From contig NZ_VVIP01000059.1 in NCBI RefSeq assembly GCF_009650435.1, forward strand, positions 186,001 to 250,000: a stretch of DNA of 64,000 nucleotides. Reading direction: 5' to 3'. Below the pieces are notes generated by a model, which was not told where the DNA came from, did no database searches, and was given only the letters and a program-made list of their open reading frames with translations. This DNA comes from Foetidibacter luteolus. Its GTDB lineage: Bacteria; Bacteroidota; Bacteroidia; Chitinophagales; Chitinophagaceae. The translations under genes and the position numbers were made by a program. Below are positions 1-64,000 of this stretch, one piece after another (position 1 is the first letter of the stretch; each line of letters begins with the position of its first letter).

Positions 1-687
1 AAATTGATTATAAACGGTTATATATTTGAGTACGCCAATATAACGTTGGCACTATACCATTTTCACTCTATGCTAATTAAAATTAACAGGCAAGACTGCT
101 TAAAGAACTATCCGTCTTTCCCTCTCCGTAGCTACAACTATGACAAGGACGAAGAAGAATTTTATTATCCGGAGGTTTTTAAAAGTTATATACTGACGCT
201 TACTTCAAAGTCTTTTAAAGGACATATCAAACAACTGGCGACGGGTTTACTAAAATTGACAAAGCAATTAGGTTATGACAGATTGATTTTTCTTGGCGAC
301 ACGGAATTGCCTTGGCTTAATCAAGACAATAATTACAAGCCTGCAAAAGAAGCGCAGCAATATTTGGTTGATAATAAAATCGGGAAAAGATTCAATGGAG
401 CTTTACAAATTGAAAGCTCAGGGCTGCAGGTTTTTGTTAAACATCTTTCGTGGCTCACACGATGTAACGCAGGATTGCCTTACTTTCATTTTACAGATAA
501 GGAGCAAAATATTATCGGCAATATCTGTAAATATGGCAACCTGCATCTTGATACATTAAATGAAAAAACTGATACTTTGGTGAAGGCATTTGTTGACGCA
601 AGTAAATTTTTAATTTTAGAAGATAACAATTGTTTTAATCAGTTTGGGAAGGCAAATGCAATTGGCGGACGACGTATCATTGTATGA
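1..687 (+). CDS. hypothetical protein, 5'-truncated by window edge
   Basis: The frame is open to the first base of the window, and the first available start is a TTG at 4, so the true start almost certainly lies upstream. The 227 visible residues are rich in Lys, Asn, Tyr and Leu, with no signal peptide, no clear membrane segment and no motif I recognise. Base composition is AT-rich compared with the barrel gene that follows, resembling the accessory genes near 7.6 kb and 33-43 kb. The downstream gap to 956 holds a dispersed repeat of family B. Function unknown. Confidence 0.6.
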   Translation, partial: KLIINGYIFEYANITLALYHFHSMLIKINRQDCLKNYPSFPLRSYNYDKDEEEFYYPEVFKSYILTLTSKSFKGHIKQLATGLLKLTKQLGYDRLIFLGDTELPWLNQDNNYKPAKEAQQYLVDNKIGKRFNGALQIESSGLQVFVKHLSWLTRCNAGLPYFHFTDKEQNIIGNICKYGNLHLDTLNEKTDTLVKAFVDASKFLILEDNNCFNQFGKANAIGGRRIIV

Positions 688-746
688 CCGAGAAGTCAAG
701 CCTGGTTATATTGTATTGACATATTTATCTCCCTCTTCGCTTCAAT

Positions 747-829
747 AAAAGCCGCATAGCGAATCCACCAGTACAAGAGTGCGACGCAAGTAAAGCCTCA
801 TGCATGTTCCTCCTGCCGGGCCCATAAAA
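747..829 (-). repeat. dispersed intergenic repeat, family B (copy 1)
   Basis: Minus-strand copy with the core TGCGACGCAA at 780-789, an upstream GCCGCATAGCGAA segment and the terminal GCCGGGCCCATAAA. The same order of blocks recurs at about ten other intergenic sites in this window. Confidence 0.8.
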
Positions 830-956
830 TTTTCCACTATAGATGACTTAATTCCCCTTCCGAGGGATGGGATGTTTTAACCTTCATTAACCTTTCTCTA
901 AAGCTGGTTAACCATGTTTGCACGGGGTGGCCAATACATTTGGCAAAACAGCTTTT

Positions 957-3764
957 ATGCCCAAAATTGTACTCTGCGTTATCTCTGTTTTTTTGCTCGG
1001 TCATGCATTCTCTCAAACATCCACTGTTAAAGGCCGCATTGTTGATACCTCCGTAAACAAGGGGCTTGCTTATGCAACGGTCTCACTGGTAAACGCCGGC
1101 GATTCAACACTGGTAACCTTTTCACGGGCCGATTCATCCGGTTGGTTCAGGTTCAGCAATATCGAAAAGGGCAGCTATCTTATCTCCGCTTCTTATGTGG
1201 GGTACGGGCCGGTATGGCACCCGGTAAAGGTTACCGGTAATATGGCAACGCAGGATATCGGGCTGGTACATTTAATCAATATAGCCCGCTTGGCAAACGT
1301 AACCGTAGCAGATAAACGGCCGCCCGTTACCATTAACAATGATACGCTTGAGTTTAACACAGAAAACTTTAAAACGCAGCCCAATGCCGTGGTTGAAGAG
1401 ATGCTGAAGAAAATGCCGGGCGTTACCATTGACAATGACGGAACCATTAAAGTAAACGGGCAAACCGTAAGGCGTGTGCTGGTTAACGGCAAAGAATTCT
1501 TTACCGGCGACCCCAGGATGGCGACAAAAAATTTATCGGCCGATGCTGTTGACAAAGTGCAGGTGTTTGATAAAAAAAGCGACCAGGCGGAGTTTACCGG
1601 CATTGATGATGGTAACCAGCAAAAAACCATTAACCTTAAGCTGAAGAAAGATAAGGCCAATGCTTTGTTTGGCCGCGTTACGGCAGGGGCGGGACCAAAG
1701 CGGTATGATGCGCAGGCTAACCTTAACCGCTTTAATGGGGATGAACAGTTGTCTTTTATCGGCATGGGTAATAATACCAACCGGCAAGGCTTTAGCATGC
1801 AGGACGCATTGAATTTTTCCGGGGAATTATCACGCGGTATGCGCAATGGCGGGGGCGTTGTTATAAGAACAGGCGGCGATGATAACAACAATGGTTTGCC
1901 TGTTACCGGGCTTGGGCAAAACCAGCAGGGCATTGCCAAAACCTTTGCCGGCGGTGTTAACTACAGCAATGCCTGGAACAACCGCCGCAGCGACTTTAAC
2001 ATGAGCTATACCGCAAGTGATATTAACCTGCAAACCAATAAGCAAACCTTTACCCAAAACCTGTCTCCGCAAAACCCTTTTAACCGGGTTGATAGCAGCA
2101 ACAGCGTTAAAGAAGTCACCCAGCACCGCATTAACTTAATGCTCGATCAGAAGCTGGACACATTTACATCGCTTAAAATAACACCCTCTGTAACGTTCCA
2201 GGATAACCGGTCTGTAAACAACAGCCTGTACCAGTCAGTTAACGAAAAAAGCGTACTGCTTAACAATGGGTACTCCAATACCAGTACCGATGCCAGTGCT
2301 TTCAATTTTACCAGCGATATGTTGCTGCGCAGGCGATTTGCTAAAAAGGGGCGTACTGTTTCGGCCAATATCAGCCTGGGGTATAATAACAGTAAGTCGG
2401 CAGGTGCGCAGCACTCACTAAACACCTTTTATGATGTGGCACAAAACCCTGCGGACTCACTGATTAACCAGCGCAACAACCGCGACGCGGTTACGAAAAA
2501 CTTTGGCGCCAACATGGTTTATACAGAACCGCTTGGCAAACATGCTTTGCTGGAGGCAAGCGCTTATTACAACATTAACAAGGGAGAGAGCGATAAACAA
2601 ACATTCAATTTTAATAATGGCAGTAACAAGTACGACAGGCTGGATAGCCTGCTGAGCAACAGTTTCAGCAGCAGGTATGCATATACCGGCGGAGGCCTGC
2701 GTTTAAGGAGCAATAAAAACAAAACCTCTTTTTCAGTTGGCGCACAGGTGCAGTATGCCATCCTAAACAGTTACAACAATACTACAGGTAACAACATACG
2801 CCAAAGTTTTAATGATGTGTTGCCCGGCTTTAACTACCAGTACCAAATCAGCCGTACAAAGAACCTGCGTGTTGATTATTCAACCTATACCACACAGCCT
2901 TCTGTTATGCAACTGCAGCCCGTTGCAGATATAAGCGACCCGCTTAACATCAGCATCGGCAATGCCTTGCTCCGGCGGCAGTATAACCATAACATGAGCA
3001 TCAATTATTTTGGCGCCAACATGGCTACCCGCAAAAACCTGATGTTGTTTTTTAGCGGAACCATAAGCAAAAGCGCTATTGTTTATTCAGACGAATTAGC
3101 CCCTAACGGCAGCCGCGTTACCCGGCCCGTAAATGCTGATGGGGTGTACAGCATCATCAGCAATATTAACTATGGCTTTCCGTTAAAGAAACTTAAATCA
3201 AGGCTGGAGCTGGAGTTAACCACCACTTACAATAACAACATCTCGTTCATTAACGCGAATAGGAACACCATCAAAAACTTTTCCGCAGGCCCCCGTATCA
3301 ATTACAATTTTGATATAGATACAACCATCAGCCTGCAGTTTACGGCAAGGCTTACTTACAATAGCACACAATACACTTTACAGCCCTTGTTTAACAATAA
3401 ATATTTTCAGCAGTCTTATGCTGTGGATATGACCAATTTTCTGCCCGCCGGGTTTACGGTTAATAACCAGTTTACTTATACCATCAATACGGGCCGTACC
3501 AGCGGTTTCAATGCAAGGGTGCCATTGTGGAATGTATCATTGGCACGGGGTTTTATGAAGAACAAACGGGCCGAAGTGAAGCTTGCCGTTATGGATGTAC
3601 TAAACAAAAACATCGGCATTACCAGGAGTGTTAACCAGAATTATATTACCGATCAAAAATACAATGTGCTTAACCGTTATTTCCTGCTCAGCTTTACGTA
3701 CGGCCTCAACAAATCTGGCTTGCAGGGCGGCCCCAGGGCTGTGATAAGAATGATAGGAGGGTAG
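957..3764 (+). CDS. outer-membrane beta-barrel receptor with N-terminal carboxypeptidase-regulatory-like domain
   Basis: The protein is 935 aa from the ATG at 957. The ORF can be extended to a TTG at 918, but the ATG directly precedes a good signal peptide (MPKIVLCVISVFLLGHAFSQ). Residues ~22-105 resemble a CarboxypepD_reg-like beta-sandwich. Residues ~125-225 resemble a TonB-receptor plug (VVEEMLKKMPGVTIDNDG, VLVNGKEFF). The rest is Asn/Tyr-rich, aromatic-alternating sequence typical of a C-terminal barrel of the outer-membrane beta-barrel family (PF14905-like). It should sit in the outer membrane; the substrate is unknown. The antiparallel GLPGLI gene and a histidine kinase/response regulator pair follow, a common Bacteroidota grouping. 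A -7-like CATGTTTG lies at 913-920. Confidence 0.88.
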   Translation: MPKIVLCVISVFLLGHAFSQTSTVKGRIVDTSVNKGLAYATVSLVNAGDSTLVTFSRADSSGWFRFSNIEKGSYLISASYVGYGPVWHPVKVTGNMATQDIGLVHLINIARLANVTVADKRPPVTINNDTLEFNTENFKTQPNAVVEEMLKKMPGVTIDNDGTIKVNGQTVRRVLVNGKEFFTGDPRMATKNLSADAVDKVQVFDKKSDQAEFTGIDDGNQQKTINLKLKKDKANALFGRVTAGAGPKRYDAQANLNRFNGDEQLSFIGMGNNTNRQGFSMQDALNFSGELSRGMRNGGGVVIRTGGDDNNNGLPVTGLGQNQQGIAKTFAGGVNYSNAWNNRRSDFNMSYTASDINLQTNKQTFTQNLSPQNPFNRVDSSNSVKEVTQHRINLMLDQKLDTFTSLKITPSVTFQDNRSVNNSLYQSVNEKSVLLNNGYSNTSTDASAFNFTSDMLLRRRFAKKGRTVSANISLGYNNSKSAGAQHSLNTFYDVAQNPADSLINQRNNRDAVTKNFGANMVYTEPLGKHALLEASAYYNINKGESDKQTFNFNNGSNKYDRLDSLLSNSFSSRYAYTGGGLRLRSNKNKTSFSVGAQVQYAILNSYNNTTGNNIRQSFNDVLPGFNYQYQISRTKNLRVDYSTYTTQPSVMQLQPVADISDPLNISIGNALLRRQYNHNMSINYFGANMATRKNLMLFFSGTISKSAIVYSDELAPNGSRVTRPVNADGVYSIISNINYGFPLKKLKSRLELELTTTYNNNISFINANRNTIKNFSAGPRINYNFDIDTTISLQFTARLTYNSTQYTLQPLFNNKYFQQSYAVDMTNFLPAGFTVNNQFTYTINTGRTSGFNARVPLWNVSLARGFMKNKRAEVKLAVMDVLNKNIGITRSVNQNYITDQKYNVLNRYFLLSFTYGLNKSGLQGGPRAVIRMIGG

Positions 3765-3767
3765 TTG

Positions 3768-3902
3768 TTACCAACAGCAATTACAGCAGCAATCATCATT
3801 GTTCTCCATGCACCGGTAATAGTACTCAAGCTTAAGCTTGCTGTAAAGCAGCAGTATTGCAATCGTTATTAAAACAATCATATACCTGGCCCTTTGTGTC
3901 AT
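3768..3902 (-). CDS. possible small single-pass membrane protein with Cys-rich tail
   Basis: A 44-residue reading frame from ATG at 3902, extendable to a GTG at 3959. It has a basic N-terminus, one hydrophobic segment (MIVLITIAILLLY, residues ~8-20), an aromatic stretch (EYYYRC) and an acidic, cysteine-rich end NDDCCCNCCW. It converges with the barrel gene, ending 4 bp from that gene's stop. I do not recognise a family. Ordered composition (basic, hydrophobic, polar, Cys cluster) argues for a real product, but the length is short and no strong promoter is visible. Confidence 0.4.
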   Translation of the reverse strand: MTQRARYMIVLITIAILLLYSKLKLEYYYRCMENNDDCCCNCCW

Positions 3903-4044
3903 TGCTGTTGTTTTATGTTGGCGCCTGCTGCCAGGCCGTTTTTTGTATTTATCACTCACTATTCAATGCCGTTTATTTAACAAACGAATGTTAGGTTGAG
4001 CTTGTAGAAACCGTTTTTACGTCCGTTGCTTTTTACGCATCCGC

Positions 4045-4066
4045 CTTCGACAGGCTCAGGCTGACA
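4045..4066 (+). repeat. dispersed short repeat, family C
   Basis: A 22-bp segment beginning CTTCGACAGGCTCAGGCT, repeated exactly at 44167-44188 and loosely at 23440-23461. Each copy is followed shortly by an AACT/AAATGACAT-like tail. Confidence 0.7.
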
Positions 4067-4117
4067 TCTTTAACTAAACGACATTGACTCACTACTCACT
4101 ACTCACCACTCACTATT

Positions 4118-4211
4118 ATGATACCAGCCGCGGCCTTTCATGGTATCGTCCCTTGCGTCGCAATCACTTTATCGTTCTGTTCATTGGGCGGCTTTTCAGA
4201 CCCTGGTAGAC
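4118..4211 (+). repeat. dispersed intergenic repeat, family A (copy 1)
   Basis: Begins ATGATACCAGC, contains TTGCGTCGCA at 4153-4162 and ends GGCGGCTTTTCAGACCC. Copies are at 16855, 53831, 59831 and 63421. Together with the CACTCACTACTCACCACTCA simple-sequence tract just before it, this fills most of the gap between the barrel and GLPGLI genes. Confidence 0.8.
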
Positions 4212-4336
4212 CGGGACTATATAAGTTTTTACAATACCCCTAAAGATTAAATGTTAACAGGATAAAAACTGCAAGGGGTTGGATGTTCCTGCTGCGCATT
4301 GTTGTGTTGTTTGCTATGTAACAATATCGTTCAACA

Positions 4337-4368
4337 AAAAATTCCTGCCGCATGCGGCAGGAATTTTT
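4337..4368. terminator. bidirectional intrinsic terminator between barrel and GLPGLI genes
   Basis: A perfect 32-bp palindrome centred on GCATGC, with arms running A5-TTCCTGCCGC. On either strand it gives a GC-rich stem followed by a run of T. It lies 16 bp beyond the stop of the minus-strand GLPGLI gene. Confidence 0.85.
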
Positions 4369-4383
4369 CGAAAGCCTGAACAA

Positions 4384-5106
4384 TTACATTCTTATCATAC
4401 GCCTGCCACCCGGGCCTGGAGGGCCGAATAACTCATCCATCTTTTTTTGAAAATCCGCTCTTGTAATATGCTGGCCATCTTTGGGCAGGGCCAGTTCTTT
4501 GCTGTTCACTTTTTGCTCAATAGCTGCTGCGGAAAAAACAACTTCCCCCTCATTCATGTCAAGCAGTAAAATGGCGCCGGGCAGGCCGCCAAAGTTTTCC
4601 GGGCCCGCGGGTGTGGCAATATCTTCCGCGTACCAGGCAGTTACATTGCTTCCGTTCCTGGTAGTAAGTGTGGCTTTTTTACAGTTGTGGCCTAATATGT
4701 TCTTTGTTTCTTCGGCCAGCTTCCAGGGCTGCAGCCTTATGCTGTCATCAATAATATAATTTTTGTCTGCCAGTTCTGTTTGCTCCTGTAACAATTGCCT
4801 GGAGAAATTTTTGTAAATAACACTGCCTTCGCCGGGGCCCATGCGTATTACAACCCTGGCGCCGCCATTATCCTGGTCAAATGGGTCTGGTGCCTCTTCT
4901 TCCTTAATGGCCTTATACACAGAAATGCTGTCGCTGAAAAGCAGTATGTGTTGCGTGGTCCTGAATTGCGGCAGCATGGCCTTCATTTGCTCATCTTCCA
5001 TCCTGCGGTGTACATCTACCTTGCGTTGGTAGGTAATGGCGCCCTGCTGCGCATGCAATGCGGTAAGGCTGCTAACCAGCAGGCTGCACAGTATCATATT
5101 TTTCAT
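4384..5106 (-). CDS. GLPGLI family protein
   Basis: This 240-aa protein has a signal peptide (residues 1-19, ending LHAQ) and the family hallmark GGLPGAILLLD near residue 172. That identifies the GLPGLI (Porph_ging) family of Bacteroidota, which is exported and has no established biochemical role. It is antiparallel to the outer-membrane barrel gene and divergent from the histidine kinase gene. The C-terminus is GPPGPGGRRMIRM; the neighbouring barrel also ends in a related RAVIRMIGG, and VVIRMGPG occurs inside this protein. A strong hairpin terminator follows. Such genes frequently accompany beta-barrel proteins, which suggests a shared envelope function. Confidence 0.88.
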   Translation of the reverse strand: MKNMILCSLLVSSLTALHAQQGAITYQRKVDVHRRMEDEQMKAMLPQFRTTQHILLFSDSISVYKAIKEEEAPDPFDQDNGGARVVIRMGPGEGSVIYKNFSRQLLQEQTELADKNYIIDDSIRLQPWKLAEETKNILGHNCKKATLTTRNGSNVTAWYAEDIATPAGPENFGGLPGAILLLDMNEGEVVFSAAAIEQKVNSKELALPKDGQHITRADFQKKMDELFGPPGPGGRRMIRM

Positions 5107-5183
5107 AATTTAAAGTTTGGTTTCAAAACTATGCCCGGGGCTTGTTAACCATTCTTGCTCTTAGGTTAATTAAGGTTAATGCG

Positions 5184-5215
5184 TTGCCGGTGGCTAATGC
5201 TGCCGCTTATTTTTG
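5184..5215 (+). promoter_or_regulatory. Bacteroidota-type promoter of the histidine kinase gene
   Basis: A perfect -7 box TATTTTTG at 5208-5215 lies 21 bp after a TTG (5184-5186). Only 4 bp separate the box from the ATG at 5220, so the transcript is probably leaderless. Confidence 0.6.
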
Positions 5216-5219
5216 CAGG

Positions 5220-6752
5220 ATGAAGAAAAAACTTGGTTTATCTAAAATACTGATGGCCGCTACCATTATGTTGATAGCGGCGTTTCAGTGTTACTGGATA
5301 ACCAGGCTGTATAAAGAAGAACGAGATAACCTGCGCAAAGAAACGGATGTGCTGTTTAGAGAAGTACTGTACAAACTGCAGTTGCAACGCCTTAAGTCTG
5401 ATACCAACTACACAAAGCATGGCCTGCCGGATAACCTGTTTGCATTTGATGTAATGAATGAACTGAGGCAGAGAAGAATAAACGGCCCGGGGCCAGGAAA
5501 CAGGAAAGGGGATACCATGGAAAAAAAGCTGGTTATTTCCATGAACGTCAGAACGCCGGGGGAAGAGCCGGGATTTTTTCCCGGTACAGATTCCTTCAAT
5601 ATGCCGGTTTTGCCGCCGGGCCCGCCACGGGTGGTAACGTTTATAAACAAGGGTGGGGGCCTTATAGATTCGTTGCCACTGTCAGTAATTGACTCTGCCT
5701 ACAAAGCAGAACTTGCCAGGAACAGCATTAGTCTTTCCTACGGTATCCGGTGTATAGCTGCCAGGCCGGAACAGGCAGCTATGCCGCGGCTGCGCCGGGA
5801 CGAACTGAAAACCAGTTTTATATTCGTTGGTTTAAACCGTTCCTATGCGTACCAGGCAGAATTTGATAATCCTTTTTCCTACATTATACGTAAGCTTAGC
5901 TGGCCTATAGTGGTATCGGTATTACTGGTATTGTTAACATTGGTATCCTTTGTTTTTTTGTACCGTAACCTCCGCGAACAACAGCGCCTTTCCGCTGTAA
6001 AAAATGAATTCATCAGCAATATTACCCATGAATTAAAAACACCCATTGCTACTGTAAACGTGGCTGTGGAGGCGTTGCGCAGCTTTAATGCACTGGATGA
6101 CCCTGCCAAAACAAAGGAATACCTGGATATTTCCGCTGCTGAGCTGCAACGGCTTTCGCTGCTGGTGGAGAAAGTGCTGCGGCTTTCCATGTTTGAAACC
6201 AGGGAAACCGAACTTAACAAAGAAACCTTTGACCTTAAAACCCTTACGGAAGATGTGATGGCGGTTATGCGACTGCAGTTTGAAAAGCAGGGCGCTACCG
6301 TATCGCTGGTAACGGAAGGTGATAATTTTACCATTCTTGCCGACCGTACGCATATGACAAGCGTATTGTATAACCTGCTGGATAACGCGTTGAAGTATAA
6401 AAGGGATAACCCTCAAATTGACATATTTTTAAAGAGCCACAGCATGCATGTGGAAGTAAAAGTGAAAGACAATGGTATTGGCATTGCGCCGGAATACAAG
6501 AGCCGTGTATTTGAGAAGTTTTTCCGTGTGCCATCAGACAATGTGCACAACACCAAAGGTTACGGGCTGGGCCTTAGCTATGTTAGCCATATACTTAAAC
6601 GGCACATGGGTTTTATAGAACTGGAAAGCCAGCCCGGCATCGGCAGTGTTTTTACAGCGCATATACCTTACCGTGAAGCGGATGTGATTTATTTTGACGA
6701 CAAGCGCCGGGCCTTTAAAGAAACCATTTCACTAAGAAGAAAAAAGCAATGA
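5220..6752 (+). CDS. sensor histidine kinase (HisKA/HATPase_c)
   Basis: The protein is 510 aa from the ATG at 5220. The longer frame from 5142 adds 26 residues encoded across the promoter and is rejected. It has a transmembrane segment at residues ~8-27, a periplasmic region of ~195 residues and a second segment near 225-246. The dimerisation/phosphoacceptor helix reads NITHELKTPIATVN, with the phosphorylated His in HELKTP. The ATPase domain has an N box (YNLLDNALKYK), G1 (DNGIGI), an F box (FEKFFR) and G2 (GYGLGLSYV). Its stop overlaps the start of the response regulator by 4 bp. The signal sensed is unknown; position next to the barrel/GLPGLI genes suggests it controls an envelope function. 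Confidence 0.92.
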   Translation: MKKKLGLSKILMAATIMLIAAFQCYWITRLYKEERDNLRKETDVLFREVLYKLQLQRLKSDTNYTKHGLPDNLFAFDVMNELRQRRINGPGPGNRKGDTMEKKLVISMNVRTPGEEPGFFPGTDSFNMPVLPPGPPRVVTFINKGGGLIDSLPLSVIDSAYKAELARNSISLSYGIRCIAARPEQAAMPRLRRDELKTSFIFVGLNRSYAYQAEFDNPFSYIIRKLSWPIVVSVLLVLLTLVSFVFLYRNLREQQRLSAVKNEFISNITHELKTPIATVNVAVEALRSFNALDDPAKTKEYLDISAAELQRLSLLVEKVLRLSMFETRETELNKETFDLKTLTEDVMAVMRLQFEKQGATVSLVTEGDNFTILADRTHMTSVLYNLLDNALKYKRDNPQIDIFLKSHSMHVEVKVKDNGIGIAPEYKSRVFEKFFRVPSDNVHNTKGYGLGLSYVSHILKRHMGFIELESQPGIGSVFTAHIPYREADVIYFDDKRRAFKETISLRRKKQ

Positions 6753-7435
6753 GCACAAAAATACTTTATGTGGAAGATGAAGTGTTCCTGGGTAAGGTGG
6801 TGAAAGAATCGCTGGAAACAAGGGGTTATGAAGTGGTGATGGAGGCTGATGGCGCCAATGTATTGCCTGTGTTCAGGAAGATAAACCCTGATATCTGCGT
6901 ACTGGATGTAATGCTGCCCAACAAAAACGGCTTTGAACTGGCGGAAGAGATCCGCAGGATTAACCACGACTTACCGCTTATTTTTCTTACAGCAAAAACG
7001 CAAACGCAGGATGTGGTGCGGGGCTTCCAGAGTGGCGGTAACGATTTTATCCGCAAGCCTTTTAGTATGGAAGAGTTGATTGTGCGGATAGAAAACGCGT
7101 TGCGCAACAAAAAATCCGCTGCACCGCAGCCTGTACCCGACAACGGTATAGCACTTGGCGCTTACACCCTTAACCTTAAGCGGCAGGTTTTGCAATGCGG
7201 GAGCGAAGAAAAAAAGCTTTCTTTTCGTGAAGCGGAGCTACTGAAATACCTGTGGCAAAACCGCAACCATATTATTGACAGGAGAAATATGCTTAACGCC
7301 ATCTGGGGCAACGACTCCTTCTTTAACAGCCGCAACCTGGATGTTTACATTACCAAACTCCGCGGTTACCTCAAAGATGACCCGGCCATTGAAATACTCA
7401 CCATCAAAGGCGTGGGTTACAGGTTTGTGTGTTAA
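6749..7435 (+). CDS. OmpR-family response regulator
   Basis: This 228-aa protein has a receiver domain (acidic pocket EDE near residue 9, phosphoacceptor Asp in VLDVMLP near 52, Thr in LTAKT, Lys in RKPF) and a winged-helix Trans_reg_C domain (LSFREAELLKYLW ... DVYITKLRGYLK ... IKGVGYRF). It starts inside the last codons of the kinase gene (ATGA overlap), so the two form a coupled cognate pair. It is expected to bind DNA upstream of envelope genes; the adjacent barrel or GLPGLI gene is a reasonable target but this is inference. Confidence 0.92.
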   Translation: MSTKILYVEDEVFLGKVVKESLETRGYEVVMEADGANVLPVFRKINPDICVLDVMLPNKNGFELAEEIRRINHDLPLIFLTAKTQTQDVVRGFQSGGNDFIRKPFSMEELIVRIENALRNKKSAAPQPVPDNGIALGAYTLNLKRQVLQCGSEEKKLSFREAELLKYLWQNRNHIIDRRNMLNAIWGNDSFFNSRNLDVYITKLRGYLKDDPAIEILTIKGVGYRFVC

Positions 7436-7560
7436 GAGGGGTAAGCTGTTAGCTACGAGTTGCGGGCTGTGAGCTATGAGTTAAGAGCTGCGAGTTAAAG
7501 CCAGCAAGCAGTAGCCTGCATCCTGCAACCAGTTGCCAGAACTTTCCTGGAAATCTCCCG
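7436..7560. repeat. degenerate AGCTATGAGTT-type simple repeat
   Basis: Short direct repeats of the form AGCTAYGAGTT/GAGCTGCGAGTT lie between 7447 and 7497, followed by GC-mixed unique sequence. No gene is visible here. Confidence 0.5.
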
Positions 7561-7586
7561 AACCCAGGAGTGACAGTTAAAAAGTT

Positions 7587-7594
7587 TAAATTTG
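7587..7594 (+). promoter_or_regulatory. -7 box for the 7.6-8.3 kb gene pair
   Basis: TAAATTTG matches TAnnTTTG and lies 20 bp before the ATG at 7615. No clear -33 TTG at the right distance was seen. Confidence 0.4.
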
Positions 7595-7614
7595 CATCGA
7601 AAAAGCACAGTAAA

Positions 7615-7878
7615 ATGGGACAACTACTAAATATAGCCGACATCAAGGCACTATACCCAGATGAATGGGTATTGCTTGGAAATCCAATTATGGACGAGAG
7701 CAAAATTGACGTTCTTTCAGGAATTCCTTTGTTTCACAGCAAGGACAAAAAAGAAGTTTGTTATATCGGTAGGGACAAAACTTCAAACTTTAACAAAATA
7801 ACACTGATATATACAGGTACTTTCAAACCGGCCAGAAAAATTACAGGCATTTTTAATCGTGTTAAGAATGACCAGTAA
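7615..7878 (+). CDS. hypothetical protein, first gene of overlapping pair
   Basis: An 87-aa protein starting at ATG 7615 (MGQLLNIADIKALYPDEWVL). The frame opens further to 7570, but the extension runs through the -7 box region. The sequence mixes short charged and hydrophobic runs (EWVLLGNPIMD, SKIDVLSGIPLFHSKDKKEV), has no signal peptide and belongs to no family I recognise. Its last 11 bp overlap the start of the retropepsin-like gene, implying translational coupling. The pair is AT-rich relative to neighbours, suggesting recent acquisition. Confidence 0.65.
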   Translation: MGQLLNIADIKALYPDEWVLLGNPIMDESKIDVLSGIPLFHSKDKKEVCYIGRDKTSNFNKITLIYTGTFKPARKITGIFNRVKNDQ

Positions 7879-8257
7879 ATTTAAACGGGAGCCAGAAAGC
7901 GGGCTAATGCTTGTAAATATTGAGATTGACAATAAGTATGAGTTGAAAATGATTTTGGATACGGGTGCTACAAATACAACTATTGACAGCAATGCTTTGT
8001 ATTTACTTGGACACGACCTTAAAGACAGCGCCGGAACTGTGAAAATTGAAACTGCCAATGGAATTATTGAAACCGAAATTTTTGAGATCGATACTTTTGC
8101 ATCTCTTGGTTTAACAAAAGAAAAATTTCAAATTCAGGTTTACGACTTTTTAGCTCACGGTATTTTTTCAGACTACAATGGGCTTCTTGGACTTGATTTT
8201 TTAGAAGGTACAAAATTTTGCATTGACACAAGAGAAAATACAATAACGCTATCTTAG
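7868..8257 (+). CDS. retropepsin-like aspartic protease
   Basis: A 129-aa single-domain protein with the catalytic motif ILDTGATNTTID (Asp in DTGA) near residue 34 and a second conserved GLLGLDFLEG segment near residue 105. This is the layout of single-lobed bacterial retropepsin-like aspartyl proteases, which act as homodimers. The start at ATG 7868 gives an 11-bp overlap with the upstream gene; an alternative GTG at 7859 adds three residues. There is no signal peptide, so it is probably cytoplasmic. Its target is unknown; the coupled 87-aa protein is a candidate substrate or regulator. Confidence 0.78.
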   Translation: MTSKFKREPESGLMLVNIEIDNKYELKMILDTGATNTTIDSNALYLLGHDLKDSAGTVKIETANGIIETEIFEIDTFASLGLTKEKFQIQVYDFLAHGIFSDYNGLLGLDFLEGTKFCIDTRENTITLS

Positions 8258-8420
8258 GAAAAGCAATCTCGACAACAGCCTGTTGGCAAGATTGCAGGGC
8301 AATGAATATTTTTTGCCGCACCTGCGGGCTCGTTATCGTCAAAGAATTTCACTTCCTATATTCTTTCCTGATAACTTTATTCAGCAACAATTACGGGTCA
8401 CGACTTGCAAATACCACTTC

Positions 8421-9662
8421 CTACCTCACCTGTCCGCTGCCTTCCAGCAGCCATTTTTCTGTTACCAGCTTTTCCAGGGCAAAGGGCCCGCGGGCATGCA
8501 GCTTTTGTGTGGAAATGCCTATTTCTGCGCCCAATCCAAACTCCTCCCCATCTGTAAACCGGGTGGAGGCATTGGTATAAACGGCGGCAGCATCCACTTC
8601 CTGTAAAAAGCGTTTGCAGTGCTGCCTGTTTTCTGATACTATCGCCTCGGAATGTTTTGTGGAGTACTTACTGATATGTGCCAGCGCTTCATCAATGTTC
8701 TTCACCACTTTAACGGCACATTTTAGGCTCAGGAATTCACGGTTGTAATCAGCTTCTGTGGCACGCTGCAGGTAAGGGTATTTTTTTAGTATGGCCTGCG
8801 CTTTGCTATCCGCGAATATTTCAACTTTTTCTTTTTCCAATAAGGGGGCAAGTTCTCTTAATACCTCTTTGGCTACCGCCGCATCCACCAGCAATGTATC
8901 CATAGCGTTGCAAACAGATGGACGGGATACTTTGGCGTTGTAGGCAATGCGTATTGCCTTTTTTAGGTTGGCTTCTTTTTCCACATACACATGGCAAACA
9001 CCGGCGCCGGTTTCTATTACCGGTACCAGGCTGTTCTTGCGTACAAACTGTATCAATCCATCGGAGCCGCGGGGTATTAATACGTCAATATATTTGGTGG
9101 CTGTGAAAAGCTCATTAACCGTTTCCCTTGCTGATGGCAGCAACGTAACACAATCCGGGTTAATGCCGTTTTGTTTCAACACCTTCTTAATGAGTTTTAT
9201 GGAAGCCAGGTTGGTATGTTCCGCTTCGCTGCTGCCCTTTAGTACGCAACCATTCTGGCTGCGCAGGCATAGTGCCGCAATATCAAAAGTTACGTTGGGC
9301 CTCGATTCATACACGGCCGCGGCAACACCCAGGGGCACCGCTATCTTTTGCAGCTTAATGCCATTGGGCAGTGTGTATTTGGTAAGCACTTTGCCGGATG
9401 GATTGGGCAGCCTGCTTACCTTTCTAATGCTGTTGGCAATGCTTTTAATGCGTTCTTCGTTCAGCATCAGGCGGTCGTTGCGTTCGTTGGCCGGGTCTTG
9501 TTTGGCCAGGTCTTTTTTGTTGGCGGCAATAATTGTTTTGCTTTCTGCTTCCAGCGCACTGGCTAAGGCCAGCAAGGCTGTTTTGATGGTTTTATCTGTA
9601 GCCGCCCGTAAATCCTTCGCTGCTTTATGTGTTGTAATAATCAGGTCAGTTGTTGTTTGCAT
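8421..9662 (-). CDS. proA: glutamate-5-semialdehyde dehydrogenase (gamma-glutamyl phosphate reductase)
   Basis: The 413-aa length fits ProA. It catalyses NADPH-dependent reduction of gamma-glutamyl phosphate to glutamate-5-semialdehyde in proline synthesis. Visible signatures are VAAAVYESRPNVTFDIAALC, the Ser/Arg-rich GSSEAEHTN segment, the catalytic Cys region VSRPSVCNAMDTLLVD and the C-terminal FTDGEEFGLGAEIGISTQKLHARGP. It lies downstream of proB in the same direction but 294 bp away, with a family-B repeat between them. A near -7 box (TTAATTTG) 5 bp before the ATG suggests its own, probably leaderless, transcript. Confidence 0.96.
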   Translation of the reverse strand: MQTTTDLIITTHKAAKDLRAATDKTIKTALLALASALEAESKTIIAANKKDLAKQDPANERNDRLMLNEERIKSIANSIRKVSRLPNPSGKVLTKYTLPNGIKLQKIAVPLGVAAAVYESRPNVTFDIAALCLRSQNGCVLKGSSEAEHTNLASIKLIKKVLKQNGINPDCVTLLPSARETVNELFTATKYIDVLIPRGSDGLIQFVRKNSLVPVIETGAGVCHVYVEKEANLKKAIRIAYNAKVSRPSVCNAMDTLLVDAAVAKEVLRELAPLLEKEKVEIFADSKAQAILKKYPYLQRATEADYNREFLSLKCAVKVVKNIDEALAHISKYSTKHSEAIVSENRQHCKRFLQEVDAAAVYTNASTRFTDGEEFGLGAEIGISTQKLHARGPFALEKLVTEKWLLEGSGQVR

Positions 9663-9724
9663 GGTTGCAAATTAATGCAGTTTGAAAAAATGGTTCTTAG
9701 GGTCGGTGTTGCTGATGAAAAACT

Positions 9725-9894
9725 GTGACGCCAAAGGCGGTAACAGCCAAACTACCCTGCGGGAAAAGCCGCGCAGAGAATCCAACAGCAGAAGAGTGCG
9801 ACGCAACGGAAGCCTCATTCATGTTCCTGCTGCCGGGCCCATAAAGCTTATTCAAATAATTGCGCAGCAATTATTCCTCCGTGTTTCCGTGGCA
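9725..9894 (-). repeat. dispersed intergenic repeat, family B (copy 2, long form)
   Basis: Long-form copy between proA and proB. On the minus strand it reads TGCCACGGAAAC, a stem-loop (AATAATTGC/GCAATTATT around 9858-9878), GGGCCCGGCA, GAGGCTTCC, TTGCGTCGCA (9797-9806) and a GCCTTTGGCG end block. Confidence 0.8.
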
Positions 9895-9956
9895 ATATAC
9901 ATCGCCTCACCCCAATTCCTCTCTGCCCGGAGAGAGACAATTACCTGCGTGGCAAA

Positions 9957-10991
9957 CTAAAAAACAACAATGTCATCCGCATGTGCAGCCACGCTGTTTT
10001 TCTGGTGCAGGTTTTCCATTATTGCCAGGTAGTTCATCTTTACTTTGGCCACACCTATAATCTGCTGCTCTTCGTTGGTAAGCTGCACTACTTCGCCGGT
10101 TTCAAACCTGCCGGATATAGCTTTAATGCCCACGGTAAGAAGGCTTTTGCGCTGTAGCAGGGCTTTGGCGGCGCCTTTGTCAACCTCTATACTGCCGATG
10201 GTAATGGAGCCGCTGGCCAGCCATTTTTGCCTTGCCTTAAGGTTGCTTTGCTGTGGTAAAAACGTGGTGCCGTTGCGCTGCTGCATCGCATCCTGAAAAG
10301 GGGTGTCGCCCTTAAGCCCGCAGATAACAACACGTATGCCCAGCGAGCTGGCGAGGCGGGTAAAGGTAAGCTTGGACGTCATGCCGCCCAGCCCCACGCT
10401 GCTTTTATCGCTGCGTACATAGCCAAGTATGGTGCTGTCAATTTTTTGCACCAGGGGTATAATGTTCTGCGACGCATCCATAAAGCCGCCGGCCGAAGTG
10501 CAGAGCAGCAGGCTGTCAGCATCGAAACTGATGGCCAGCAGTGTAGCCAGTTCATCGTTGTCAGAAAACTTCAGCTCCACATTGCTCACCAGGTCGTTTT
10601 CATTCACTACCGGCAAAATGCCGTTTTCCCAAAAAGTGTCAAAAGTTTCTTTCAGTTGCAGAAATTGCGGCCGGCTGGAAAAATGGTGCCTTTCGCAAAG
10701 CGCCTGCGCTACCGGTATGCGGTGGGCCGAAAAATATTTTTGATAAAGCTGTATCAGCAGCGGGTTGCCAATGGCTGCCGCGGCTTTGCGTTCTGTAAGC
10801 GTGCCTTTATAGTTGCGTATATATGCTTTGCCACTGCCTACCGCGCCGCTGGATACCAGCACTACGCGGTACCTGGCGCTTAATTCCGCAATGCCGGCCG
10901 CCACTTTTTTAATAACCGTTTTGCTGATGGCGCCATCAGCGGCGGTAAGTACCGCCGAGCCTAACTTAATAACTAATACGGGGTATTGCAT
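9957..10991 (-). CDS. proB: glutamate 5-kinase
   Basis: This 344-aa protein has an N-terminal amino-acid-kinase domain (IKLGSAVL at residues 8-15, LVSSGAVGSGK near 45-55, PVVNENDLVS, GLGGMTSK) and a C-terminal PUA domain (residues ~255-340; GSIEVDKGAAKALLQRKSLL). It phosphorylates glutamate as the first step of proline synthesis and feeds proA, the next gene. The ATG at 10991 is preceded at 5 bp by a perfect -7 box, so a leaderless message is likely. Length and domain pair are normal for the family. Confidence 0.96.
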   Translation of the reverse strand: MQYPVLVIKLGSAVLTAADGAISKTVIKKVAAGIAELSARYRVVLVSSGAVGSGKAYIRNYKGTLTERKAAAAIGNPLLIQLYQKYFSAHRIPVAQALCERHHFSSRPQFLQLKETFDTFWENGILPVVNENDLVSNVELKFSDNDELATLLAISFDADSLLLCTSAGGFMDASQNIIPLVQKIDSTILGYVRSDKSSVGLGGMTSKLTFTRLASSLGIRVVICGLKGDTPFQDAMQQRNGTTFLPQQSNLKARQKWLASGSITIGSIEVDKGAAKALLQRKSLLTVGIKAISGRFETGEVVQLTNEEQQIIGVAKVKMNYLAIMENLHQKNSVAAHADDIVVF

Positions 10992-10996
10992 CGCCG

Positions 10997-11004
10997 CAAA
11001 AGTA
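10997..11004 (-). promoter_or_regulatory. -7 box of proB
   Basis: TACTTTTG on the minus strand is a perfect TAnnTTTG match, 5 bp before the ATG. A -33 TTG at normal spacing is not obvious. Confidence 0.5.
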
Positions 11005-11036
11005 ATGCAGCGGCATGTAACACTGCCAGCAAAAAA

Positions 11037-11168
11037 CTAACCGGGTTTTACCGGGCAGCCTTTGGGTAATTTTTGGTAGTGGGCCAGGTGTTTTATATGT
11101 TTCAGTTTGGGGCTTTCTGCTTCAGGAATTTTAATCAGGCGGCAGTCCGGGCTATCCGCTGCAAGTCC
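11037..11168 (-). pseudogene. possible C-terminal gene remnant
   Basis: A 43-codon stretch bounded upstream by a stop (11169-11171) and ending in TAG. It lacks a start but reads like a protein tail: KIPEAESPKLKHIKHLAHYQ, then KLPKGCPVKPG. It lies downstream of the Gfo/Idh gene. It may be the end of a deleted gene, or chance. I recognise no family. Confidence 0.22.
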
Positions 11169-11283
11169 TCACCACCTTCGCTAAGGCTACGGTGGTTGCG
11201 GGCTTTCCGCTTCTATCCCGCAGCCCATCAACTGTATAATTTCAATTAAGCAGCCCACATGGTAGATGTAACAATGATACCAC

Positions 11284-12642
11284 CTACGGCATCGGGTGTA
11301 CCCATGGCCCGCGGTAAGGCCTTGCCAATAAAGCCGTGGCTTCAGCATCGTTCTTAACGGTGCGTGTTTGCGGGTCGTACACCAGTGGCCGGCCTGTTTT
11401 CATAGACAGGTTGGCCATTATGCAGCAGGCGGTGGAAATATGGCCTTCTTCAATATCTGCAACGGGCCTGCCGCCATTTTCAATAGCCTGCAGAAAATTA
11501 AGCATGTGCAGCCGGGTGGCCGGTGCGGCGTTTAGCTCTATGTCTTTTTCTTTCAGGTCTTCCGGGTACTTTTCTTTTTCATACACCACATCCTTATGAA
11601 TTTTTTCGCCTTTCTCAACCGGTATAAAATCATACTGCATGGTGCTGCCTTTTAGTGTGCCTTTTTCGCCATACAGGGTAAAGCTCCAGGGGTATTCAGG
11701 GTCTGCAGGGCCACCCCAGGTGCGGTGTTCCCAAACGCAGTTAAGTCCATCATATTCAAACAGGGCAGTTTGCGTATCGGCTATGTTGGATTTGCCTTCT
11801 TTCTGCACATAAATGCCGCCGGATGAGGTAATGCGTTTGGGCCAGCCCAGCTTCAGCATCCAGCGGACGGTATCAAACATGTGTACGCACATATCGCCCA
11901 TAATGCCATTGCCGTATTCCATAAATGTACGCCACCACCGCACATGGGGTATGCCATCGTAAGGCCGCAGCGGTGCAGGGCCTGTCCACATGTCATAATC
12001 AAAATAATCAGGCACGGGCTGTACCGCCGGGTTGCCATTGTTGCGCATGTGGTAATAGCAGCACATTTCCACATGGGATATTTTGCCCAGCAGGCCGGCA
12101 TCTACAATATTATTTTTAGCCTCAATTAAGTGAGGTGTGCTTTTGCGTTGCGTACCTACCTGCACTACACGGTTGTATTTGCGTGCCGCGGCCACCATAG
12201 CTTCGCCTTCCAGCACATCTACACTAATAGGTTTTTGAACATATACATGGGCGCCGGCTTTTACCGCGTCAATCATTTGCAGGGCATGCCAGTGGTCGGG
12301 CGTGCCGATTAATACAATTTCCGGGGATGTTTCTGCCAGCAGTTTCTGGTAATCTGTGTAAAGCTTTGGTTTTTTGCGGCTTTGCTGGCGCTGGCTTACC
12401 ATTTCACCCGCGGCGTTTAGCTGGTTTTTGTCCACATCGCAAAGGGCCACCACTTCTACCGGCGCCACCTGTATCAGTCGAAAAAGGTCACTCTTGCCGT
12501 ACCAGCCTGTGCCGATTAACGCAACACGGTAAGTTTTGGCCGGGGCAGCGCCATAGAGGCCGGAAAAGTTGAATGCACCGAGAGCAAGCGAAGCGGCTGC
12601 GCCTTTCAGCAGGCGGCGGCGGTTAATGTCGTACAGGTTCAT
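11284..12642 (-). CDS. Gfo/Idh/MocA-family oxidoreductase, Tat-exported
   Basis: A 452-aa protein. The N-terminus carries a twin-arginine signal (NRRRLLKGAAASLALGAF, residues 8-25). It is followed by a Rossmann fold (YRVALIGTGWYGKSD near 38-52; LIGTPDHWHALQMIDAVKAG; VQKPIS near 145, the usual catalytic-Lys EKP region) and a C-terminal Gfo/Idh domain. Periplasmic members of this group in Bacteroidota act on sugars or sugar derivatives with tightly bound NAD; the exact substrate cannot be read from sequence. No sugar-uptake genes are adjacent. Upstream lies a long hairpin-rich intergenic region. Confidence 0.88.
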   Translation of the reverse strand: MNLYDINRRRLLKGAAASLALGAFNFSGLYGAAPAKTYRVALIGTGWYGKSDLFRLIQVAPVEVVALCDVDKNQLNAAGEMVSQRQQSRKKPKLYTDYQKLLAETSPEIVLIGTPDHWHALQMIDAVKAGAHVYVQKPISVDVLEGEAMVAAARKYNRVVQVGTQRKSTPHLIEAKNNIVDAGLLGKISHVEMCCYYHMRNNGNPAVQPVPDYFDYDMWTGPAPLRPYDGIPHVRWWRTFMEYGNGIMGDMCVHMFDTVRWMLKLGWPKRITSSGGIYVQKEGKSNIADTQTALFEYDGLNCVWEHRTWGGPADPEYPWSFTLYGEKGTLKGSTMQYDFIPVEKGEKIHKDVVYEKEKYPEDLKEKDIELNAAPATRLHMLNFLQAIENGGRPVADIEEGHISTACCIMANLSMKTGRPLVYDPQTRTVKNDAEATALLARPYRGPWVHPMP

Positions 12643-12930
12643 CAGAAACTCTTAATTACGTTTGGGAAAATATGTTAGCAATCTTCAGCAGGCAAAGCGT
12701 TTTCACAGATATGCTTTACAAAAGAAAGATACGATATCACTTTAAAACAGTTTTAATTGTTTTGCTGTTGCAATGGTTTTCATCGGTAAATGGTGTTGGG
12801 TTGTTTAATGTCCGGTTGTTTAATGTTCAATGTGGAGGTAAGTGGAATAAACGCGAAAGCTTATTATTTCCCGGAGAGCAATGTCATTAAGTTAAGCATT
12901 AAGAAACATGCCAGCCAAAAAAGCCTTCTA
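12643..12930. other. intergenic, no gene seen
   Basis: The stretch upstream of the Gfo/Idh gene contains GTTTAATGTCCGGTTGTTTA-type short repeats and no convincing coding frame. Confidence 0.5.
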
Positions 12931-13240
12931 TAAAAGCCTGCAAGGCTTTACTAAGAATAGCCCCGGTTGCAAACCGGGGTTGCCGCATCGGGGCAGATCA
13001 ACCCTACAGGGGTTGAACCTTCTGAGTATTCACCCATACAGGGTTGTTGTACGGTTAATTATTCAACCACGGGTTTCACCCGTGGCTATTATCATTTGTG
13101 CCCTTCGGGCAAACGGCAGGGTTTTCTGTACCCGGAACATTTATTCAAAACACCGTATCAACGTATCGCACCTACGGCGCTCATTCCAAGCCGGTTCTTT
13201 TCTTATCTACTAACATGCCGCCTCTACGAGGCTTTGGTTG
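12931..13240. repeat. hairpin-rich palindromic repeat block, family H
   Basis: Contains serial short palindromes: AAAGCCTGCAAGGCTTT (12933-12949), CCCCGGTTGCAAACCGGGG (12961-12979), CAACCC/GGGGTTG (~12999-13016), CCACGGGTTTCACCCGTGG (13067-13085), GCCCTTCGGGC (13100-13110), and ACATGCCGCCTCTACGAGGC near 13213. The last motif recurs at ~47486 and, as a variant, at ~47540. Confidence 0.7.
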
Positions 13241-13342
13241 TTCAATGTTCTTTTGTTCAACGTTTAATGTAAGCGGTTTAATGAAGACAAACTGGCTTTA
13301 ATATTCAACAGACTGGTAACTTGTAACCGGTAACTTTCTTCC

Positions 13343-13552
13343 GGGTGAGGGATTGAAGCGGCTACCCCGGTGAGGCCCCCCTCCAACTCCCCCTGAAGGT
13401 GGAGGGTCAGCGCTGCTTTGTGCCGGAGTAAGAGCACAACTGAGTTAAAAGCAACTAAACGTTGCTTTTGACGAAAGTTGCGAACGCAGTTCTGCCCAGT
13501 CCGAGGTACGAGGGACAACCCTTGAAAAATTCAATCAGTTTTGCTGTGTTTT
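13343..13552 (+). repeat. long direct repeat G, copy 1 (3' flank of imu cassette)
   Basis: About 210 bp, roughly 94% identical by eye to 19495-19703 in the same orientation. Internal hairpins are a CCCTCC/GGAGGG pair around 13380-13406 and AAAAGCAAC-TAAAC-GTTGCTTTT at 13447-13469, which could terminate dnaE2 transcription. The two copies bracket imuA-imuB-dnaE2. Confidence 0.9.
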
Positions 13553-13569
13553 GTGAAATGTTGATGCTC

Positions 13570-16500
13570 CTATTTGAAATTTCTCGCCCCGGGAAAAAGC
13601 TCTTCCTGGTACACCTGCCGTACCTGTGTGCGTTTGTTTTCTGCTTTAAAAGGAAAACCATCATTCTCATCCCTTGGGGATAAGGTGAGCACGGGAATAC
13701 TTTCTTTATTGCTGGCGGTTAAGCTCCGCAGCAGTTTAGACCAATCCTCACAATGCCTTACAATTACATGGATTACTTCTCCCTCTTTCTGCAGCTTGCC
13801 TTCTACCATCAACAATTTGGAATGAAGTATTTGTTTGCGGTAAATGTTTTCAAACAGGTTTCTGAACACTACCAGGTTGGCCGTGCCTGTTTCGTCTTCT
13901 ATAGTAATGAAACATACGCCGCCGGCAGTACCGGGCCGCTGCCTTACAAGCACAAGGCCTGCAACTCTGATAATATCGCCGTTATTACCAGCCGAAAGGT
14001 CTTTGGCCTGAACAATATGCAGCAGGTTTAGTTTTTCGCGTATAAAACTTACAGGATGGGCTTTAAGGGAAAGGGCGGTGGCGCCATAATCCTGCACCAC
14101 ATGCTCTGATAAACTCATTTGCGGCAAGTTCACACCTGTTTCGGTGTGGCTTTCTGATGGCTGCCCTGTAAACACTCCGGTGGGGTGATCGTGCAGCGCC
14201 GTTATCTCCCACAAAGCCTGCCGCCGGTCAACACCCAGCGACCTGAAGGCATCCGCATCCGCCAGTTTTTCCAGCGCGGCTATAGTAACACCGGCATCCA
14301 CCAGTTGGTTAATGCTGGTAAATTGTTCTTTGCGCCCGGTAATGAGTTTTTGCATATCATCCTGCCGTAGTCCTTTTACCTGCCTGAAGCCGAGGCGAAG
14401 GGCAAAAAGATGGGTAACTTTTTCTTCCAGTATATTATCCCATTGCGAATAATTGATGTCCACCGGCCTAACCTCTACCTGGTGCCTGCGGGCATCGCTT
14501 ACTATCTGCGCCGAGGCATAAAACCCCATGGGCTGGCTATTTAGCAGTCCGCAGGCAAATACATCCGGGTAATAGCATTTTAGCCAGGAGGAAACATACA
14601 CCAGCAATGCAAAACTGGCGGCATGGCTTTCGGGAAATCCATAGCTGCCAAAGCCTTCCAGTTGCTTGAATATTCTTTCCGCATATTGCTGCGGGTAACC
14701 TCGTTGCAGCATACCGCTGATGAGCTTATCGTGAAACTGTTTAACCATGCCTTTCAGTTTAAAGGTGGCCATGCTTCTTCTCAGTTCGTCGGCTTCTGTT
14801 GGTGTAAAGCCGGCTGCTACAATGGCTATTTGCATGGCCTGCTCCTGGAACAAGGGCACGCCCAATGTTTTTTTGAGTATTACTTCCAGCTCCGGTGAAG
14901 GATATTCTTCTTTTTCTTCACCGTTACGCCGGCGCAAATAAGGGTGTACCATATCGCCCTGTATGGGGCCGGGCCTTACAATGGCCACTTCAATTACCAG
15001 GTCGTAAAAACTTTTGGGTTTAAGCCTGGGCAGCATGGACTGCTGTGCCCGGCTTTCTATCTGGAAAACACCAATGGTATCCGCATGGCCAATCATGTCG
15101 TACACGGCAGGGTCATCCTGCGGTATATTGGCCAACGTAAAGTGCCGCCCATGGTGTTGCCTGGCTTCATCAAAACATTTGCGTATACAGGTTAACATGC
15201 CCAGTGCAAGCACATCCACTTTCATAAAGCCAAGGGCATCAATATCATCTTTATTCCATTCAATACAGGTACGGTTTTCCATACGGGCATTAAGGATAGG
15301 GCAGAGGTGGTGCAGCTTTTCCTGTGTAATAACAAAGCCGCCGGTATGCTGGCCCAACTGGCGTGGAAAGCCGATATACTGCTGTGTTAGTTCCAGCACT
15401 TTTTTAAGATGCGAATCTTTAAGGTCAATACCCTGTTCGTTCATGCGGTGCTCATCAAACCATTCATCGGTAAACTCCCACACAGATTTGGATAGCCTGT
15501 TTACCGTATCTACCGATAAGCCCATGGCCTTGCCCACATCTCTTATGGCGCCTTTCTGGTGCTGCTGTGTTACGGTGGCTATAATGGCTGCCCTGTCCCT
15601 GCCGTATTTCTGGTAGATGTACTGCATCACTTCTTCCCGGCGCTCATGTTCAAAATCCACATCAATATCCGGTGGCTCATTGCGTGCCGAAGAAATAAAA
15701 CGCTCAAACAGCAGATCGAATTTAGATGGGTTAACAGATGTAATGCCCAGGCAAAAGCATACTGTGGAGTTGGCGGCAGAACCACGGCCCTGGCAAAGAA
15801 TATCTTTGCTGCGGGCAAAACGCACAATATCATGCACCGTAAGAAAATACGAAGCATAATTCATACGCTCTATAAAGTCAAGTTCGTACTGTATGGTAGC
15901 GGCTATTTTTAGTTCAAGCCCGTCTTCAAATATTTGCTGTGCGCCCTGCCAGGTAAGCATTACCAGCTCTTGTTGCGGCGTTCTTCCCCCGGTGGTAAGT
16001 TCTTCAGGGTATTGGTACTTCAAACTGTCAAGGCTAAACTGGCAGGCTTCGGCAAAAGCAGCGGTTTGTATTATGGCATCAGGGTGCTGGCTAAACAGCC
16101 GCTGCATTTCATCCGCTTTTTTAAGGTAACGTTCTGCATTGGCATGTAATAAAAAGCCGGCATTGTAAATGGTCTTTTTTTCGCGGATGCAGGTTAGTAT
16201 ATCCTGCAGCTCCCGCCGTTGCGGGTTATGGTAATACACATCATTGGTGGCCACAACAGGTAGCTGATAATGGTTTGCCAGTTGCAGTATGCGGAAGATT
16301 TTTTTATAATCATTGCTTTCATAACAGCGGGTGGCGCCAATATACAAATCCCTTCCCAGGGCTTCATGGTATTCCTTTACTGATTGCTTAAAACCATCAT
16401 CAACATCAAAGTTTTCTGTCAGTTGCTCCGGCGCCACTGCAATAAATTTCATGCCTTTGGCATGCTCATATACATCTTTTTTATACAGCAGGCATTTGCC

Positions 16501-16803
16501 TTTTTCTGTTCTCAGGTTGCCTTTTGTTAGCAGGCTGCACAGGTTGGCGTAAGCTTCTTTATGGGTAGGGTAGGCCAGCAGGCTGGTGCCATCGGCTATG
16601 TCTAACCGGCAGCCGGTTATAATGCTGATTCCCCTTTTTTTGGCAGCGGCATGTGCCCGTACAATACCGGCAACGCTGTTCCTGTCTGTTATGGCTATTT
16701 TTTTGTAGCCCAGCAATGCGGCTTGCTCCACCAGTTCTTCAGGGTGCGAGGCGCCCCTTAAGAAGCTGAAGTTGGTGGTTACCTGTAATTCAATATAGCT
16801 CAT
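13570..16803 (-). CDS. dnaE2: error-prone DNA polymerase III alpha subunit (DnaE2/ImuC)
   Basis: At 1077 aa it is shorter than replicative DnaE and typical of DnaE2. The N-terminal PHP domain (ELQVTTNFSFLRGASHPEEL; ITDRNSVAG) is followed by the C-family polymerase core with catalytic acidic residues in PDIDVDFEHERR and VRPGPIQGDMVHPYLRRRNG. HhH and OB-fold regions (VAGLVLVRQRPGTAGGVCFI) complete it. With ImuA and ImuB it carries out mutagenic lesion bypass in DNA-damage responses. It follows imuB by 232 bp, a gap holding a family-A repeat, so read-through from the imuA promoter is plausible but not assured. Confidence 0.95.
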   Translation of the reverse strand: MSYIELQVTTNFSFLRGASHPEELVEQAALLGYKKIAITDRNSVAGIVRAHAAAKKRGISIITGCRLDIADGTSLLAYPTHKEAYANLCSLLTKGNLRTEKGKCLLYKKDVYEHAKGMKFIAVAPEQLTENFDVDDGFKQSVKEYHEALGRDLYIGATRCYESNDYKKIFRILQLANHYQLPVVATNDVYYHNPQRRELQDILTCIREKKTIYNAGFLLHANAERYLKKADEMQRLFSQHPDAIIQTAAFAEACQFSLDSLKYQYPEELTTGGRTPQQELVMLTWQGAQQIFEDGLELKIAATIQYELDFIERMNYASYFLTVHDIVRFARSKDILCQGRGSAANSTVCFCLGITSVNPSKFDLLFERFISSARNEPPDIDVDFEHERREEVMQYIYQKYGRDRAAIIATVTQQHQKGAIRDVGKAMGLSVDTVNRLSKSVWEFTDEWFDEHRMNEQGIDLKDSHLKKVLELTQQYIGFPRQLGQHTGGFVITQEKLHHLCPILNARMENRTCIEWNKDDIDALGFMKVDVLALGMLTCIRKCFDEARQHHGRHFTLANIPQDDPAVYDMIGHADTIGVFQIESRAQQSMLPRLKPKSFYDLVIEVAIVRPGPIQGDMVHPYLRRRNGEEKEEYPSPELEVILKKTLGVPLFQEQAMQIAIVAAGFTPTEADELRRSMATFKLKGMVKQFHDKLISGMLQRGYPQQYAERIFKQLEGFGSYGFPESHAASFALLVYVSSWLKCYYPDVFACGLLNSQPMGFYASAQIVSDARRHQVEVRPVDINYSQWDNILEEKVTHLFALRLGFRQVKGLRQDDMQKLITGRKEQFTSINQLVDAGVTIAALEKLADADAFRSLGVDRRQALWEITALHDHPTGVFTGQPSESHTETGVNLPQMSLSEHVVQDYGATALSLKAHPVSFIREKLNLLHIVQAKDLSAGNNGDIIRVAGLVLVRQRPGTAGGVCFITIEDETGTANLVVFRNLFENIYRKQILHSKLLMVEGKLQKEGEVIHVIVRHCEDWSKLLRSLTASNKESIPVLTLSPRDENDGFPFKAENKRTQVRQVYQEELFPGARNFK

Positions 16804-16854
16804 AACTGCCTGTTTGTTGTATGTGGGCTGCTGCGGTGAGCAGGTATATTATTT

Positions 16855-16946
16855 TGATACCAGCAATGGTTTTTCATGGGGACTTCGTTGCGTCGCAAGC
16901 ACTTCATCGTTCGGTTCATTGGGCGGCTTTTCAGACCCGGAGAGAG
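16855..16946 (+). repeat. dispersed intergenic repeat, family A (copy 2)
   Basis: Core TTGCGTCGCA at 16888-16897 and end GGCGGCTTTTCAGACCC. It is inserted between imuB and dnaE2 and followed by GAACAAGGAACAAGGAATG and CACCATTCACCACTCAC simple repeats. Confidence 0.8.
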
Positions 16947-17035
16947 AATATCGAACAAGGAACAAGGAATGCTGAATGAAGAATAAAAAGCCACTCACGA
17001 TTCACCATTCACCACTCACAGATATTTAGCATTCC

Positions 17036-18538
17036 TTATTCAAAAAACCCATGGATAAACCATCCGGGCTTTACCTGCTCATCATAATGTCCCAACCGGA
17101 AAAGCCAGTACCTTTTTCCTTCCTCATCTTCCACAACATAATAATCACGGTGCAAGCCCCTTGCTATCCACCATTCGGCTTCAATGCGTTCACAGGCATC
17201 TGCTTTCTTCACTGTATGCAACTTTCCTTTATACCTGAAATTCATGGGTGGGTAATCAGGTATGGGCGCTGTTACTTCAATTTGTTGTGGCTCTCTTAGT
17301 AAATGAATGGGCCTTACTTTGCCGGAAGGCCAGGCTATGGAAGGTTGTTCATCCAGGGAACTGGCCAGTTGCAAAGACTTTTCCGGCAGGTGATGTTCCG
17401 CAGGCAGGTAACGGTTGATGGCTGCATTACCAAACCTCGCGGCAAGGTTATCCAGCAGTTCTGCCAGTTCGCGGCTTTGAAGGCTGCTGTTGAGTGTAAA
17501 AAAAGTTTCCTGTACTGGTTTTACATCTTCTGTTTTTACAGCTTCCAGCACAAACAATTCAATGCCCCATCCCGGTTTTAGCAAACTTATTTCCAGTTCA
17601 AAAAGTTTAAAAAGGTGGCTGCCGTTGAGTGATGCATGGTTGGTTTCAACAGAAACCGTTTGTATGTCATCATCTACCCGGTAGCAGTTAAGTACAGCTT
17701 TGCGGATTCCTATACCGTTCCGTTGCATGCGGCTGCATAGCTGCTGTAAAAGTTGTTCCAATGCTGCTTCAATGCCTTTTCTTGTAGTAATGGGTTCCAT
17801 GCAGGGCAACCTTTCCTGCCAGGGTTCAACAGGGCATAAAGGAGTAATGATTTCCTCTTCTAACCCCAATGCCTGGTTTAGCCTTAACAATAATTCTTTA
17901 CCAAACCTGCGGCGCAATACAGAGCGTTGCATGTTCATAAAACTACCCACCTGGTATAGGCCAAGCTTGTGTAAGCGTTCTGTAACCTCGGCAGGTAAAC
18001 GTAATGCGGCGGGTGGTAAAGGTGTTATGGACGCAGCTTGTTCTCCTGTACCAATAATGGCTTTTACCCTGCCATATCTTGATATAGCCCATGCTGTACC
18101 AATGGTATCTGCTATAGCAACCCTGGTATGGTAGCCTAATTTTTTGAACCTGTTAAGCATATCTTTCAGGTAAGTTTCTTCCCCGCCCCATAAATGGGCG
18201 CAGCCGCTAACATCCAGTATTAAGCCATCCGGAAAATCAACAGCTGCAACCGGCGTAAAACGAATGCTCCAGTGCCCCATCTTTTCCAATAACCCGGCCG
18301 ACAGATTTTCCTGGTCATCTACAATTTGAATGCCGGGCACCAACACTTTTGCATCTGCTGCCACCATACCTGCGTAAATTCCCTTTGCTTTAGCAATAGC
18401 CGATACTTCAGTAATGCGTAACCTTCCATGATCCTGCAATGCCAGTGCAAATGCTGTTTGTGCCAGTTGTGGCTGGCGTTTAATTAGCCAGTCTGTTTTT
18501 AAATGACGGAACCATATTGCGACAAATCTTTTTTGCAT
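17036..18538 (-). CDS. imuB: ImuB, inactive Y-family polymerase homologue
   Basis: This 500-aa protein begins MQKRFVAIWFRHLKTDWL. In active Y-family polymerases this strand carries the metal-binding DxDxFF-type motif; here it is WFRHL, as expected for ImuB, which acts as a beta-clamp/DnaE2 adaptor rather than a polymerase. Palm, finger and little-finger regions follow (LILDVSGCAHLWGGEE; RLHKLGLYQVGSFMNM), then the ImuB-specific C-terminal part ending with a DREYYVVEDEEGKRYW-like segment. It lies 84 bp after imuA and upstream of dnaE2. Confidence 0.93.
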   Translation of the reverse strand: MQKRFVAIWFRHLKTDWLIKRQPQLAQTAFALALQDHGRLRITEVSAIAKAKGIYAGMVAADAKVLVPGIQIVDDQENLSAGLLEKMGHWSIRFTPVAAVDFPDGLILDVSGCAHLWGGEETYLKDMLNRFKKLGYHTRVAIADTIGTAWAISRYGRVKAIIGTGEQAASITPLPPAALRLPAEVTERLHKLGLYQVGSFMNMQRSVLRRRFGKELLLRLNQALGLEEEIITPLCPVEPWQERLPCMEPITTRKGIEAALEQLLQQLCSRMQRNGIGIRKAVLNCYRVDDDIQTVSVETNHASLNGSHLFKLFELEISLLKPGWGIELFVLEAVKTEDVKPVQETFFTLNSSLQSRELAELLDNLAARFGNAAINRYLPAEHHLPEKSLQLASSLDEQPSIAWPSGKVRPIHLLREPQQIEVTAPIPDYPPMNFRYKGKLHTVKKADACERIEAEWWIARGLHRDYYVVEDEEGKRYWLFRLGHYDEQVKPGWFIHGFFE

Positions 18539-18622
18539 ATTCCTTTTCCTGGATTGTTCAAAGTTTAATCTGAGTAAGCTTTACCATTTACTTTGGCCTG
18601 GTGTCTTATTGCATTGAACCTT

Positions 18623-19357
18623 TTAGCCTACTTTCAGCAAAGGCATGCTGATAATTTTACTATCCTGTTTGGTAACATCTGCAAAACTATTACCGGCCCA
18701 TTCTATCTGCCAGTTGCCGGGAATGCCATTACGCACTTTTTGTAACGCAACATTCCACCTGGGGAAGCCTACACCCGGCATACCTGCCTGCGGCTCACTG
18801 GCAATGGAACTGATGCGCCATCTTGAAACACAGGCAATGGTATTGGCGGTACGCGGCTGGTGGCGAAGTATAAAACCGGTAACCCTGCTTTTCTCTGTTG
18901 CCAGTTGAAACCTCCTGGACATTTTAAAATCAACATCTTTTACTTCTGCTATTACGGTGGTAAGCCTGTTGCATTTTAATGCTTCTTCCATGGCAAACAG
19001 CACTTCTTTTTCTTTTTGCAGGTCTATAAAAATGATTTGATGCGGTTCCAGTCCAAATCTCTTTAACGCAGAAGGAAAGAGTGTCCTTGTGGCGCTTATC
19101 CATGCACAGGCGCCCCCAAACTGCATTAACCTGCCTGATAACGCAGCAACAAATGCATTGGTAGCCGCTGCATCTTCAATAGTTTGACTGATGAACTCAT
19201 GCATGCAGCCGGTGGGAAAAACTGCATTGGGAAAATTTGCTTCAATGGTGGGTATTCCTATGCGCACTGTATTATCAGCAGGTAATGTTTTAAAACCCTG
19301 CAGGGTTAAAATATCCTTTTTAACCCGGTTGATAATATCGAGGTTTATTGATTTCAA
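18623..19357 (-). CDS. imuA: ImuA, RecA-like mutagenesis protein
   Basis: A 244-aa RecA-fold protein of the ImuA/SulA-like group and first gene of the imuA-imuB-dnaE2 cassette. The region around FPTGCMHEFISQTIEDAAAT corresponds to the start of the RecA-like core, and LMQFGGACAWISATRTLFPSA to the following strand. The called start is TTG at 19357; the next in-frame ATG would remove ~50 residues. The TTG lies 4 bp past a -7 box, matching the apparent leaderless starts of proB and the 5.2-kb kinase. The promoter spacer holds a perfect 18-bp palindrome, implying tight repression, presumably relieved by DNA damage. Confidence 0.9.
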   Translation of the reverse strand: MKSINLDIINRVKKDILTLQGFKTLPADNTVRIGIPTIEANFPNAVFPTGCMHEFISQTIEDAAATNAFVAALSGRLMQFGGACAWISATRTLFPSALKRFGLEPHQIIFIDLQKEKEVLFAMEEALKCNRLTTVIAEVKDVDFKMSRRFQLATEKSRVTGFILRHQPRTANTIACVSRWRISSIASEPQAGMPGVGFPRWNVALQKVRNGIPGNWQIEWAGNSFADVTKQDSKIISMPLLKVG

Positions 19358-19361
19358 AATG

Positions 19362-19392
19362 CTAAATTAATTAGTAATTAATTACTAAACAA
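19362..19392 (-). promoter_or_regulatory. imuA promoter with operator palindrome in the spacer
   Basis: On the minus strand: TTG (19392-19390), 20-bp spacer, TAATTTAG (19369-19362; 7 of 8 to TAnnTTTG). The spacer contains TTAGTAATTAATTACTAA (19371-19388), a perfect 18-bp palindrome. A repressor dimer bound there would block RNA polymerase directly. The repressor is unidentified; a LexA-like or XRE/S24 protein is the natural candidate. Confidence 0.75.
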
Positions 19393-19494
19393 TTAAGCGT
19401 GTAACGTTATTTATATTGTTGGGGCAGTTTAATGTGAAACAGGAGGCGGGGCGGACACAACAATCCTCTTGCAAAGAAATAACAGGTTACTCTT

Positions 19495-19703
19495 CGGGTG
19501 AGGGATTGCAGCGGCTACTCCCGTGAGGCCCCCCTCCAACTCCCCCTAAAGGTGGAGGGCCAGCGCTGCTTTGTGCCGGAGTAAGAGCACAACCGAGTTA
19601 AAAGCAACTAAACGTTGCTTTTGACGAAAGTTGCGAACGCAGTTCTGCCCGGCCCGAGGTACGAGGGACACCCCCTGAAAAATCAGTGAGTTTTGCTATG
19701 TTT
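19495..19703 (+). repeat. long direct repeat G, copy 2 (5' flank of imu cassette)
   Basis: Same orientation as 13343-13552, differing at about a dozen positions. The inner hairpin AAAAGCAAC/GTTGCTTTT is conserved. The copies start 6.15 kb apart and enclose only the imu genes. Confidence 0.9.
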
Positions 19704-19796
19704 TTAAATCTTTTATGTTGAACCAGCGTATAATGCAACAGTATTGTTATTTTTAAATGTCTAAAAAAATCACATAGCTATTAAAAAACTCTACAC

Positions 19797-20294
19797 ATGG
19801 ATCAGCACTATCTTGACCCGATGCAGGAGAAAAAACTGCCGGGCTCTATTAATGTATTAACCATTCTTACTTTTATTGGAAGCGGTATAACGCTTTTATT
19901 TAGTGTCTTCGGCTTTGTGCGTGCAGAACAGGGTTATAAGGATATGGAAAAAGCAATAAACAGCGATGACTTTGAGAAAATGCCCTCCTTTCTTAAAAAC
20001 ATGATGACCCCGGAAATGTTGGAAGCAGCAAAAAAAAGTTTTGAAAACAGGGTGCCTATTTTAATCCTTAACCTTATTGCTGTTGGCCTTTGCATTTACG
20101 GCGCTATGGAAATGCGCAAGCTTAAAGCAGGTGGCTACTGGATGTGGCTGGCGGGAGAATTGTTGCCTTTTATTACAATTATTTTGTTTTCGGGCATGGC
20201 TTATCTTACAGGTTTTAACGGGTACATAGGTATTGGTATAGCTTTACTCTTCATCATCCTCTACAGCACGCAACGCAAATACTTAACCAAATAA
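19797..20294 (+). CDS. predicted multi-pass membrane protein, function unknown
   Basis: A 165-aa protein with four likely transmembrane segments, at about residues 20-42 (INVLTILTFIGSGITLLFSV), 86-104 (ILILNLIAVGLCIYGAM), 114-134 (MWLAGELLPFITIILFSGMA) and 141-158. A 40-residue charged loop lies after the first (AEQGYKDMEKAINSDDFEKM). I recognise no specific family. Its stop codon abuts the stop of the converging helicase gene with no spacer. Confidence 0.75.
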   Translation: MDQHYLDPMQEKKLPGSINVLTILTFIGSGITLLFSVFGFVRAEQGYKDMEKAINSDDFEKMPSFLKNMMTPEMLEAAKKSFENRVPILILNLIAVGLCIYGAMEMRKLKAGGYWMWLAGELLPFITIILFSGMAYLTGFNGYIGIGIALLFIILYSTQRKYLTK

Positions 20295-22799
20295 TTACTT
20301 CCTTTTTTCCGTTTGCTGCTGCATGCGCCTTACCCTGTCTTCCAGCTTTTCTGATGAAAGGTTGTAACGGCTAAGTCCATCTACAATAATGGGGAAGGAT
20401 AGCGGTGTGTACCTTTCAGGAAACGTAATAACAATGCGGCTTTGCTGTATGCGCTGCAAAGCGTTGCGCAGCCTTACTTCTTCCATCTGCTGGTCAAAAA
20501 CTTCCTGGTAAGCCTGGCGCAGCAAAATGTTTTTGGGGTCGTGTTCACTAAATACTTTAAACAACAGCGAGGCCGATGACTGCAGGTGCCTCGCTTTTTT
20601 TTGCTCACCGGGATAACCCTGGAAAATAAGGCCCCCGATAACTGCAATGTCGCGGAATTTGCGGGTGGCCATTTCAACACTGTTAACGCTGCGCTGTATA
20701 TCCGCTATCAGGTTATCGGTGGTAAACAGGTCTTGAACATTGGTATCGTCAACAGGTATGGGTTGGTCGCTCAGCAGTTCAAAGCCATAATCGTTCATGG
20801 CTATGGAAAAAGTAATGGGCGTAATGTTGCTGATGCGGTGCCCCATTAACGAACCCATGGCTTCATGCACCTGCCGCCCTTCAAAGGGGTACACCATCAG
20901 GTGATAGCCGTCTTTGTCTTCAATATGTTCAATCAGCAATTCGTCTGCCTGGGGAATATGCGATAGCTGTTGCTGTAGCTGAAACAACGGTAACAGGCTT
21001 TCCATTTCCCGCTCCACTTTAGCGCCCGGCGGCAGTTTGTCGCCGGTAATCAGCGCAGCCTCGCTGAATGTTTCCCGCAGTACCCTGCCCAGGTTAGCGG
21101 TAAGGCTCATACGGCCGCCCATCCAGCTTGGTATAACCGCTTTTTTGGCGTTAGATTTACGCACCAGCGCCGTCATGTCTTTTATGGAAACCAGTTCCAG
21201 CTTTTTGCCGCCAAAAGTAAAGGCATCGCCAGGCTCCAGGCGGCTGATGAACCATTCTTCAATAACGCCTATATAACCGCCGGTAATAAACTTAACCTTC
21301 ATCATCGCGTCGCTTACAATGGTACCAATGTGCAGCCTGTGGCGCATGGCTATGCGCCGGTTTTTAATGCGGTAAATACCATCTTCGCCCACTTCCACCT
21401 TTTTGTATTCATCATAATACTGCAGGGCGTTGCCGCCGTTGGTAATATGTTGCAGCACTTCCTGCCATTCCGCGTCATTCATGTCGGCAAAACAATGGGT
21501 GCGTTTAACCTCCTCAAAAATTGTGGCAGGTGTAAAGCCTTCTCCAATGGCCAGCGTGCACAGGTATTGCGTAAGTACATCAAAGCAAAGCAGCATTGGT
21601 TCGCGGCCTTCAATAAGCCCCTCTTTGCTGGCCCGTTTAAGGGCCGCGGCTTCCACCAGTTCAAGGGAATGAGTGGGCAGAAAAAAAATCTTGCTGATAT
21701 CGCCGGGCCGGTGGCCGCTGCGGCCGGCCCTTTGTAAAAAACGCGACACACCTTTGGGCGAGCCCACCTGTATCACGGTATCCACCGGGCGAAAATCAAC
21801 GCCCAGGTCAAGACTGGCCGTGCATACCACCGCTTTCAATTTTTGGGTATGCAGCGCTTCTTCTACCCAAATGCGCAGTTCCTGTTCTATGCTGCCATGG
21901 TGCAGGGCGATGGCGCCTGCCAGTTGCGGCGCAACCGTCAGCAATGTCTGGTACCACATTTCGCTCATGCCCCTGGTATTAATGAAAATAAGGGTGGTAT
22001 TGCTCTGCTCAATAATAGGCACTACTTCATTCGCCAGCTTAATGCCCAGGTGGCCGGCCCAGGGAAATTTCTCAATTTCCTCCGGTATAATAGAAAATAT
22101 GGACGTTTGCTTGTGTATGTTGGCACGTATGATTTTAATATGCTTTGCGGCTTCCTTGGGTAAAGGCGCCAGTAAAACCTCCGCAGCCTGCTGCAGGTTG
22201 CCGATGGTAGCGCTGATGCCCCACAGAGAAAGCCGCGGATTTATACCGGTAATACGGCTAAGCGCCAGCTCAACCTGCACACCGCGTTTGCTGCCCAGCA
22301 GTTCGTGCCATTCATCAACAGCCACAACGGCAAGTGTTGTAAACACATCGTGGTAGCCCTTCTGGCCAATCAGCAGGTGCAGGCTTTCGGGGGTAATAAT
22401 CAGCGCTTCGGGCATATTGCGCTTTTGTTTTTGCCTTTCAGCGGTGTCTGTATCGCCGTTGCGAATGCCCACTTTCCATTGCATGCCCAGGTCGTTAATC
22501 ACTTCTTCCATAGCACGGCCAATGTCTTTTGCCAGTGCCCGCAGGGGCGTAACCCACAATAGCTGCAGGCCATTCTTAGCTCTTGCTTTATAGTCTTTGG
22601 GATGGTGATTGATGAATTGGAGAATACTGCCGAGAAAAACGGAAAATGTTTTACCGCAACCGGTAGGCGCATTCACCAGGCCGCTGCCGCCGTTGATGAT
22701 TTGCTGCCAGGCCTGCCGCTGAAAATCGAAAGGCTCAAACCCTTTACGCTCAAGCCATGCCGCCACAATTTTGTACCCTTCTGTTTGTGTAAGTTCCAT
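20295..22799 (-). CDS. ligase-associated DNA damage response DEXH-box helicase (Lhr-like)
   Basis: The protein is 834 aa from ATG 22799 (MELTQTEGYKIVAAWL). The frame opens to 22973, but the extra N-terminus is translated family-B repeat and is rejected. Superfamily 2 motifs are Q-like FDFQRQAW, Walker A APTGCGKT (~residue 40), motif II VDEWHELLG, motif III SATIGNL and motif VI QRAGRSGHRPGD, followed by an Lhr-type winged-helix/C-terminal region. This is the helicase that usually sits with an ATP-dependent DNA ligase, an MBL-fold exonuclease and PdeM; none of these is in the window. It converges head to tail with the membrane-protein gene and neighbours the imu cassette. Confidence 0.9.
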   Translation of the reverse strand: MELTQTEGYKIVAAWLERKGFEPFDFQRQAWQQIINGGSGLVNAPTGCGKTFSVFLGSILQFINHHPKDYKARAKNGLQLLWVTPLRALAKDIGRAMEEVINDLGMQWKVGIRNGDTDTAERQKQKRNMPEALIITPESLHLLIGQKGYHDVFTTLAVVAVDEWHELLGSKRGVQVELALSRITGINPRLSLWGISATIGNLQQAAEVLLAPLPKEAAKHIKIIRANIHKQTSIFSIIPEEIEKFPWAGHLGIKLANEVVPIIEQSNTTLIFINTRGMSEMWYQTLLTVAPQLAGAIALHHGSIEQELRIWVEEALHTQKLKAVVCTASLDLGVDFRPVDTVIQVGSPKGVSRFLQRAGRSGHRPGDISKIFFLPTHSLELVEAAALKRASKEGLIEGREPMLLCFDVLTQYLCTLAIGEGFTPATIFEEVKRTHCFADMNDAEWQEVLQHITNGGNALQYYDEYKKVEVGEDGIYRIKNRRIAMRHRLHIGTIVSDAMMKVKFITGGYIGVIEEWFISRLEPGDAFTFGGKKLELVSIKDMTALVRKSNAKKAVIPSWMGGRMSLTANLGRVLRETFSEAALITGDKLPPGAKVEREMESLLPLFQLQQQLSHIPQADELLIEHIEDKDGYHLMVYPFEGRQVHEAMGSLMGHRISNITPITFSIAMNDYGFELLSDQPIPVDDTNVQDLFTTDNLIADIQRSVNSVEMATRKFRDIAVIGGLIFQGYPGEQKKARHLQSSASLLFKVFSEHDPKNILLRQAYQEVFDQQMEEVRLRNALQRIQQSRIVITFPERYTPLSFPIIVDGLSRYNLSSEKLEDRVRRMQQQTEKRK

Positions 22800-22874
22800 C
22801 GCTGTAAACGATGAATGTAAACAATTTTTAAAAAGCAGCCTGCTGTTTTTGGTGATAGCAGGGGGGCAAAGTAC

Positions 22875-23050
22875 TGCCACGGAAACATGGAGTAATAATT
22901 GCTGCGCAATTATTTGAATAAGTATTATGGGCCCGGCATGGGGAATAAGAATGAGGCTTTGGTTGCGTCGCACTCTTGTGCGGTTAGGTTCGCTATGCAG
23001 CTTTTCCCACAGTACAGCCTATGCTTCTGCCGCCTTTGGCGCCAGAAGCT
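22875..23050 (+). repeat. dispersed intergenic repeat, family B (copy 3, long form)
   Basis: Plus orientation: TGCCACGGAAAC, stem AATAATTGC-TGC-GCAATTATT, TATGGGCCCGGCATG, ATGAGGCTTTG, TTGCGTCGCA (22963-22972), CTCTTGTGCGG, TATGCAGCTTTT and CCGCCTTTGGCGCC. It lies immediately upstream of the helicase gene. Confidence 0.85.
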
Positions 23051-23590
23051 TTACCTAACGCGGCTGCACAAACACAGCAATTATTTTTGTTACGCCGCAG
23101 CAGGATGACCAGTTTAACCTGGAAAGGCAGGTAACAGTTTACGCATCAACCAGAATTAATATCCTTCAAAATGTTCATTCTTCAACCAATGTCGTTTAGT
23201 TATACTCCATCCCGCATAAAACTGTGCAAAAACAGCCTGGCCGAACATTGCCGAATATAATTACCAGGCGTAGAAGTGAGTGACACAATCCCGAAGTTTC
23301 GGGACCTCATAGTAGCACTATTGCTGGTCACCAAAAAATTGTTGAACAAATTTATCAGGCAAGCAGTATAAGGATGACAGCCTGGGCCTGTCAAGGACGG
23401 GTACGCCAAAAGCAAGGGACATAAAACGGTTTCGGAATGCTTCGATAAACTCAGCATGACAATACTCAACCTGGCATTGGTTGCTTAAGTAAACGACATA
23501 AGTTCCTCAACCAGGAATTTTGTTTTGCCAGCGATGGCTAAGTTGTTGTCCGTTTTTGACATTTTGATGTCTGTTAGGCTCTTTACACAC
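23051..23590. other. intergenic, repeats only
   Basis: Holds a degenerate family-B trace (GAGTGACACAATCCCGAAG near 23277 with the hairpin CCCGAAGTTTCGGG) and a loose family-C copy at 23440-23461. No coding frame is convincing. Confidence 0.5.
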
Positions 23591-23594
23591 GGGA

Positions 23595-23602
23595 TACCTT
23601 TG
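23595..23602 (+). promoter_or_regulatory. -7 box of the cyclase operon
   Basis: TACCTTTG, a perfect TAnnTTTG, 25 bp before the ATG at 23628. A TTA lies 18 bp upstream at the -33 position. Confidence 0.5.
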
Positions 23603-23627
23603 TATTACAAAACAACAGTTAAATTAA

Positions 23628-24311
23628 ATGGAAAAAAATATTGCCATCCTCATAGCTGATTTATCAGGTTACACCGCGTTAACAGAAACCCATGGGCCGG
23701 TAACGGCTGCCGATTTGATAGACAGGTATGTGCAGATTGCTGAAAAGTGCCTGGTAGGCGGCAGCAGTATTCACGAACGCAGGGGAGATGAAATTATGTT
23801 CGTCTCCGATTGCCCGGAAATGTTACTTGCAACGGCACTTAAATTAGAGGCCAATACTGTTTGCGAAGAAAATTTTCTCCAGGTGCATGGAGGGCTTCAT
23901 TTCGGCAAGGTTTTAAAAAGGGCTGACAGCTATTTTGGTTCTGCCATTAACCTGGCATCAAGGATTGCCGCAAAAGCGTCGCCTGGTACTTTCTGGTGCT
24001 CGGATGATTTTATAGGTTCGATAGAGGATAAATCTGTTTGCGGCTTCCTGTCAAAAGGCAATCATACATTTAAAAATATTTCAGGCGCAAAAGAAGTGTT
24101 TGAGTTACAGGTAGAAAGATTAAGCAGCAGTTCTATTGATCCGGTTTGCCGTATGTTAATTGTTGACCGCCAAAAAGCAATTTATTCTCCGGATAATGCC
24201 GGGCATTACTTCTGTTCAGCCCAGTGTGCTGAATTGTATCATGCAAGCCACAGCTTCCGTCAAGCTTTTCTTGGTAACTCTAATTACCAAATTAGCCAGG
24301 CATTTAATTAA
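23628..24311 (+). CDS. class III adenylate/guanylate cyclase-like protein with C-terminal YHS domain
   Basis: A 227-aa protein. Residues 1-165 resemble a class III nucleotidyl cyclase domain: IAILIADLSGYTALTETHGP (first metal-binding Asp in ADLSGYT), RRGDEIMFV (second metal Asp), VHGGLHFGKVLKRADSYFGSAINLASRI. Residues ~172-212 form a YHS domain with Cys in DPVCRML and FCSAQCAELYHASH, a small metal-binding fold found in copper/heavy-metal proteins. The fusion suggests a cyclase or cyclase-derived sensor responding to metal. It leads a cluster of three further genes, including a metallothionein-like peptide, which supports a metal link (inference). No membrane segment. Confidence 0.85.
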   Translation: MEKNIAILIADLSGYTALTETHGPVTAADLIDRYVQIAEKCLVGGSSIHERRGDEIMFVSDCPEMLLATALKLEANTVCEENFLQVHGGLHFGKVLKRADSYFGSAINLASRIAAKASPGTFWCSDDFIGSIEDKSVCGFLSKGNHTFKNISGAKEVFELQVERLSSSSIDPVCRMLIVDRQKAIYSPDNAGHYFCSAQCAELYHASHSFRQAFLGNSNYQISQAFN

Positions 24312-24334
24312 GGTAACCATTAAAAAGCAAAGCT

Positions 24335-24727
24335 ATGATACCCGTTATTATTGGCATTTCATCGGGGCTGTTAATCATCTTCGTGTTTATTTTGCTGAAG
24401 CAGTTTGACAAACCACTGATTTATGGCCTGGTTCTTTGTGGCATTGGGTTTCTATATGTAGGGTTCGACTGGTCAAATACCCGGGCCCTGGTTATTAATT
24501 CTGCCCAGGCTGTACTGTTCGTCTTTATTGCCTACTATGGAATTAAAAAAAGCAAGAACATTTTAGCATCCGGTTATTTCCTTCACGGTATATGGGACTT
24601 GCTATACCACAAGTTCCAGGATTCAGGTTTAATCCCACCTCAATACGACCTGTTTTGCCTGTCTATTGATTTTACCATGGGTTTTTATATACTGGCGATT
24701 AAAAAAGCGGTAAATAAAGCGAAGTAA
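24335..24727 (+). CDS. DUF6010-like membrane protein
   Basis: A 130-aa protein with four hydrophobic segments (residues ~3-20, 28-46, 53-70, 104-122), two of them separated by GFDWSNTRALVINSAQ. The conserved region around FLHGIWDLLYHK carries two His and an Asp within the membrane, resembling the DUF6010 family, whose function is unknown. It starts 23 bp after the cyclase-YHS stop in the same direction, so co-transcription is likely. Confidence 0.75.
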   Translation: MIPVIIGISSGLLIIFVFILLKQFDKPLIYGLVLCGIGFLYVGFDWSNTRALVINSAQAVLFVFIAYYGIKKSKNILASGYFLHGIWDLLYHKFQDSGLIPPQYDLFCLSIDFTMGFYILAIKKAVNKAK

Positions 24728-24779
24728 GCGAACAATTTAAGCTAACCGGCAAACATGTAAAATTTTAAAAACAAATATC

Positions 24780-24902
24780 ATGAAATCAACATTTGAACTG
24801 AGCAGCAACAATCAAAAAGACAAACACACATGCGGCAACCCCGGTTGCACCTGCGAAAATTGCAAATGCGGCAGCAATTGCACCTGCAAAAACTGCAGGT
24901 AA
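24780..24902 (+). CDS. metallothionein-like Cys-rich peptide
   Basis: A 40-residue peptide starting MKSTFELSSNNQKDKHTCGN and ending in a cysteine array with eight Cys at positions 18, 23, 25, 28, 30, 34, 36 and 39 (CTCENCKCGSNCTCKNCR, C-x-C and C-x2-C spacings). This is the layout of small metallothioneins, which chelate zinc, cadmium or copper through thiolates. It lies 52 bp after the DUF6010 gene and before a small exported protein, all in the same direction. No other protein family explains the pattern. It is short and easily missed by annotation pipelines. Confidence 0.8.
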   Translation: MKSTFELSSNNQKDKHTCGNPGCTCENCKCGSNCTCKNCR

Positions 24903-24977
24903 CAAAACATGCCGCCTTCCTGAAGATGGGCCGCTCTGCCAAAGGGTGGCTCATTAAATAAATTAACCGCAAAAAAA

Positions 24978-25328
24978 ATGAAAAGAATTATTATTTCAGC
25001 GTGTATAGTTCTGGCGTCATCTGCCTTATTTGCCCAGGCGGATACTTCAAAAATTGAACAGTATTGCCAGGTAATTGCTACACCAAGACTTTTAAGCAAT
25101 AGGGTAACTATTGACATTGATTTTGGTGAGCAAAAGAGTTTTTGGAGAGACGAAAGGCTCAGAAGTTACGATGGCAGGTTAAAAAAATTCAATACAGTTA
25201 TAGATGCCCTGAATTTTATGGGAAAAGATGGCTGGGTTTTTATCAATGCCTACCCGGTTATCAATGGCAGTGCCCAGGTATATCATTTTGGTTTTAAAAA
25301 GCTATTCAACCGGTCAGAGGTTCAATAG
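24978..25328 (+). CDS. small exported protein, function unknown
   Basis: A 116-aa protein with a clear signal peptide (MKRIIISACIVLASSALFAQ, cleavage after ~20). The mature part is a ~95-residue alpha/beta sequence (VTIDIDFGEQKSFWRDERLR; IDALNFMGKDGWVFINAYPV), similar in feel to small periplasmic proteins of Bacteroidota. I cannot name a family. It is the last gene of the cluster that begins with the cyclase-YHS gene. Confidence 0.75.
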   Translation: MKRIIISACIVLASSALFAQADTSKIEQYCQVIATPRLLSNRVTIDIDFGEQKSFWRDERLRSYDGRLKKFNTVIDALNFMGKDGWVFINAYPVINGSAQVYHFGFKKLFNRSEVQ

Positions 25329-25504
25329 ATAAAGAGTTGTAACTGCCTGTTTTTAGCATTGTAATGTCCTGTCATGCTTTAACATTCATGATACTTCTAC
25401 ATCATCAGTAAATAAAACGATTAAAATACAGCTTTGATATTTCGTTATCTTACAAATGGGCGTAAATACCGGGAACCTTTTTGTTTTAAACTTAAATAGG
25501 AACA

Positions 25505-26449
25505 ATGAAAAAATTTGCTTTTATAATTCCACCTTTTGTTGAAATATTGGATCTGGGTGGCCCTGTACAGGTATTTACTGAGGCAAAATTTAACGGTTAC
25601 GAGTTATGCCTTGAGTATTATACTTACAGCGATGAAGTTGTCAGCACCTCTGGTTTGGGTTTTGGAAAAATTGCCAGTTACAAGGAAGCGGTACTTGGGG
25701 ATGGTGATTTTGTTTTTATGCCGGGGATGGATGATAAATATGTGAGAAGTGTAAGTTTTAAAGCCGAGATTGAATTTTTTAAGTGGCTGAAAGAATGTGC
25801 TGATAAAAAAGTTTTCGTTTGCTCAATTTGCAATGGCGCATTCGCATTAGGCTATGCAGGTTTGTTAAGGGATACTGAATGTACCACGCACTGGCGGAGA
25901 ATAGAAGAAATGCAGGCTGCATTTCCAACGGCTAAGGTAATAACAGATATACTTTTCAAAAAAAGTAACAATGTGTACACAAGCGCAGGTATAAGCGCAG
26001 GTATTGATCTTGCTTTATCTATTCTTGAAGAATTAAAAGGGGCTCTCTTTACACATAAAGTAGCAAGAGGGCTTGTGGTATACCACAGGCGAAGTTACAA
26101 CCATACCCAGCAAAGCATTTACCTCGACTACCGCAACCACATTAACCCAAACGTACATGTGGTGCAGGATCATCTTATAGATCATCTCTCAGATGAAAAC
26201 AGCATAGAAGATCTTGCCTCACTTGTTTCGATGAGCCCAAGGAACCTGAGCAGGGTATTCAAAGAAAAAACCGGTACTACCATACTTGAATATCTTACAA
26301 AGCTGCGATTGGAATTTGCGAAAACGATGCTCAATAACCCGGAGTTCACCATTGAATTTATTGCAAAAAAATGTGGCTTTAAAACAGCAAGGCAATTGCA
26401 ACGTATTTTAAAAGCAAATCAAGCGCCTTTAAAACCAGTAAAGGTTTAA
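25505..26449 (+). CDS. GlxA-family AraC-type transcriptional regulator (DJ-1/PfpI + HTH_18)
   Basis: A 314-aa protein. Residues 1-190 are a DJ-1/PfpI-like domain with the nucleophile-elbow motif VFVCSICNGAFALGYAGLL (~100-118) and a THWRR region. Residues ~215-310 are an AraC-type double helix-turn-helix (SIEDLASLVSMSPRNLSRVF; FIAKKCGFKTARQLQRIL). Members sense small molecules through the N-terminal domain and activate nearby genes. It is monocistronic and converges with the 26.7-kb gene across a family-B repeat. Its target is unknown; the metal/cyclase cluster lies upstream in the same direction. Confidence 0.9.
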   Translation: MKKFAFIIPPFVEILDLGGPVQVFTEAKFNGYELCLEYYTYSDEVVSTSGLGFGKIASYKEAVLGDGDFVFMPGMDDKYVRSVSFKAEIEFFKWLKECADKKVFVCSICNGAFALGYAGLLRDTECTTHWRRIEEMQAAFPTAKVITDILFKKSNNVYTSAGISAGIDLALSILEELKGALFTHKVARGLVVYHRRSYNHTQQSIYLDYRNHINPNVHVVQDHLIDHLSDENSIEDLASLVSMSPRNLSRVFKEKTGTTILEYLTKLRLEFAKTMLNNPEFTIEFIAKKCGFKTARQLQRILKANQAPLKPVKV

Positions 26450-26536
26450 AGCGTAGTTAGTTTGCAGCAATATCCTGATGCTGAGCGAAGGTGCGGTTGG
26501 TATAAATTTTTAAACCAGTAAAGAGCATTTGAATTA

Positions 26537-26672
26537 TTGCCACTAAAACACGGAGTAATAATTGCTGCGCAATTATTTGAATACATAGTATGGGCCCGGC
26601 ATGGGGAACACCTGTTGAGCATCGTTGCGTCGCACTCTTGTGCGTTCTGTTCTCTATGCAGCTTTTTAGCCC
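26537..26672 (+). repeat. dispersed intergenic repeat, family B (copy 4)
   Basis: Plus orientation with stem AATAATTGC-TGC-GCAATTATT, TATGGGCCCGGCATGGGGAA, core TTGCGTCGCA (26625-26634), CTCTTGTGCGTTCTGTTC and ATGCAGCTTTTT. It lies between convergent genes. Confidence 0.85.
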
Positions 26673-26747
26673 GGGTAGTAAGGTTCAGCAGCATTGAGCT
26701 GTTGAACCCTGCTACGAAAGAAACTGGTGGAGGTATCAGAGAAAACC

Positions 26748-27446
26748 TTAAGGTTCTTTTGCCACTTTAATGTCCCGGAAAAATGCATCCGTACCACCAT
26801 CCACCCAAAGTCCAATAGCTCCGCTGTTGTCGGTGCCCAGCTTCAGGTCGTTCACAATTAGCACCGGCTGCAGGTTATCGTTCAGGTAAAGTTTGGCCTG
26901 GGCATCTTTTACCACAATCTTCATTTTTATCCATTCATTCAATCCCATGTCGGCATAGGATTCATACTTTCCCTCTGCCTCTTTCCGCAGCCTGTCGAAA
27001 GGATAGTCAGGATAAGAAAAATATTGCGTGGAATGGTTCCTGCGAACCTGGTCCTCAGCCCTTCCGTTGGTGGGCCGTATATAAATGGATTCAAACTTAC
27101 TGTTGTCTTTATTAATCCGGAATGCCAAACCAACAAAGCCCCTTGCATACGCACCAGCGGTGGGCAGCAACCGGCTTAGCAGCATTACTTCAATGGTGCC
27201 ATTGCGGAAACCGTCTGTATTATTTAGTCGCACAAAGGTGGGCAAATCAGATCCTTTGGTCGCGGTGTCCCTTGACACCCTCACTGCTTTTTTGCCATCA
27301 ATATCTGTAACAGACATATTTACCAGCACCGGTTGCAGGTGATGGTTTTCAAAAAGCACCTCCTGGGCAAATACCATGCAGCAAGGCAACAATAACAACA
27401 TACCCATTATGGTGCCGCGCAGCAGAGAAATGGTTGATAAAAACAT
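26748..27446 (-). CDS. exported LamG/DUF1080-like protein
   Basis: A 232-aa protein with an N-terminal signal peptide, either from residue 1 or from the internal MGMLLLLPCCMVFAQ at ~15. The mature part reads as a concanavalin-like jelly roll: FRNGTIEVMLLSRLL, GLAFRINKDNSKFESIYIRP, WIKMKIVVKDAQAKLYLND, AIGLWVDGGTDAFFRDIKV. This is the pattern of the 3-keto-disaccharide hydrolase (DUF1080)/LamG superfamily, which binds or hydrolyses glycans outside the cell. No catalytic assignment is possible by eye. It is transcribed away from the ABC permease gene region. Confidence 0.7.
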   Translation of the reverse strand: MFLSTISLLRGTIMGMLLLLPCCMVFAQEVLFENHHLQPVLVNMSVTDIDGKKAVRVSRDTATKGSDLPTFVRLNNTDGFRNGTIEVMLLSRLLPTAGAYARGFVGLAFRINKDNSKFESIYIRPTNGRAEDQVRRNHSTQYFSYPDYPFDRLRKEAEGKYESYADMGLNEWIKMKIVVKDAQAKLYLNDNLQPVLIVNDLKLGTDNSGAIGLWVDGGTDAFFRDIKVAKEP

Positions 27447-27542
27447 AACGATCTTTTTGAATTGTATAATGAGGTTTTAATGATTATCCGCTATTAGAAA
27501 TAAACCCGCCAGTGTTGCTGCGGTTGTTGCACAATGGCGAAT

Positions 27543-27614
27543 AGAAATACCAAACGCAGAAGAGTGCGACGCAAGTAAAGCCTTATAGCAGCAACTTCAG
27601 CCGGGCCCATAAAT
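27543..27614 (-). repeat. dispersed intergenic repeat, family B (copy 5, short form)
   Basis: Minus orientation with the core at 27565-27574, followed by AAGCCTTATAGCAGCAAC and CCGGGCCCATAAA. It lies just past the 3' end of the 27.65-kb permease gene. Confidence 0.8.
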
Positions 27615-27649
27615 CAAAGAGCCCAATAACGGGTAGTTATTGATGATTG

Positions 27650-30118
27650 TTATTCGCTCCTGAGGCTTTTGGTAGGATTGGCAATTGCGGACCGCACCGT
27701 TTGAAAACCAATTACCAGCAATGCAATAACCAATGACAGCAACCCTGCCAATGCGAATATCCACCAACTGATGTTGATACGATAAGCAAAATCCTGCAGC
27801 CACAGATGCATGATATACCATGCAACAGGTGAAGCGATGATGATTGCCAGCAGCACCAGTTTGATAAAATCTTTAGACAGCAGCAGTATGATGCCCGTTA
27901 CGGAAGCGCCCAGCACTTTTCTTATACCGATTTCCCTGGTGCGCTGGGAAGAAGTGAGCAGCGACAACCCGGATAAACCGAGGCAGGCAATCAGTATGGC
28001 CAGTGCTGCAAATAAGCCGAACACTTTGCCGAACAGGTAATCGTTGTTGTATTGCGTATTGAATTTTTCATCAAGGAAATAGTAATCAAAAACATTCCCG
28101 GGAAAATAGCTGGCGTATAGCTCCCGTATCTCTTCAATAAGGGCGGTAAGATGTTGAGGGTCCACTTTTACGGAGATCTGGCTGTACCGCCCCTGTAGCT
28201 GCAGGGTGGGCAGCAGTAACACCGGCTCTATCCCGCTCTTTAATGATTTCTGGTGAAAGTCAGCCACTACGCCGATGATATTCCAGGTGCGGTTGAATGC
28301 CGTTAGCGATTTGCCAACCGCTTCCTGCGGCGATTGAAAATGCAGTTGCCGCAAAGCAGTTTCATTGATGACCAGGTGATGTACTTTGGCGAAGTCGTCA
28401 TTATAATCCAGCGGAGAAAAATTTCTGCCTGCCAGCAGCTTTACCTGGTATAGATGAATGAAACGTATGTCCACGCCCATGTTCGTCATGGTGGCCGGGT
28501 TATTCATGGCAATATCAGTGCGGTTTACATTGTTGATCTTGCCCAGTTCTTCTCCCGGTATACGGCTTGAAATTGCAGCGCCTTTTACACAAGTAAGCCG
28601 TTGTACCGCATTTACAAATTCATGCGCATTGTTCAGGAACCCGGCGCTCGGGTTACTCAGCACCGGCTTGCGTAAAATAAGCATCTGCTCCATGTTGTAT
28701 CCCAGCGATTGGCCGGTCATAAACCGGAGTTGCCTGTACACAACAAAAGAACCGATGATCAGTAATATGCTGATGGCGAATTGCGCCGTAACCATGCTCT
28801 TCCTGAGAAATACACCGGATACAGACCGTGTAAATTTTCCTTTCAAAACTTTTATCGGTTTGTAGGCGGAAAGTACAAATGCAGGATAAAAACCGGATAA
28901 GAAAATACCCGCAACGGAAAACAGCACAAACAGGATGGTAATGCCGGTATCCGACATTTGTTTTGAAAACAGCATGCCGATAGAAAGTTCACGGTTCACC
29001 AGTTGGTTAAAACTGTTCTGCAGCAACCCTGTAAGCAAAACCGCAATGATAATCGCAACTGTGTTTATCAGCAGCGCTTCGGTAAGGAACTGTTTAACCA
29101 GTTGCAGCCTTGACGCACCTGCTACTTTCCTTATGCCCACTTCTTTTGCTCTTTCCAGCGACCTGGCAGTAGATAAATTGATATAGTTTATCCAGGCCAG
29201 CACCAGTATAAACAGTGCGATTACCAGCAGGCTCCATACAATGCGGTAATTGCCTGTTTTACCTATCTCATATTCAAAATCGGAATAGAGGTAGGCCTTT
29301 TTCAATGGCTGCAGGTGAAATACTTCTTTTATACCGGAGGCTTCCGCTTTGGGAAAGTATTTTGTGTCCAGCGCTGCAAATTTCCTTTCTACTGTTTCAG
29401 GGTTGGCGCCTTTCTTCAACTGAATGTATTGCCAAAAAGAGGGTTGTGTAAAATCATAATCGGCCTGCGCAAACCGGTTGTTGCCGCTGTTGCTGTAAAG
29501 TGAGATATACGATATCAGCAGATCGAAATGTAACTGTGATTTACCGGGTGCATCCTTGCAGATACCTGTTATTTTGTAAGGAATGGAATCCGTATCAAAT
29601 ACTACCATCTGCCCAAGTAAGGATTGCGGTTCTTTTACACCCAGTTGTTCCCTTGCCATTTTTTCCGAAAGAATAATACTGTTAGGCTCCAGCAAAGCTC
29701 GGTGCGGGTCGCCTGCAAGCAGGGTATAAGTAAACATGGAAAGAAAAGAGGCATCCACCAAAACGGCACGCTGGTCGGCTATTTTTTTATCCCCCCACGA
29801 AATAATTTCAACCCTGTAAGGTGTTACACGGCAGTATGACTCTACTTCAGGTATTTCCTCTTTCATGGCTTTGCCAATTCCAGAATAGGTCATGGTGCTG
29901 TGCTGCACCAGTGAGCCTTGCTGGTAACGGTCATTAACCACCCTGTACAAATTATTCAGTTTTGTATGAAAACGGTCGACACCCAGTTCCGCGTTTACAT
30001 ATTGGATGATCAGTATACAGGCGCATAAACCAATGGAAAGCCCCGCAACAGAAATAAATGAAAAGAATTTGTGCTTAACCAGGTTTCGCCAGGCAGATTT
30101 GAAGTAAATGGTAAGCAT
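27650..30118 (-). CDS. ABC transporter permease, MacB/FtsX type
   Basis: An 822-aa protein with the Bacteroidota double-FtsX layout. A first transmembrane helix near residues 20-42 (FISVAGLSIGLCACILIIQY) precedes a large MacB-type periplasmic domain and an FtsX block (~285-410, with SLERAKEVGIRKVAGASRLQ). A second periplasmic domain and a C-terminal FtsX block (~690-815, with RTREIGIRKVLGASVTGIIL) follow. No ATPase gene is adjacent. These permeases are often found as unlinked paralogues; a homologue of the same layout is at 56.5 kb. Likely roles are export or mechanotransmission of a peptide or lipid-linked substrate. Confidence 0.88.
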   Translation of the reverse strand: MLTIYFKSAWRNLVKHKFFSFISVAGLSIGLCACILIIQYVNAELGVDRFHTKLNNLYRVVNDRYQQGSLVQHSTMTYSGIGKAMKEEIPEVESYCRVTPYRVEIISWGDKKIADQRAVLVDASFLSMFTYTLLAGDPHRALLEPNSIILSEKMAREQLGVKEPQSLLGQMVVFDTDSIPYKITGICKDAPGKSQLHFDLLISYISLYSNSGNNRFAQADYDFTQPSFWQYIQLKKGANPETVERKFAALDTKYFPKAEASGIKEVFHLQPLKKAYLYSDFEYEIGKTGNYRIVWSLLVIALFILVLAWINYINLSTARSLERAKEVGIRKVAGASRLQLVKQFLTEALLINTVAIIIAVLLTGLLQNSFNQLVNRELSIGMLFSKQMSDTGITILFVLFSVAGIFLSGFYPAFVLSAYKPIKVLKGKFTRSVSGVFLRKSMVTAQFAISILLIIGSFVVYRQLRFMTGQSLGYNMEQMLILRKPVLSNPSAGFLNNAHEFVNAVQRLTCVKGAAISSRIPGEELGKINNVNRTDIAMNNPATMTNMGVDIRFIHLYQVKLLAGRNFSPLDYNDDFAKVHHLVINETALRQLHFQSPQEAVGKSLTAFNRTWNIIGVVADFHQKSLKSGIEPVLLLPTLQLQGRYSQISVKVDPQHLTALIEEIRELYASYFPGNVFDYYFLDEKFNTQYNNDYLFGKVFGLFAALAILIACLGLSGLSLLTSSQRTREIGIRKVLGASVTGIILLLSKDFIKLVLLAIIIASPVAWYIMHLWLQDFAYRINISWWIFALAGLLSLVIALLVIGFQTVRSAIANPTKSLRSE

Positions 30119-30511
30119 AGGCTGATGTATAAAGTATGGGATTGATTTCTGGCGCCAAAACGGGTGCCATTTCTCTATCTGCCTGATTTACAAATGAAAA
30201 AGACTTAATTGAGGGGGGAAGGTTGTTCATTTCCGTACAAAAATTGTCCGGTTGTGAACAATGTAAAAAGCTATGGTTTGGTTTTTTGTTACTTTAAACA
30301 GGGCAGTGGTTAAAACTTAGCGCATCGTAAAGTTTTGAAATTTTTTTATGGGCCGGGCTTTGACATTTCATGGAATCGCCTGTTGCGTCGCACTCTTGTA
30401 CTTTCTGTTCAATATTCAGCAATGCACAGTTTAATCATGTTCCACTATTCATCAGTTTCTGTTCAATAGCAGCAATTGAACAAACGAAGGGCAGGAATAA
30501 TAATAATACCG
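30119..30511. other. intergenic region with one repeat
   Basis: Contains a family-B copy at 30341-30420 and the CAGTTTAATCATGTTC and CAATAGCAGCAATTGAAC segments. No coding frame is supported. Confidence 0.5.
30341..30420 (+). repeat. dispersed intergenic repeat, A/B hybrid (copy 6)
   Basis: Starts TTTTTTTATGGGCCGGGCTT like family B but continues ACATTTCATGGAATCG like family A, then TTGCGTCGCA (30383-30392) and CTCTTGTACTTTCTGTTC. Confidence 0.75.
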
Positions 30512-31171
30512 CTATTCCAGCTTAAACTGAATTGGAGCTTTAATACAAAAACTTTGTGGTTGCCCGTTAAGTATTGGTGGATTTGAAAATTGTAGTTTCC
30601 TTATTACCCGGATGGCTTCTTTGTCCAGGATGATATTGACACCTTGCGTTACAAAAATGTTGTCAACACCGCCTTCTTTTGTGAGCGTGAACCTTACATA
30701 TACAATACCTTGTAGGTTCTTATCTTTAGCACGTTCCGAATAAAAAATATATTTCTGGATAAAATGAGAAATACTTAGCTCACCTGTTTTAATTTTGGGG
30801 GCTTTATACCCTAAGCTGTCATTATCAACAAAGTAATTATCTAATTTAAGGCTGATAGAATCACTGCATTTTTCCTGGGCGTATTTTACAGGAAAATTAT
30901 AATCAGCAAACTTGCCATGATATTCCCAAATGCCGAAGGGTTCATCGCCTTTAAAAGTTTCGCTGCGAACAATTTTGTCTCTTGTTAAGTCTTTTATTTC
31001 AGTCAATACAGTTCCGTCAATATTGTTTGTAACTGTCTCTGAAAACAACGCCTTTTTTTGTGAAACTTCTTTGCCAAGCCATTCGTTTGCAAAATACCTG
31101 GTTGTAGCAGTTTGTGCATTAGTAATCGTGTAAAAACCCAGTGCTAAAACTATCAATGCTGCTTTATTCAT
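30512..31171 (-). CDS. TonB C-terminal-like exported protein
   Basis: A 219-aa protein with a signal peptide (residues 1-19). The C-terminal ~85 residues match the energy-transducer TonB C-terminal fold: KNLQGIVYVRFTLTKEGGVDNIFVTQGVN, KEAIRVIRKLQFSNPPILNGQ. The N-terminal half resembles the MORN-like antitoxin/WG-type segment (ETVTNNIDGTVLTEIKDL; GIWEYHGKFADY). It lacks the usual TM anchor with a Pro-rich spacer, so it is unlikely to energise receptors as canonical TonB does. It is probably periplasmic, with an unknown partner. Confidence 0.75.
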   Translation of the reverse strand: MNKAALIVLALGFYTITNAQTATTRYFANEWLGKEVSQKKALFSETVTNNIDGTVLTEIKDLTRDKIVRSETFKGDEPFGIWEYHGKFADYNFPVKYAQEKCSDSISLKLDNYFVDNDSLGYKAPKIKTGELSISHFIQKYIFYSERAKDKNLQGIVYVRFTLTKEGGVDNIFVTQGVNIILDKEAIRVIRKLQFSNPPILNGQPQSFCIKAPIQFKLE

Positions 31172-31257
31172 GTTCTATGTTGTCTGTTTTGTGTTGCAGC
31201 CAATTGCCAGGATAACAGAAAATGCTTTGTTATGTGCTGCTTTAATTGTGTAACAGC

Positions 31258-31758
31258 TTATTGTGCAGCATTCTTTTGTTGAACGTTTTCTACAATATCT
31301 GTAGCTGTTTTATTGCCGAGTTGTTCAGCCAATCCAATAAGAAGCCCTTCAATTCCGCGAATATAGCAGAGCCGGTAGATACCCTCATATTCAACCACTT
31401 CCCCCACAACTTCAGCGCCATGCCTTGCAAGCCTGGACAGCAATTCGTCAAGGTTGTCAACCCTGAACATGATACGGAGATAGCCAAGGGCGTTCACCGG
31501 GGCGGTCCTGTGGTCTGCTATGATAGGAGGGGTGATGAACCGTGAAAGTTCAAGCCGGGTATGCCCATCCGGGGTAACCATCATGGCCACTTCAACAGAC
31601 TGGTTACCCAATCCCGTAACACGCCCGGCCCATTCGCCTTCAACCCTCATCCGCCCTTCAAGCGTTAGCCCTATCTCTTTAAAAAAAGAAATAGCATTGT
31701 CGAGCGACTCAACTACGATGCCCACATTGTGCATTTCTAACAATTTGCTTTTTGCCAT
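31258..31758 (-). CDS. VOC-family protein (glyoxalase/bleomycin-resistance fold)
   Basis: A 166-aa protein composed of a vicinal-oxygen-chelate fold. The N-terminal half reads MHNVGIVVESLDNAISFFKEIGL, with a metal-ligand-type His in the first strand and the Glu-containing VEVAMMVTPDGHTRLELSRF. The second half reads ALGYLRIMFRVDNLDELLSRL and YEGIYRLCYIRGIEGLLIGL. It probably binds a divalent metal and a small substrate. VOC proteins with this sequence style are usually annotated only to superfamily. There is no partner gene within 80 bp; the TonB-like gene lies downstream in the same direction. Confidence 0.82.
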   Translation of the reverse strand: MAKSKLLEMHNVGIVVESLDNAISFFKEIGLTLEGRMRVEGEWAGRVTGLGNQSVEVAMMVTPDGHTRLELSRFITPPIIADHRTAPVNALGYLRIMFRVDNLDELLSRLARHGAEVVGEVVEYEGIYRLCYIRGIEGLLIGLAEQLGNKTATDIVENVQQKNAAQ

Positions 31759-31814
31759 AGGTTTATCTTTCCGTATAGGTTGATATTTTTTGTGAATGCT
31801 TGTTCTTAACGCTG

Positions 31815-31905
31815 CTTATAGGGTTTGTATTGCTGTATTGGCTGTGCAATTAAAAGTATTGTAATTCCCTTGCTTCAGCATTGCTTTTTTGCGTAGCAGA
31901 AACCT
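31815..31905 (-). repeat. degenerate element resembling the first attC of the cassette array
   Basis: The block TATAGGGTTTGTATTG-C-TGTATT-GGCTG-GCAA-AAAAGTAT corresponds closely to 43345-43400 (TATAACGTTTGTATTGACGTATTAGCTG). It lacks a clean inverted-repeat partner, and the R''/cassette-start test fails for the VOC gene. Confidence 0.35.
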
Positions 31906-31942
31906 AAAGAGGCTGGGTATACTTAGGAGAAGAAAATCCATC

Positions 31943-32695
31943 TTAGTGGTAGTTCATAACTTTATCATAAAGATGTTTCAATTGAGTGTCCCCAAATCCG
32001 TAAATACTCTCCCTGCTCCAAAACTCTTTGAACACGTTACCAAAGTCGTTAGAACCATTTTGTATTATTTCTTCAATCACTTTTTCAGGCCTTCCTTTTT
32101 CTCCATCTTTTGGAAAACGGTCAACATGGGCTTTTACTACTTCCTGCAGGTATGGAAACGCAGAAGATTGCTTCTTTGAAAGATTTGTCAACACTTCCAG
32201 GTTACCTTTTTTATAGGCTTTCCACAATTCATCTCCTAAATGCATATCAGCCTCATTTAAAAGAATTCTCCTGGCATAGCAAATTTTTAGTTCATCTGCA
32301 TTTGCAGGTCCAAATCCATTCCAGAAGAACTTACTGGTTTTATCTAAGTGGGAAGTATAAACAGCGTAAACCTTTCTCTCTATCGGTAAACTGTTGATAA
32401 GTGAAACAACAAACCACATATTTACCTGGCAGAACAAATCATATTCAAACCAAAGGTTCAATTCGCAACCGTCAGCAGCATCCATTAGTTTTTCAAACTC
32501 TTTTACAACGTTGTTGTAATATTCAGCTTCCGGCACGCCCATGTAATTGGCTCTTGACTGCCAAAAGTCCTGCGGATTATCACCCGATAGGTCTCCGTCA
32601 ATAAGGCCTTCTCTTATTACAACTATATCTCCTTCAATATTAGCCTCGGGAAAGCTGTAGGCAAGAGCATCGCCATTTAAAATATGGTAAACCAT
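31943..32695 (-). CDS. DUF1835-domain protein
   Basis: A 250-aa protein starting with the DUF1835 signature MVYHILNGDALAYSFPEANI, then GDIVVIREGLIDGDLSG, and in the middle ELNLWFEYDLFCQVNMWFVV. It is soluble with no signal peptide. The family is widespread in Bacteroidota and Firmicutes and has no established activity. Length and domain order are normal (DUF1835 plus C-terminal helical extension). The gene sits at the downstream edge of the cassette array, but no attC with a matching R'' was found for it, so I do not count it as a cassette. Confidence 0.82.
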   Translation of the reverse strand: MVYHILNGDALAYSFPEANIEGDIVVIREGLIDGDLSGDNPQDFWQSRANYMGVPEAEYYNNVVKEFEKLMDAADGCELNLWFEYDLFCQVNMWFVVSLINSLPIERKVYAVYTSHLDKTSKFFWNGFGPANADELKICYARRILLNEADMHLGDELWKAYKKGNLEVLTNLSKKQSSAFPYLQEVVKAHVDRFPKDGEKGRPEKVIEEIIQNGSNDFGNVFKEFWSRESIYGFGDTQLKHLYDKVMNYH

Positions 32696-32739
32696 GGTTG
32701 TGATGTTTTTGCATTAGCACCTGCGGCCAGGTATTGTGT

Positions 32740-32845
32740 GATTTTTAGAATGAACCGTAGCTGAGTAAAGTTAATGAAGATGCTGTATATTCTGTGGCCT
32801 GGCTTTATTCGTTCAGTGTGTACTGAAAGTCCAGCGAGTGGATAC
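32740..32845 (-). repeat. fragment of long-type attC-like repeat
   Basis: AACCGTAGCTGAGTAAAGTT ... TTTATTCGTTCAGTG aligns with the centre of the 40838-41038 attC (AACCGGTGCTGAGTAAAGTT ... TTTATTCGTCCAGCC). The outer boxes are not recognisable, so it is a decayed site. Confidence 0.5.
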
Positions 32846-32890
32846 CTTGAAGAAAGGAAAATATTGCCTGGGCAATATGTAGAGGAGATT

Positions 32891-32966
32891 TTTTATGGGC
32901 CCGGCAGGAGGAATTACTATGAGGCTTTACTTGCGTCGCACTCGTTTGCGCTTTGTTCTTTGGGCA
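32891..32966 (+). repeat. dispersed intergenic repeat, family B (copy 7)
   Basis: TTTTATGGGCCCGGCAGGAG, ATGAGGCTTTAC and core TTGCGTCGCA (32931-32940). It is inserted between the decayed attC fragment and the last good attC of the array. Confidence 0.8.
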
Positions 32967-33028
32967 TTCAAAATCCATAACTAATTTGCACGGCTACCCA
33001 AGCTTCCTCGCAATCCTGCGGGGCAGGC

Positions 33029-33096
33029 TAGTCAACATAGGCTTAAATCGAACCTCCGCTGTGCTCCGCTTCGTTTAAGCCCTATATGTTAAGCGT
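33029..33096 (-). repeat. attC12 (short type)
   Basis: R'' ACGCTTAAC (33096-33088), arms GGGCTTAAACGAA / TTCGATTTAAGCC, R' GTTGACTAG (33036 down). It closes the 33.1-kb cassette: cassette start TTAGGCGTA against R'' TACGCTTAA matches 8 of 9. The arms are almost identical to those of attC10. Confidence 0.8.
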
Positions 33097-33098
33097 AG

Positions 33099-33956
33099 TT
33101 ATTGTAGTCGCTTGATGACTTCGTGAAATTCCTCAAGCGTTGCTGCCTCCTTCAATTCGTCCCAATCTTTCTGCTTAAGCGATTTCAAGCCTCGTTCCTC
33201 TGCTGTGCTTGTTGCACCACCTATATAAATTTGATGGTGTACATATAAAGGAGGATCAGAATTTCCATAGTTTGACAAATCAATGTAGTCTAAATGAGGA
33301 TAGATATCTTTTGCAGCAAGAATAACTTCTTTGGCAATTTTTAAGGGTACTTTGTATCCTAACCATATACTGCGATGATCCCTAAAATTACTCAACCCTC
33401 TTTCAGGTTCATAAATTTCTGTTGAATATCCTTTTCTTTCCAGTTTTCGAACTAATAAGCTTGCGTTGCTAAAGTTAGAAATACTTACTAATCTCTCTTC
33501 GTTTTTCTCTTCGGAATCAATGTCTTCGAATTGTTCTTTCTGTTCTAAGGTTTCTTTTAATCTAAGAATTTTAACTTCGCTTTCTAACCGTAAAAACTTA
33601 TCGTCATTATCTTTTTTTAATTGGGTTATATTTTCATTTAAAATTGTTAACAGTTCATCAGGTGAAACTGTGACTTGTATTTTCTCTTGTTTTATAACAT
33701 CATACTTGAATATTTTTATATAGTTTTCTTCATTGCTAAAATCAGAAGGTGCATATAGGGCTTTGTTGTTGAAATTTAAGGTTATGAAGAATACTGTTAC
33801 TAAAACGCTAGGAAATATTATAAGAAAGTATATGAACGTTAATTGATTTGCTGGCGCAATGAAAGGAAGGACTATTGTTCCACTAACTTCTGCTATACCA
33901 GCAAATATCGCAATAATCGTAAGGGGATTTTTAATTGTGCCAATTTTTTCAGTCAT
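33099..33956 (-). CDS. cassette protein: membrane-anchored coiled-coil protein, function unknown
   Basis: A 285-aa protein with two adjacent transmembrane helices (residues ~11-32 IIAIFAGIAEVSGTIVLPFI; ~39-60 FIYFLIIFPSVLVTVFFITL), then a cytoplasmic or periplasmic charged coiled coil (~95-165, with NENITQLKKDNDDKFLRLES). A C-terminal domain (~165-285) contains SNASLLVRKLERKGYSTEIYEPE and a short TSTAEERGLKSLKQKDWDEL. I recognise no family. The stop is 2 bp from the attC12 R'' box, and the start codon is 25 bp from the upstream recombination point, typical cassette packing. Confidence 0.75.
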   Translation of the reverse strand: MTEKIGTIKNPLTIIAIFAGIAEVSGTIVLPFIAPANQLTFIYFLIIFPSVLVTVFFITLNFNNKALYAPSDFSNEENYIKIFKYDVIKQEKIQVTVSPDELLTILNENITQLKKDNDDKFLRLESEVKILRLKETLEQKEQFEDIDSEEKNEERLVSISNFSNASLLVRKLERKGYSTEIYEPERGLSNFRDHRSIWLGYKVPLKIAKEVILAAKDIYPHLDYIDLSNYGNSDPPLYVHHQIYIGGATSTAEERGLKSLKQKDWDELKEAATLEEFHEVIKRLQ

Positions 33957-33973
33957 ACAGGTGGAATTTAATT

Positions 33974-34108
33974 ACGCCTAACGGAGCGGGTATTGCCGAA
34001 GGCGGGGAATTTCAGCACTACCGCTCAATAGTATTTCAAATCTTTCATCATTTCCGTCAGCTTAATAGGTATCGTCAAGCCCCGCTTTTGGCAATACCAT
34101 GTTGCACT
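33974..34108 (-). repeat. attC11 (intermediate, ~135 bp)
   Basis: R'' TAGTGCAAC (34108-34101), arm TATTGCCAAAAGCGGGGC pairing with CCCCGCCTTCGGCAATA, R' GTTAGGCGT (33982 down). The centre is shorter than in the ~200-bp sites. R'' does not match the start of the IS91-fragment cassette, so that cassette looks rearranged. Confidence 0.75.
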
Positions 34109-34177
34109 AAACCTTCGGTAGCCTTTCCTGCTGTATGCCAAATTCGGAACTTATAGGTTCAACAAAAAACAATTACT

Positions 34178-34432
34178 ATGAGTTCCATCAAAAGACAGTA
34201 CAACACAGTTGTATCACAGGCAAAGAAAGGCGTACCGGGTTTTGCAGATGCATACGCCAAATTTATTGAAAAGGCAACAATAGAACAAAGCAGTAAAAGC
34301 CTGCTGGTAAACTACAGCCGCAGCCTGGATAGGGGGGAAAAATTTCATTTTGATGTAGAACAGTGCCCCTGTTGCAAAACAGGCAAAATGATAACATTAT
34401 TAAGCTTCGGCGCCAACGGCCCTCCCCTGTGA
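34178..34432 (+). pseudogene. remnant joining IS91-associated recombinase N-terminus to IS91 transposase C-terminus
   Basis: An 84-residue frame on the plus strand. The first ~50 residues (GVPGFADAYAKFIEKATIEQ, SKSLLVNYSRSL) resemble the start of the tyrosine recombinase that accompanies IS91 elements in Bacteroidota. The rest (EQCPCCKTGKMITLLSFGAN, then GPP) resembles the cysteine-containing C-terminal end of IS91-family transposases. Everything between, including both catalytic regions, is missing, consistent with an internal deletion. It lies inside the cassette array in the opposite orientation to the other genes and cannot be active. Confidence 0.6.
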
Positions 34433-34730
34433 TATGATGACCCAATGCAAAACACAACAGCAGAAAACAAATGGCTGATTATTTTTTCAAAGCGGGACTT
34501 TGAAAGGGCATTCTCTTGTGCCTGATTTACAAAAACAACCTTTGCAACCATCAAAAGAACAGTCTTTACGTAGAGAACCTCCCTTAAAAAGCGCAACCCA
34601 AATAAATAATGCTGACATCAACAACCAGGCAAGCCCGTCAGCATCTTTACAATGCAGGCATTCGCTTCATTCAAAATCCATAACTAATTTGCACGGCTAC
34701 TGAAGCTTCCCCGCAATCCTGCGGGCTGGC
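34433..34730. other. non-coding sequence between IS91 remnant and attC10
   Basis: No supported gene. The end near 34700-34730 carries a CCCCGCAATCCTGCGGG hairpin block also found beside attC12 (~33012-33026) and, as a variant, beside attC8 (~36002-36020). Confidence 0.5.
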
Positions 34731-34798
34731 TAGTCAACATAGGCTTAAATCGAACCTCCGCTACGCTCCGCTTCGTTTAAGCCCTATATGTTGGCTGC
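34731..34798 (-). repeat. attC10 (short type)
   Basis: R'' GCAGCCAAC (34798-34790), arms GGGCTTAAACGAAGCGGAG / CTCCG...TTCGATTTAAGCC, R' GTTGACTAG (34738 down). Cassette 9 start TTAGCTGCA against R'' TGCAGCCAA matches 8 of 9, with the mismatch a G-T wobble. Confidence 0.85.
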
Positions 34799-34807
34799 AG
34801 GCAGTCG

Positions 34808-35356
34808 TTATTTAGAGAGCCCAAATATTTCCCCTTTATAAACTGAATTTTTGCTCCAATTTATGAAGTGTGATTCAAGTAGCATTATGTTCGTCGTTGT
34901 TGAATTTGGCAATGTCGGAAATATACTGTCTACTGAGATAATTTTATCAGCACTTACAATATAGGTCGCCGACGGGTATTGGAGAATTCTGTCTATATTA
35001 AATGATGTATAAACTTTCTTTGAAGCGTAAATTGTGTTCGTTTGTTTGATTTTGCTTTTTGTCGTGGAACTATGGTCTGTAAACTTAACCCTTATTGTGT
35101 CTCCAAATTTTGAATAAGTGCCAATATGTGTTTGTTTCACTACAGTATTATATTGGTCACGGTAATTTGAACTATACTTGATTACTTTTATTGATGAATC
35201 TCCATCAAGTACGATAATGTAATCTTCTTCCGTTGTCCCAACCAAATGGCAAGCTTGGAAATGTTTGTGAAAGACTTTACTTGTAAAGGGTACTTGTCCA
35301 AACAAAGAAAACTTTGTCAACAAAAGGAGTGTCAATATTTTGAAGTGCTTTGCCAT
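34808..35356 (-). CDS. cassette protein: exported, function unknown
   Basis: A 182-aa protein with a signal peptide (residues 1-20, ILTLLLLTKFSLFGQ). The mature region is beta-rich and polar (EEDYIIVLDGDSSIKVIKYS; TYSKFGDTIRVKFTD), with no cysteine pair or motif I recognise. It may be a small lipocalin-like or periplasmic stress protein, but this is only an impression. The start codon is 22 bp from the attC9 recombination point and the stop 9 bp from attC10. Confidence 0.7.
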   Translation of the reverse strand: MAKHFKILTLLLLTKFSLFGQVPFTSKVFHKHFQACHLVGTTEEDYIIVLDGDSSIKVIKYSSNYRDQYNTVVKQTHIGTYSKFGDTIRVKFTDHSSTTKSKIKQTNTIYASKKVYTSFNIDRILQYPSATYIVSADKIISVDSIFPTLPNSTTTNIMLLESHFINWSKNSVYKGEIFGLSK

Positions 35357-35370
35357 TTTGAAATTTGCTT

Positions 35371-35570
35371 GCAGCTAACGAGCAGGTATTGCCGATGGTG
35401 GGGAATTTTATATTCGTCCGCCCGGAACTGCTGCGTGGCTTTTGATAAAGTTAAATATTAAGAACTAAAGCTGGGCTTTATTAGTCAAGCCCCGAACCGC
35501 AGTACAGCAGAATTCCACTGCTGATTGCTCCAACGTCAAGCCCCACTATTGGCAATACCAATGTTGCACT
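35371..35570 (-). repeat. attC9 (long type, ~200 bp)
   Basis: R'' AGTGCAAC (35570-35563), 17-bp arms TATTGCCAATAGTGGGG / CCCCACCATCGGCAATA, R' GTTAGCTGC (35379 down). Cassette 8 start TTGCAC matches R'' over 6 nt. The long centre is nearly the same as in attC5 and attC6. Confidence 0.85.
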
Positions 35571-35648
35571 AAACCTTCGGTAGCCTTTGCTATTTTCTTT
35601 GCGGAGAAACGTTTGTAGTTTTTGATTTTTCACAAAAAATCTAAAATC

Positions 35649-35996
35649 ATGAACACTACAAAACCTTCTCCGAAAAGTGCCACACTGTTAGCGCAGGCAT
35701 GTACTAAAGTACAGGGATTTTCTGATATGTACCGCCATTTCAAAAGGCGTATGTCAACTTCAGGCCGAAGCACAAGTACACTTAGTAATTATGCCCGGCA
35801 TATAGCGCAGATGGCACTATATTTCAACTGCCGTCCAACGGATCTGGAAGATGACCAGATAGAAGATTACCTCTATGTATTGCAACAGCAGCATAATACA
35901 CCTTCAGAAACATATTTCAAACCTATCTGTAACCTAGCAACCCTCAACGACCCTCGCTTCAATTCAATCCCCATAATTATTCGTCCGGCTACCTAA
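35649..35996 (+). pseudogene. 3'-truncated IS91-associated tyrosine recombinase
   Basis: The frame from ATG 35649 (MNTTKPSPKSATLLAQACTK) encodes a SAM-like core-binding domain of tyrosine recombinases: GRSTSTLSNYARHIAQMALY, DLEDDQIEDYLYVLQQQ. The similarity ends at SETYFK; about 24 unrelated residues follow to the stop at 35996, and the catalytic domain (R...HxxR...Y) is absent. The upstream 30 bp (GTTGCACTAAACCTTCGGTA, GCC) also precede the 34.18-kb remnant, so both come from the same element type. It lies inside a cassette in reverse orientation. Confidence 0.7.
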
Positions 35997-36024
35997 GGTT
36001 CCCCCGCAGCGGTGCGGGGCAGGC

Positions 36025-36086
36025 CGTGCAACATCGGCTTCATCTTTGGCGTTTCACACCCGACGAAGCCTTAGTTGTTAGTAGCC
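36025..36086 (-). repeat. attC8 (short type, ~60 bp)
   Basis: The most canonical site: R'' GGCTACTAAC (36086-36077), arms GGCTTCGTC / GATGAAGCC, a GGTGTGAAACGCC loop stem, R' GTTGCAC (36032 down). Cassette 7 start TTAGTAGCC against R'' GGCTACTAA is a perfect 9-nt complement. Confidence 0.92.
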
Positions 36087-37610
36087 GTTTTTGTACGTCA
36101 TTTCGTTAATAATTCTTTGTTCAATAAGTCTATAAATAAGTTCACCAGCAAACAACTTGTCGTAATAGTTAAAGCCTTTAGGTAAAGTTGATTTTAATAG
36201 CTCCGTTACCCTTGTGTCATAAGTTTCAAAGGAATGTCCTTTGTATTCTATTGTCCAAGGAAGGCTAAATAAACTTGAATTTTTGCTTGTTATTTTTAGG
36301 GTGTCCGATTTGTTGTTAACTACATTTACTATTATGTATGGCTCATTGTCAGTAAAGGAAAATGGATAGAGCGAAAATGTTTTGTAAACAGTATCTAAAA
36401 GCTGCTGGTTTATTGTATCAATAGTCTTGTTCGGGTTTAAAAATAAATTGTTGTCAATGTTCAGCAAATAAGTAAAGTCGCCACCCCAAACTTTTTCTTC
36501 CTGCCTTATTGCTTTTAGTTTGTTATAGTAACTAAAATAATCAGCTACATCTTGCTCAGAAAACTTAAAAGATTGAGCTATTGGTTTCTCATAGTCTTCG
36601 CAAGTTGTAAGAATATTGCACAAAGCAGAAAATGATTCTGAATTCTTAACCTTTAACCCTTTTGAATTTTCCTTGTACAACGCAAATGGTATACAGCCGC
36701 CAGACATTTTATCGAAATCAAATTTTACTGCCTTAATACTTGTCAATTTTATATTGGAAGATAAAAATGAAGCTACGTCTATCTTTCCATTTTGTTGCGA
36801 TTCATATAACTCTATATCTTCAGGTTGAATATATGTTTCAAGCAAATTCAACTTAGAATCCAAAACATACACCTTGTTTCTTATGCTGTATAGCTCAATA
36901 GACTTTTTTGATTGATTTACACAAAAATTTCTTGTTGGTATATTGAAAGTTCGCCAGTCAATCTGATTAAGTTTTGAATAATAAATATGGTCATTTTGGT
37001 CTATGAGTATAGTTGAATCTACAATTTGGACTTTATCAATTCTATTCCTTGCTGAATTTTTTGTAATACTGAATTTGTTTTGGTCAAGCGGTGAAGGAAT
37101 TTGTTTTGTAGTTTGCCAATTGTCATTTGTTATAGCAAGTCCATTATGAAGTCCACCAGCTATTCCGTTTAAAGAATCAGTCATATAAATTGAAAGCACT
37201 CTGTTTATCGGGTTAAAGGGCTTTGGTTTTACTGCCCATGTTGTACCATAGTCGCTTGAATAGTGAATATATTCGTCAGAACCTCCCATCCAAACTTTTC
37301 CATCTTCTTGAAAATGAGTATTGTAAATCCAAGCATCACCTTTGAAATGGTTTTTCTTCCAATTTTTACCACCGTCAAAGGTTTGGAAAACTACATTCTT
37401 CGGTGTGTTGTAAGTTGAATTGTCTGCCAAGTATCCTGAAATCAGGAATGTGTCCTTATTAAATTGCATTATGTTGCCAAGCTTGTCATATTGGCTTAAA
37501 GTGAATTTGGATTTTAAACTATTTGCAATCATGTCATCTGTCAAACCCGACTGACCGAATAGTTTAGTGAAGCTTGTCAAAATTATCAATATGAGTATAA
37601 GGGTCTTCAT
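36078..37610 (-). CDS. cassette protein: exported beta-propeller (YCF48/VPS10-like) protein
   Basis: The protein is 510 aa from ATG 37610 (MKTLILILIILTSFTKLFGQ, signal peptide); the longer frame from 37652 runs into attC7. Residues ~60-200 contain Asp-box-like photosynthesis-stability/sortilin propeller repeats (VVFQTFDGGKNWKKNHF; IHYSSDYGTTWAVKP; LAITNDNWQTTKQI). The C-terminal half is a separate domain (YFSYYNKLKAIRQEEKVWGG; SLPWTIEYKGHSFETYDTRV). It is likely periplasmic or surface exposed, with unknown function. The start codon is 14 bp after the recombination point, and the stop codon lies within the attC8 R'' box. Confidence 0.8.
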   Translation of the reverse strand: MKTLILILIILTSFTKLFGQSGLTDDMIANSLKSKFTLSQYDKLGNIMQFNKDTFLISGYLADNSTYNTPKNVVFQTFDGGKNWKKNHFKGDAWIYNTHFQEDGKVWMGGSDEYIHYSSDYGTTWAVKPKPFNPINRVLSIYMTDSLNGIAGGLHNGLAITNDNWQTTKQIPSPLDQNKFSITKNSARNRIDKVQIVDSTILIDQNDHIYYSKLNQIDWRTFNIPTRNFCVNQSKKSIELYSIRNKVYVLDSKLNLLETYIQPEDIELYESQQNGKIDVASFLSSNIKLTSIKAVKFDFDKMSGGCIPFALYKENSKGLKVKNSESFSALCNILTTCEDYEKPIAQSFKFSEQDVADYFSYYNKLKAIRQEEKVWGGDFTYLLNIDNNLFLNPNKTIDTINQQLLDTVYKTFSLYPFSFTDNEPYIIVNVVNNKSDTLKITSKNSSLFSLPWTIEYKGHSFETYDTRVTELLKSTLPKGFNYYDKLFAGELIYRLIEQRIINEMTYKNGY

Positions 37611-37615
37611 AAAAT

Positions 37616-37815
37616 GGCTACTAACGTTCGAGTATTGCCGATGGTGGGGCAATAGAATTCTGTCACGCTGGAACTAAAGTTGATGTTTGCAATATTGCTG
37701 ATGATTTGTTTATAAGCCAAATTTATAATGTCTTGCTGAAACTGAAGCCAAATAGTTATATAGTTGTTGAAGTTTATACCGTTCAGCCCCGCTATTGGCA
37801 ATATTTATGTTGTTC
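37616..37815 (-). repeat. attC7 (long type)
   Basis: R'' CGAACAAC (37815-37809), arms TATTGCCAATAGCGGGGC / GCCCCACCATCGGCAATA, R' GTTAGTAGC (37625 down). Cassette 6 start TTGTGCG against R'' CGAACAA matches 6 of 7. The R'' box is inside the last codons of the 37.8-kb gene. Confidence 0.85.
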
Positions 37816-38377
37816 GTTCGTTTTTTGTCTTGAAGAATTCAATTAATGTAGATAGCTTCTTGTCTGAAATGCTAAATTTAAATAATGAGTACTCGTGAAC
37901 TTGATTATCTGAAGTAAAAATTACGAGATAAGAACTCCTTCCACGTCCAACTTGTCGTAACAAAATTTGTGTATCTACAATCTCTGTCCAAGGAATAATC
38001 TTTCGGTCAATTTCGATGTAATTTTTATTAAGCTTAATAGCAAAAATGTATTTACGATTCAAAAAGGTATTCCAAATGATTATCCAAATTATAATGCTTA
38101 TAAAAATAAGTCCCCCAATTGTGACTGGGACAAGAATATGCTTATTCAGCAAATTGAACAAAATAAGCCAACTTACTATTGAAAAAATAAGAAAAATTGT
38201 TGCTATGAACCTGTCAAAAAGTGAAGGATGAAATAATTTTTCAACCTCAATTGATATTCCTTTTGTCGAACCAGCTAATTCTTTTGTACTATAAATTTTT
38301 GGATAATTCATAAAGACTTTCTCAAGCCAAGTCATATTTGTTTCTTCTTGCTTAATAAATTCTTCTACTAAAGTCAT
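37805..38377 (-). CDS. cassette protein: two-helix membrane protein with PH-like tail
   Basis: A 190-aa protein. Residues ~55-75 and 83-105 are transmembrane (FDRFIATIFLIFSIVSWLIL; LVPVTIGGLIFISIIIWIII). The following ~80 residues (YIFAIKLNKNYIEIDRKIIP, W, TEIVDTQILLRQ, SSYLVIFTSDNQVHEYSLF) have the strand pattern of bacterial PH/YcxB-like domains. A second in-frame Met at ~15 (MTWLEKVFMNYP) is an alternative start. The last five codons and stop lie inside attC7, so the attC sequence is constrained by coding or the reverse. Confidence 0.72.
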   Translation of the reverse strand: MTLVEEFIKQEETNMTWLEKVFMNYPKIYSTKELAGSTKGISIEVEKLFHPSLFDRFIATIFLIFSIVSWLILFNLLNKHILVPVTIGGLIFISIIIWIIIWNTFLNRKYIFAIKLNKNYIEIDRKIIPWTEIVDTQILLRQVGRGRSSYLVIFTSDNQVHEYSLFKFSISDKKLSTLIEFFKTKNERTT

Positions 38378-38404
38378 ATAAATTTTTAGGGTTTTTAAAA
38401 ATGA

Positions 38405-38604
38405 CGCACAACGAGCAGGTATTGCCGATGGTGGGGAATTATTATTCCGTCCGCCGGAACCGCTGCCTGGCTTTTTGATAAAGTTAAGTATTATGAACTA
38501 AAGCTGGGCTTTATTCGTCAAGCCCCGAACCGCAGCACAGCAGAATTACCGCTGCTGATTGCTCCAATGTCAAGCCCCACTATTGGCAATACCAATGTTG
38601 GCAG
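38405..38604 (-). repeat. attC6 (long type)
   Basis: R'' TTCTGCCAAC (38606-38597), 17-bp arms TATTGCCAATAGTGGGG / CCCCACCATCGGCAATA, R' GTTGTGCG (38412 down). Cassette 5 start TTGGCAGAA against R'' TTCTGCCAA is a perfect 9-nt complement. Confidence 0.92.
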
Positions 38605-38614
38605 AAGTACATCG

Positions 38615-40087
38615 TCACTTGATGCCGTTGTCCTTTAATAATTTCGTGAACTCTTTACCTCCCCAATCCTTTCTCAATGCTGGGTTTGTCTTGGCTGTTT
38701 CCACAATACGCTTATTAATTTCTTTGTCTTTTAGTGCAATCAAAACTTCAGTTGCTTTCAAATAGATATGTGGGTTATCTTCCGTCTTAAGCCGGTCAAA
38801 CACGGCTGATACGAAAGAAGTGTCGCCTAATTTTAATGCCTTGTCTGCGAATGTTGGAAACTGATGAACATTAATCTCTCTAACGTTTTTGTTGATTATG
38901 TCAATAGCATATGGTCTGTCTCTAACTAAAACTGTGTCAAGCATAACAGCTAAAAGGTTTACGGGTGTTTCTTCACCTTCACTGAAACCACCTGTGTTGA
39001 GATAATAAAAATCATCTGCATTTTGTAGCGTCTTCTTTGTTAGCTGAAATGCCTTGTCTGGATTTGTTGGGTATAGCAAGTTGAATACTTTAGTATTTAT
39101 CTTCTTTTCATTTTCCCACATTGTCCAAAGAAGGTCATCATAAATTGGAATATAGAAATCTTGAACTGCTGCGAAAATAAAGTCTATATGATACTGTCGA
39201 ATGTTTTCGTGTTTTGTCTGGGTGAATGGCACTTTTAAAAGTTGAAGTACAGTGTCATTTTTATAACTGGCAATAGCTTTATAAAGTTCTCTCCATTCCG
39301 TACTCCAAGCTCCTTTGTCGATTGCTTCATATAAAGACTTTTTCAGTAACGGAAGAAAGGCGTTGTTGGGAAATTCGCTAATTGCTTTGTATGTAAAGAA
39401 AAGTTGGTCGTAACGTTCACCTTTTAATCTGTTATTTAAAATTAGCGGTATATCCTGCTCTCTTTTAAATTTTGCTAACGTTACCAATGCCGACTGATTG
39501 TTTTCTTTCAAAACAAGTTCTCTGACCCTTTCATATGATGTTTCATTTTGTTTAGTTCTGTTTATTGCATTTCCCTTTGCGTACAACGTATTTGGAGTAT
39601 ATACAAGAATGCTGTCTAAATAATCATATTCTGCAGCTGTAAGTTTCTTTGAGTTTAAGTCAACATATTGCGGTGTCACAAGATTAATAAAGAAGTCGCC
39701 GACTTTTTCTCTGCTTCCTATGCAACCAAACTGAGTATTTACTGATGCTGTGTCAACAATATGTGCAAGAACAATGGGAAGTAGATTGGCAGAAGGTTTA
39801 TAAGTCAAAGCCCAAAACGAATAGCAACGAACAACTCCATTTGGATGATTTGTTAATTCTACCAATTCGTCCTGTGTTGCTCTATTTTGTAGCTCTGCGA
39901 AGTTGTCGTATTGTGCTGGGCGAATTCCAGCATAATAAACTGCACTACCCATTAGCTCATTAGTCTTCGCAATTTTTGAAACAATTATTTCCGTCTGTCT
40001 GGAAATCTTTGTCTTGTCAAACTGAAAATGCTGCCCAAAACAGTTTAGGGTAAAGGTCAGGATGATTATGGTAACGAGATGTTTCAT
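38615..40087 (-). CDS. cassette protein: exported HEAT-repeat-like protein
   Basis: The protein is 490 aa from ATG 40087 (MKHLVTIIILTFTLNCFGQH, signal peptide). The frame extends five codons further to a TTG within the attC5 R' box, which is rejected. The body is alpha-helical with HEAT-like pairs (ATQDELVELTNHPNGVVRCY, SFWALTY; ALVTLAKFKREQDIPLILNN; NPHIYLKATEVLIALKDKEI). The C-terminus is RKDWGGKEFTKLLKDNGIK. It is probably a periplasmic scaffold, with no catalytic motif. The start is 14 bp past the recombination point, so there is no room for its own promoter within the cassette. Confidence 0.75.
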   Translation of the reverse strand: MKHLVTIIILTFTLNCFGQHFQFDKTKISRQTEIIVSKIAKTNELMGSAVYYAGIRPAQYDNFAELQNRATQDELVELTNHPNGVVRCYSFWALTYKPSANLLPIVLAHIVDTASVNTQFGCIGSREKVGDFFINLVTPQYVDLNSKKLTAAEYDYLDSILVYTPNTLYAKGNAINRTKQNETSYERVRELVLKENNQSALVTLAKFKREQDIPLILNNRLKGERYDQLFFTYKAISEFPNNAFLPLLKKSLYEAIDKGAWSTEWRELYKAIASYKNDTVLQLLKVPFTQTKHENIRQYHIDFIFAAVQDFYIPIYDDLLWTMWENEKKINTKVFNLLYPTNPDKAFQLTKKTLQNADDFYYLNTGGFSEGEETPVNLLAVMLDTVLVRDRPYAIDIINKNVREINVHQFPTFADKALKLGDTSFVSAVFDRLKTEDNPHIYLKATEVLIALKDKEINKRIVETAKTNPALRKDWGGKEFTKLLKDNGIK

Positions 40088-40095
40088 TTGTATTT

Positions 40096-40299
40096 CTGCC
40101 AACGGGCAGGTATTGCCGATGGTGGGGAATTTTATATTCGTCCGCCCGGAACTGCTGCCTGGCTTTTTGATAAAGTTAAATATTAAGAACTAAAGCTGGG
40201 CTTTATTCGTCGAGCCCCGAACCGCAGTACAGTAGAATTACTGCTGCTGATTGCTCCAATGTCAAGCCCCACTATTGGCAATACCAATGTTGGTTGCAG
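40096..40299 (-). repeat. attC5 (long type)
   Basis: R'' CTGCAACCAAC (40299-40289), arms as in attC6, R' GTTGGCAG (40103 down). Cassette 4 start TTGGTTGCA against R'' TGCAACCAA is a perfect 9-nt complement. The central ~130 bp are almost identical to attC6 and attC9. Confidence 0.92.
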
Positions 40300-40302
40300 T
40301 TG

Positions 40303-40830
40303 TTAGTCCACAATTTTGAAAGTAATTTCATTTGAATAATTACTTTTTAAGTCAGACAACAATTTTTTGTCAGCTCCCATTGTCCACGTTTTATCGCCTA
40401 TGAAATTATATTTAACCTTTGCTTTGTATGTCCCAACTTGTTGTGAAAAGTTTGATACAAAAGTGTGCCAGTCAAATTGTTTACTTATTGTGTCTTGGGG
40501 TGCAAGTTTAATAATGTCTCTCGTTGTAAAAGAAGGGGCACATCTTATATCTCCTGACCAAAATTTTGCGTCTGAACCATTGATTGAAATTGTCCACGGA
40601 TGAGGGAATATTTTATAGGCTTCAGGATTTACAAAATAGATTGTGTCGTTACCATTGTTTTTTATGGTGCAAATTAAAACAACAGAAAACCAATCGTCCT
40701 TAGCTTTTGGTAATTTGTTTATTGTGTCCTTAACTTGAAGCGTTAAAGAAAGATTCCCTGTCTGTCCATTAGATTTAATTACGAACAGTGTCAGGAAAAA
40801 TAATGTTATGTAAATTTTGAAGTGTCTCAT
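40303..40830 (-). CDS. cassette protein: exported beta-rich protein
   Basis: The protein is 175 aa from ATG 40830 (MRHFKIYITLFFLTLFVIKS, NGQ signal peptide); the five-codon extension to 40845 is rejected because it starts at the recombination site. The mature part (SLTLQVKDTINKLPKAKDDW, FSVVLICTIKNNGNDTIYFV) reads as one immunoglobulin-like beta-sandwich, faintly like BsuPI-type proteinase-inhibitor folds. I would not assign a function. Start 15 bp after the recombination point, stop 3 bp from the attC5 R'' box. Confidence 0.7.
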   Translation of the reverse strand: MRHFKIYITLFFLTLFVIKSNGQTGNLSLTLQVKDTINKLPKAKDDWFSVVLICTIKNNGNDTIYFVNPEAYKIFPHPWTISINGSDAKFWSGDIRCAPSFTTRDIIKLAPQDTISKQFDWHTFVSNFSQQVGTYKAKVKYNFIGDKTWTMGADKKLLSDLKSNYSNEITFKIVD

Positions 40831-40837
40831 TACAATT

Positions 40838-41040
40838 GCAACCAACGTCCAGGGCTTTCTGCTGTGCTGATATTCCGTGATTCGTCAGCCCGAACCGGTG
40901 CTGAGTAAAGTTAATGTAGTTGATATTATATTCTGCCGCTCGGTTTTATTCGTCCAGCCCGGACTACAGCTGATAAGCGAACGGGACGATGAGAATATAT
41001 TCGTCAGCCAGCATAGCAGAAAACCCCATGTTGCATGCAG
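40838..41040 (-). repeat. attC4 (long type)
   Basis: R'' CTGCATGCAAC (41040-41030), arms TTCTGCTATGCTGGCTGAC / CAGCACAGCAGAA, R' GTTGGTTGC (40846 down). Cassette 3 start TTGCATGCA against R'' TGCATGCAA is a perfect 9-nt complement. Confidence 0.92.
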
Positions 41041-41049
41041 TTTTTTTCG

Positions 41050-41616
41050 TCAGGCTGTGTCATGGCCAAAAAAATATCCTTTGATAAACTTACTGTATGC
41101 TTCCGTGCTTTCGTAGTCAGGAAACTCCTTTAGTCCGTTTAACTCAGTTAAAATTTTTGGGTATTGATTTGCTAGTTTCGGGTTAGCCTTAAATTCTTCT
41201 TGAATATATTTGATAACATCATCGACTTCATGCCCAACACATATCATTTCTCTGTCAAGTCCTAAACCGGCGTCCATATTGTTAGCGTTAAACTTTGCGT
41301 CATAAATGATGAAAGTGTCTTGCAAGTCGCCGATGTCATATAAATAATAACAAAGCTGATATAGATTATCGTGTCGATGTGTTGCAAGTTCGCATTTCAT
41401 TTCTTCAGCAAATAGTTGTCGAATGAGATGAATCTCCGCTTGCGAAAAATCATGCAACAAGCTTTCTACAATTTCAGCTCTGAATTCAAGGTTTGCGTCC
41501 ATTAGATGTCCGTCGGTTGTACTAACAGGTTTAAATTCAAAACTGCTCGTTAGGTGCAACAAAGATCCTTGGTTGGGCAATTCTCTGTATGCTGATATGA
41601 GTTCAGAGGCTGTCAT
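41050..41616 (-). CDS. cassette protein: soluble, function unknown
   Basis: The protein is 188 aa from ATG 41616 (MTASELISAYRELPNQGSLL). The open frame runs on to 41811, but its first 65 codons are translated attC3 and are rejected. It is acidic and helical (LEFRAEIVESLLHDFSQAEI; FANPKLANQYPKILTEL-like region), with no signal peptide, unlike most neighbours. The style resembles immunity or SMI1-type accessory proteins, but there is no specific match. Start 14 bp from the recombination point. Confidence 0.7.
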   Translation of the reverse strand: MTASELISAYRELPNQGSLLHLTSSFEFKPVSTTDGHLMDANLEFRAEIVESLLHDFSQAEIHLIRQLFAEEMKCELATHRHDNLYQLCYYLYDIGDLQDTFIIYDAKFNANNMDAGLGLDREMICVGHEVDDVIKYIQEEFKANPKLANQYPKILTELNGLKEFPDYESTEAYSKFIKGYFFGHDTA

Positions 41617-41623
41617 TAAAATT

Positions 41624-41824
41624 GCATGCAACGAGCAGGGCTTTATGCAGGTTGGGAATTCGTGTTCCGTCTGCCCACAACCGCTGCTGATTGAAAATAT
41701 AAAGTTGAATGTAAGAACTAAAGTTGAAAGTTGTTTGTCCAGCCCGAACCACAGCTTGGATTTGCAATTGGTTGATGTTACAATGTCGAGCCCAACTTGC
41801 ATAAAACCCAATGTTATAGGCAGC
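41624..41824 (-). repeat. attC3 (long type)
   Basis: R'' CTGCCTATAAC (41824-41813), arms GGGTTTTATGCAAGTTGGG / CCCAACCTGCATAAAGCCC, R' GTTGCATGC (41632 down). Cassette 2 start TTATAGGCA against R'' TGCCTATAA is a perfect 9-nt complement. Confidence 0.92.
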
Positions 41825-41828
41825 CTTG

Positions 41829-42447
41829 CTAAGTTTGTTCCTTAAAACCTTCCTGTCTTAGTAGAGTAGTAAATAATTCTAAGTCTCGCTTTAGGTCAGA
41901 AACTGTTTGTGAAACTTGTTGCCTTGTGTCATATTGCTTAACTACACTTCCAAGTCTAAATTCTGCGTTATGTTGTTTGAACTTTTCCGTCAAGTGACTG
42001 TACTCATTTTTTTCAAGTTTCTTCCATTCTACGGGTATGTCAAATTCTATAAAATGAAACCCCTTCTCTTTAGATAAGTCCATTCTTAGTGTGAAGTTAT
42101 TTAGCTTCCCTTCTTTGATTTCTTCTGTCAATGCCCATTTAGAATTTTTGTCCAAATAGGCTTTATGGAACCCAATGTGTTCTATATCGTTAAATGGAAA
42201 TTTGGAAAACGCCTTTTGTCTGGTCTTTCGTTTTAACAACCAAACGACATACCCAAGAAGCATTAGAAAAAGAGGAAAACCTACACCTGTTGTCAAAATA
42301 ATATAAAAAAGCAATTGTCCGTTTGGCAAATTCCCTGTCAAATATGCGATTGTAAGAAACAATTGAAACCACTCCTAATGAGACAAGTGAAAGTCTGGCG
42401 AAAAGAGCTTTTAGCTTGTCTCTGTTTAATTGAAGGAATGTGTCCAT
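41829..42447 (-). pseudogene. cassette gene with frameshift: two-helix membrane protein
   Basis: Two overlapping minus-strand frames form one protein. The first starts at ATG 42447 (MDTFLQLNRDKLKALFARLS, LVSLGVVSIV). The second takes over near 42362 (FLTIAYLTGNLPNGQLLFYI, ILTTGVGFPLFLMLLGYVVW) and runs to the stop at 41829. Joining them near the GTTTC at ~42360 rebuilds a continuous first transmembrane helix, a second helix at ~50-75 and a ~130-residue soluble tail. One extra base (or two lost) explains it. The 42447 start is 15 bp after the recombination point, as in neighbouring cassettes, which supports it as the true start. Confidence 0.7.
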
Positions 42448-42455
42448 AAAGGTTG

Positions 42456-42657
42456 CCTATAACGTTCGAGGCTTGCCGCAGGGCTGGAATTGTTGCTGTG
42501 TCTGCCCGGCAACTGAAGCCGATTGAAAAACTAATGTTGAAGTTAACAACTAAAAGCCAAATAGAATTCGGTCAAGCCCGATATTAGTTGATAGTAGTAC
42601 AACAGCCGATTGTTATTACGTCCGCCAGCCTTGCGGCAAACCTTTTGTTATAGGCAT
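42456..42657 (-). repeat. attC2 (long type)
   Basis: R'' ATGCCTATAAC (42657-42647), arms TTTGCCGCAAGGCTGG / CCAGCCCTGCGGCAAG, R' GTTATAGGC (42463 down). Cassette 1 start TTATAGGCA against R'' TGCCTATAA is a perfect 9-nt complement. Confidence 0.92.
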
Positions 42658-42675
42658 GCCTTGTCGGTCCTCACA

Positions 42676-43320
42676 TCAGAAGTCCAGCTTACCACTTTTA
42701 AAATACAGTTTCATATTATTTCTTAATTTCTGTCTTGGTAATATTTCTTGTCCGTCTGCTGAACCACTGCTTGCAAAATAGTTGCCGCTTTTAAATTCAA
42801 CATATCCGTAAATAATTTGCTTTTTTGTAGAGTCTGGAATTTCCGATAAAATAATCTTTGTATCTGTGCAAGGAACTTCAAGTCTAAATATTAAGCTGTC
42901 ATTTTCTTTGTATGCGTAAGATGGAAAGTCGTCAGAACTTAGCATATGATATAGTGTCGCTTTGTTTTTATAAATGTCAATGCCAAAGCCGACACCACCG
43001 AAAAGTCCAAATGCACCGTCAATTGTTAATGTGTCACCTTTCCACAAATAAAATGATTTAAAAGGTGCTTTCCCTTCTTGCTTTGCTGAGCTAAATATTA
43101 AACTGTCATTTTGGTATGATTCAATGAATCCAGAATTTAGATAAACTTGCATCTTGTCCTTAAACATATCAAGTTCTTTTGAGCTTTCAATATGCTTTTC
43201 AACTTCCTTTTTTATGCTTGGGTCAATTGTCAAATCTATTATAGTGTCAGAATCATTAGTTTGTCCACAAGCAGTGAGTGTCAAACAAAAAAGGAATATT
43301 GCGATTATGTTTCTTGTCAT
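42676..43320 (-). CDS. cassette protein: predicted lipoprotein, function unknown
   Basis: The protein is 214 aa from ATG 43320 (MTRNIIAIFLFCLTLTACGQ), with a lipobox LTAC and the lipidated Cys at ~18; the frame from 43380 runs back through attC1 and is rejected. The mature part starts with an acidic linker and continues as a beta-rich domain (SFYLWKGDTLTIDGAFGLFG; LIFRLEVPCTDTKIILSEIP). It is probably anchored in the inner or outer membrane. I recognise no family. It is the first cassette at the high-coordinate end of the array. Confidence 0.75.
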   Translation of the reverse strand: MTRNIIAIFLFCLTLTACGQTNDSDTIIDLTIDPSIKKEVEKHIESSKELDMFKDKMQVYLNSGFIESYQNDSLIFSSAKQEGKAPFKSFYLWKGDTLTIDGAFGLFGGVGFGIDIYKNKATLYHMLSSDDFPSYAYKENDSLIFRLEVPCTDTKIILSEIPDSTKKQIIYGYVEFKSGNYFASSGSADGQEILPRQKLRNNMKLYFKSGKLDF

Positions 43321-43339
43321 ACGGAATGTGTCTAAAGGT

Positions 43340-43455
43340 TGCCTATAACGTTTGTATTGACGTATTAGCTGCACAAACAAAAGTATGCAATCCCCTCATA
43401 ATCAACAATGTTCTATTGCGTTTTTTGTATAGCAGCATTGCGTCAATGAAATTGG
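43340..43455 (-). repeat. attC1 or degenerate attI-like end site of the array
   Basis: R' GTTATAGGC (43349 down) is intact and donates the start of cassette 1. The inner arms TTGACGCAATGCTGC / GCAGCTAATACGTCAA are partly complementary. No clean R'' ending AAC is visible before them. The 31.8-kb element shares the GTTTGTATTG-CGTATT-GCTG block. Confidence 0.6.
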
Positions 43456-43566
43456 TATTTCTCCCTTCAAGGCGCTGCCACCTCAATCACAACAGGTTTT
43501 AAGGTTGAGTGGGAAAAACAGCTATGCTTCAAGATGCGAAAAAAAAATTAAATACTACAATAGTTG

Positions 43567-43917
43567 TTACTGGTTTCCGGAAAAGCGCTTCGGTTTTTTT
43601 ATATCCGCACCAAATACCTTCAAAACGGAACTGGTTCGCATTTGATGCTCAACGGTTATCTTCAAAATAGAACTGGTTTGCATTTGAAGCCCAACAAATA
43701 CCTTCAAAACAGAACTGGTTCGTGTTTCAAGGCCAATAGATAGCTTCAAAACGGAATTGGTTTGCATTTGAAGCCCAATAAATACCTTCAAAGCAGAACT
43801 GGTTCGTGGTTCAAGGCCAATAGATAGCTTCAAAATCGAACTGGTTCGTGTTTGATGACCAACGGATACCTTCAAAACCAAACTGGTTCGTGTTTGATGC
43901 TTACCAGATAGCTTCAA
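43567..43917 (-). CDS. uncertain ORF across the 42-bp minisatellite
   Basis: A 116-codon frame with a TTG start, made almost wholly of 14-residue repeats (LKLSIGLETRTSSV and variants), followed by FGADIKKPKRFSGNQ. Because the period is a multiple of three, any open frame through the repeat stays open, so openness is weak evidence. No signal peptide, promoter or unique domain supports expression. I list it because it would otherwise be unexplained. Confidence 0.2.
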   Translation of the reverse strand: MKLSGKHQTRTSLVLKVSVGHQTRTSSILKLSIGLEPRTSSALKVFIGLQMQTNSVLKLSIGLETRTSSVLKVFVGLQMQTSSILKITVEHQMRTSSVLKVFGADIKKPKRFSGNQ

Positions 43918-43930
43918 GACAGAACGGGAA
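43600..43930. repeat. 42-bp tandem repeat (minisatellite), about 7.5 copies
   Basis: The landmark AACTGG (or a one-base variant) recurs at 43629, 43671, 43713, 43755, 43797, 43839, 43881 and 43923, exactly 42 bp apart. Alternate units carry CATTTGAAGCCCAA or CGTGTTTCAAGGCC, giving an 84-bp higher-order pattern in the middle. Confidence 0.95.
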
Positions 43931-44166
43931 ACTGTCTAAACCATGATTTTTCCTGATTTGGGTGATTAGCCTAATGATTTGGCAGAAGCGTGCCTGGTTT
44001 ACAATTTTTCATGGTTTGGACGATTGGCCTGAAAACAATCCCGGAACAAAATGGCGGGTAAACGCGGCGGCATAAGGTCATCAAGTTAAGGAAACGAATG
44101 CCAGGTTGGGGGGGGCGAGTTTCGGAATCGAGACCCGTTATACAAGTCGCTTTTTCACCAATCCAC

Positions 44167-44188
44167 CTTCGACAGGCTCAGGCTGACA
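44167..44188 (+). repeat. dispersed short repeat, family C
   Basis: An exact 22-bp copy of 4045-4066. Confidence 0.8.
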
Positions 44189-44228
44189 GCTCAACTTAAA
44201 TGACATTAGATGGCGACAAGATGGGCTT

Positions 44229-44386
44229 TTCCGTGCTTCCGTGGTATTCCCCAAAGTTGCTGCCGCCAAAGGCGGCAGCAACAAAGCCTACCCGGTGGGA
44301 AAAGCTGCGCAGCGAACCCAACCGTTGAAGAGTGCGACGCAACGGCAGCTTTATAGTAGCAATGCTGCCCGGCCCCAAAAAATAAA
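44229..44386 (-). repeat. dispersed intergenic repeat, family B (copy 8, long form)
   Basis: Minus orientation with core at 44333-44342. It includes the GCTGCCGCCTTTGGCGGCAG palindrome at ~44259-44278 and the GGGAAAAGCTGCGCAGCGAA block. Confidence 0.8.
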
Positions 44387-44786
44387 GAAATTGCCGGCAG
44401 GCAATGTGTAGGATGTGACCGACATGGTGTACTTCACAAACGCCGCTTTGAGAAACCGCCAGTGCCGGCAACATACAAATGGGGAGCGGGCAGGGATTAA
44501 GCTGCTGCATTCTTATTGTATGTATAACAATTGCCTGCAAGAGCAGAAGCGTGCTGCACTTTCGGCGAAGGTTGCCAACGGAGTTCTGTTCGTACCTCAG
44601 TTGCAAGGTACATCCCCGGTAAATCTCACCAGGCAGAATGCAATAATACCGTGGGTAGGGGTACAGGTTTTAATGCCTAGGCACAGGGTGACGGTACAAT
44701 TTGTTACACGCCTAACAGGCCGGCCACGGCATCATAATGCTCTGCGCTATTAAACCGGGAAGATAATGAATGACATAAATTTTGTG

Positions 44787-46823
44787 TTATTGTTCAAGCG
44801 GGAACCTCCCGGTTATTTTGGTGCCGGTACCGCCTGTTCCAATGCTCACTTCGCCCTGCAGCAGGGCTACTCGTTGGGATATGGTGATAAGGCCGATGCC
44901 TTCATCGTGGCGCTGGTTTGTAATGCCTTTTCCATTGTCTGCAATTTCAAAAAAACAGTGCTTATCTATTTCATGCAGTTTTATGTAAATAATGCTGGAG
45001 CCACTGTGCTTCATGCTGTTTGCCACTGCTTCCTTTATTACCCGGTACATTTCTGCATGCTGCTGCGGGGAAAACCTGTTAGTTACCGGGTAATCATCCG
45101 TGTTCACTACCACCTGCAGGGATGCTTCTTTATTAAAGCGGAATGACAGGTTGCTTAGTAAGGTTGCAACGTTGTAGTTTTCGTTTGCATTGGCGTTTAG
45201 TTTATGCATGAAGTTGCGGGAATGTTCATACACATGTGTGGCCTCTTCCTCTATATCAAGCAACAAGGCTTTAGTTTCTTTGTCAGCGGCTCTTTGCTTT
45301 ACATCAGTTATAAAAAACCTTAGGGCCGCAAGGCTGCTGCTAACCTCGTCATGCATATCTTTTGAAATGCTTTTTCGTTGTTCTGTCATGGCCTTTTCTC
45401 TTTCCCTGCGTTGTAAAAGGCGTTCCTGCTCCATTTGCTGCTCCATTGCATAGAGTTCATCGCTAAGCGCCTGCCGTTCTGCGGCCCTAAGCAGCTTCTG
45501 GCGTTTGCTGCGCATGTATAACAGCATTAAAGCGCTGCCCATGAGCACTACCACAACCAGGCCGCCCATCACCAGCTTATTACGGGTAGATTTTGCATGC
45601 AGGGATTGGTTTTGCAACTTAACTATCTGCTTTTCTTTTTGTGCAACGGCATACTTTTGTTCCGCTTCAAACACCCTTCCACGCTGGCCCAGTATGTTTA
45701 ACGAGTCAAAGTAATTTTTATATGCTTTGTAGTACCGGTAGGCATTTCTGTAATCGCCTTTGCTATCGTAGTATTCAGACAATACCCTGTTTAACTCCTG
45801 CAAAGAAAAATAGTCGTCTGGTGGTACCTTAATATCCAATACGGCCGTAATGCCGCTACTGATGCCTTGCTTTATGCGGGAGAAATTATAATACAGGTTG
45901 GTTTTATACAGGCCGCTATAGCCATAACAACCTTCTTTTGCGTACCTGGGTTGCAGGGCAATGCCATAAAACTTTTCAGCCTCCTTGTAATTACCTTTTC
46001 CATACTGTAACTGTGCTATCATGCGGTAGCATTGCTGAAACCAAAAACCAGAGTCAATACCCGGCGTTGCCATTACTTTTTTTACAAGTGTTTCGGAAGA
46101 ATCTGCAAAAGCGGGGTTTTTGCCGGCAGCATACATTAAGTTAAATATACCGGCTTTTCCAAGCTGCAGGTCAAGATAAACCCTGTCTGGCCCGGGGTTG
46201 GTATTGCCGTAAAAGCTTAGGCACCTGTTGGCAAAATCAATGGCCTGGGGGTACAACTGCAGGCTGCGGTAAATAGGTACGCTGGCCAGCCAAACGTAAA
46301 ATTTAAGATTTGCAAGCGAGGTATCTGTATCCGTTATATCAACCGCATTTTGCAGGATTTCCATAGCCGAATCGGGCTTGTTTTGCTGCGAATACAGAAT
46401 GGCAAAGTTCATATAGTTGTTGATAAGCAGGCCTTTTAACGAGTCAACGCCTTTTGCATTGCCTATCAGTTGGCTGTACCAGTATTTTTGCGGGGCTGTG
46501 ATGTTGGCTAAAACATAAAATGTAACGATTACATGTGCATAAGCGACCTTGTCATCCCTGCTGTTTAAATGGGGGTATTTTTCTTCCAGTTGATGAACAA
46601 TGTTCTTGAATTCTGCAAGATAATAGATGACAAAAGAATTTTGGTTTTCGGCCAGCATGTGAGATACCTCTTCAACACTGATGTTGTTCCTGTCTGCAGG
46701 GCGCAATTCTTTACGCAAAGCATTGTATAAACTGTCACTCATTTGGGCAGGGCTATTCATGCAACAGCAAAAGAACAGTGCCAGCAATATTGGCAAGCGG
46801 TAAAAAAGTAAGCGCATTTTCAC
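44787..46823 (-). CDS. TPR-containing sensor histidine kinase (NarL/HisKA_3 type)
   Basis: A 678-aa protein. A signal peptide (residues ~1-26) precedes a periplasmic TPR-rich region (~130-400; e.g. PDSAMEILQNAVDITDTD, YKEAEKFYGIALQPRY, GDYRNAYRYYKAYKNYF). Then come one transmembrane helix (~415-435, KLVMGGLVVVVLMGSALMLL), a coiled coil (~440-485), a HisKA_3 dimerisation helix with the phosphoacceptor in SKDMHDEVSSSLAALR (~490), and a HATPase domain (N box EAVANSMKHS near 600, G1 DNGKG, GIGL). This is the layout of Bacteroidota kinases that pair with LuxR/NarL-type regulators. No regulator is adjacent; one such regulator end lies at 63.7 kb. Confidence 0.92.
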   Translation of the reverse strand: MKMRLLFYRLPILLALFFCCCMNSPAQMSDSLYNALRKELRPADRNNISVEEVSHMLAENQNSFVIYYLAEFKNIVHQLEEKYPHLNSRDDKVAYAHVIVTFYVLANITAPQKYWYSQLIGNAKGVDSLKGLLINNYMNFAILYSQQNKPDSAMEILQNAVDITDTDTSLANLKFYVWLASVPIYRSLQLYPQAIDFANRCLSFYGNTNPGPDRVYLDLQLGKAGIFNLMYAAGKNPAFADSSETLVKKVMATPGIDSGFWFQQCYRMIAQLQYGKGNYKEAEKFYGIALQPRYAKEGCYGYSGLYKTNLYYNFSRIKQGISSGITAVLDIKVPPDDYFSLQELNRVLSEYYDSKGDYRNAYRYYKAYKNYFDSLNILGQRGRVFEAEQKYAVAQKEKQIVKLQNQSLHAKSTRNKLVMGGLVVVVLMGSALMLLYMRSKRQKLLRAAERQALSDELYAMEQQMEQERLLQRREREKAMTEQRKSISKDMHDEVSSSLAALRFFITDVKQRAADKETKALLLDIEEEATHVYEHSRNFMHKLNANANENYNVATLLSNLSFRFNKEASLQVVVNTDDYPVTNRFSPQQHAEMYRVIKEAVANSMKHSGSSIIYIKLHEIDKHCFFEIADNGKGITNQRHDEGIGLITISQRVALLQGEVSIGTGGTGTKITGRFPLEQ

Positions 46824-47324
46824 TAAGGTATTGATGAAGCAAATTGTTTGTTTTGCAAGTACGCGGCGGTAAAGTTCCTGAATTATTGCCTTGGGATTTG
46901 TTTTTTTTGCGTTTTATAATAAGGAACCGGTGTGTTATCAGTTTGTACGTGCCCCTACAGTGGATTTTATATTAACTGCCGGTATTCTTAAGTTTTTCAG
47001 AAAGCAAATAAGTATTATATGCAGGATAGTGTACGTGCAGATAGCTTTCATCTTATAAGAAATCTGTTGACGGAATTACTATATAAGATTTTTTGTTTTG
47101 GATATTGTGTCAGAGTTTGTGCAAGCAATGGCTACCGTGTAGGTTGCTGATTATTATCTGCCCGAAATAGTTGATAAACAAGGATACAGAAGTAGGTGCT
47201 TGATCCTTTATCCTGGACTTTTTATTGCTTATTTTTCAAACGCCTCAAGCCGTTTAAGCGCAAAGCAGTAAGTTAAGCCAAGTTGATGTTCGTTGATGCC
47301 AGCCAATCCCTTTGTCCAGTTCCA

Positions 47325-47570
47325 GTTATAGCCGCTTCGCAGAGCGGGAAGCCCCGTTGGGGCGACATATCAGTAGTAACAATACAGTGCAGAAAGTGGA
47401 GCGCCGTAGGTGCGATATGTTTGTGTGAGGAGTATAATCAGGACATGATATATGGTTTACAACTTCTGTGGCAACAGGTTGCATAACATGCCGCCTCTAC
47501 GAGGCTTTACAAAGCCGGGGATGTTTGTGAATAACTACTAACATGCCGCTCCTACGGAGCTTTAGGATAA
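47325..47570. repeat. hairpin-rich palindromic repeat block, family H (second)
   Basis: Includes GCAGAGCGGGAAGCCCCGTT, GGGGCGACATATCAGTAGTA, GGAGCGCCGTAGGTGCGATA, and two copies of CTAACATGCCGC-type hairpins (47484-47508 with CTCTACGAGGC; 47538-47562 with TCCTACGGAGC). The first is a 24-25 bp exact match to the end of the 12.93-13.24 kb block. Confidence 0.7.
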
Positions 47571-47725
47571 GTTGGTAGTCCGGCATGTAAATACTTCCGC
47601 TTATCATTCTGCTTTTTTGGCCGCAATGCAGAATATACTTTATCAAGTCAGAGACTTAATGCATACAACTGGGAAGTCCGGAGACTTCGCAGAGCGGTTG
47701 CAAAGCGGCTGTTCCGTTTTTACTT

Positions 47726-47852
47726 AGTGTTTCTGGCGCCGGAGGCGGCAGAAACTTCTTCTATCCTGCGGGAAAAGCCCCATAAAGAACAAAACGTACA
47801 AGAGTGCGACGCAAGTAAAGCCTCATGCATGTTCCTCTGCCGGGCCCATAAA
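47726..47852 (-). repeat. dispersed intergenic repeat, family B (copy 9)
   Basis: Minus orientation: TTCTGGCGCCGGAGGCGGCA, TCCTGCGGGAAAAGC, core at 47805-47814, GCCTCATGCATGTTCCT, GCCGGGCCCATAAA. Confidence 0.85.
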
Positions 47853-47854
47853 AA

Positions 47855-47884
47855 ATCCCAAAAGCTGCATGCAGCTTTTGGGAT
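47855..47884 (-). terminator. intrinsic terminator of the small barrel gene
   Basis: A perfect 30-bp palindrome centred on GCATGC with arms ATCCCAAAAGCT; on the minus strand it is followed by TTTTT. It lies 33 bp after the stop at 47917. Confidence 0.85.
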
Positions 47885-47916
47885 GAATTGACTTTACGGT
47901 AAGCAAACACGATGGC

Positions 47917-48393
47917 TTAAAAGGCATACCTTATGCCAAGACCAAACCTTGCGGCGTTAAAATCTGAACCATGTGTTACTACAAAGGCGGGCCTCCAGTC
48001 AAAACCAAAGCTTAGCGGAACCTGGTTGATCTTGTAATCAAGGCCAATGATGGGCCTTATCAGCACGTCGGTAGTGCCATCGCTAAAGGCAACGCCGGGG
48101 CCAAAGCCGGCATACCATTTAAGCCCTGCCGCGTTTTCAATATCGCCGTGGTATTGATATTCCGCGCCGATAAGTGTTGTGTTGTTGCCAAACACCACAT
48201 GCAGTTCGCCGGCATTGTGTGTGTCAAAAAAATGCTTGCCTGATATACCCGCGAAAGTGCCGTATTCACTACCGAACTCAACACGCATGCCAACGGCATT
48301 GGTGTAGGAAGTGCCGGAACTTTTCTGGGCCATTGATTTAACAGCGCATAGGGCCGATACGAACAGGAATGCAACTAAGATCTTGTGTTTCAT
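47917..48393 (-). CDS. small outer-membrane beta-barrel protein
   Basis: A 158-aa protein with a signal peptide (residues 1-22, ending SMAQ). The mature part has alternating hydrophobic/polar strands with Gly-rich turns (NAVGMRVEFGSEYGTFAGIS; LIGAEYQYHGDIENAAGLKW) and a C-terminal aromatic strand AARFGLGIRYAF, the typical BAM-recognised ending. About eight strands fit a small OmpA/OmpW-like barrel. It is a single gene with its own hairpin terminator. Substrate or role unknown. Confidence 0.82.
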   Translation of the reverse strand: MKHKILVAFLFVSALCAVKSMAQKSSGTSYTNAVGMRVEFGSEYGTFAGISGKHFFDTHNAGELHVVFGNNTTLIGAEYQYHGDIENAAGLKWYAGFGPGVAFSDGTTDVLIRPIIGLDYKINQVPLSFGFDWRPAFVVTHGSDFNAARFGLGIRYAF

Positions 48394-48644
48394 GATTAGC
48401 TTTTAAGGTGATTGTTGGTTAATGATTTGCGTGTTATTTTGGTGCGGCGAAAATAGAGAGCGGGCAAGGCCGACTGTACTGAAACTGTAATGAGATGTAT
48501 AATTGGCTGGCTGAACCGCAGAAAGGGCGGTTGGGTAAAGTGCAGGATGCGGCCCGGGCTTTAATATGTGTGGCAGCATTGAGTTGTAAGGGTGTGTGGC
48601 GCTTTTAGTAAGACTGGTTAAAGCCTGATAGGATATTCACTTAA
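48394..48644. other. intergenic, nothing recognised
   Basis: About 250 bp of mixed sequence between the small barrel gene and the SUFU-domain gene, without repeats or hairpins that stand out. Confidence 0.5.
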
Positions 48645-49400
48645 TTACCATAACCCTAAAAAGCCTTTTTTTAAGCAGGTATTAGGTCTTTTAATATCAA
48701 CTATATCCATTATGTTACTTTGTTCAAATTTCTCCAGCAAAGCATCAACTCCTTTCCTTAATTTAAAATCCATTTCTTCTTTGTAAAGCGGGTATAAACA
48801 GTAAAATTTAATTGTCTTTTCTTCATTGATTTTTAACTGATAAAACTTTCCTCCTAAACTAAGGCTTGGCATCAGCATCATGCATCCCAACATGGTACTA
48901 TCAGCAAAAGGACTGGCGTTTTCCCCGTTTGGTATGGTATGTCCGTACCCAACCCATGTATCGTATTCATGAGGAAACCTGGCGATAGTTTTTAACCAGC
49001 GCACAGGCCAGTAATTGTTTTCATCTTTAAAGGCTTCTTCCATTGCAAGGTAGTTTTCAGCCTTAATTATCCATTCTTCGGGCAGCAGGATGCATAACTC
49101 GGTATATCTGAATTTTTCCAGACCATCGGGAACGTTCATGGGCTTGTCGCTCATGCCGGAAGTAACGAGAGAATGAAAAGGGAATTTTGTTGATGGCTTT
49201 ACCCAATAAACATCTATATGAACTAAGTCGGAAACTATTTCGTGAAAAACACTTTCAATTTTTCCGATATGCTTTTCGATGTGTTCTGAAATAGCGGCAA
49301 TACAATCCCCATCTCCAATAGCTGGAGTAAAGCTTTTGCGGGAAGCATCCGTATGGCGATATACCGGCATGCCCGACTCTGAAAATTCCTGCTCTGCCAT
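48645..49400 (-). CDS. suppressor of fused (SUFU) domain protein
   Basis: A 251-aa protein. From ~residue 35 it follows the bacterial SUFU domain: HIEKHIGKIESVFHEIVSDL, VHIDVYWVKPSTKFPFHSLV, TSGMSDKPMNVP, ELCILLPEEW and MLMPSLSLGGK. It has no signal peptide, so it is cytoplasmic. Bacterial SUFU proteins often act as immunity proteins in polymorphic toxin systems, but no toxin gene is adjacent and the role here is open. The N-terminal 30 residues are outside the domain. Confidence 0.85.
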   Translation of the reverse strand: MAEQEFSESGMPVYRHTDASRKSFTPAIGDGDCIAAISEHIEKHIGKIESVFHEIVSDLVHIDVYWVKPSTKFPFHSLVTSGMSDKPMNVPDGLEKFRYTELCILLPEEWIIKAENYLAMEEAFKDENNYWPVRWLKTIARFPHEYDTWVGYGHTIPNGENASPFADSTMLGCMMLMPSLSLGGKFYQLKINEEKTIKFYCLYPLYKEEMDFKLRKGVDALLEKFEQSNIMDIVDIKRPNTCLKKGFLGLW

Positions 49401-49568
49401 ACTTTCTATTTGGTTACTGTTGAAGATATTACTTTTTAATATGCCATATTTGACAGTAAGAAAATCTTTTTATGCTATTGTAGAAACACATATACAATCC
49501 ATAAGTTTTGGAACGTCAACTCTATTCACTGCCGGGCCCATAAAAAATTCGCTTTAAAGCATAGCCCC

Positions 49569-51209
49569 TTAATTGCTATCCAATTGTAATACTACTTTGC
49601 CTGCCTGCGGGCTTAACCGCCAGGCGGTGCCCTGCGGTTGTGAAAATGCACCGTTGGCGGCTTTAAAATGGTAAGGCATTTGCTCAAAGCTGCAATCTAC
49701 TGTTTGGGTATTTATTTTTTGAAAGGGTAACTGTACACCGGATGCCGTTGTAAGGTCAATGAACCAGTTAATGTTTTGTTTGCTTACAAATTGAATATTG
49801 GCCTGGCCTTCGCTGCATGTTATTTCAACATGCCCGGCCACGTTTGTTAACGGCCAGCTAATATGCAGCAGGCTATCGCCTTTTGATGAAAAAACCGCTT
49901 TACCGCCTTGCAGCAATAATTCTTTTCCGTTTACAAGTGCTTTAAACCTTGCACCTGCCAGCAGGCCTGGCTTGCTCCACAAATAACCATCCACTACGGG
50001 CAGCGTAAAAAAACTGCATTCGTTACTGGTAGCTACCTGCGTTTCATATATAGAGGGCATTTTTTCGTTGAACAGGTGCAGGTCGCGAATGCGTAATGTG
50101 CCATCTTCCCACACCAGGTTGATGCGGTAAAACCGGCTGTTGAACCATGCTGTTTGCCTGTTGCTGCCATTGATATCGCGGGCAACAGTAAAAGAAGTGG
50201 GTGGCGTTACCTTGTATTTGTTGGTAAACCAGCGGCCGGATGCTTCCAGTGTTTCTACGGTTATCTTCTTTTCATCCCGCAGGCGGGCAATAAGCGGCAG
50301 TTGCAGTTGAAAACCTTTTTGCATGGCATTCCAGGTAAAAGAATTTTCCTGCCCGGCCTGTGTATAGTTAAAGCCTACGGAAGGGTCATCTGTAAAAGTC
50401 TGAAAGAACCATTGCACCCATGCCGAATCGCCGCCGCCAAATTTGTAAACGGGCTCTAATGTAACCACCCCTTGTATGGAAGTGCCCAGGCCGTTATCGT
50501 ACTGGCGCACAGGATCGCTGCCCAGCATGCGGAATACCGGCACGGGTACCTGGCTGGCAGCATTTTGCGCAGGCATGTAAGAGTTGATTTTGCTGGGGTA
50601 ATAAGCCTGGTTCCAGTAGCCGCCCCAAAGGGTATAGCCATCGGTGCCATACTGGTCTTTGCAGTTGGCGGAAGCCACAATATGGTACTTCTCGTACATG
50701 TAGTTAAGGCTGTAGGCATCTATAAACCAGGATGCGACTGATTTAGGATAATAGCCAAATACGTTATGAAAGTCTGCCATGTACACGTCAATCAGTTTTT
50801 TACGTTCTTCCTGTGTATAGCCGGTAGAGAAGCCTATATTGGCATGCCAATCCCACGGGTAACGGCCCCGCCAGGGCAGGCCCGCTTTTTCAACAAGAGG
50901 CTGCGGCAACTCCCACCAGGCGCCAATTTCAAACTGGTCTTTCGGCAGGCTTTTCAGCAGTTTCTGGTAGCGGGCATCCATTAATGCATCGTATTGCAGT
51001 AAAAAGCTGCCACCCAGTTGGTATTGCTTCATCATGTTCACCTGTTGTACTACCGTTTGGTAAAGAACATCCTGTGTAATGGCGGCGTCCCTCGGTTCCA
51101 GCAGGCGTATAAAGTTTACGATGTTCACAATTTTAGGCGCCTGTTGCGCATGCGCAGAGAGTAATAAAAAAGCAAGCAATGTGGTGATAATGTACCTGGC
51201 AGGTTGCAT
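49569..51209 (-). CDS. exported DUF3863/DUF3864-like protein (deacetylase/glycosidase-like fold)
   Basis: A 546-aa protein with a signal peptide (residues 1-21, ending AHAQ). The first ~320 residues look like a TIM-barrel/polysaccharide-deacetylase-like domain (IVNFIRLLEPRD; FEIGAWWELPQPLVEKAGLP, W; DWHANIGFSTGYTQEERKKL; SVASWFIDAYSLNYMYEKYH). The C-terminal ~200 residues form beta-sandwich-like domains. The combination matches the paired DUF3863/DUF3864 proteins of Bacteroidota, which have structures but no assigned activity. It likely acts on glycans in the periplasm. Confidence 0.65.
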   Translation of the reverse strand: MQPARYIITTLLAFLLLSAHAQQAPKIVNIVNFIRLLEPRDAAITQDVLYQTVVQQVNMMKQYQLGGSFLLQYDALMDARYQKLLKSLPKDQFEIGAWWELPQPLVEKAGLPWRGRYPWDWHANIGFSTGYTQEERKKLIDVYMADFHNVFGYYPKSVASWFIDAYSLNYMYEKYHIVASANCKDQYGTDGYTLWGGYWNQAYYPSKINSYMPAQNAASQVPVPVFRMLGSDPVRQYDNGLGTSIQGVVTLEPVYKFGGGDSAWVQWFFQTFTDDPSVGFNYTQAGQENSFTWNAMQKGFQLQLPLIARLRDEKKITVETLEASGRWFTNKYKVTPPTSFTVARDINGSNRQTAWFNSRFYRINLVWEDGTLRIRDLHLFNEKMPSIYETQVATSNECSFFTLPVVDGYLWSKPGLLAGARFKALVNGKELLLQGGKAVFSSKGDSLLHISWPLTNVAGHVEITCSEGQANIQFVSKQNINWFIDLTTASGVQLPFQKINTQTVDCSFEQMPYHFKAANGAFSQPQGTAWRLSPQAGKVVLQLDSN

Positions 51210-51295
51210 GGTGTTTATTTAAGGCGGCAAAATAATGAAGAAGCGATGAACAACTGTTATGTTCTGGTAGCGGGTGGCTTGTGAGGAGCCGTGGA

Positions 51296-51334
51296 TTGCC
51301 ACGGAAACAAGGAAGGTGATTGCTGCGCAATTAA
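51296..51334 (+). repeat. partial family B repeat
   Basis: Only the first end is present: ATTGCCACGGAAACAAGG and GATTGCTGCGCAATTA. Confidence 0.6.
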
Positions 51335-51466
51335 AAGAAAAGAGACAAAAGAGGCATGCAGGGGAAAAGGCTTAAGTTGGGCCGGCGTGCCGCATTTCAA
51401 TACTTTATGCGGTGCGAATATTTGCATGTAACACCTGCAGCAAACTAATATTAGCTAATTTCAAAT

Positions 51467-52219
51467 ATGGATTTCAGCACAACAGTACTGTTGTTTTTTT
51501 TGCTTGCTTTTGCCAGTGAGGTAATAGGTACAATCAGTGGTTTCGGTTCGTCGGTATTTTTTGTACCGCTGGCAGGTATGCTGTTCGATTTTCAAACCAC
51601 ACTGGCGCTTACAGGCATCCTGCATATTTTCAGCACTTCTGCCCAGGTACTGCTTTTTCGAAAAAGCATCAACTGGAAGTTAACGTTGCTGATTGGCATA
51701 CCCAGTGTTGTAATGGTTATGTGCGGTGCATACCTCAACAATAAAATAAGCCTTAAATATGCGGAGTTGGCTATGGGTATTTTTCTTATTGCCTTTGCCG
51801 TCAGTTTTTTGTTCAATAAAAATTTAAAGCTACAGCCTTCTGCCTTTAATGCGGTAACCGGTGGCGCTGTTGCAGGTTTTTTGGCCGGGCTTATAGGGAC
51901 CGGCGGCGCCATCCGGGGCGCAACGCTGGCCGCATTCGACCTTCCGAAAAATGCTTTTGTGGCCACCTCTGCAGGTATTGATTTTGCGGTTGACCTTTCA
52001 CGCACGGTAATCTACCTTGCAAACGGTTATTTGCGCAAAGAATACTTTTGGTTTATTCCGGTATTAATGGTGCTGGCTTATGCAGGCGCATGGACGGGCA
52101 AGAAAATTCTTAATAAAATGCCCCAGGAAATTTTTAAGAAAGTCGTACTATCTCTTATTCTTTCTGTTGGCATTTTAATGGTATATGGTTTTATCTCCGG
52201 CAGTAATATTATACGGTAG
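51467..52219 (+). CDS. sulfite exporter TauE/SafE-family membrane permease
   Basis: A 250-aa protein with about eight transmembrane helices and the two internally repeated halves of TauE/SafE. The first half is LLFFLLAFASEVIGTISGFG with the following GSSVFFVPLAGMLFDFQTTL; the second is GGAVAGFLAGLIGTGGAIRG, with the GGxxxG helix start. Members move sulfite, organosulfonates or related anions across the inner membrane. It is a single gene with no sulfur genes nearby. A near -7 box AATATTTG lies at 51417-51424. Confidence 0.9.
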   Translation: MDFSTTVLLFFLLAFASEVIGTISGFGSSVFFVPLAGMLFDFQTTLALTGILHIFSTSAQVLLFRKSINWKLTLLIGIPSVVMVMCGAYLNNKISLKYAELAMGIFLIAFAVSFLFNKNLKLQPSAFNAVTGGAVAGFLAGLIGTGGAIRGATLAAFDLPKNAFVATSAGIDFAVDLSRTVIYLANGYLRKEYFWFIPVLMVLAYAGAWTGKKILNKMPQEIFKKVVLSLILSVGILMVYGFISGSNIIR

Positions 52220-52572
52220 GTTTAAATTATTCCAAAAGCTTAGGGTTATAACAACGCAAACAGTTTTACCGGCATTGCTCTCTTTTAAAGACTTCGCGAA
52301 AGTGAAAACAAATTTTATGGTACGGGCTTCAAAACATGCATGAGGCATCGTTGTGTCACTCACTTGTACGCCATCGCTATAAGCGGCTACAAATTACATA
52401 TCCCTATACGTCAGACTGTGAAAAAACTAAAACGAAGACGCTTAGAATCGTTTATATGAAATGTACTTCCATCAGGTACCCGAATATTTCAGCTTCAAAA
52501 GATAGTTTTTTCACAAACTGCCGTTCGCGGTGCTGTTTTATTCAACGAAAAAAGGAACACTATGAAACTAAT
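52220..52572. other. intergenic with degenerate repeat
   Basis: A degenerate family-B copy at ~52317-52372 (GGGCTTCAAAACATGCATGA, GGCATCGTTGTGTCACTCAC, TTGTACG) has lost the core palindrome. No gene seen. Confidence 0.5.
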
Positions 52573-53067
52573 TTACTTTCTGTATTCCCTTGACATTAGC
52601 CAAAGTAATTGACTGTCTGTGTCTGGCACTTTTAGGCCACGAATTGAACTTATATTTTCAATACTGGCCTTTGCCTTAAATTTATATTTTAGTAAGACAG
52701 ATGCCGCAATAATAGAAGAACGACCAATCCCCATTCGGCAATGAATAACTATAGATTGACCCTCGTCTATTTTCTTGGTTAAAGCTTCTATAAGTTTATT
52801 TGTGTCACTATTTTGTTTTGGAATATCTCTGTCCGGAATGGGAAAGTTGATGTAAGTGATATTTTTTGATTTGCAGATATCTTCTTCATGGTTAAGTTCA
52901 AGGTCGTAAATCTCATTTTTCTCAAGTAGGGAAACCACAACTCCTACCTTATTCTTTTTTAAGTTACTTATCTCGTCTTCAAGCCAATCGCCACCACGAG
53001 GTCTTGCCATAATGCCAATTTTTGCAGAATTCTCAAACCGGTGTATCCAATAAATCTTTGTAGGCAT
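52573..53067 (-). CDS. dual-specificity protein phosphatase
   Basis: A 164-aa protein of the cysteine-based phosphatase fold. The P-loop HCRMGIGRSS (HCx5R) is near residue 111. The general-acid Asp is probably in NFPIPDRDIP (~75-84), and the early strand reads VGVVVSLLEKNEIYDLELNH. It is single-domain and cytoplasmic, similar to bacterial DSP/tyrosine phosphatases, sometimes annotated as protein-tyrosine phosphatase family. The substrate is unknown. It is followed upstream by a DHFR-like gene on the same strand with a 76-bp gap. Confidence 0.88.
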   Translation of the reverse strand: MPTKIYWIHRFENSAKIGIMARPRGGDWLEDEISNLKKNKVGVVVSLLEKNEIYDLELNHEEDICKSKNITYINFPIPDRDIPKQNSDTNKLIEALTKKIDEGQSIVIHCRMGIGRSSIIAASVLLKYKFKAKASIENISSIRGLKVPDTDSQLLWLMSREYRK

Positions 53068-53143
53068 TAAGCGTTATTTGTATTGTTGAAAGAAATGAAA
53101 TTGGTACGCAGCACGATAATCTGCTTAATATGACGTTAACGGT

Positions 53144-53704
53144 TCATAGTTTGTTGTCTTGGTCTTTTTCGTAGTAAAGTATTATTGCACCAGACTTAAA
53201 CGACTTTGTTTTTATGAGTTTGAGACTAATCCTGTCATTGATATCCTTAAACAAGGGCAACCCTTTTCCTAGTATAACCGGGTGAATGCAGAGCTGGTAT
53301 TCGTCAATTAAGCCTGGCGGCGTTAAGGATGCAATTAACCCTGGGCTGCCAACAAAAATGTCTTTGCCTGGTTGCTGCCTGAGTGCTGAAATCACTTCTT
53401 CCATAGGTTGACTGGCCAGTTTTGCACTGTGCCAGTCTACAGTTTTAAGCGTTTGCGAAAAGACTATTTTCTCAACTTTGTCTATCGCCTTTGCAAAGTC
53501 GTCCATTGATTTTTCACCTGAAGGTTTTTCTATCAACGTTCGCCAATATTCCATAAGCTGGTATGTTATCCTGCCATATAGCACAGTGCCTGCGTTATTC
53601 AGCAGGTCAGTGTAATGCTGATGTATTTCCTCATCAGGAGTTATTGCTGTATGGTCGCAAAAACCATCAAGTGTCATATTGATTGTTGCAATAAGCTTTC
53701 TCAT
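53144..53704 (-). CDS. dihydrofolate reductase-family (RibD C-terminal-like) protein
   Basis: The protein is 186 aa from ATG 53704 (MRKLIATINMTLDGFCDHTA); the frame opens 21 codons further but without protein-like sequence. It has the RibD_C/DHFR fold: strand 1 with TLDGF, NADPH-binding TVLYGRITYQLMEYW, and VGSPGLIASLTPPGLIDEYQ, then HPVILGKGLPLF. These stand-alone yyaP-like reductases are common in Bacteroidota and have poorly defined substrates. Confidence 0.88.
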   Translation of the reverse strand: MRKLIATINMTLDGFCDHTAITPDEEIHQHYTDLLNNAGTVLYGRITYQLMEYWRTLIEKPSGEKSMDDFAKAIDKVEKIVFSQTLKTVDWHSAKLASQPMEEVISALRQQPGKDIFVGSPGLIASLTPPGLIDEYQLCIHPVILGKGLPLFKDINDRISLKLIKTKSFKSGAIILYYEKDQDNKL

Positions 53705-53830
53705 ATTTTTTCGGTTGCCAGGCCTTTGATTACTTGCCGTATGTTGCATTGTACTGAAAGCTGGCACATAAATTTATGCTGCCGGGCGTTACCGGCCAAT
53801 GCTTGCGCCTGTTGACAGAACAAAGCAGCC

Positions 53831-53920
53831 CTACCAGGGTCTGAAAAGCCGCCCATTGAACCAACCGACAAACGGATTGCGACGCAACGAAGATGCCATA
53901 AAATACCGGACGCTGGTATC
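53831..53920 (-). repeat. dispersed intergenic repeat, family A (copy 3)
   Basis: Minus orientation: GATACCAGCGTCCGGTATTT, TATGGCATCTTCG, core at 53878-53887, GGGCGGCTTTTCAGACCCTG. Confidence 0.85.
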
Positions 53921-53983
53921 TAAAAAATCCGGGTTTATCCGCTAAGCACACTATCAGCTATGATAGCCGCATTAAAAGCTGTA

Positions 53984-54742
53984 TTAGTAGGTATAAGTAC
54001 GTTTCCCTGCATCTCCATTGTCTAACGAAATGGTTTCAACAGTAAGCCTGTTTTGGTTATCAAACGCGTAGGTGTGGGTGGCTACGTGGGTTTCGCCACT
54101 CTCGGATTGAGTGGTTTTTACCGGCAGGTGTTTATTCTGATAAAAGTACAACAGGCCTCTGTTAAGTACATTTTTCAGCGACGTATCATACTCATAAGTG
54201 GTTTCTGTAGATTGCCCTTTTATGGATGTATAGTTTCCATTGCTGTCGTAAGTGTAATAGCTTCTATCGGTTTCAACGGCCCCGCCTGTTGTTGTATAAG
54301 AGAACTCGTAAACGGCGGAAAGCCGGCCCAGCGGATCATGATGATATTTTTCTGTGATGGTATCGCCTTCGTCATTGTATTGAAATGTGCTGTCCACCAG
54401 TTGCCAGGTTTTATTAATAAAGAAATTTTCATGAATCACAACGCTGCCGCCATTGTAAATGTCCATGGTGAAAGTGCTGTCTGTAGGGTACTGGTAAATA
54501 AACTTGTCTCCTGCGTTGGTTGTTGAAATCATGGAAGTAACCCGCCCGTGTGTATCGTAACTTAGTTGTAAAGTAACAGATGAGTTACCCGCCGATGAAG
54601 AAGTTATTTCTTCCGTATATGTTTTTGGCAGGTTAGAGGTATCTACCTGGCCCGGGATAGTGGTGTCATCAATTCCTTTCTGGCAGGAACAGAATAGAAG
54701 CATAGTAACAACAAGGGCCTGAATTACGGATAAGTATTTCAT
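53984..54742 (-). CDS. predicted lipoprotein with YD/RHS-like repeats
   Basis: A 252-aa protein with a lipoprotein signal (LLFCSC, lipidated Cys at ~20). The mature chain consists of short strand pairs with YD-repeat flavour (LSYDTHGRVTSMISTTNAGD; YDSNGNYTSI; HHDPLGRLSAVYEFSY; FDNQNRLTVETI). Such small repeat lipoproteins in Bacteroidota are surface or periplasmic proteins of unknown function. No polymorphic-toxin C-terminus is present, as the chain ends RTYTY. Confidence 0.75.
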   Translation of the reverse strand: MKYLSVIQALVVTMLLFCSCQKGIDDTTIPGQVDTSNLPKTYTEEITSSSAGNSSVTLQLSYDTHGRVTSMISTTNAGDKFIYQYPTDSTFTMDIYNGGSVVIHENFFINKTWQLVDSTFQYNDEGDTITEKYHHDPLGRLSAVYEFSYTTTGGAVETDRSYYTYDSNGNYTSIKGQSTETTYEYDTSLKNVLNRGLLYFYQNKHLPVKTTQSESGETHVATHTYAFDNQNRLTVETISLDNGDAGKRTYTY

Positions 54743-54987
54743 AAATAACTGTTTCGCGGTGAGGGATAGAGTTTTAAGATGATTGGTGTTAATCTTTATA
54801 CAACTGCGAAGATATACCCTGCAGCGTTATACAAATTTGCCGGAAAGCCGGCAACCCATATTTAAGCGGCTATTAATAAATATTTAATGGCGGTGGGTTA
54901 TCTGCTTGCCTGGAACGTATTTTTTTCTCCTTTGCAGTTCGTTATTCAACTGGTAGCGGAAGCATGGCCGGTACTTTATGTTGCCGC

Positions 54988-55512
54988 TTAATCTGCCAGT
55001 AAAGACCGCAGGCCGGAAAGTTGGAATTCGAGGGTTTCTTTGTGCAGTTTCAGTTTTTGCTGCATGCCAGGGCTGTTTTCAACCAGTTTTTGCAACATGT
55101 CAGCCTCCGTTACCTGTAGCCACAATTTATCATATTCCCCCTGCTCACCCGGCACCAGGCTTTGTAATAATGCAGGTATGGCCTGCAGCACCTGCATGGC
55201 TTTGCTGTATTTTTTCTGCATCCGCTCAATTTTGCGGGCTGTTTTAATAAGTTGGTAGGTTAGCTCATCAACCTCCTGCTGCAGTGCTTTCTTTTCTTTA
55301 ACGGAAATTTCCTGTAGCTGTTGCTGCGCACTGGCAGTAAGTGTTCCGTCATTTTTTGCGAGGGCGGTTTCCAGGCGGGCCAGTTTTTGCATCGCTTCCC
55401 TGGGTAAAAAGCGGCCGCCGGTTTCGTACATGGCAATTTTGCCGTGGCTAACCAGCAGGTATTGGGCCAGTTGCCGTTGGGTAAGCGGGTTTCTTTCACG
55501 ATTTCTTTTCAT
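54988..55512 (-). CDS. XRE-type helix-turn-helix regulator with coiled-coil C-terminus
   Basis: The protein is 174 aa from ATG 55512 (MKRNRERNPLTQRQLAQYLL); the frame to 55548 adds 12 residues with poor context. The N-terminal ~45 residues are a helix-turn-helix (TQRQLAQYLLVSHGKIAMYE). The remaining 120 residues are almost wholly helical, Gln/Lys/Leu-rich coiled coil (VDELTYQLIKTARKIERMQK). The promoter region contains nested inverted repeats with four TAGCAA half-sites, so autoregulation is likely. No cofactor domain is visible. The neighbouring lipoprotein gene downstream on the same strand may be a target. Confidence 0.75.
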   Translation of the reverse strand: MKRNRERNPLTQRQLAQYLLVSHGKIAMYETGGRFLPREAMQKLARLETALAKNDGTLTASAQQQLQEISVKEKKALQQEVDELTYQLIKTARKIERMQKKYSKAMQVLQAIPALLQSLVPGEQGEYDKLWLQVTEADMLQKLVENSPGMQQKLKLHKETLEFQLSGLRSLLAD

Positions 55513-55540
55513 AACGGTACGATTGTGCTTTGCGGATTTT

Positions 55541-55588
55541 GTTAGCAATTTTACTGTAGCAAATTTTTGCTACCAAAAAATTGCTAAC
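55541..55588. promoter_or_regulatory. nested inverted repeats upstream of the XRE regulator
   Basis: Outer arms GTTAGCAATTTT (55541-55552) / AAAATTGCTAAC (55577-55588) enclose inner arms GTAGCAAA (55556-55563) / TTTGCTAC (55566-55573). All four contain TAGCAA or its complement. It starts 28 bp upstream of the ATG. Confidence 0.8.
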
Positions 55589-55739
55589 AAATTACTTTTA
55601 AAGAAACTCTTTAATACGTGGTTTAAAGAACGCAACCGGCTGGCCAGCTTGCAACAAAGTGAGAGGTTATGGCTGGTACTTTTTTATTAAATTGTTAGTG
55701 GGTTTGTTGTATGCAAACTGAAAATTAAGGGCTTAAGGT

Positions 55740-56183
55740 ATGCGTGTAAAATTCAGCATCTTGTTTACTCTTCTTTTTTTAATAAAGGGGTACGGGTTGT
55801 ATAAAAACCCGGTTACGCTTCCAAAATTTCATTGTGCCAAAGAATTGGATAGCCTTACAAATAGATGGGTTTACACAACTGCTGATACCGCGCCGAAAAA
55901 TATAGGAGGGCCGGAAGCATTTGCAAAGCTGTTGAGAAATATGGCTGCTGAAACAGATTCCGCTGATCTGCATATTACAAGTGTGGAAATAGCTTTTATT
56001 GTGGATACGGCTGGTAATATTTATGGCGGACGGATTGTTGATGACAAGACAAAAAACCAAAAAACAAGCTTAGCGTTACTTAAAGCCATGAGTTTGATAA
56101 AGTGGCAACCGGCCATTTGCAACGGGAAAAAAGTTGCCATGCTGCACAGGAAAAAAATCCGTATCGAAATTGAGGAGTTTTAA
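55740..56183 (+). CDS. exported TonB C-terminal-like small protein
   Basis: A 147-aa protein with an N-terminal signal (MRVKFSILFTLLFLIKGYGL). Residues ~55-147 resemble a TonB C-terminal domain: IGGPEAFAKLLRN, ITSVEIAFIVDTAGNIYGGR, IKWQPAICNGKKV. There is no anchoring helix beyond the signal, so it is probably free in the periplasm. It is divergent from the XRE regulator and followed by 330 bp before the ABC permease. Function unknown. Confidence 0.65.
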   Translation: MRVKFSILFTLLFLIKGYGLYKNPVTLPKFHCAKELDSLTNRWVYTTADTAPKNIGGPEAFAKLLRNMAAETDSADLHITSVEIAFIVDTAGNIYGGRIVDDKTKNQKTSLALLKAMSLIKWQPAICNGKKVAMLHRKKIRIEIEEF

Positions 56184-56511
56184 ATTTTGCTTTGCGTTGA
56201 CAAAGCTGCCGGGAGTTGTACCAAAATCACTCAGTTCATTGTATCATAAGCGAACATTTCGCATTTGACTGTCGTTCCAACTCATATAAAATCAATTGTT
56301 TATAGCTTGGCATGTTTTTGATGGAAATTCTTAAGTGCTGCATTTTTCTAACAGGTTTCATGAAGTAAGTAATACATAGGTTTGTATTCTGCGCCATGAA
56401 AGCGTTGATGGTCGCCGTTAAAATACAAGATCAATGAATAAAAGTTAGAAAAGTTTATTAAGCATAAGAAGCGTATAAAAAAATTGGTTATACAAAACCC
56501 CTGATAATACC
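56184..56511. other. intergenic, nothing recognised
   Basis: About 330 bp of AT-rich sequence before the permease gene. It contains no member of the repeat families found elsewhere and no coding frame. Confidence 0.5.
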
Positions 56512-58866
56512 ATGCTCAGAAATTACCTCAAAATTGCCTGGCGCAGCCTCTTGAAAGATAAACAGTTTACTGTACTGAACATTCTGGGATTGTCTGCCGG
56601 CCTGGCCTGCTCCTTACTTATTTTTTTATGGGTAGATGATGAACTGAGTGTTGACAGGTTCTTTGCCAATGATGAGCGCCTGTACCGGCTGATGGAAATT
56701 GTAAACAATAGTGGGCAAACATCCCTTAACGAGGAATCATCGGGAAGATTAAGTGAAGCCGTTAAACAAAGTCTTCCGGAAGTGGAATACGCTGCTGCAA
56801 TTGCTCCCGCCCGCTGGTTTGCACAGAATACGCTTTCAGTAAAAGACAAGCATATCAAAGCGGGTGGCCAATACGCAGAAAAAGACTTCTTCAATATTTT
56901 TTCGTTTGAATTACCTGAGGGCGACAGAAGCCGTGTGCTTGAAAGCAAAAGCAGTATCGTAGTTTCTGACGAGTTAGCCATTAAACTGTTTGGAACTACG
57001 ACAGGCATTATAGGCAAGCCTGTAGAATTTGACCATGATACTACCTTTTATGTATCAGGTATATTCAAAAAATTGCCTTCTAATTCTACCCAGCAATTTG
57101 ATTTTGTGCTTTCGTTTGAATATTTCAAATCTGTTAAAGACTGGGTAGCGCATTGGAATGGCTCAGGCCCACAGAATTTTGTGCTGTTGAAAAAGGGCAC
57201 AGATATTACGGCGTTCAATAACAAAGTAAGAAATGTAATCACTGCCAATACGGGCGACACTACCAGGAAGGTTATTGCCACAAGATTTTCGGATGGTTAC
57301 CTCTACAACCAACATGATGACAATTCGCGGGCAGGCGGAAGGATTGAGTATGTCAACCTGTTTTCGGCACTGGCTGTTTTTATACTGCTGATAGCCTGTA
57401 TTAATTTCATGAACCTATCCACCGCGAAGGCTGCCCGCAGGTTAAAAGAAATAGGCATAAAAAAAGTTGTGGGTGCCAGGCGCAGCCAGTTAATATTCCA
57501 GTTTCTTACAGAATCGTTCCTGTTAACAGTTTTTGCTATGGTTATTGCCGGGTTGCTTGCTGCGGTCTTGCTGACAGATTTTAATCAACTCACCGGTAAA
57601 TCAATCGAATTGAGTTTTACCTGGAAAATTGTTGCTGCAGTTGTGGGCATCGCCATTATCACTGGCTTTCTTGCCGGCAGTTACCCGGCGTTATACATTT
57701 CCGGCTTTAAACCCCTGGCCATACTAAAAGGTAAGTTGAAAACTTCCACTGCCGAACTGCTATCCAGGAAAGGCCTGGTGGTTTTCCAGTTTACCCTGTC
57801 AACCATACTAATCATAGCCGTGATGGTAATTTACCAGCAGGTGCAATTCATTAAAAGTGCAAATCTTGGTTACAATAAAGAAGATATTGTCCGCTTTGCT
57901 TCCGAGGGGGCGATACAGACCAACCAGGAAGCTTTCCTTTCTGAAATGCGCCAGATTCCAGGTGTGGTAAATGCGGGTTATACGTTCCATAGCATTGTTG
58001 GCAGAAAGTATAGCGATTTGCTTGACTGGCAGGGGAAAGATCCTAACAGGCACCAGTACTTCGAGGTATTTGGCGTCAGTCACAACTTTGTTGAAACGAT
58101 GGATATGCAGATGAAAGCGGGCAGGGGTTTTTCAACAAATTTCAGCATGGATTCGCTCAACATCATCATCAACGAAGCGGCTGCTAAAGTGTTAGGCCTA
58201 AAAGAACCCGTTGGGGCCATTGTACGTTTCCACGGCTCTGACAGGCGCATTATCGGCGTGGTAAGAGATTTTCATTTTGAATCTATGCATGAAGCCATAA
58301 AACCTGCTTTTATGCACCTGCAAAAAGGAGAAGGCAGTATTGTAGCCCGTATCAAACAGGAAAATCAAAGGCTTACCCTTACAGCCATTGAAAACCTTTA
58401 TAAAAGATATAATCCCGGGTTTCCGTTTACCTTCAACTTCCTTAATGAGGCCTACCAAAAACAGTATGCTACAGAAACACGTACAGCATCCCTGTCTGGT
58501 TATTTTGCAGGCCTGGCAATTATTATTTCCTGTCTGGGCTTGTTCGGGCTGGCAGCATTTACTGCACAGAAAAGACAGAAAGAGATCGGTATCAGAAAAG
58601 TAATTGGTGCATCTATTGCTGGCATTATTGCTATGCTGTCTAAAGATTTTCTGAAACTGGTTGGTATTGCCCTGTTAATCGCATTCCCAATTTCATGGTG
58701 GATGATGAGTAGCTGGTTACAGAGTTATACTTACAGGATCAGCCTGTCACCAATGCTATTTTTGATGGTAGCAATGTTGGTATTAGCCATTACATTCCTC
58801 GTCATCGGCTTTCAAACAATCAAAGCAGCTATTGCAAGTCCCGTAAAATCGTTGAGAACAGAATAA
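56512..58866 (+). CDS. ABC transporter permease, MacB/FtsX type
   Basis: A 784-aa protein with the same layout as the 27.65-kb permease: an N-terminal helix (VLNILGLSAGLACSLLIFLW, residues ~22-42), a MacB-type periplasmic domain, a first FtsX block (~280-420, with AARRLKEIGIKKVVGARRSQ), a second periplasmic domain and a final FtsX block (~660-780, with QKEIGIRKVIGASIAGIIAM). It ends in AIASPVKSLRTE, very like IANPTKSLRSE of the other copy. No ATPase partner is adjacent. A distant paralogue of the 27.65-kb gene. Confidence 0.9.
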   Translation: MLRNYLKIAWRSLLKDKQFTVLNILGLSAGLACSLLIFLWVDDELSVDRFFANDERLYRLMEIVNNSGQTSLNEESSGRLSEAVKQSLPEVEYAAAIAPARWFAQNTLSVKDKHIKAGGQYAEKDFFNIFSFELPEGDRSRVLESKSSIVVSDELAIKLFGTTTGIIGKPVEFDHDTTFYVSGIFKKLPSNSTQQFDFVLSFEYFKSVKDWVAHWNGSGPQNFVLLKKGTDITAFNNKVRNVITANTGDTTRKVIATRFSDGYLYNQHDDNSRAGGRIEYVNLFSALAVFILLIACINFMNLSTAKAARRLKEIGIKKVVGARRSQLIFQFLTESFLLTVFAMVIAGLLAAVLLTDFNQLTGKSIELSFTWKIVAAVVGIAIITGFLAGSYPALYISGFKPLAILKGKLKTSTAELLSRKGLVVFQFTLSTILIIAVMVIYQQVQFIKSANLGYNKEDIVRFASEGAIQTNQEAFLSEMRQIPGVVNAGYTFHSIVGRKYSDLLDWQGKDPNRHQYFEVFGVSHNFVETMDMQMKAGRGFSTNFSMDSLNIIINEAAAKVLGLKEPVGAIVRFHGSDRRIIGVVRDFHFESMHEAIKPAFMHLQKGEGSIVARIKQENQRLTLTAIENLYKRYNPGFPFTFNFLNEAYQKQYATETRTASLSGYFAGLAIIISCLGLFGLAAFTAQKRQKEIGIRKVIGASIAGIIAMLSKDFLKLVGIALLIAFPISWWMMSSWLQSYTYRISLSPMLFLMVAMLVLAITFLVIGFQTIKAAIASPVKSLRTE

Positions 58867-59084
58867 CGGATAGATGGCCGGGAAACTATATGGGAATTAA
58901 GATGGCATTAATGGCGGCAGGCTTGGTTGAAGATACGTCCGTTCAATTCAGCATTGCCTTTTCCATCTTTCAAAAAGAGTCAATTGGCGCTGTCCCAGTC
59001 AGTTAGCCTGATATGTTGTTGATGCTTGGTAAGAAGAGGATTTATCCCTCGCAATGCTGGTGTAAAACCGATGCAGGGCGGTAG

Positions 59085-59744
59085 TTACAGTTCAAATACC
59101 CAGGTTAGCGTTTTGTTTTGGAATGCTCTTACAAATTCACCTGGTCGTTTGGCAATTAATTTCGTAAGCCCAGACACTTTATTTAAAAGATAAACAGACT
59201 TGTTATTATCTATTGCTATACAATTTTTATCTGACAAAGTGATAATGCTGCAATACTCTACATTCTCAATAGTGAAAACTTCACTGGCACATTTGTTATC
59301 AAGGTATTCGTCAATTTCAACAAAGTCGTCTATATACTCCAAATCCGCTTGATTAGTCCGAAACTTTGAGGTTGAAACCCTCTCAATAACAAATTGACTG
59401 GCATCAATATTATCTATAATTAAATTTTCCAGGTCATCGCCAATTTTAAGCCCTATTATTCCATGCTTATTAAGATAAATTTGAAATTCAATTTCTTTAG
59501 CGTTTATTGTGGGTACAAAAATATTTTTAAGCCGGAATGTGCTATCAAAGTTTTTAAAAATAACGTTGTTTGATGTGGGTATAGCAATCCATTTACTAAT
59601 TAAAGATTCCCTAAAGAAACTTTTTGACCGTAACCTCAAAAAACTTTCATAAGCCTTAAGATAGTCTTTCGGCAGTTGTTCGATAGTTGTTTGTAATAGT
59701 CTTAAAAGTTTTGTAGTGTCGATATGGATTAAATACTCTTTCAT
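59085..59744 (-). CDS. hypothetical protein
   Basis: A 219-aa protein starting MKEYLIHIDTTKLLRLLQTT. Without a signal peptide or membrane helix, it has a helical N-terminus and a beta-rich remainder (EFQIYLNKHGIIGLKIGDDL; ENVEYCSIITLSDKNCIAID, NNKSVYLL). It is AT-rich, like the cassette genes, but no attC lies next to it. I recognise no family. It is flanked by a family-A repeat upstream. Confidence 0.65.
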   Translation of the reverse strand: MKEYLIHIDTTKLLRLLQTTIEQLPKDYLKAYESFLRLRSKSFFRESLISKWIAIPTSNNVIFKNFDSTFRLKNIFVPTINAKEIEFQIYLNKHGIIGLKIGDDLENLIIDNIDASQFVIERVSTSKFRTNQADLEYIDDFVEIDEYLDNKCASEVFTIENVEYCSIITLSDKNCIAIDNNKSVYLLNKVSGLTKLIAKRPGEFVRAFQNKTLTWVFEL

Positions 59745-59830
59745 TTGTAATTACCACTTACTCATAAATGTATATCATTACCTTCTATCAACCAATATCA
59801 GCTTCCTGAGCCTGTTTCACACTAACACCC

Positions 59831-59920
59831 TACCCGGGTCTGAAAAGCCGCCCATTGAACAGAACGACGAACGGATTGCGACGCAACGAAGATGCCATAA
59901 AATGCCGGACGCTGGTATCA
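59831..59920 (-). repeat. dispersed intergenic repeat, family A (copy 4)
   Basis: Minus orientation; core at 59877-59886, nearly identical to the copy at 53831-53920 over its whole length. Confidence 0.85.
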
Positions 59921-60025
59921 AAAAAATACACGCAATGGCCTGGCAGTAAAGCTCAAGCGGCATACAAAGCCGCTGCCATTGGTACATGGCATAACAGGTA
60001 ATGGGTATAGCCACGACAGTATCCA

Positions 60026-62047
60026 TCAATCATCGCCCTTTCCTTCTACCAGCAGCTTGCGCATGGCTTCCAGCAATACATCTGACGTATTGGAATTGGT
60101 AAAAATCACGTAGCCATCCTTAAGGTCTTTGTATACTTCAAATTTGCATTTGAAATCGCCGTTGTTGCCACCATGGCCAAAAGATTTGCCGAAGGGTGTT
60201 TCCCTTATTTCCAGGCTCATGCCCATATAGGCGGGTATTTTTGGCTGCTCTTCTCCCGGGTCATAATTATACGCTGAATGTTTGCTGAATATGCTGGCAT
60301 AGGTTTCAGGGGTTAAGCCTTTTTGCTCCAGCAGGTAAAGCATAAAACGGGTAAAAATGTTAGCTTCGGTATGCATGGAATAAGCCATGCCGGGAGATTC
60401 CGGAAGGTCATCGTAATTGGGCAGGCCATTAAAATGTCCATTGGCCACCATGCGCCTTAATGAATCGTTGCGGGAAAAGAAGGTATGGTACAGGCCGATG
60501 GGTTGTATCACTTCTTCCTGTAATACCTGCTCCACTTTTTTACCGGTTATTTTTTGTACCACCATTTTTAAATATTCAAAACCTTCGCCGGAATAACCGT
60601 AGCTGGCGCCGGGGGTAAATTTAAGGTCAAGCTTGCCGTCATTATTCATCCAGCGCCAGTTGGGGAAGCCTGTGCGGTGCGTAAGCACATGCCTTGCCGT
60701 TATAAGTTTATAGCGGTCATCATAAGCAATGTCTGGGTAGGGCATGTAACGGTACAGCGGGCTGTCAAGGTTAATAATGCCACGCTCAGCAAGGCGCTCA
60801 ACCGCAAAAGCGAAAACCGGTTTGGTTACCGATGCTGCTTCAAACAATGTATTGCTGTCTACCGGTTGCCCGGTAAAAGTATTGCGGACGCCGTATGTTT
60901 TATGATAGATAACCTTACCATCTTTTATCAATGCAAGCGATGCGCCGGGTATTTGGTAATACTGCTGGTAAGTTGTTACGAATTTGTCAACCTGTTTGGC
61001 TGAAGCCGCGGTAAAATTATCCAGCAGCAGGCCCTTTTCCGGCAGAAGGTCCGGTGCAGGAGTGGCCGGTAAAGTAAGCGCAGGCACTGTTGCGGTTTTG
61101 TTGGCCACAGCATTAACAACAAGGGTATTTTGCTTATTTGCTGCGTACACTTTGTTATCACGCATTAAATAAGGTTCGGTAAAGCTTATCTTGTATTTTC
61201 CGGCGGGCACTTCTACGGAATACTTACCCAGGCTATCCGCTGCCGCGGTTAGCCATAAGGTGCTGTTTTTTACGTTTGTTAAACGTACATGTTCCGGCAG
61301 GCGCAGTGCCGTGTTGCCCTGCCATGCCACAGTGCCGGAAACAGTGGCAAGCTTTTCATTGGCGGGCATCAGTACCACATCGCAATGGCTGCGCGGGTTT
61401 ACATATTTACTTTCGCCGGCGCCCCAGGAAGAAAAGGAAAAACTTTTATCGGCATCCAGGTCAAATACAAAAAAATCCAGCCCTATGGATTTACCCACAG
61501 CAAACTGGTTGCCCAGGTTAATGCGCCACTCGTACAGCCGGGCATTTCCTTGTATGGTGTGCGCCACTTCTATAATGTTCCATTTGGCATCTTTGGCAAA
61601 ATCATCGTAGTAAGCGTTGTTGGTATTGCGCAATTTTTTGCTGTACATAAAAGAGGCAACGCCCGAGCCAAAGGGCAGGTGCTTTGCATCAAGGTACAGC
61701 TCCAGGCCATCCTGTGTATTCCAGCGTACATTGGCTGAAGTATCTTCGGTAAAGTAATCATCAGTTACCTGTATGGCCAGGTAAAGGGAATGGTCTTCCG
61801 CACGGTAGCCCATTTGGAAAAAACCGCTGAAATCAGCCTCATTCACAGGTTTTGTTTCAGAACCGGTAAAGCCTATTTTATAACGTGTAATGTCTTTTGG
61901 CCAGTCGTTAAAACTGCCGTCTACTGTAATCTTGTTTAAAGGATAAGCGTAACCCACAGTTCCGTTATGGGCAAGCAACTGCAGGCTTAACAGGCTTAAA
62001 AAGAAAATGATACCAACCTGTTTTGCGGAAAATTGATATAGGCGCAT
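60026..62047 (-). CDS. serine beta-lactamase-like protein with N-terminal CBM9-like domain
   Basis: The protein is 673 aa from ATG 62047; the frame extends six codons upstream. A signal peptide (~1-25, ending LLAH) is followed by a carbohydrate-binding-module-9-like domain (~35-230; ITVDGSFNDWPKDITRY, LYLAIQVTDDYFTED, DGLELYLDAKH). A carboxypeptidase-regulatory-like beta domain follows (~230-320), then a class C beta-lactamase/penicillin-binding fold (~345-673) with SVTK at 406, YSG near 485 and HGG near 624. The fold covers D-aminopeptidases, esterases and transacylases as well as lactamases; resistance should not be assumed. The CBM9 part suggests binding to cell-wall or other glycans. Confidence 0.85.
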   Translation of the reverse strand: MRLYQFSAKQVGIIFFLSLLSLQLLAHNGTVGYAYPLNKITVDGSFNDWPKDITRYKIGFTGSETKPVNEADFSGFFQMGYRAEDHSLYLAIQVTDDYFTEDTSANVRWNTQDGLELYLDAKHLPFGSGVASFMYSKKLRNTNNAYYDDFAKDAKWNIIEVAHTIQGNARLYEWRINLGNQFAVGKSIGLDFFVFDLDADKSFSFSSWGAGESKYVNPRSHCDVVLMPANEKLATVSGTVAWQGNTALRLPEHVRLTNVKNSTLWLTAAADSLGKYSVEVPAGKYKISFTEPYLMRDNKVYAANKQNTLVVNAVANKTATVPALTLPATPAPDLLPEKGLLLDNFTAASAKQVDKFVTTYQQYYQIPGASLALIKDGKVIYHKTYGVRNTFTGQPVDSNTLFEAASVTKPVFAFAVERLAERGIINLDSPLYRYMPYPDIAYDDRYKLITARHVLTHRTGFPNWRWMNNDGKLDLKFTPGASYGYSGEGFEYLKMVVQKITGKKVEQVLQEEVIQPIGLYHTFFSRNDSLRRMVANGHFNGLPNYDDLPESPGMAYSMHTEANIFTRFMLYLLEQKGLTPETYASIFSKHSAYNYDPGEEQPKIPAYMGMSLEIRETPFGKSFGHGGNNGDFKCKFEVYKDLKDGYVIFTNSNTSDVLLEAMRKLLVEGKGDD

Positions 62048-62240
62048 GGCGTTTTGATTGTGCATTATTGGTTAATGGCTAATGGCAGCGGTAGCTTTTA
62101 CGTTCAGGGTGTTAAAAAGTTACTGTAGGTAAAATTTATTTTTGGATCTGTGCTTTTACAAGCATTGTGCTGCATGCACAATGTTTGAATTTCGCAATAA
62201 TCGGTTTGAATATTGCAGTTACCCGCTTCTTTATACAGGT

Positions 62241-62248
62241 TAGTTTTG
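62241..62248 (+). promoter_or_regulatory. -7 box of the alcohol dehydrogenase gene
   Basis: TAGTTTTG, a perfect TAnnTTTG, 38 bp before the ATG at 62287. The nearest TTG upstream is at a non-ideal 25-bp spacing. Confidence 0.4.
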
Positions 62249-62286
62249 CGCTGTTTTCAGCATTTTCAAAAAAAGTAATTAATTAT

Positions 62287-63333
62287 ATGATACCAACAAA
62301 AGGTTATGCGGCACAGGATGCCACATCAGATCTTGCACCCTGGAGCTTTGAGCGCAGGGAAGTGGGCCCTCACGATGTTCAATTTGATATTTTGTATTGC
62401 GGGGTATGCCACTCCGACCTGCACCAGATTAGAAACGACTGGTTTCCCGGCATTTTTCCCATGGTGCCGGGCCACGAAATTGTTGGCCGTGTAATAAAAG
62501 TGGGTGGCCACGTAAAAAAATTTAAGGTAGGCGATCTTGCCGGTACCGGTTGCATGGTTGACTCCTGCCGTACCTGTGCCAATTGTAAAGACGGGCTGGA
62601 GCAGTACTGCGCCAACGGCGCTGTGTTAACGTATAACAGCCTTGAAAAATATACGGATGGTTCACCTACCTATGGCGGCTATTCCAACACCATCGTGGTA
62701 AACGAAGACTTTGTGCTGCATATTTCCGATAAGCTTGACCTTGCAGCTACTGCGCCGTTGCTCTGTGCAGGTATCACTACTTATTCCCCATTGCGCCACT
62801 GGAAGGTAGGCAAGGGGCATAAGCTGGCTGTGCTGGGCCTTGGTGGCCTTGGGCACATGGCAGTTAAGTTTGGTGTGGCTTTTGGCGCCGATGTTACTGT
62901 GTTAAGTACCTCCGCCAAAAAAGAAGGAGATGCAAAAAAGTTAGGCGCCCATCATTTTGTGGTAACGTCTGATGCAGGCCAGGTGGAGAAAGTAAAAGAG
63001 TCTTTCGACTTTATACTGGATACTGTAAGCGCCCCGCATGATTTTGGTTTTTATCTCTCACTGCTTAAGACCAATGGCACGCATATCTGCGTAGGCGCTC
63101 CTTTAGAGCCTGCTAAAATTTCGCCATTTGCTATTATAGGGGGTAGAAAAAGTGTTGCCGGTTCTGCTATTGGCGGCATTCCTGAAACACAGGAAATGCT
63201 TGACTTTTGCGCGGAACATAACATTGTTTCAGACATTGAACTGATTGATATAAAGAACATCAGCGAAGCATATGAAAGAATGGAGAAAGGCGATGTACGT
63301 TACCGTTTTGTGATTGATATTGCTACCTTATAG
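62287..63333 (+). CDS. zinc-dependent NAD(P) alcohol dehydrogenase (AdhC/CAD-like MDR)
   Basis: The protein is 348 aa from ATG 62287 (MIPTKGYAAQDATSDLAPWS); an upstream extension to 62167 is rejected because it crosses the promoter. Catalytic zinc ligands are Cys in CGVCHSDLH and His in GHEIVGR; the structural zinc site is the four-Cys block SCRTCANCKDGLEQYC. The cofactor motif is GLGGLGHMAVK (~190). This is the cinnamyl-alcohol-dehydrogenase-like group, usually NADPH-linked, reducing aldehydes broadly, including aromatic and aliphatic ones. It is a single gene. Confidence 0.93.
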   Translation: MIPTKGYAAQDATSDLAPWSFERREVGPHDVQFDILYCGVCHSDLHQIRNDWFPGIFPMVPGHEIVGRVIKVGGHVKKFKVGDLAGTGCMVDSCRTCANCKDGLEQYCANGAVLTYNSLEKYTDGSPTYGGYSNTIVVNEDFVLHISDKLDLAATAPLLCAGITTYSPLRHWKVGKGHKLAVLGLGGLGHMAVKFGVAFGADVTVLSTSAKKEGDAKKLGAHHFVVTSDAGQVEKVKESFDFILDTVSAPHDFGFYLSLLKTNGTHICVGAPLEPAKISPFAIIGGRKSVAGSAIGGIPETQEMLDFCAEHNIVSDIELIDIKNISEAYERMEKGDVRYRFVIDIATL

Positions 63334-63701
63334 CCACCGCCATCCCCCGGTTTCTACACTTGTATTTTCAACAGGCAGTTTGTTACATTTTGTGCAACTG
63401 CCTGTTGTGCTGTAAGGATTATGATACCGGCGATTGTATTACATGGCATCATCGTTGCGTCGCAAACCTTTCATCGGTTCGTTCTTTGGGCGGCTTTTCA
63501 GACCCGGATAGACAGCAAGTACGATTTATGAAGTACCTTGATGCAAAAGAGGATGAGGTAGTAAGATTGCCATTTACGTTATGTTATGTTCCTCCAGAAC
63601 AGGTTGCGTAATGCGATCCTCCGCACAGTCTCCTGCAAGAAGCTTTGCTGAGAAGGTTGTGTACCGCCGTAAAATAAGTTTGCAGTTTTTTTTGATTTTT
63701 C
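63334..63701. other. intergenic with one family-A repeat
   Basis: Contains the copy at 63421-63512 and otherwise no supported gene. Confidence 0.5.
63421..63512 (+). repeat. dispersed intergenic repeat, family A (copy 5)
   Basis: ATGATACCGGCGATTG, core TTGCGTCGCA (63455-63464), TCTTTGGGCGGCTTTTCAGA, CCCGG. Confidence 0.85.
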
Positions 63702-64000
63702 TTAGCAGCGGTTGTCAGACAGTATGTTATGAGCGTAAGCGTAACGGGTTAAGTCAAAATTTGTATGGCAATCCAGTTTATCCATAATCCTTTTGCGGTG
63801 TGTGCTTACAGTAGTTGCTGCGAGATTCAGCATTTCAGCAATCTGTGAGGTGGACTTTCCTGCGGCAATCAGTTTGAAAATTTCGAACTCCCTTGCTGAC
63901 AGGGTTTCGTGCAGTACCGGATTTTTTTGATGCTCCATCAGGAGTTTTTCAGCTATTTCCTGGGTGATATACTTTTTGCCCATTCGTATCCGTTCCACCG
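63702..64000 (-). CDS. NarL/FixJ-family response regulator, C-terminal part (truncated by window edge)
   Basis: The frame is open to the end of the window. The visible ~99 residues contain a LuxR-type helix-turn-helix (LSAREFEIFKLIAAGKSTSQ, then IAEMLNLAATTVSTHRKRIM), preceded by a linker with the MGKKYITQEIAEKLL motif usual between receiver and DNA-binding domains. The N-terminal receiver should lie beyond base 64000. Its likely partner is a HisKA_3-type kinase; the one at 44.8-46.8 kb is the only such kinase in the window, but they are not adjacent, so pairing is a guess. Confidence 0.88.
   Translation of the reverse strand, partial: VERIRMGKKYITQEIAEKLLMEHQKNPVLHETLSAREFEIFKLIAAGKSTSQIAEMLNLAATTVSTHRKRIMDKLDCHTNFDLTRYAYAHNILSDNRC

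Follow-up and report, generated by a model that had tools for sequence, protein, structure and literature searches.

The DNA analyzed here is a 64,000-nucleotide stretch (the window) of a 7.28-Mb Chitinophagaceae genome. Its minus strand carries a mutagenesis cassette which consists of imuA, imuB, and dnaE2, and the sequence upstream of imuA contains a palindrome and two predicted LexA boxes (Table 1). The imuA start was taken as the TTG at 19357, 4 nt after the promoter-proximal box. A relative (L164) has the same 4-nt gap between box and start codon, with an ATG start, which supports the imuA start, and in a second relative (L163) imuA apparently starts with TTG as well. A large open reading frame at 20295-22973, named as a DEXH-type helicase from motifs by eye, adjoins the cassette. 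The intergenic DNA at 19500-19570, between the imuA operator and the next gene, is GC-rich and contains a CCCTCCAACTCCCCCTAAAGGTGGAGGG-like inverted sequence.

Table 1 Features of the imuA locus, the lexA gene, and the double boxes of the genome. Positions are those of the window unless a contig is named.
Feature	Position	Strand	Basis or composition
dnaE2/imuC, DNA polymerase III alpha-type	13570..16803	-	Pfam DNA_pol3_alpha, DNA_pol3_finger, PHP, HHH_6
imuB, Y-family-like protein, IMS domain	17036..18538	-	Pfam PF00817, E 1.7e-9
imuA	18623..19357	-	NCBIfam ImuA, E 5.7e-16 (below curated cut-off), with homologues and start context
Candidate promoter span proposed in the first-pass annotation	19362..19392	-	TTG, 20 bp, TAATTTAG; sequence match only
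Promoter-proximal predicted LexA box CTAAATTAATTAG	19362..19374	.	8/8 versus CTAA-N5-TTAG
18-bp palindrome	19371..19388	.	TTAG inner half-site, 10-bp spacer, CTAA inner half-site of the other box
Distal predicted LexA box CTAAACAATTAAG	19385..19397	.	7/8 versus CTAA-N5-TTAG; one mismatch
lexA	C21:134839-135591 (= L015:745-1497)		HTH_3 and Peptidase_S24
Double box, lexA			0 mismatches
Double box, rSAM-UDG			1 mismatch
Double box, recA			1 mismatch
Double box, imuA			1 mismatch
Double box, dnaE-like gene			1 mismatch
Double box, umuD, with a splB-like gene behind			2 mismatches

The first-pass annotation had described a perfect 18-bp operator palindrome upstream of imuA, and the symmetry of this sequence, TTAGTAATTAATTACTAA, was confirmed. 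Locally, the palindrome exceeds chance: when the 80 bp preceding imuA were shuffled by mononucleotide, 0.135% of the shuffles contained a perfect palindrome of this length. The inverted repeat returned by a repeat tool is wider (19361-19398, 84% complementary), since it spans two complete CTAA-N5-TTAG boxes and the palindrome forms only their inner part. The sequence runs G-CTAAATTAATTAG-TAATTAATTA-CTAAACAATTAAG-C, where TAATTAATTA is a 10-bp spacer, and the centers of the proximal and distal boxes are 23 bp apart. The palindrome is the seam between these two neighboring boxes, and the proximal box is the only exact CTAA-N5-TTAG match in the window.

A second exact copy of the 18-mer was not found in the 7.28-Mb genome, and the single one-mismatch copy lies upstream of a dnaE-like gene. 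This copy, together with the rarity of perfect symmetry upon shuffling, could be taken to mean that the palindrome serves a different, dedicated regulator as its operator. We regard this as very improbable, since the exact 18-mer is absent from the box pairs of all other imuA promoters examined, the palindromic symmetry of the inner 10 bp is not kept in relatives, and recA, lexA, and other genes have the flanking boxes in common rather than the palindrome. Because the inner 10 bp show no palindromic conservation in relatives, the perfect symmetry is largely incidental. The 18-mer, which is not conserved as such and occurs exactly only once in the genome, was rejected as the recognized unit. 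What stands of the annotated operator is its very probable role as a repressor-binding site for imuA-imuB-dnaE2 within the SOS network; the unit, however, is two CTAA-N5-TTAG boxes. The dnaE-like gene (L347:2984-4927, G000:C82) is a second gene of this kind, with both a double LexA box and the near-copy of the palindrome. It stops after 647 codons and is followed by unrelated sequence, as in a truncated gene, a rearrangement, or an assembly join.

The first-pass annotation had also noted that the site is unlike the classical LexA boxes CTGT-N8-ACAG and GAAC-N4-GTTC, which is borne out by the CTAA-N5-TTAG motif. This is the published motif of a non-canonical, CI-like LexA group of Bacteroidetes, whose members combine a CI-like DNA-binding domain with an S24 peptidase domain (Sanchez-Osuna et al. 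NAR 2021, PMC8565304). In the same study, EMSA with half-site mutants established LexA binding to CTAA-N5-TTAG in relatives, mitomycin C induces SOS genes of the regulon in relatives, and imuA-imuB-dnaE2 is a predicted member of the regulon (PMC8565304). LexA control of imuA is already known as a class. The genome encodes a LexA with a CI-type HTH and an S24 domain, and the suggested LexA/S24 protein of the strain is the likely ligand. Alignment of relatives indicates that the Ala-Gly cleavage site, the Ser of GDSM, and the Lys positions are conserved in LexA, and the lexA gene is directly preceded by two 8/8 boxes, 23 bp apart. The canonical LexA DNA-binding domain (PF01726, LexA_DNA_bind wHTH) was not found in the genome, while control genomes matched. 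The imuA upstream site is thus predicted, with near certainty, to be a LexA operator, and we infer that in all likelihood both of its boxes are used.

To delimit the regulon, single boxes are too short. Exact CTAA-N5-TTAG boxes number 55 in the genome as compared to 62 for a reversed-pattern control, which is background frequency. The exact boxes in intergenic DNA include those of lexA, recA, ruvB, xseA, a radical-SAM protein linked to UDG, and two umuD genes, one of which is followed by umuC-like and SRAP-like genes (both named by inspection). The box between xseA, which encodes the exonuclease VII large subunit, and a divergent SocA/Panacea-domain gene (L045:1501-1513) could control both. 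At L022:1501-1875, about 2 kb behind the umuC-like gene, the gene of a 106-aa protein with no Pfam match is preceded by an 8/8 box, which itself has an additional TTAG half-site 10 bp in front.

The genome was also searched for two CTAA-N5-TTAG boxes at exactly 23 bp, with a spacing of 28 bp as the control. Six double boxes with two or fewer mismatches were found, all upstream of SOS-type genes (Table 1), and all remaining 23-bp matches have at least three mismatches. At the control spacing, no double box with fewer than three mismatches was found in the genome. Since single boxes occur at background and the 23-bp pairs all mark SOS-type genes, the specificity of the regulon is carried by the pair, and the pair rule predicts damage-inducible genes more sharply. 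The expectation that the annotated motif recurs at repair genes holds in part: related boxes precede recA, lexA, and other repair genes, but the palindrome itself is not common to them.

Pairing is also found across the family. Exact box pairs with a gap of 0-30 bp are present in 168 of 296 family genomes, versus 34 (counted by eye) for the reversed control, and among the 71 exact pairs listed, 60 are at 20-24 bp and 29 at exactly 23 bp. Distinct promoters with an 8/8 box were then counted as paired when a partner of at least 7/8 lay at 20-24 bp, and the recA set was limited to one genome per genus of Chitinophagaceae. By this definition, 87 of 100 box-bearing lexA promoters, 19 of 26 recA promoters, and 29 of 66 imuA promoters are paired, each class with a mode of 23 bp; it should be noted that the genomes are related and these counts are not independent events. 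In the first promoter set, 50 of 65 promoters were paired, whereas none of 200 shuffles with one box retained gave more than 4. In a few lexA promoters there is a third site at around 42-46 bp. In recA, one weak CCAAAAAAATTAG-like 7/8 site recurs as the distal box from genus to genus (L137-L157), as though its weakness were being retained. Beyond the family, the exact CTAA pair had no clear excess over the reversed control, and its generalization to the whole class was rejected on that ground. A functionless chance symmetry in AT-rich intergenic DNA would fit the composition of the 80 bp upstream of imuA (75% A+T) and the genome-wide background of single boxes, yet the pairing, the gene context, and the conservation across genera make it extremely improbable.

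An 8/8 CTAA box is missing from 35 of 101 imuA promoters. Two GTTAC-N5-GTAAC-like dyads exactly 23 bp apart are present in 11 of these 35, versus 0.02 expected from shuffles, and in none of the 66 promoters with a CTAA box. Inspection of the diverged lexA promoters of G001, G011, G026, G031, and G064 revealed the same kind of pair. The imuA pairs were detected with the GTTAC-type consensus, a general scan for 5-N5-5 dyad pairs being too noisy. The half-site sequence has changed while the 5-bp gap and the 23-bp distance have stayed. A reading of the CTAA-less promoters as unregulated was partly rejected, since many bear GTTAC-type pairs. The recA promoters in genomes with diverged LexA have neither motif in paired form, which agrees with the contraction of the regulon reported in PMC8565304. 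A lexA paralogue divergent to imuA (L359, G018:C1:1700145-1700605) lacks a CTAA box and has GGTAT-N5-ATACC-type dyads at a distance of 23 bp.

For the imuA promoter, the layout proposed in the first-pass annotation, TTG (19392-19390), a 20-bp gap, and TAATTTAG (19369-19362) on the minus strand, is present as described, and the proposed -7 element falls inside the promoter-proximal box. The reading of TTG and TAATTTAG as -33 and -7 is a tentative one, under which the mRNA would be leaderless and begin at the TTG start. In Flavobacterium psychrophilum, leaderless mRNAs are uncommon (5.5% of mapped mRNAs, PMC9723704). The published -7 consensus is TAnnTTTG, and TAnnTTGY is a one-base-shorter variant in Flavobacterium (PMC9723704). 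The candidates considered for imuA were TAATTTAG, the CATTTTG that immediately follows the proximal box, and, by analogy with lexA, a -7 within the spacer; none of them was decisive. A sigma-70-type consensus scan at imuA gave no match, which is expected because the phylum uses other promoter elements.

In the lexA promoters, where as in imuA the -7-like assignments are by consensus, the two boxes flank a TATTTTGC-like element, and the start codon mostly follows 1-7 nt after the end of the proximal box. This element (L188-L267, L103-L132) fits TAnnTTGY (SM5, Flavobacterium psychrophilum) and not TAnnTTTG. In the imuA promoters, a TAnnTTTG-like element follows both boxes. In recA, the start codon is 37-111 nt downstream of the box pair. 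Because boxes abut -7-like elements in many promoters, the spacing could be set by the promoter, with each box covering a different element and the pair mirroring the -33/-7 distance. This is improbable, as promoter geometry does not explain a single 23-bp spacing shared by two -7 registers: in lexA the boxes enclose the element and the proximal one abuts the start codon, whereas in imuA the element comes after both. Provided that the consensus-based registers are correct, a spacing common to both indicates the repressor as its cause.

Taken together, the best explanation, to which we assign a probability of roughly three in four, is that the site is a cooperative LexA double operator that would repress imuA-imuB-dnaE2 until DNA damage, with binding, cooperativity, and induction all predicted. 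One LexA dimer would occupy each CTAA-N5-TTAG box, and two dimers 23 bp apart would touch and bind cooperatively, as lambda CI does on OR1-OR2. The bound pair would block transcription of the cassette, and upon DNA damage, RecA-stimulated self-cleavage of LexA at the Ala-Gly bond would free the promoter. The recurrence of the 23-bp distance at repair genes and across the family suggests that repressors bound as neighbors on the DNA support one another, and a cooperative contact between the dimers at the imuA pair is rather likely. Alternatively, both boxes may be used independently, with 23 bp merely fitting two dimers or adding redundancy. It is consistent with this alternative that regulation does not require pairing, 37 of the 66 box-bearing imuA promoters having one box only, and that the 933W repressor reportedly binds adjacent operators without cooperativity (PMC3317979). 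A mere fit, however, would allow any larger spacing, and the pairs are concentrated at 20-24 bp, peaking sharply at 23, in three promoter classes and for two half-site types; independent use is therefore a possibility that we consider unlikely.

Returning to the cooperative double operator, we favor, with some reserve, a broader proposal in which the SOS network of the family follows the operator grammar of lambdoid phages. A CI-like LexA would bind cooperatively to dyad pairs at a fixed 23 bp, often a strong and a weak one, for switch-like control of mutagenesis, and the spacing, which outlives half-site change, would reflect a conserved dimer-dimer contact. The paired operator predicts cooperative, threshold-like control of error-prone polymerases, and the paired spacing provides a testable model for the takeover of the SOS response by a phage-type repressor.

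In comparison with known systems, the closest is the CTAA-N5-TTAG LexA regulon of Bacteroidetes, which is alike in half-sites, 5-bp spacer, and repressor type and overlaps in recA, umuDC, splB, ruvB, imuA-imuB-dnaE2, and rSAM-UDG (PMC8565304). The motif and its repressor were published there in 2021. The main text of that paper presents a single 13-bp box and nowhere mentions cooperativity or paired sites, whereas the box described here is paired at a conserved 23 bp. No earlier account of the fixed paired spacing was found, and titles and abstracts revealed no later literature on it.

The operators of phage lambda are annotated with center-to-center distances of 23 bp (OR3-OR2), 24 bp (OR2-OR1), 24 bp (OL1-OL2), and 20 bp (OL2-OL3). 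Neighboring lambda operators are occupied cooperatively by CI dimers that touch one another. OR1-OR3 and OL1-OL3 resemble the present system in their CI-type HTH repressor with a self-cleaving C-terminal domain and in tandem dyads 20-24 bp apart. They differ in dyad sequence and length; in addition, the genes here are chromosomal SOS genes, and the cooperativity established for CI is predicted here. The E. coli lexA promoter is similarly that of an autoregulated SOS repressor gene with two boxes, for which moderate cooperativity was reported, but it relies on a canonical LexA wHTH, an unrelated DNA-binding domain, and on CTGT-N8-ACAG boxes (PMC5152588). Lastly, the diverged LexA motif of E. 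anophelis, TTAC-N5-GTAA (published site TTAC-AAATT-GTAA; PMC8565304), resembles the GTTAC-N5-GTAAC-type dyads of the CTAA-less imuA and diverged lexA promoters of Chitinophagaceae. In the Chitinophagaceae genomes, these dyads come as pairs 23 bp apart.
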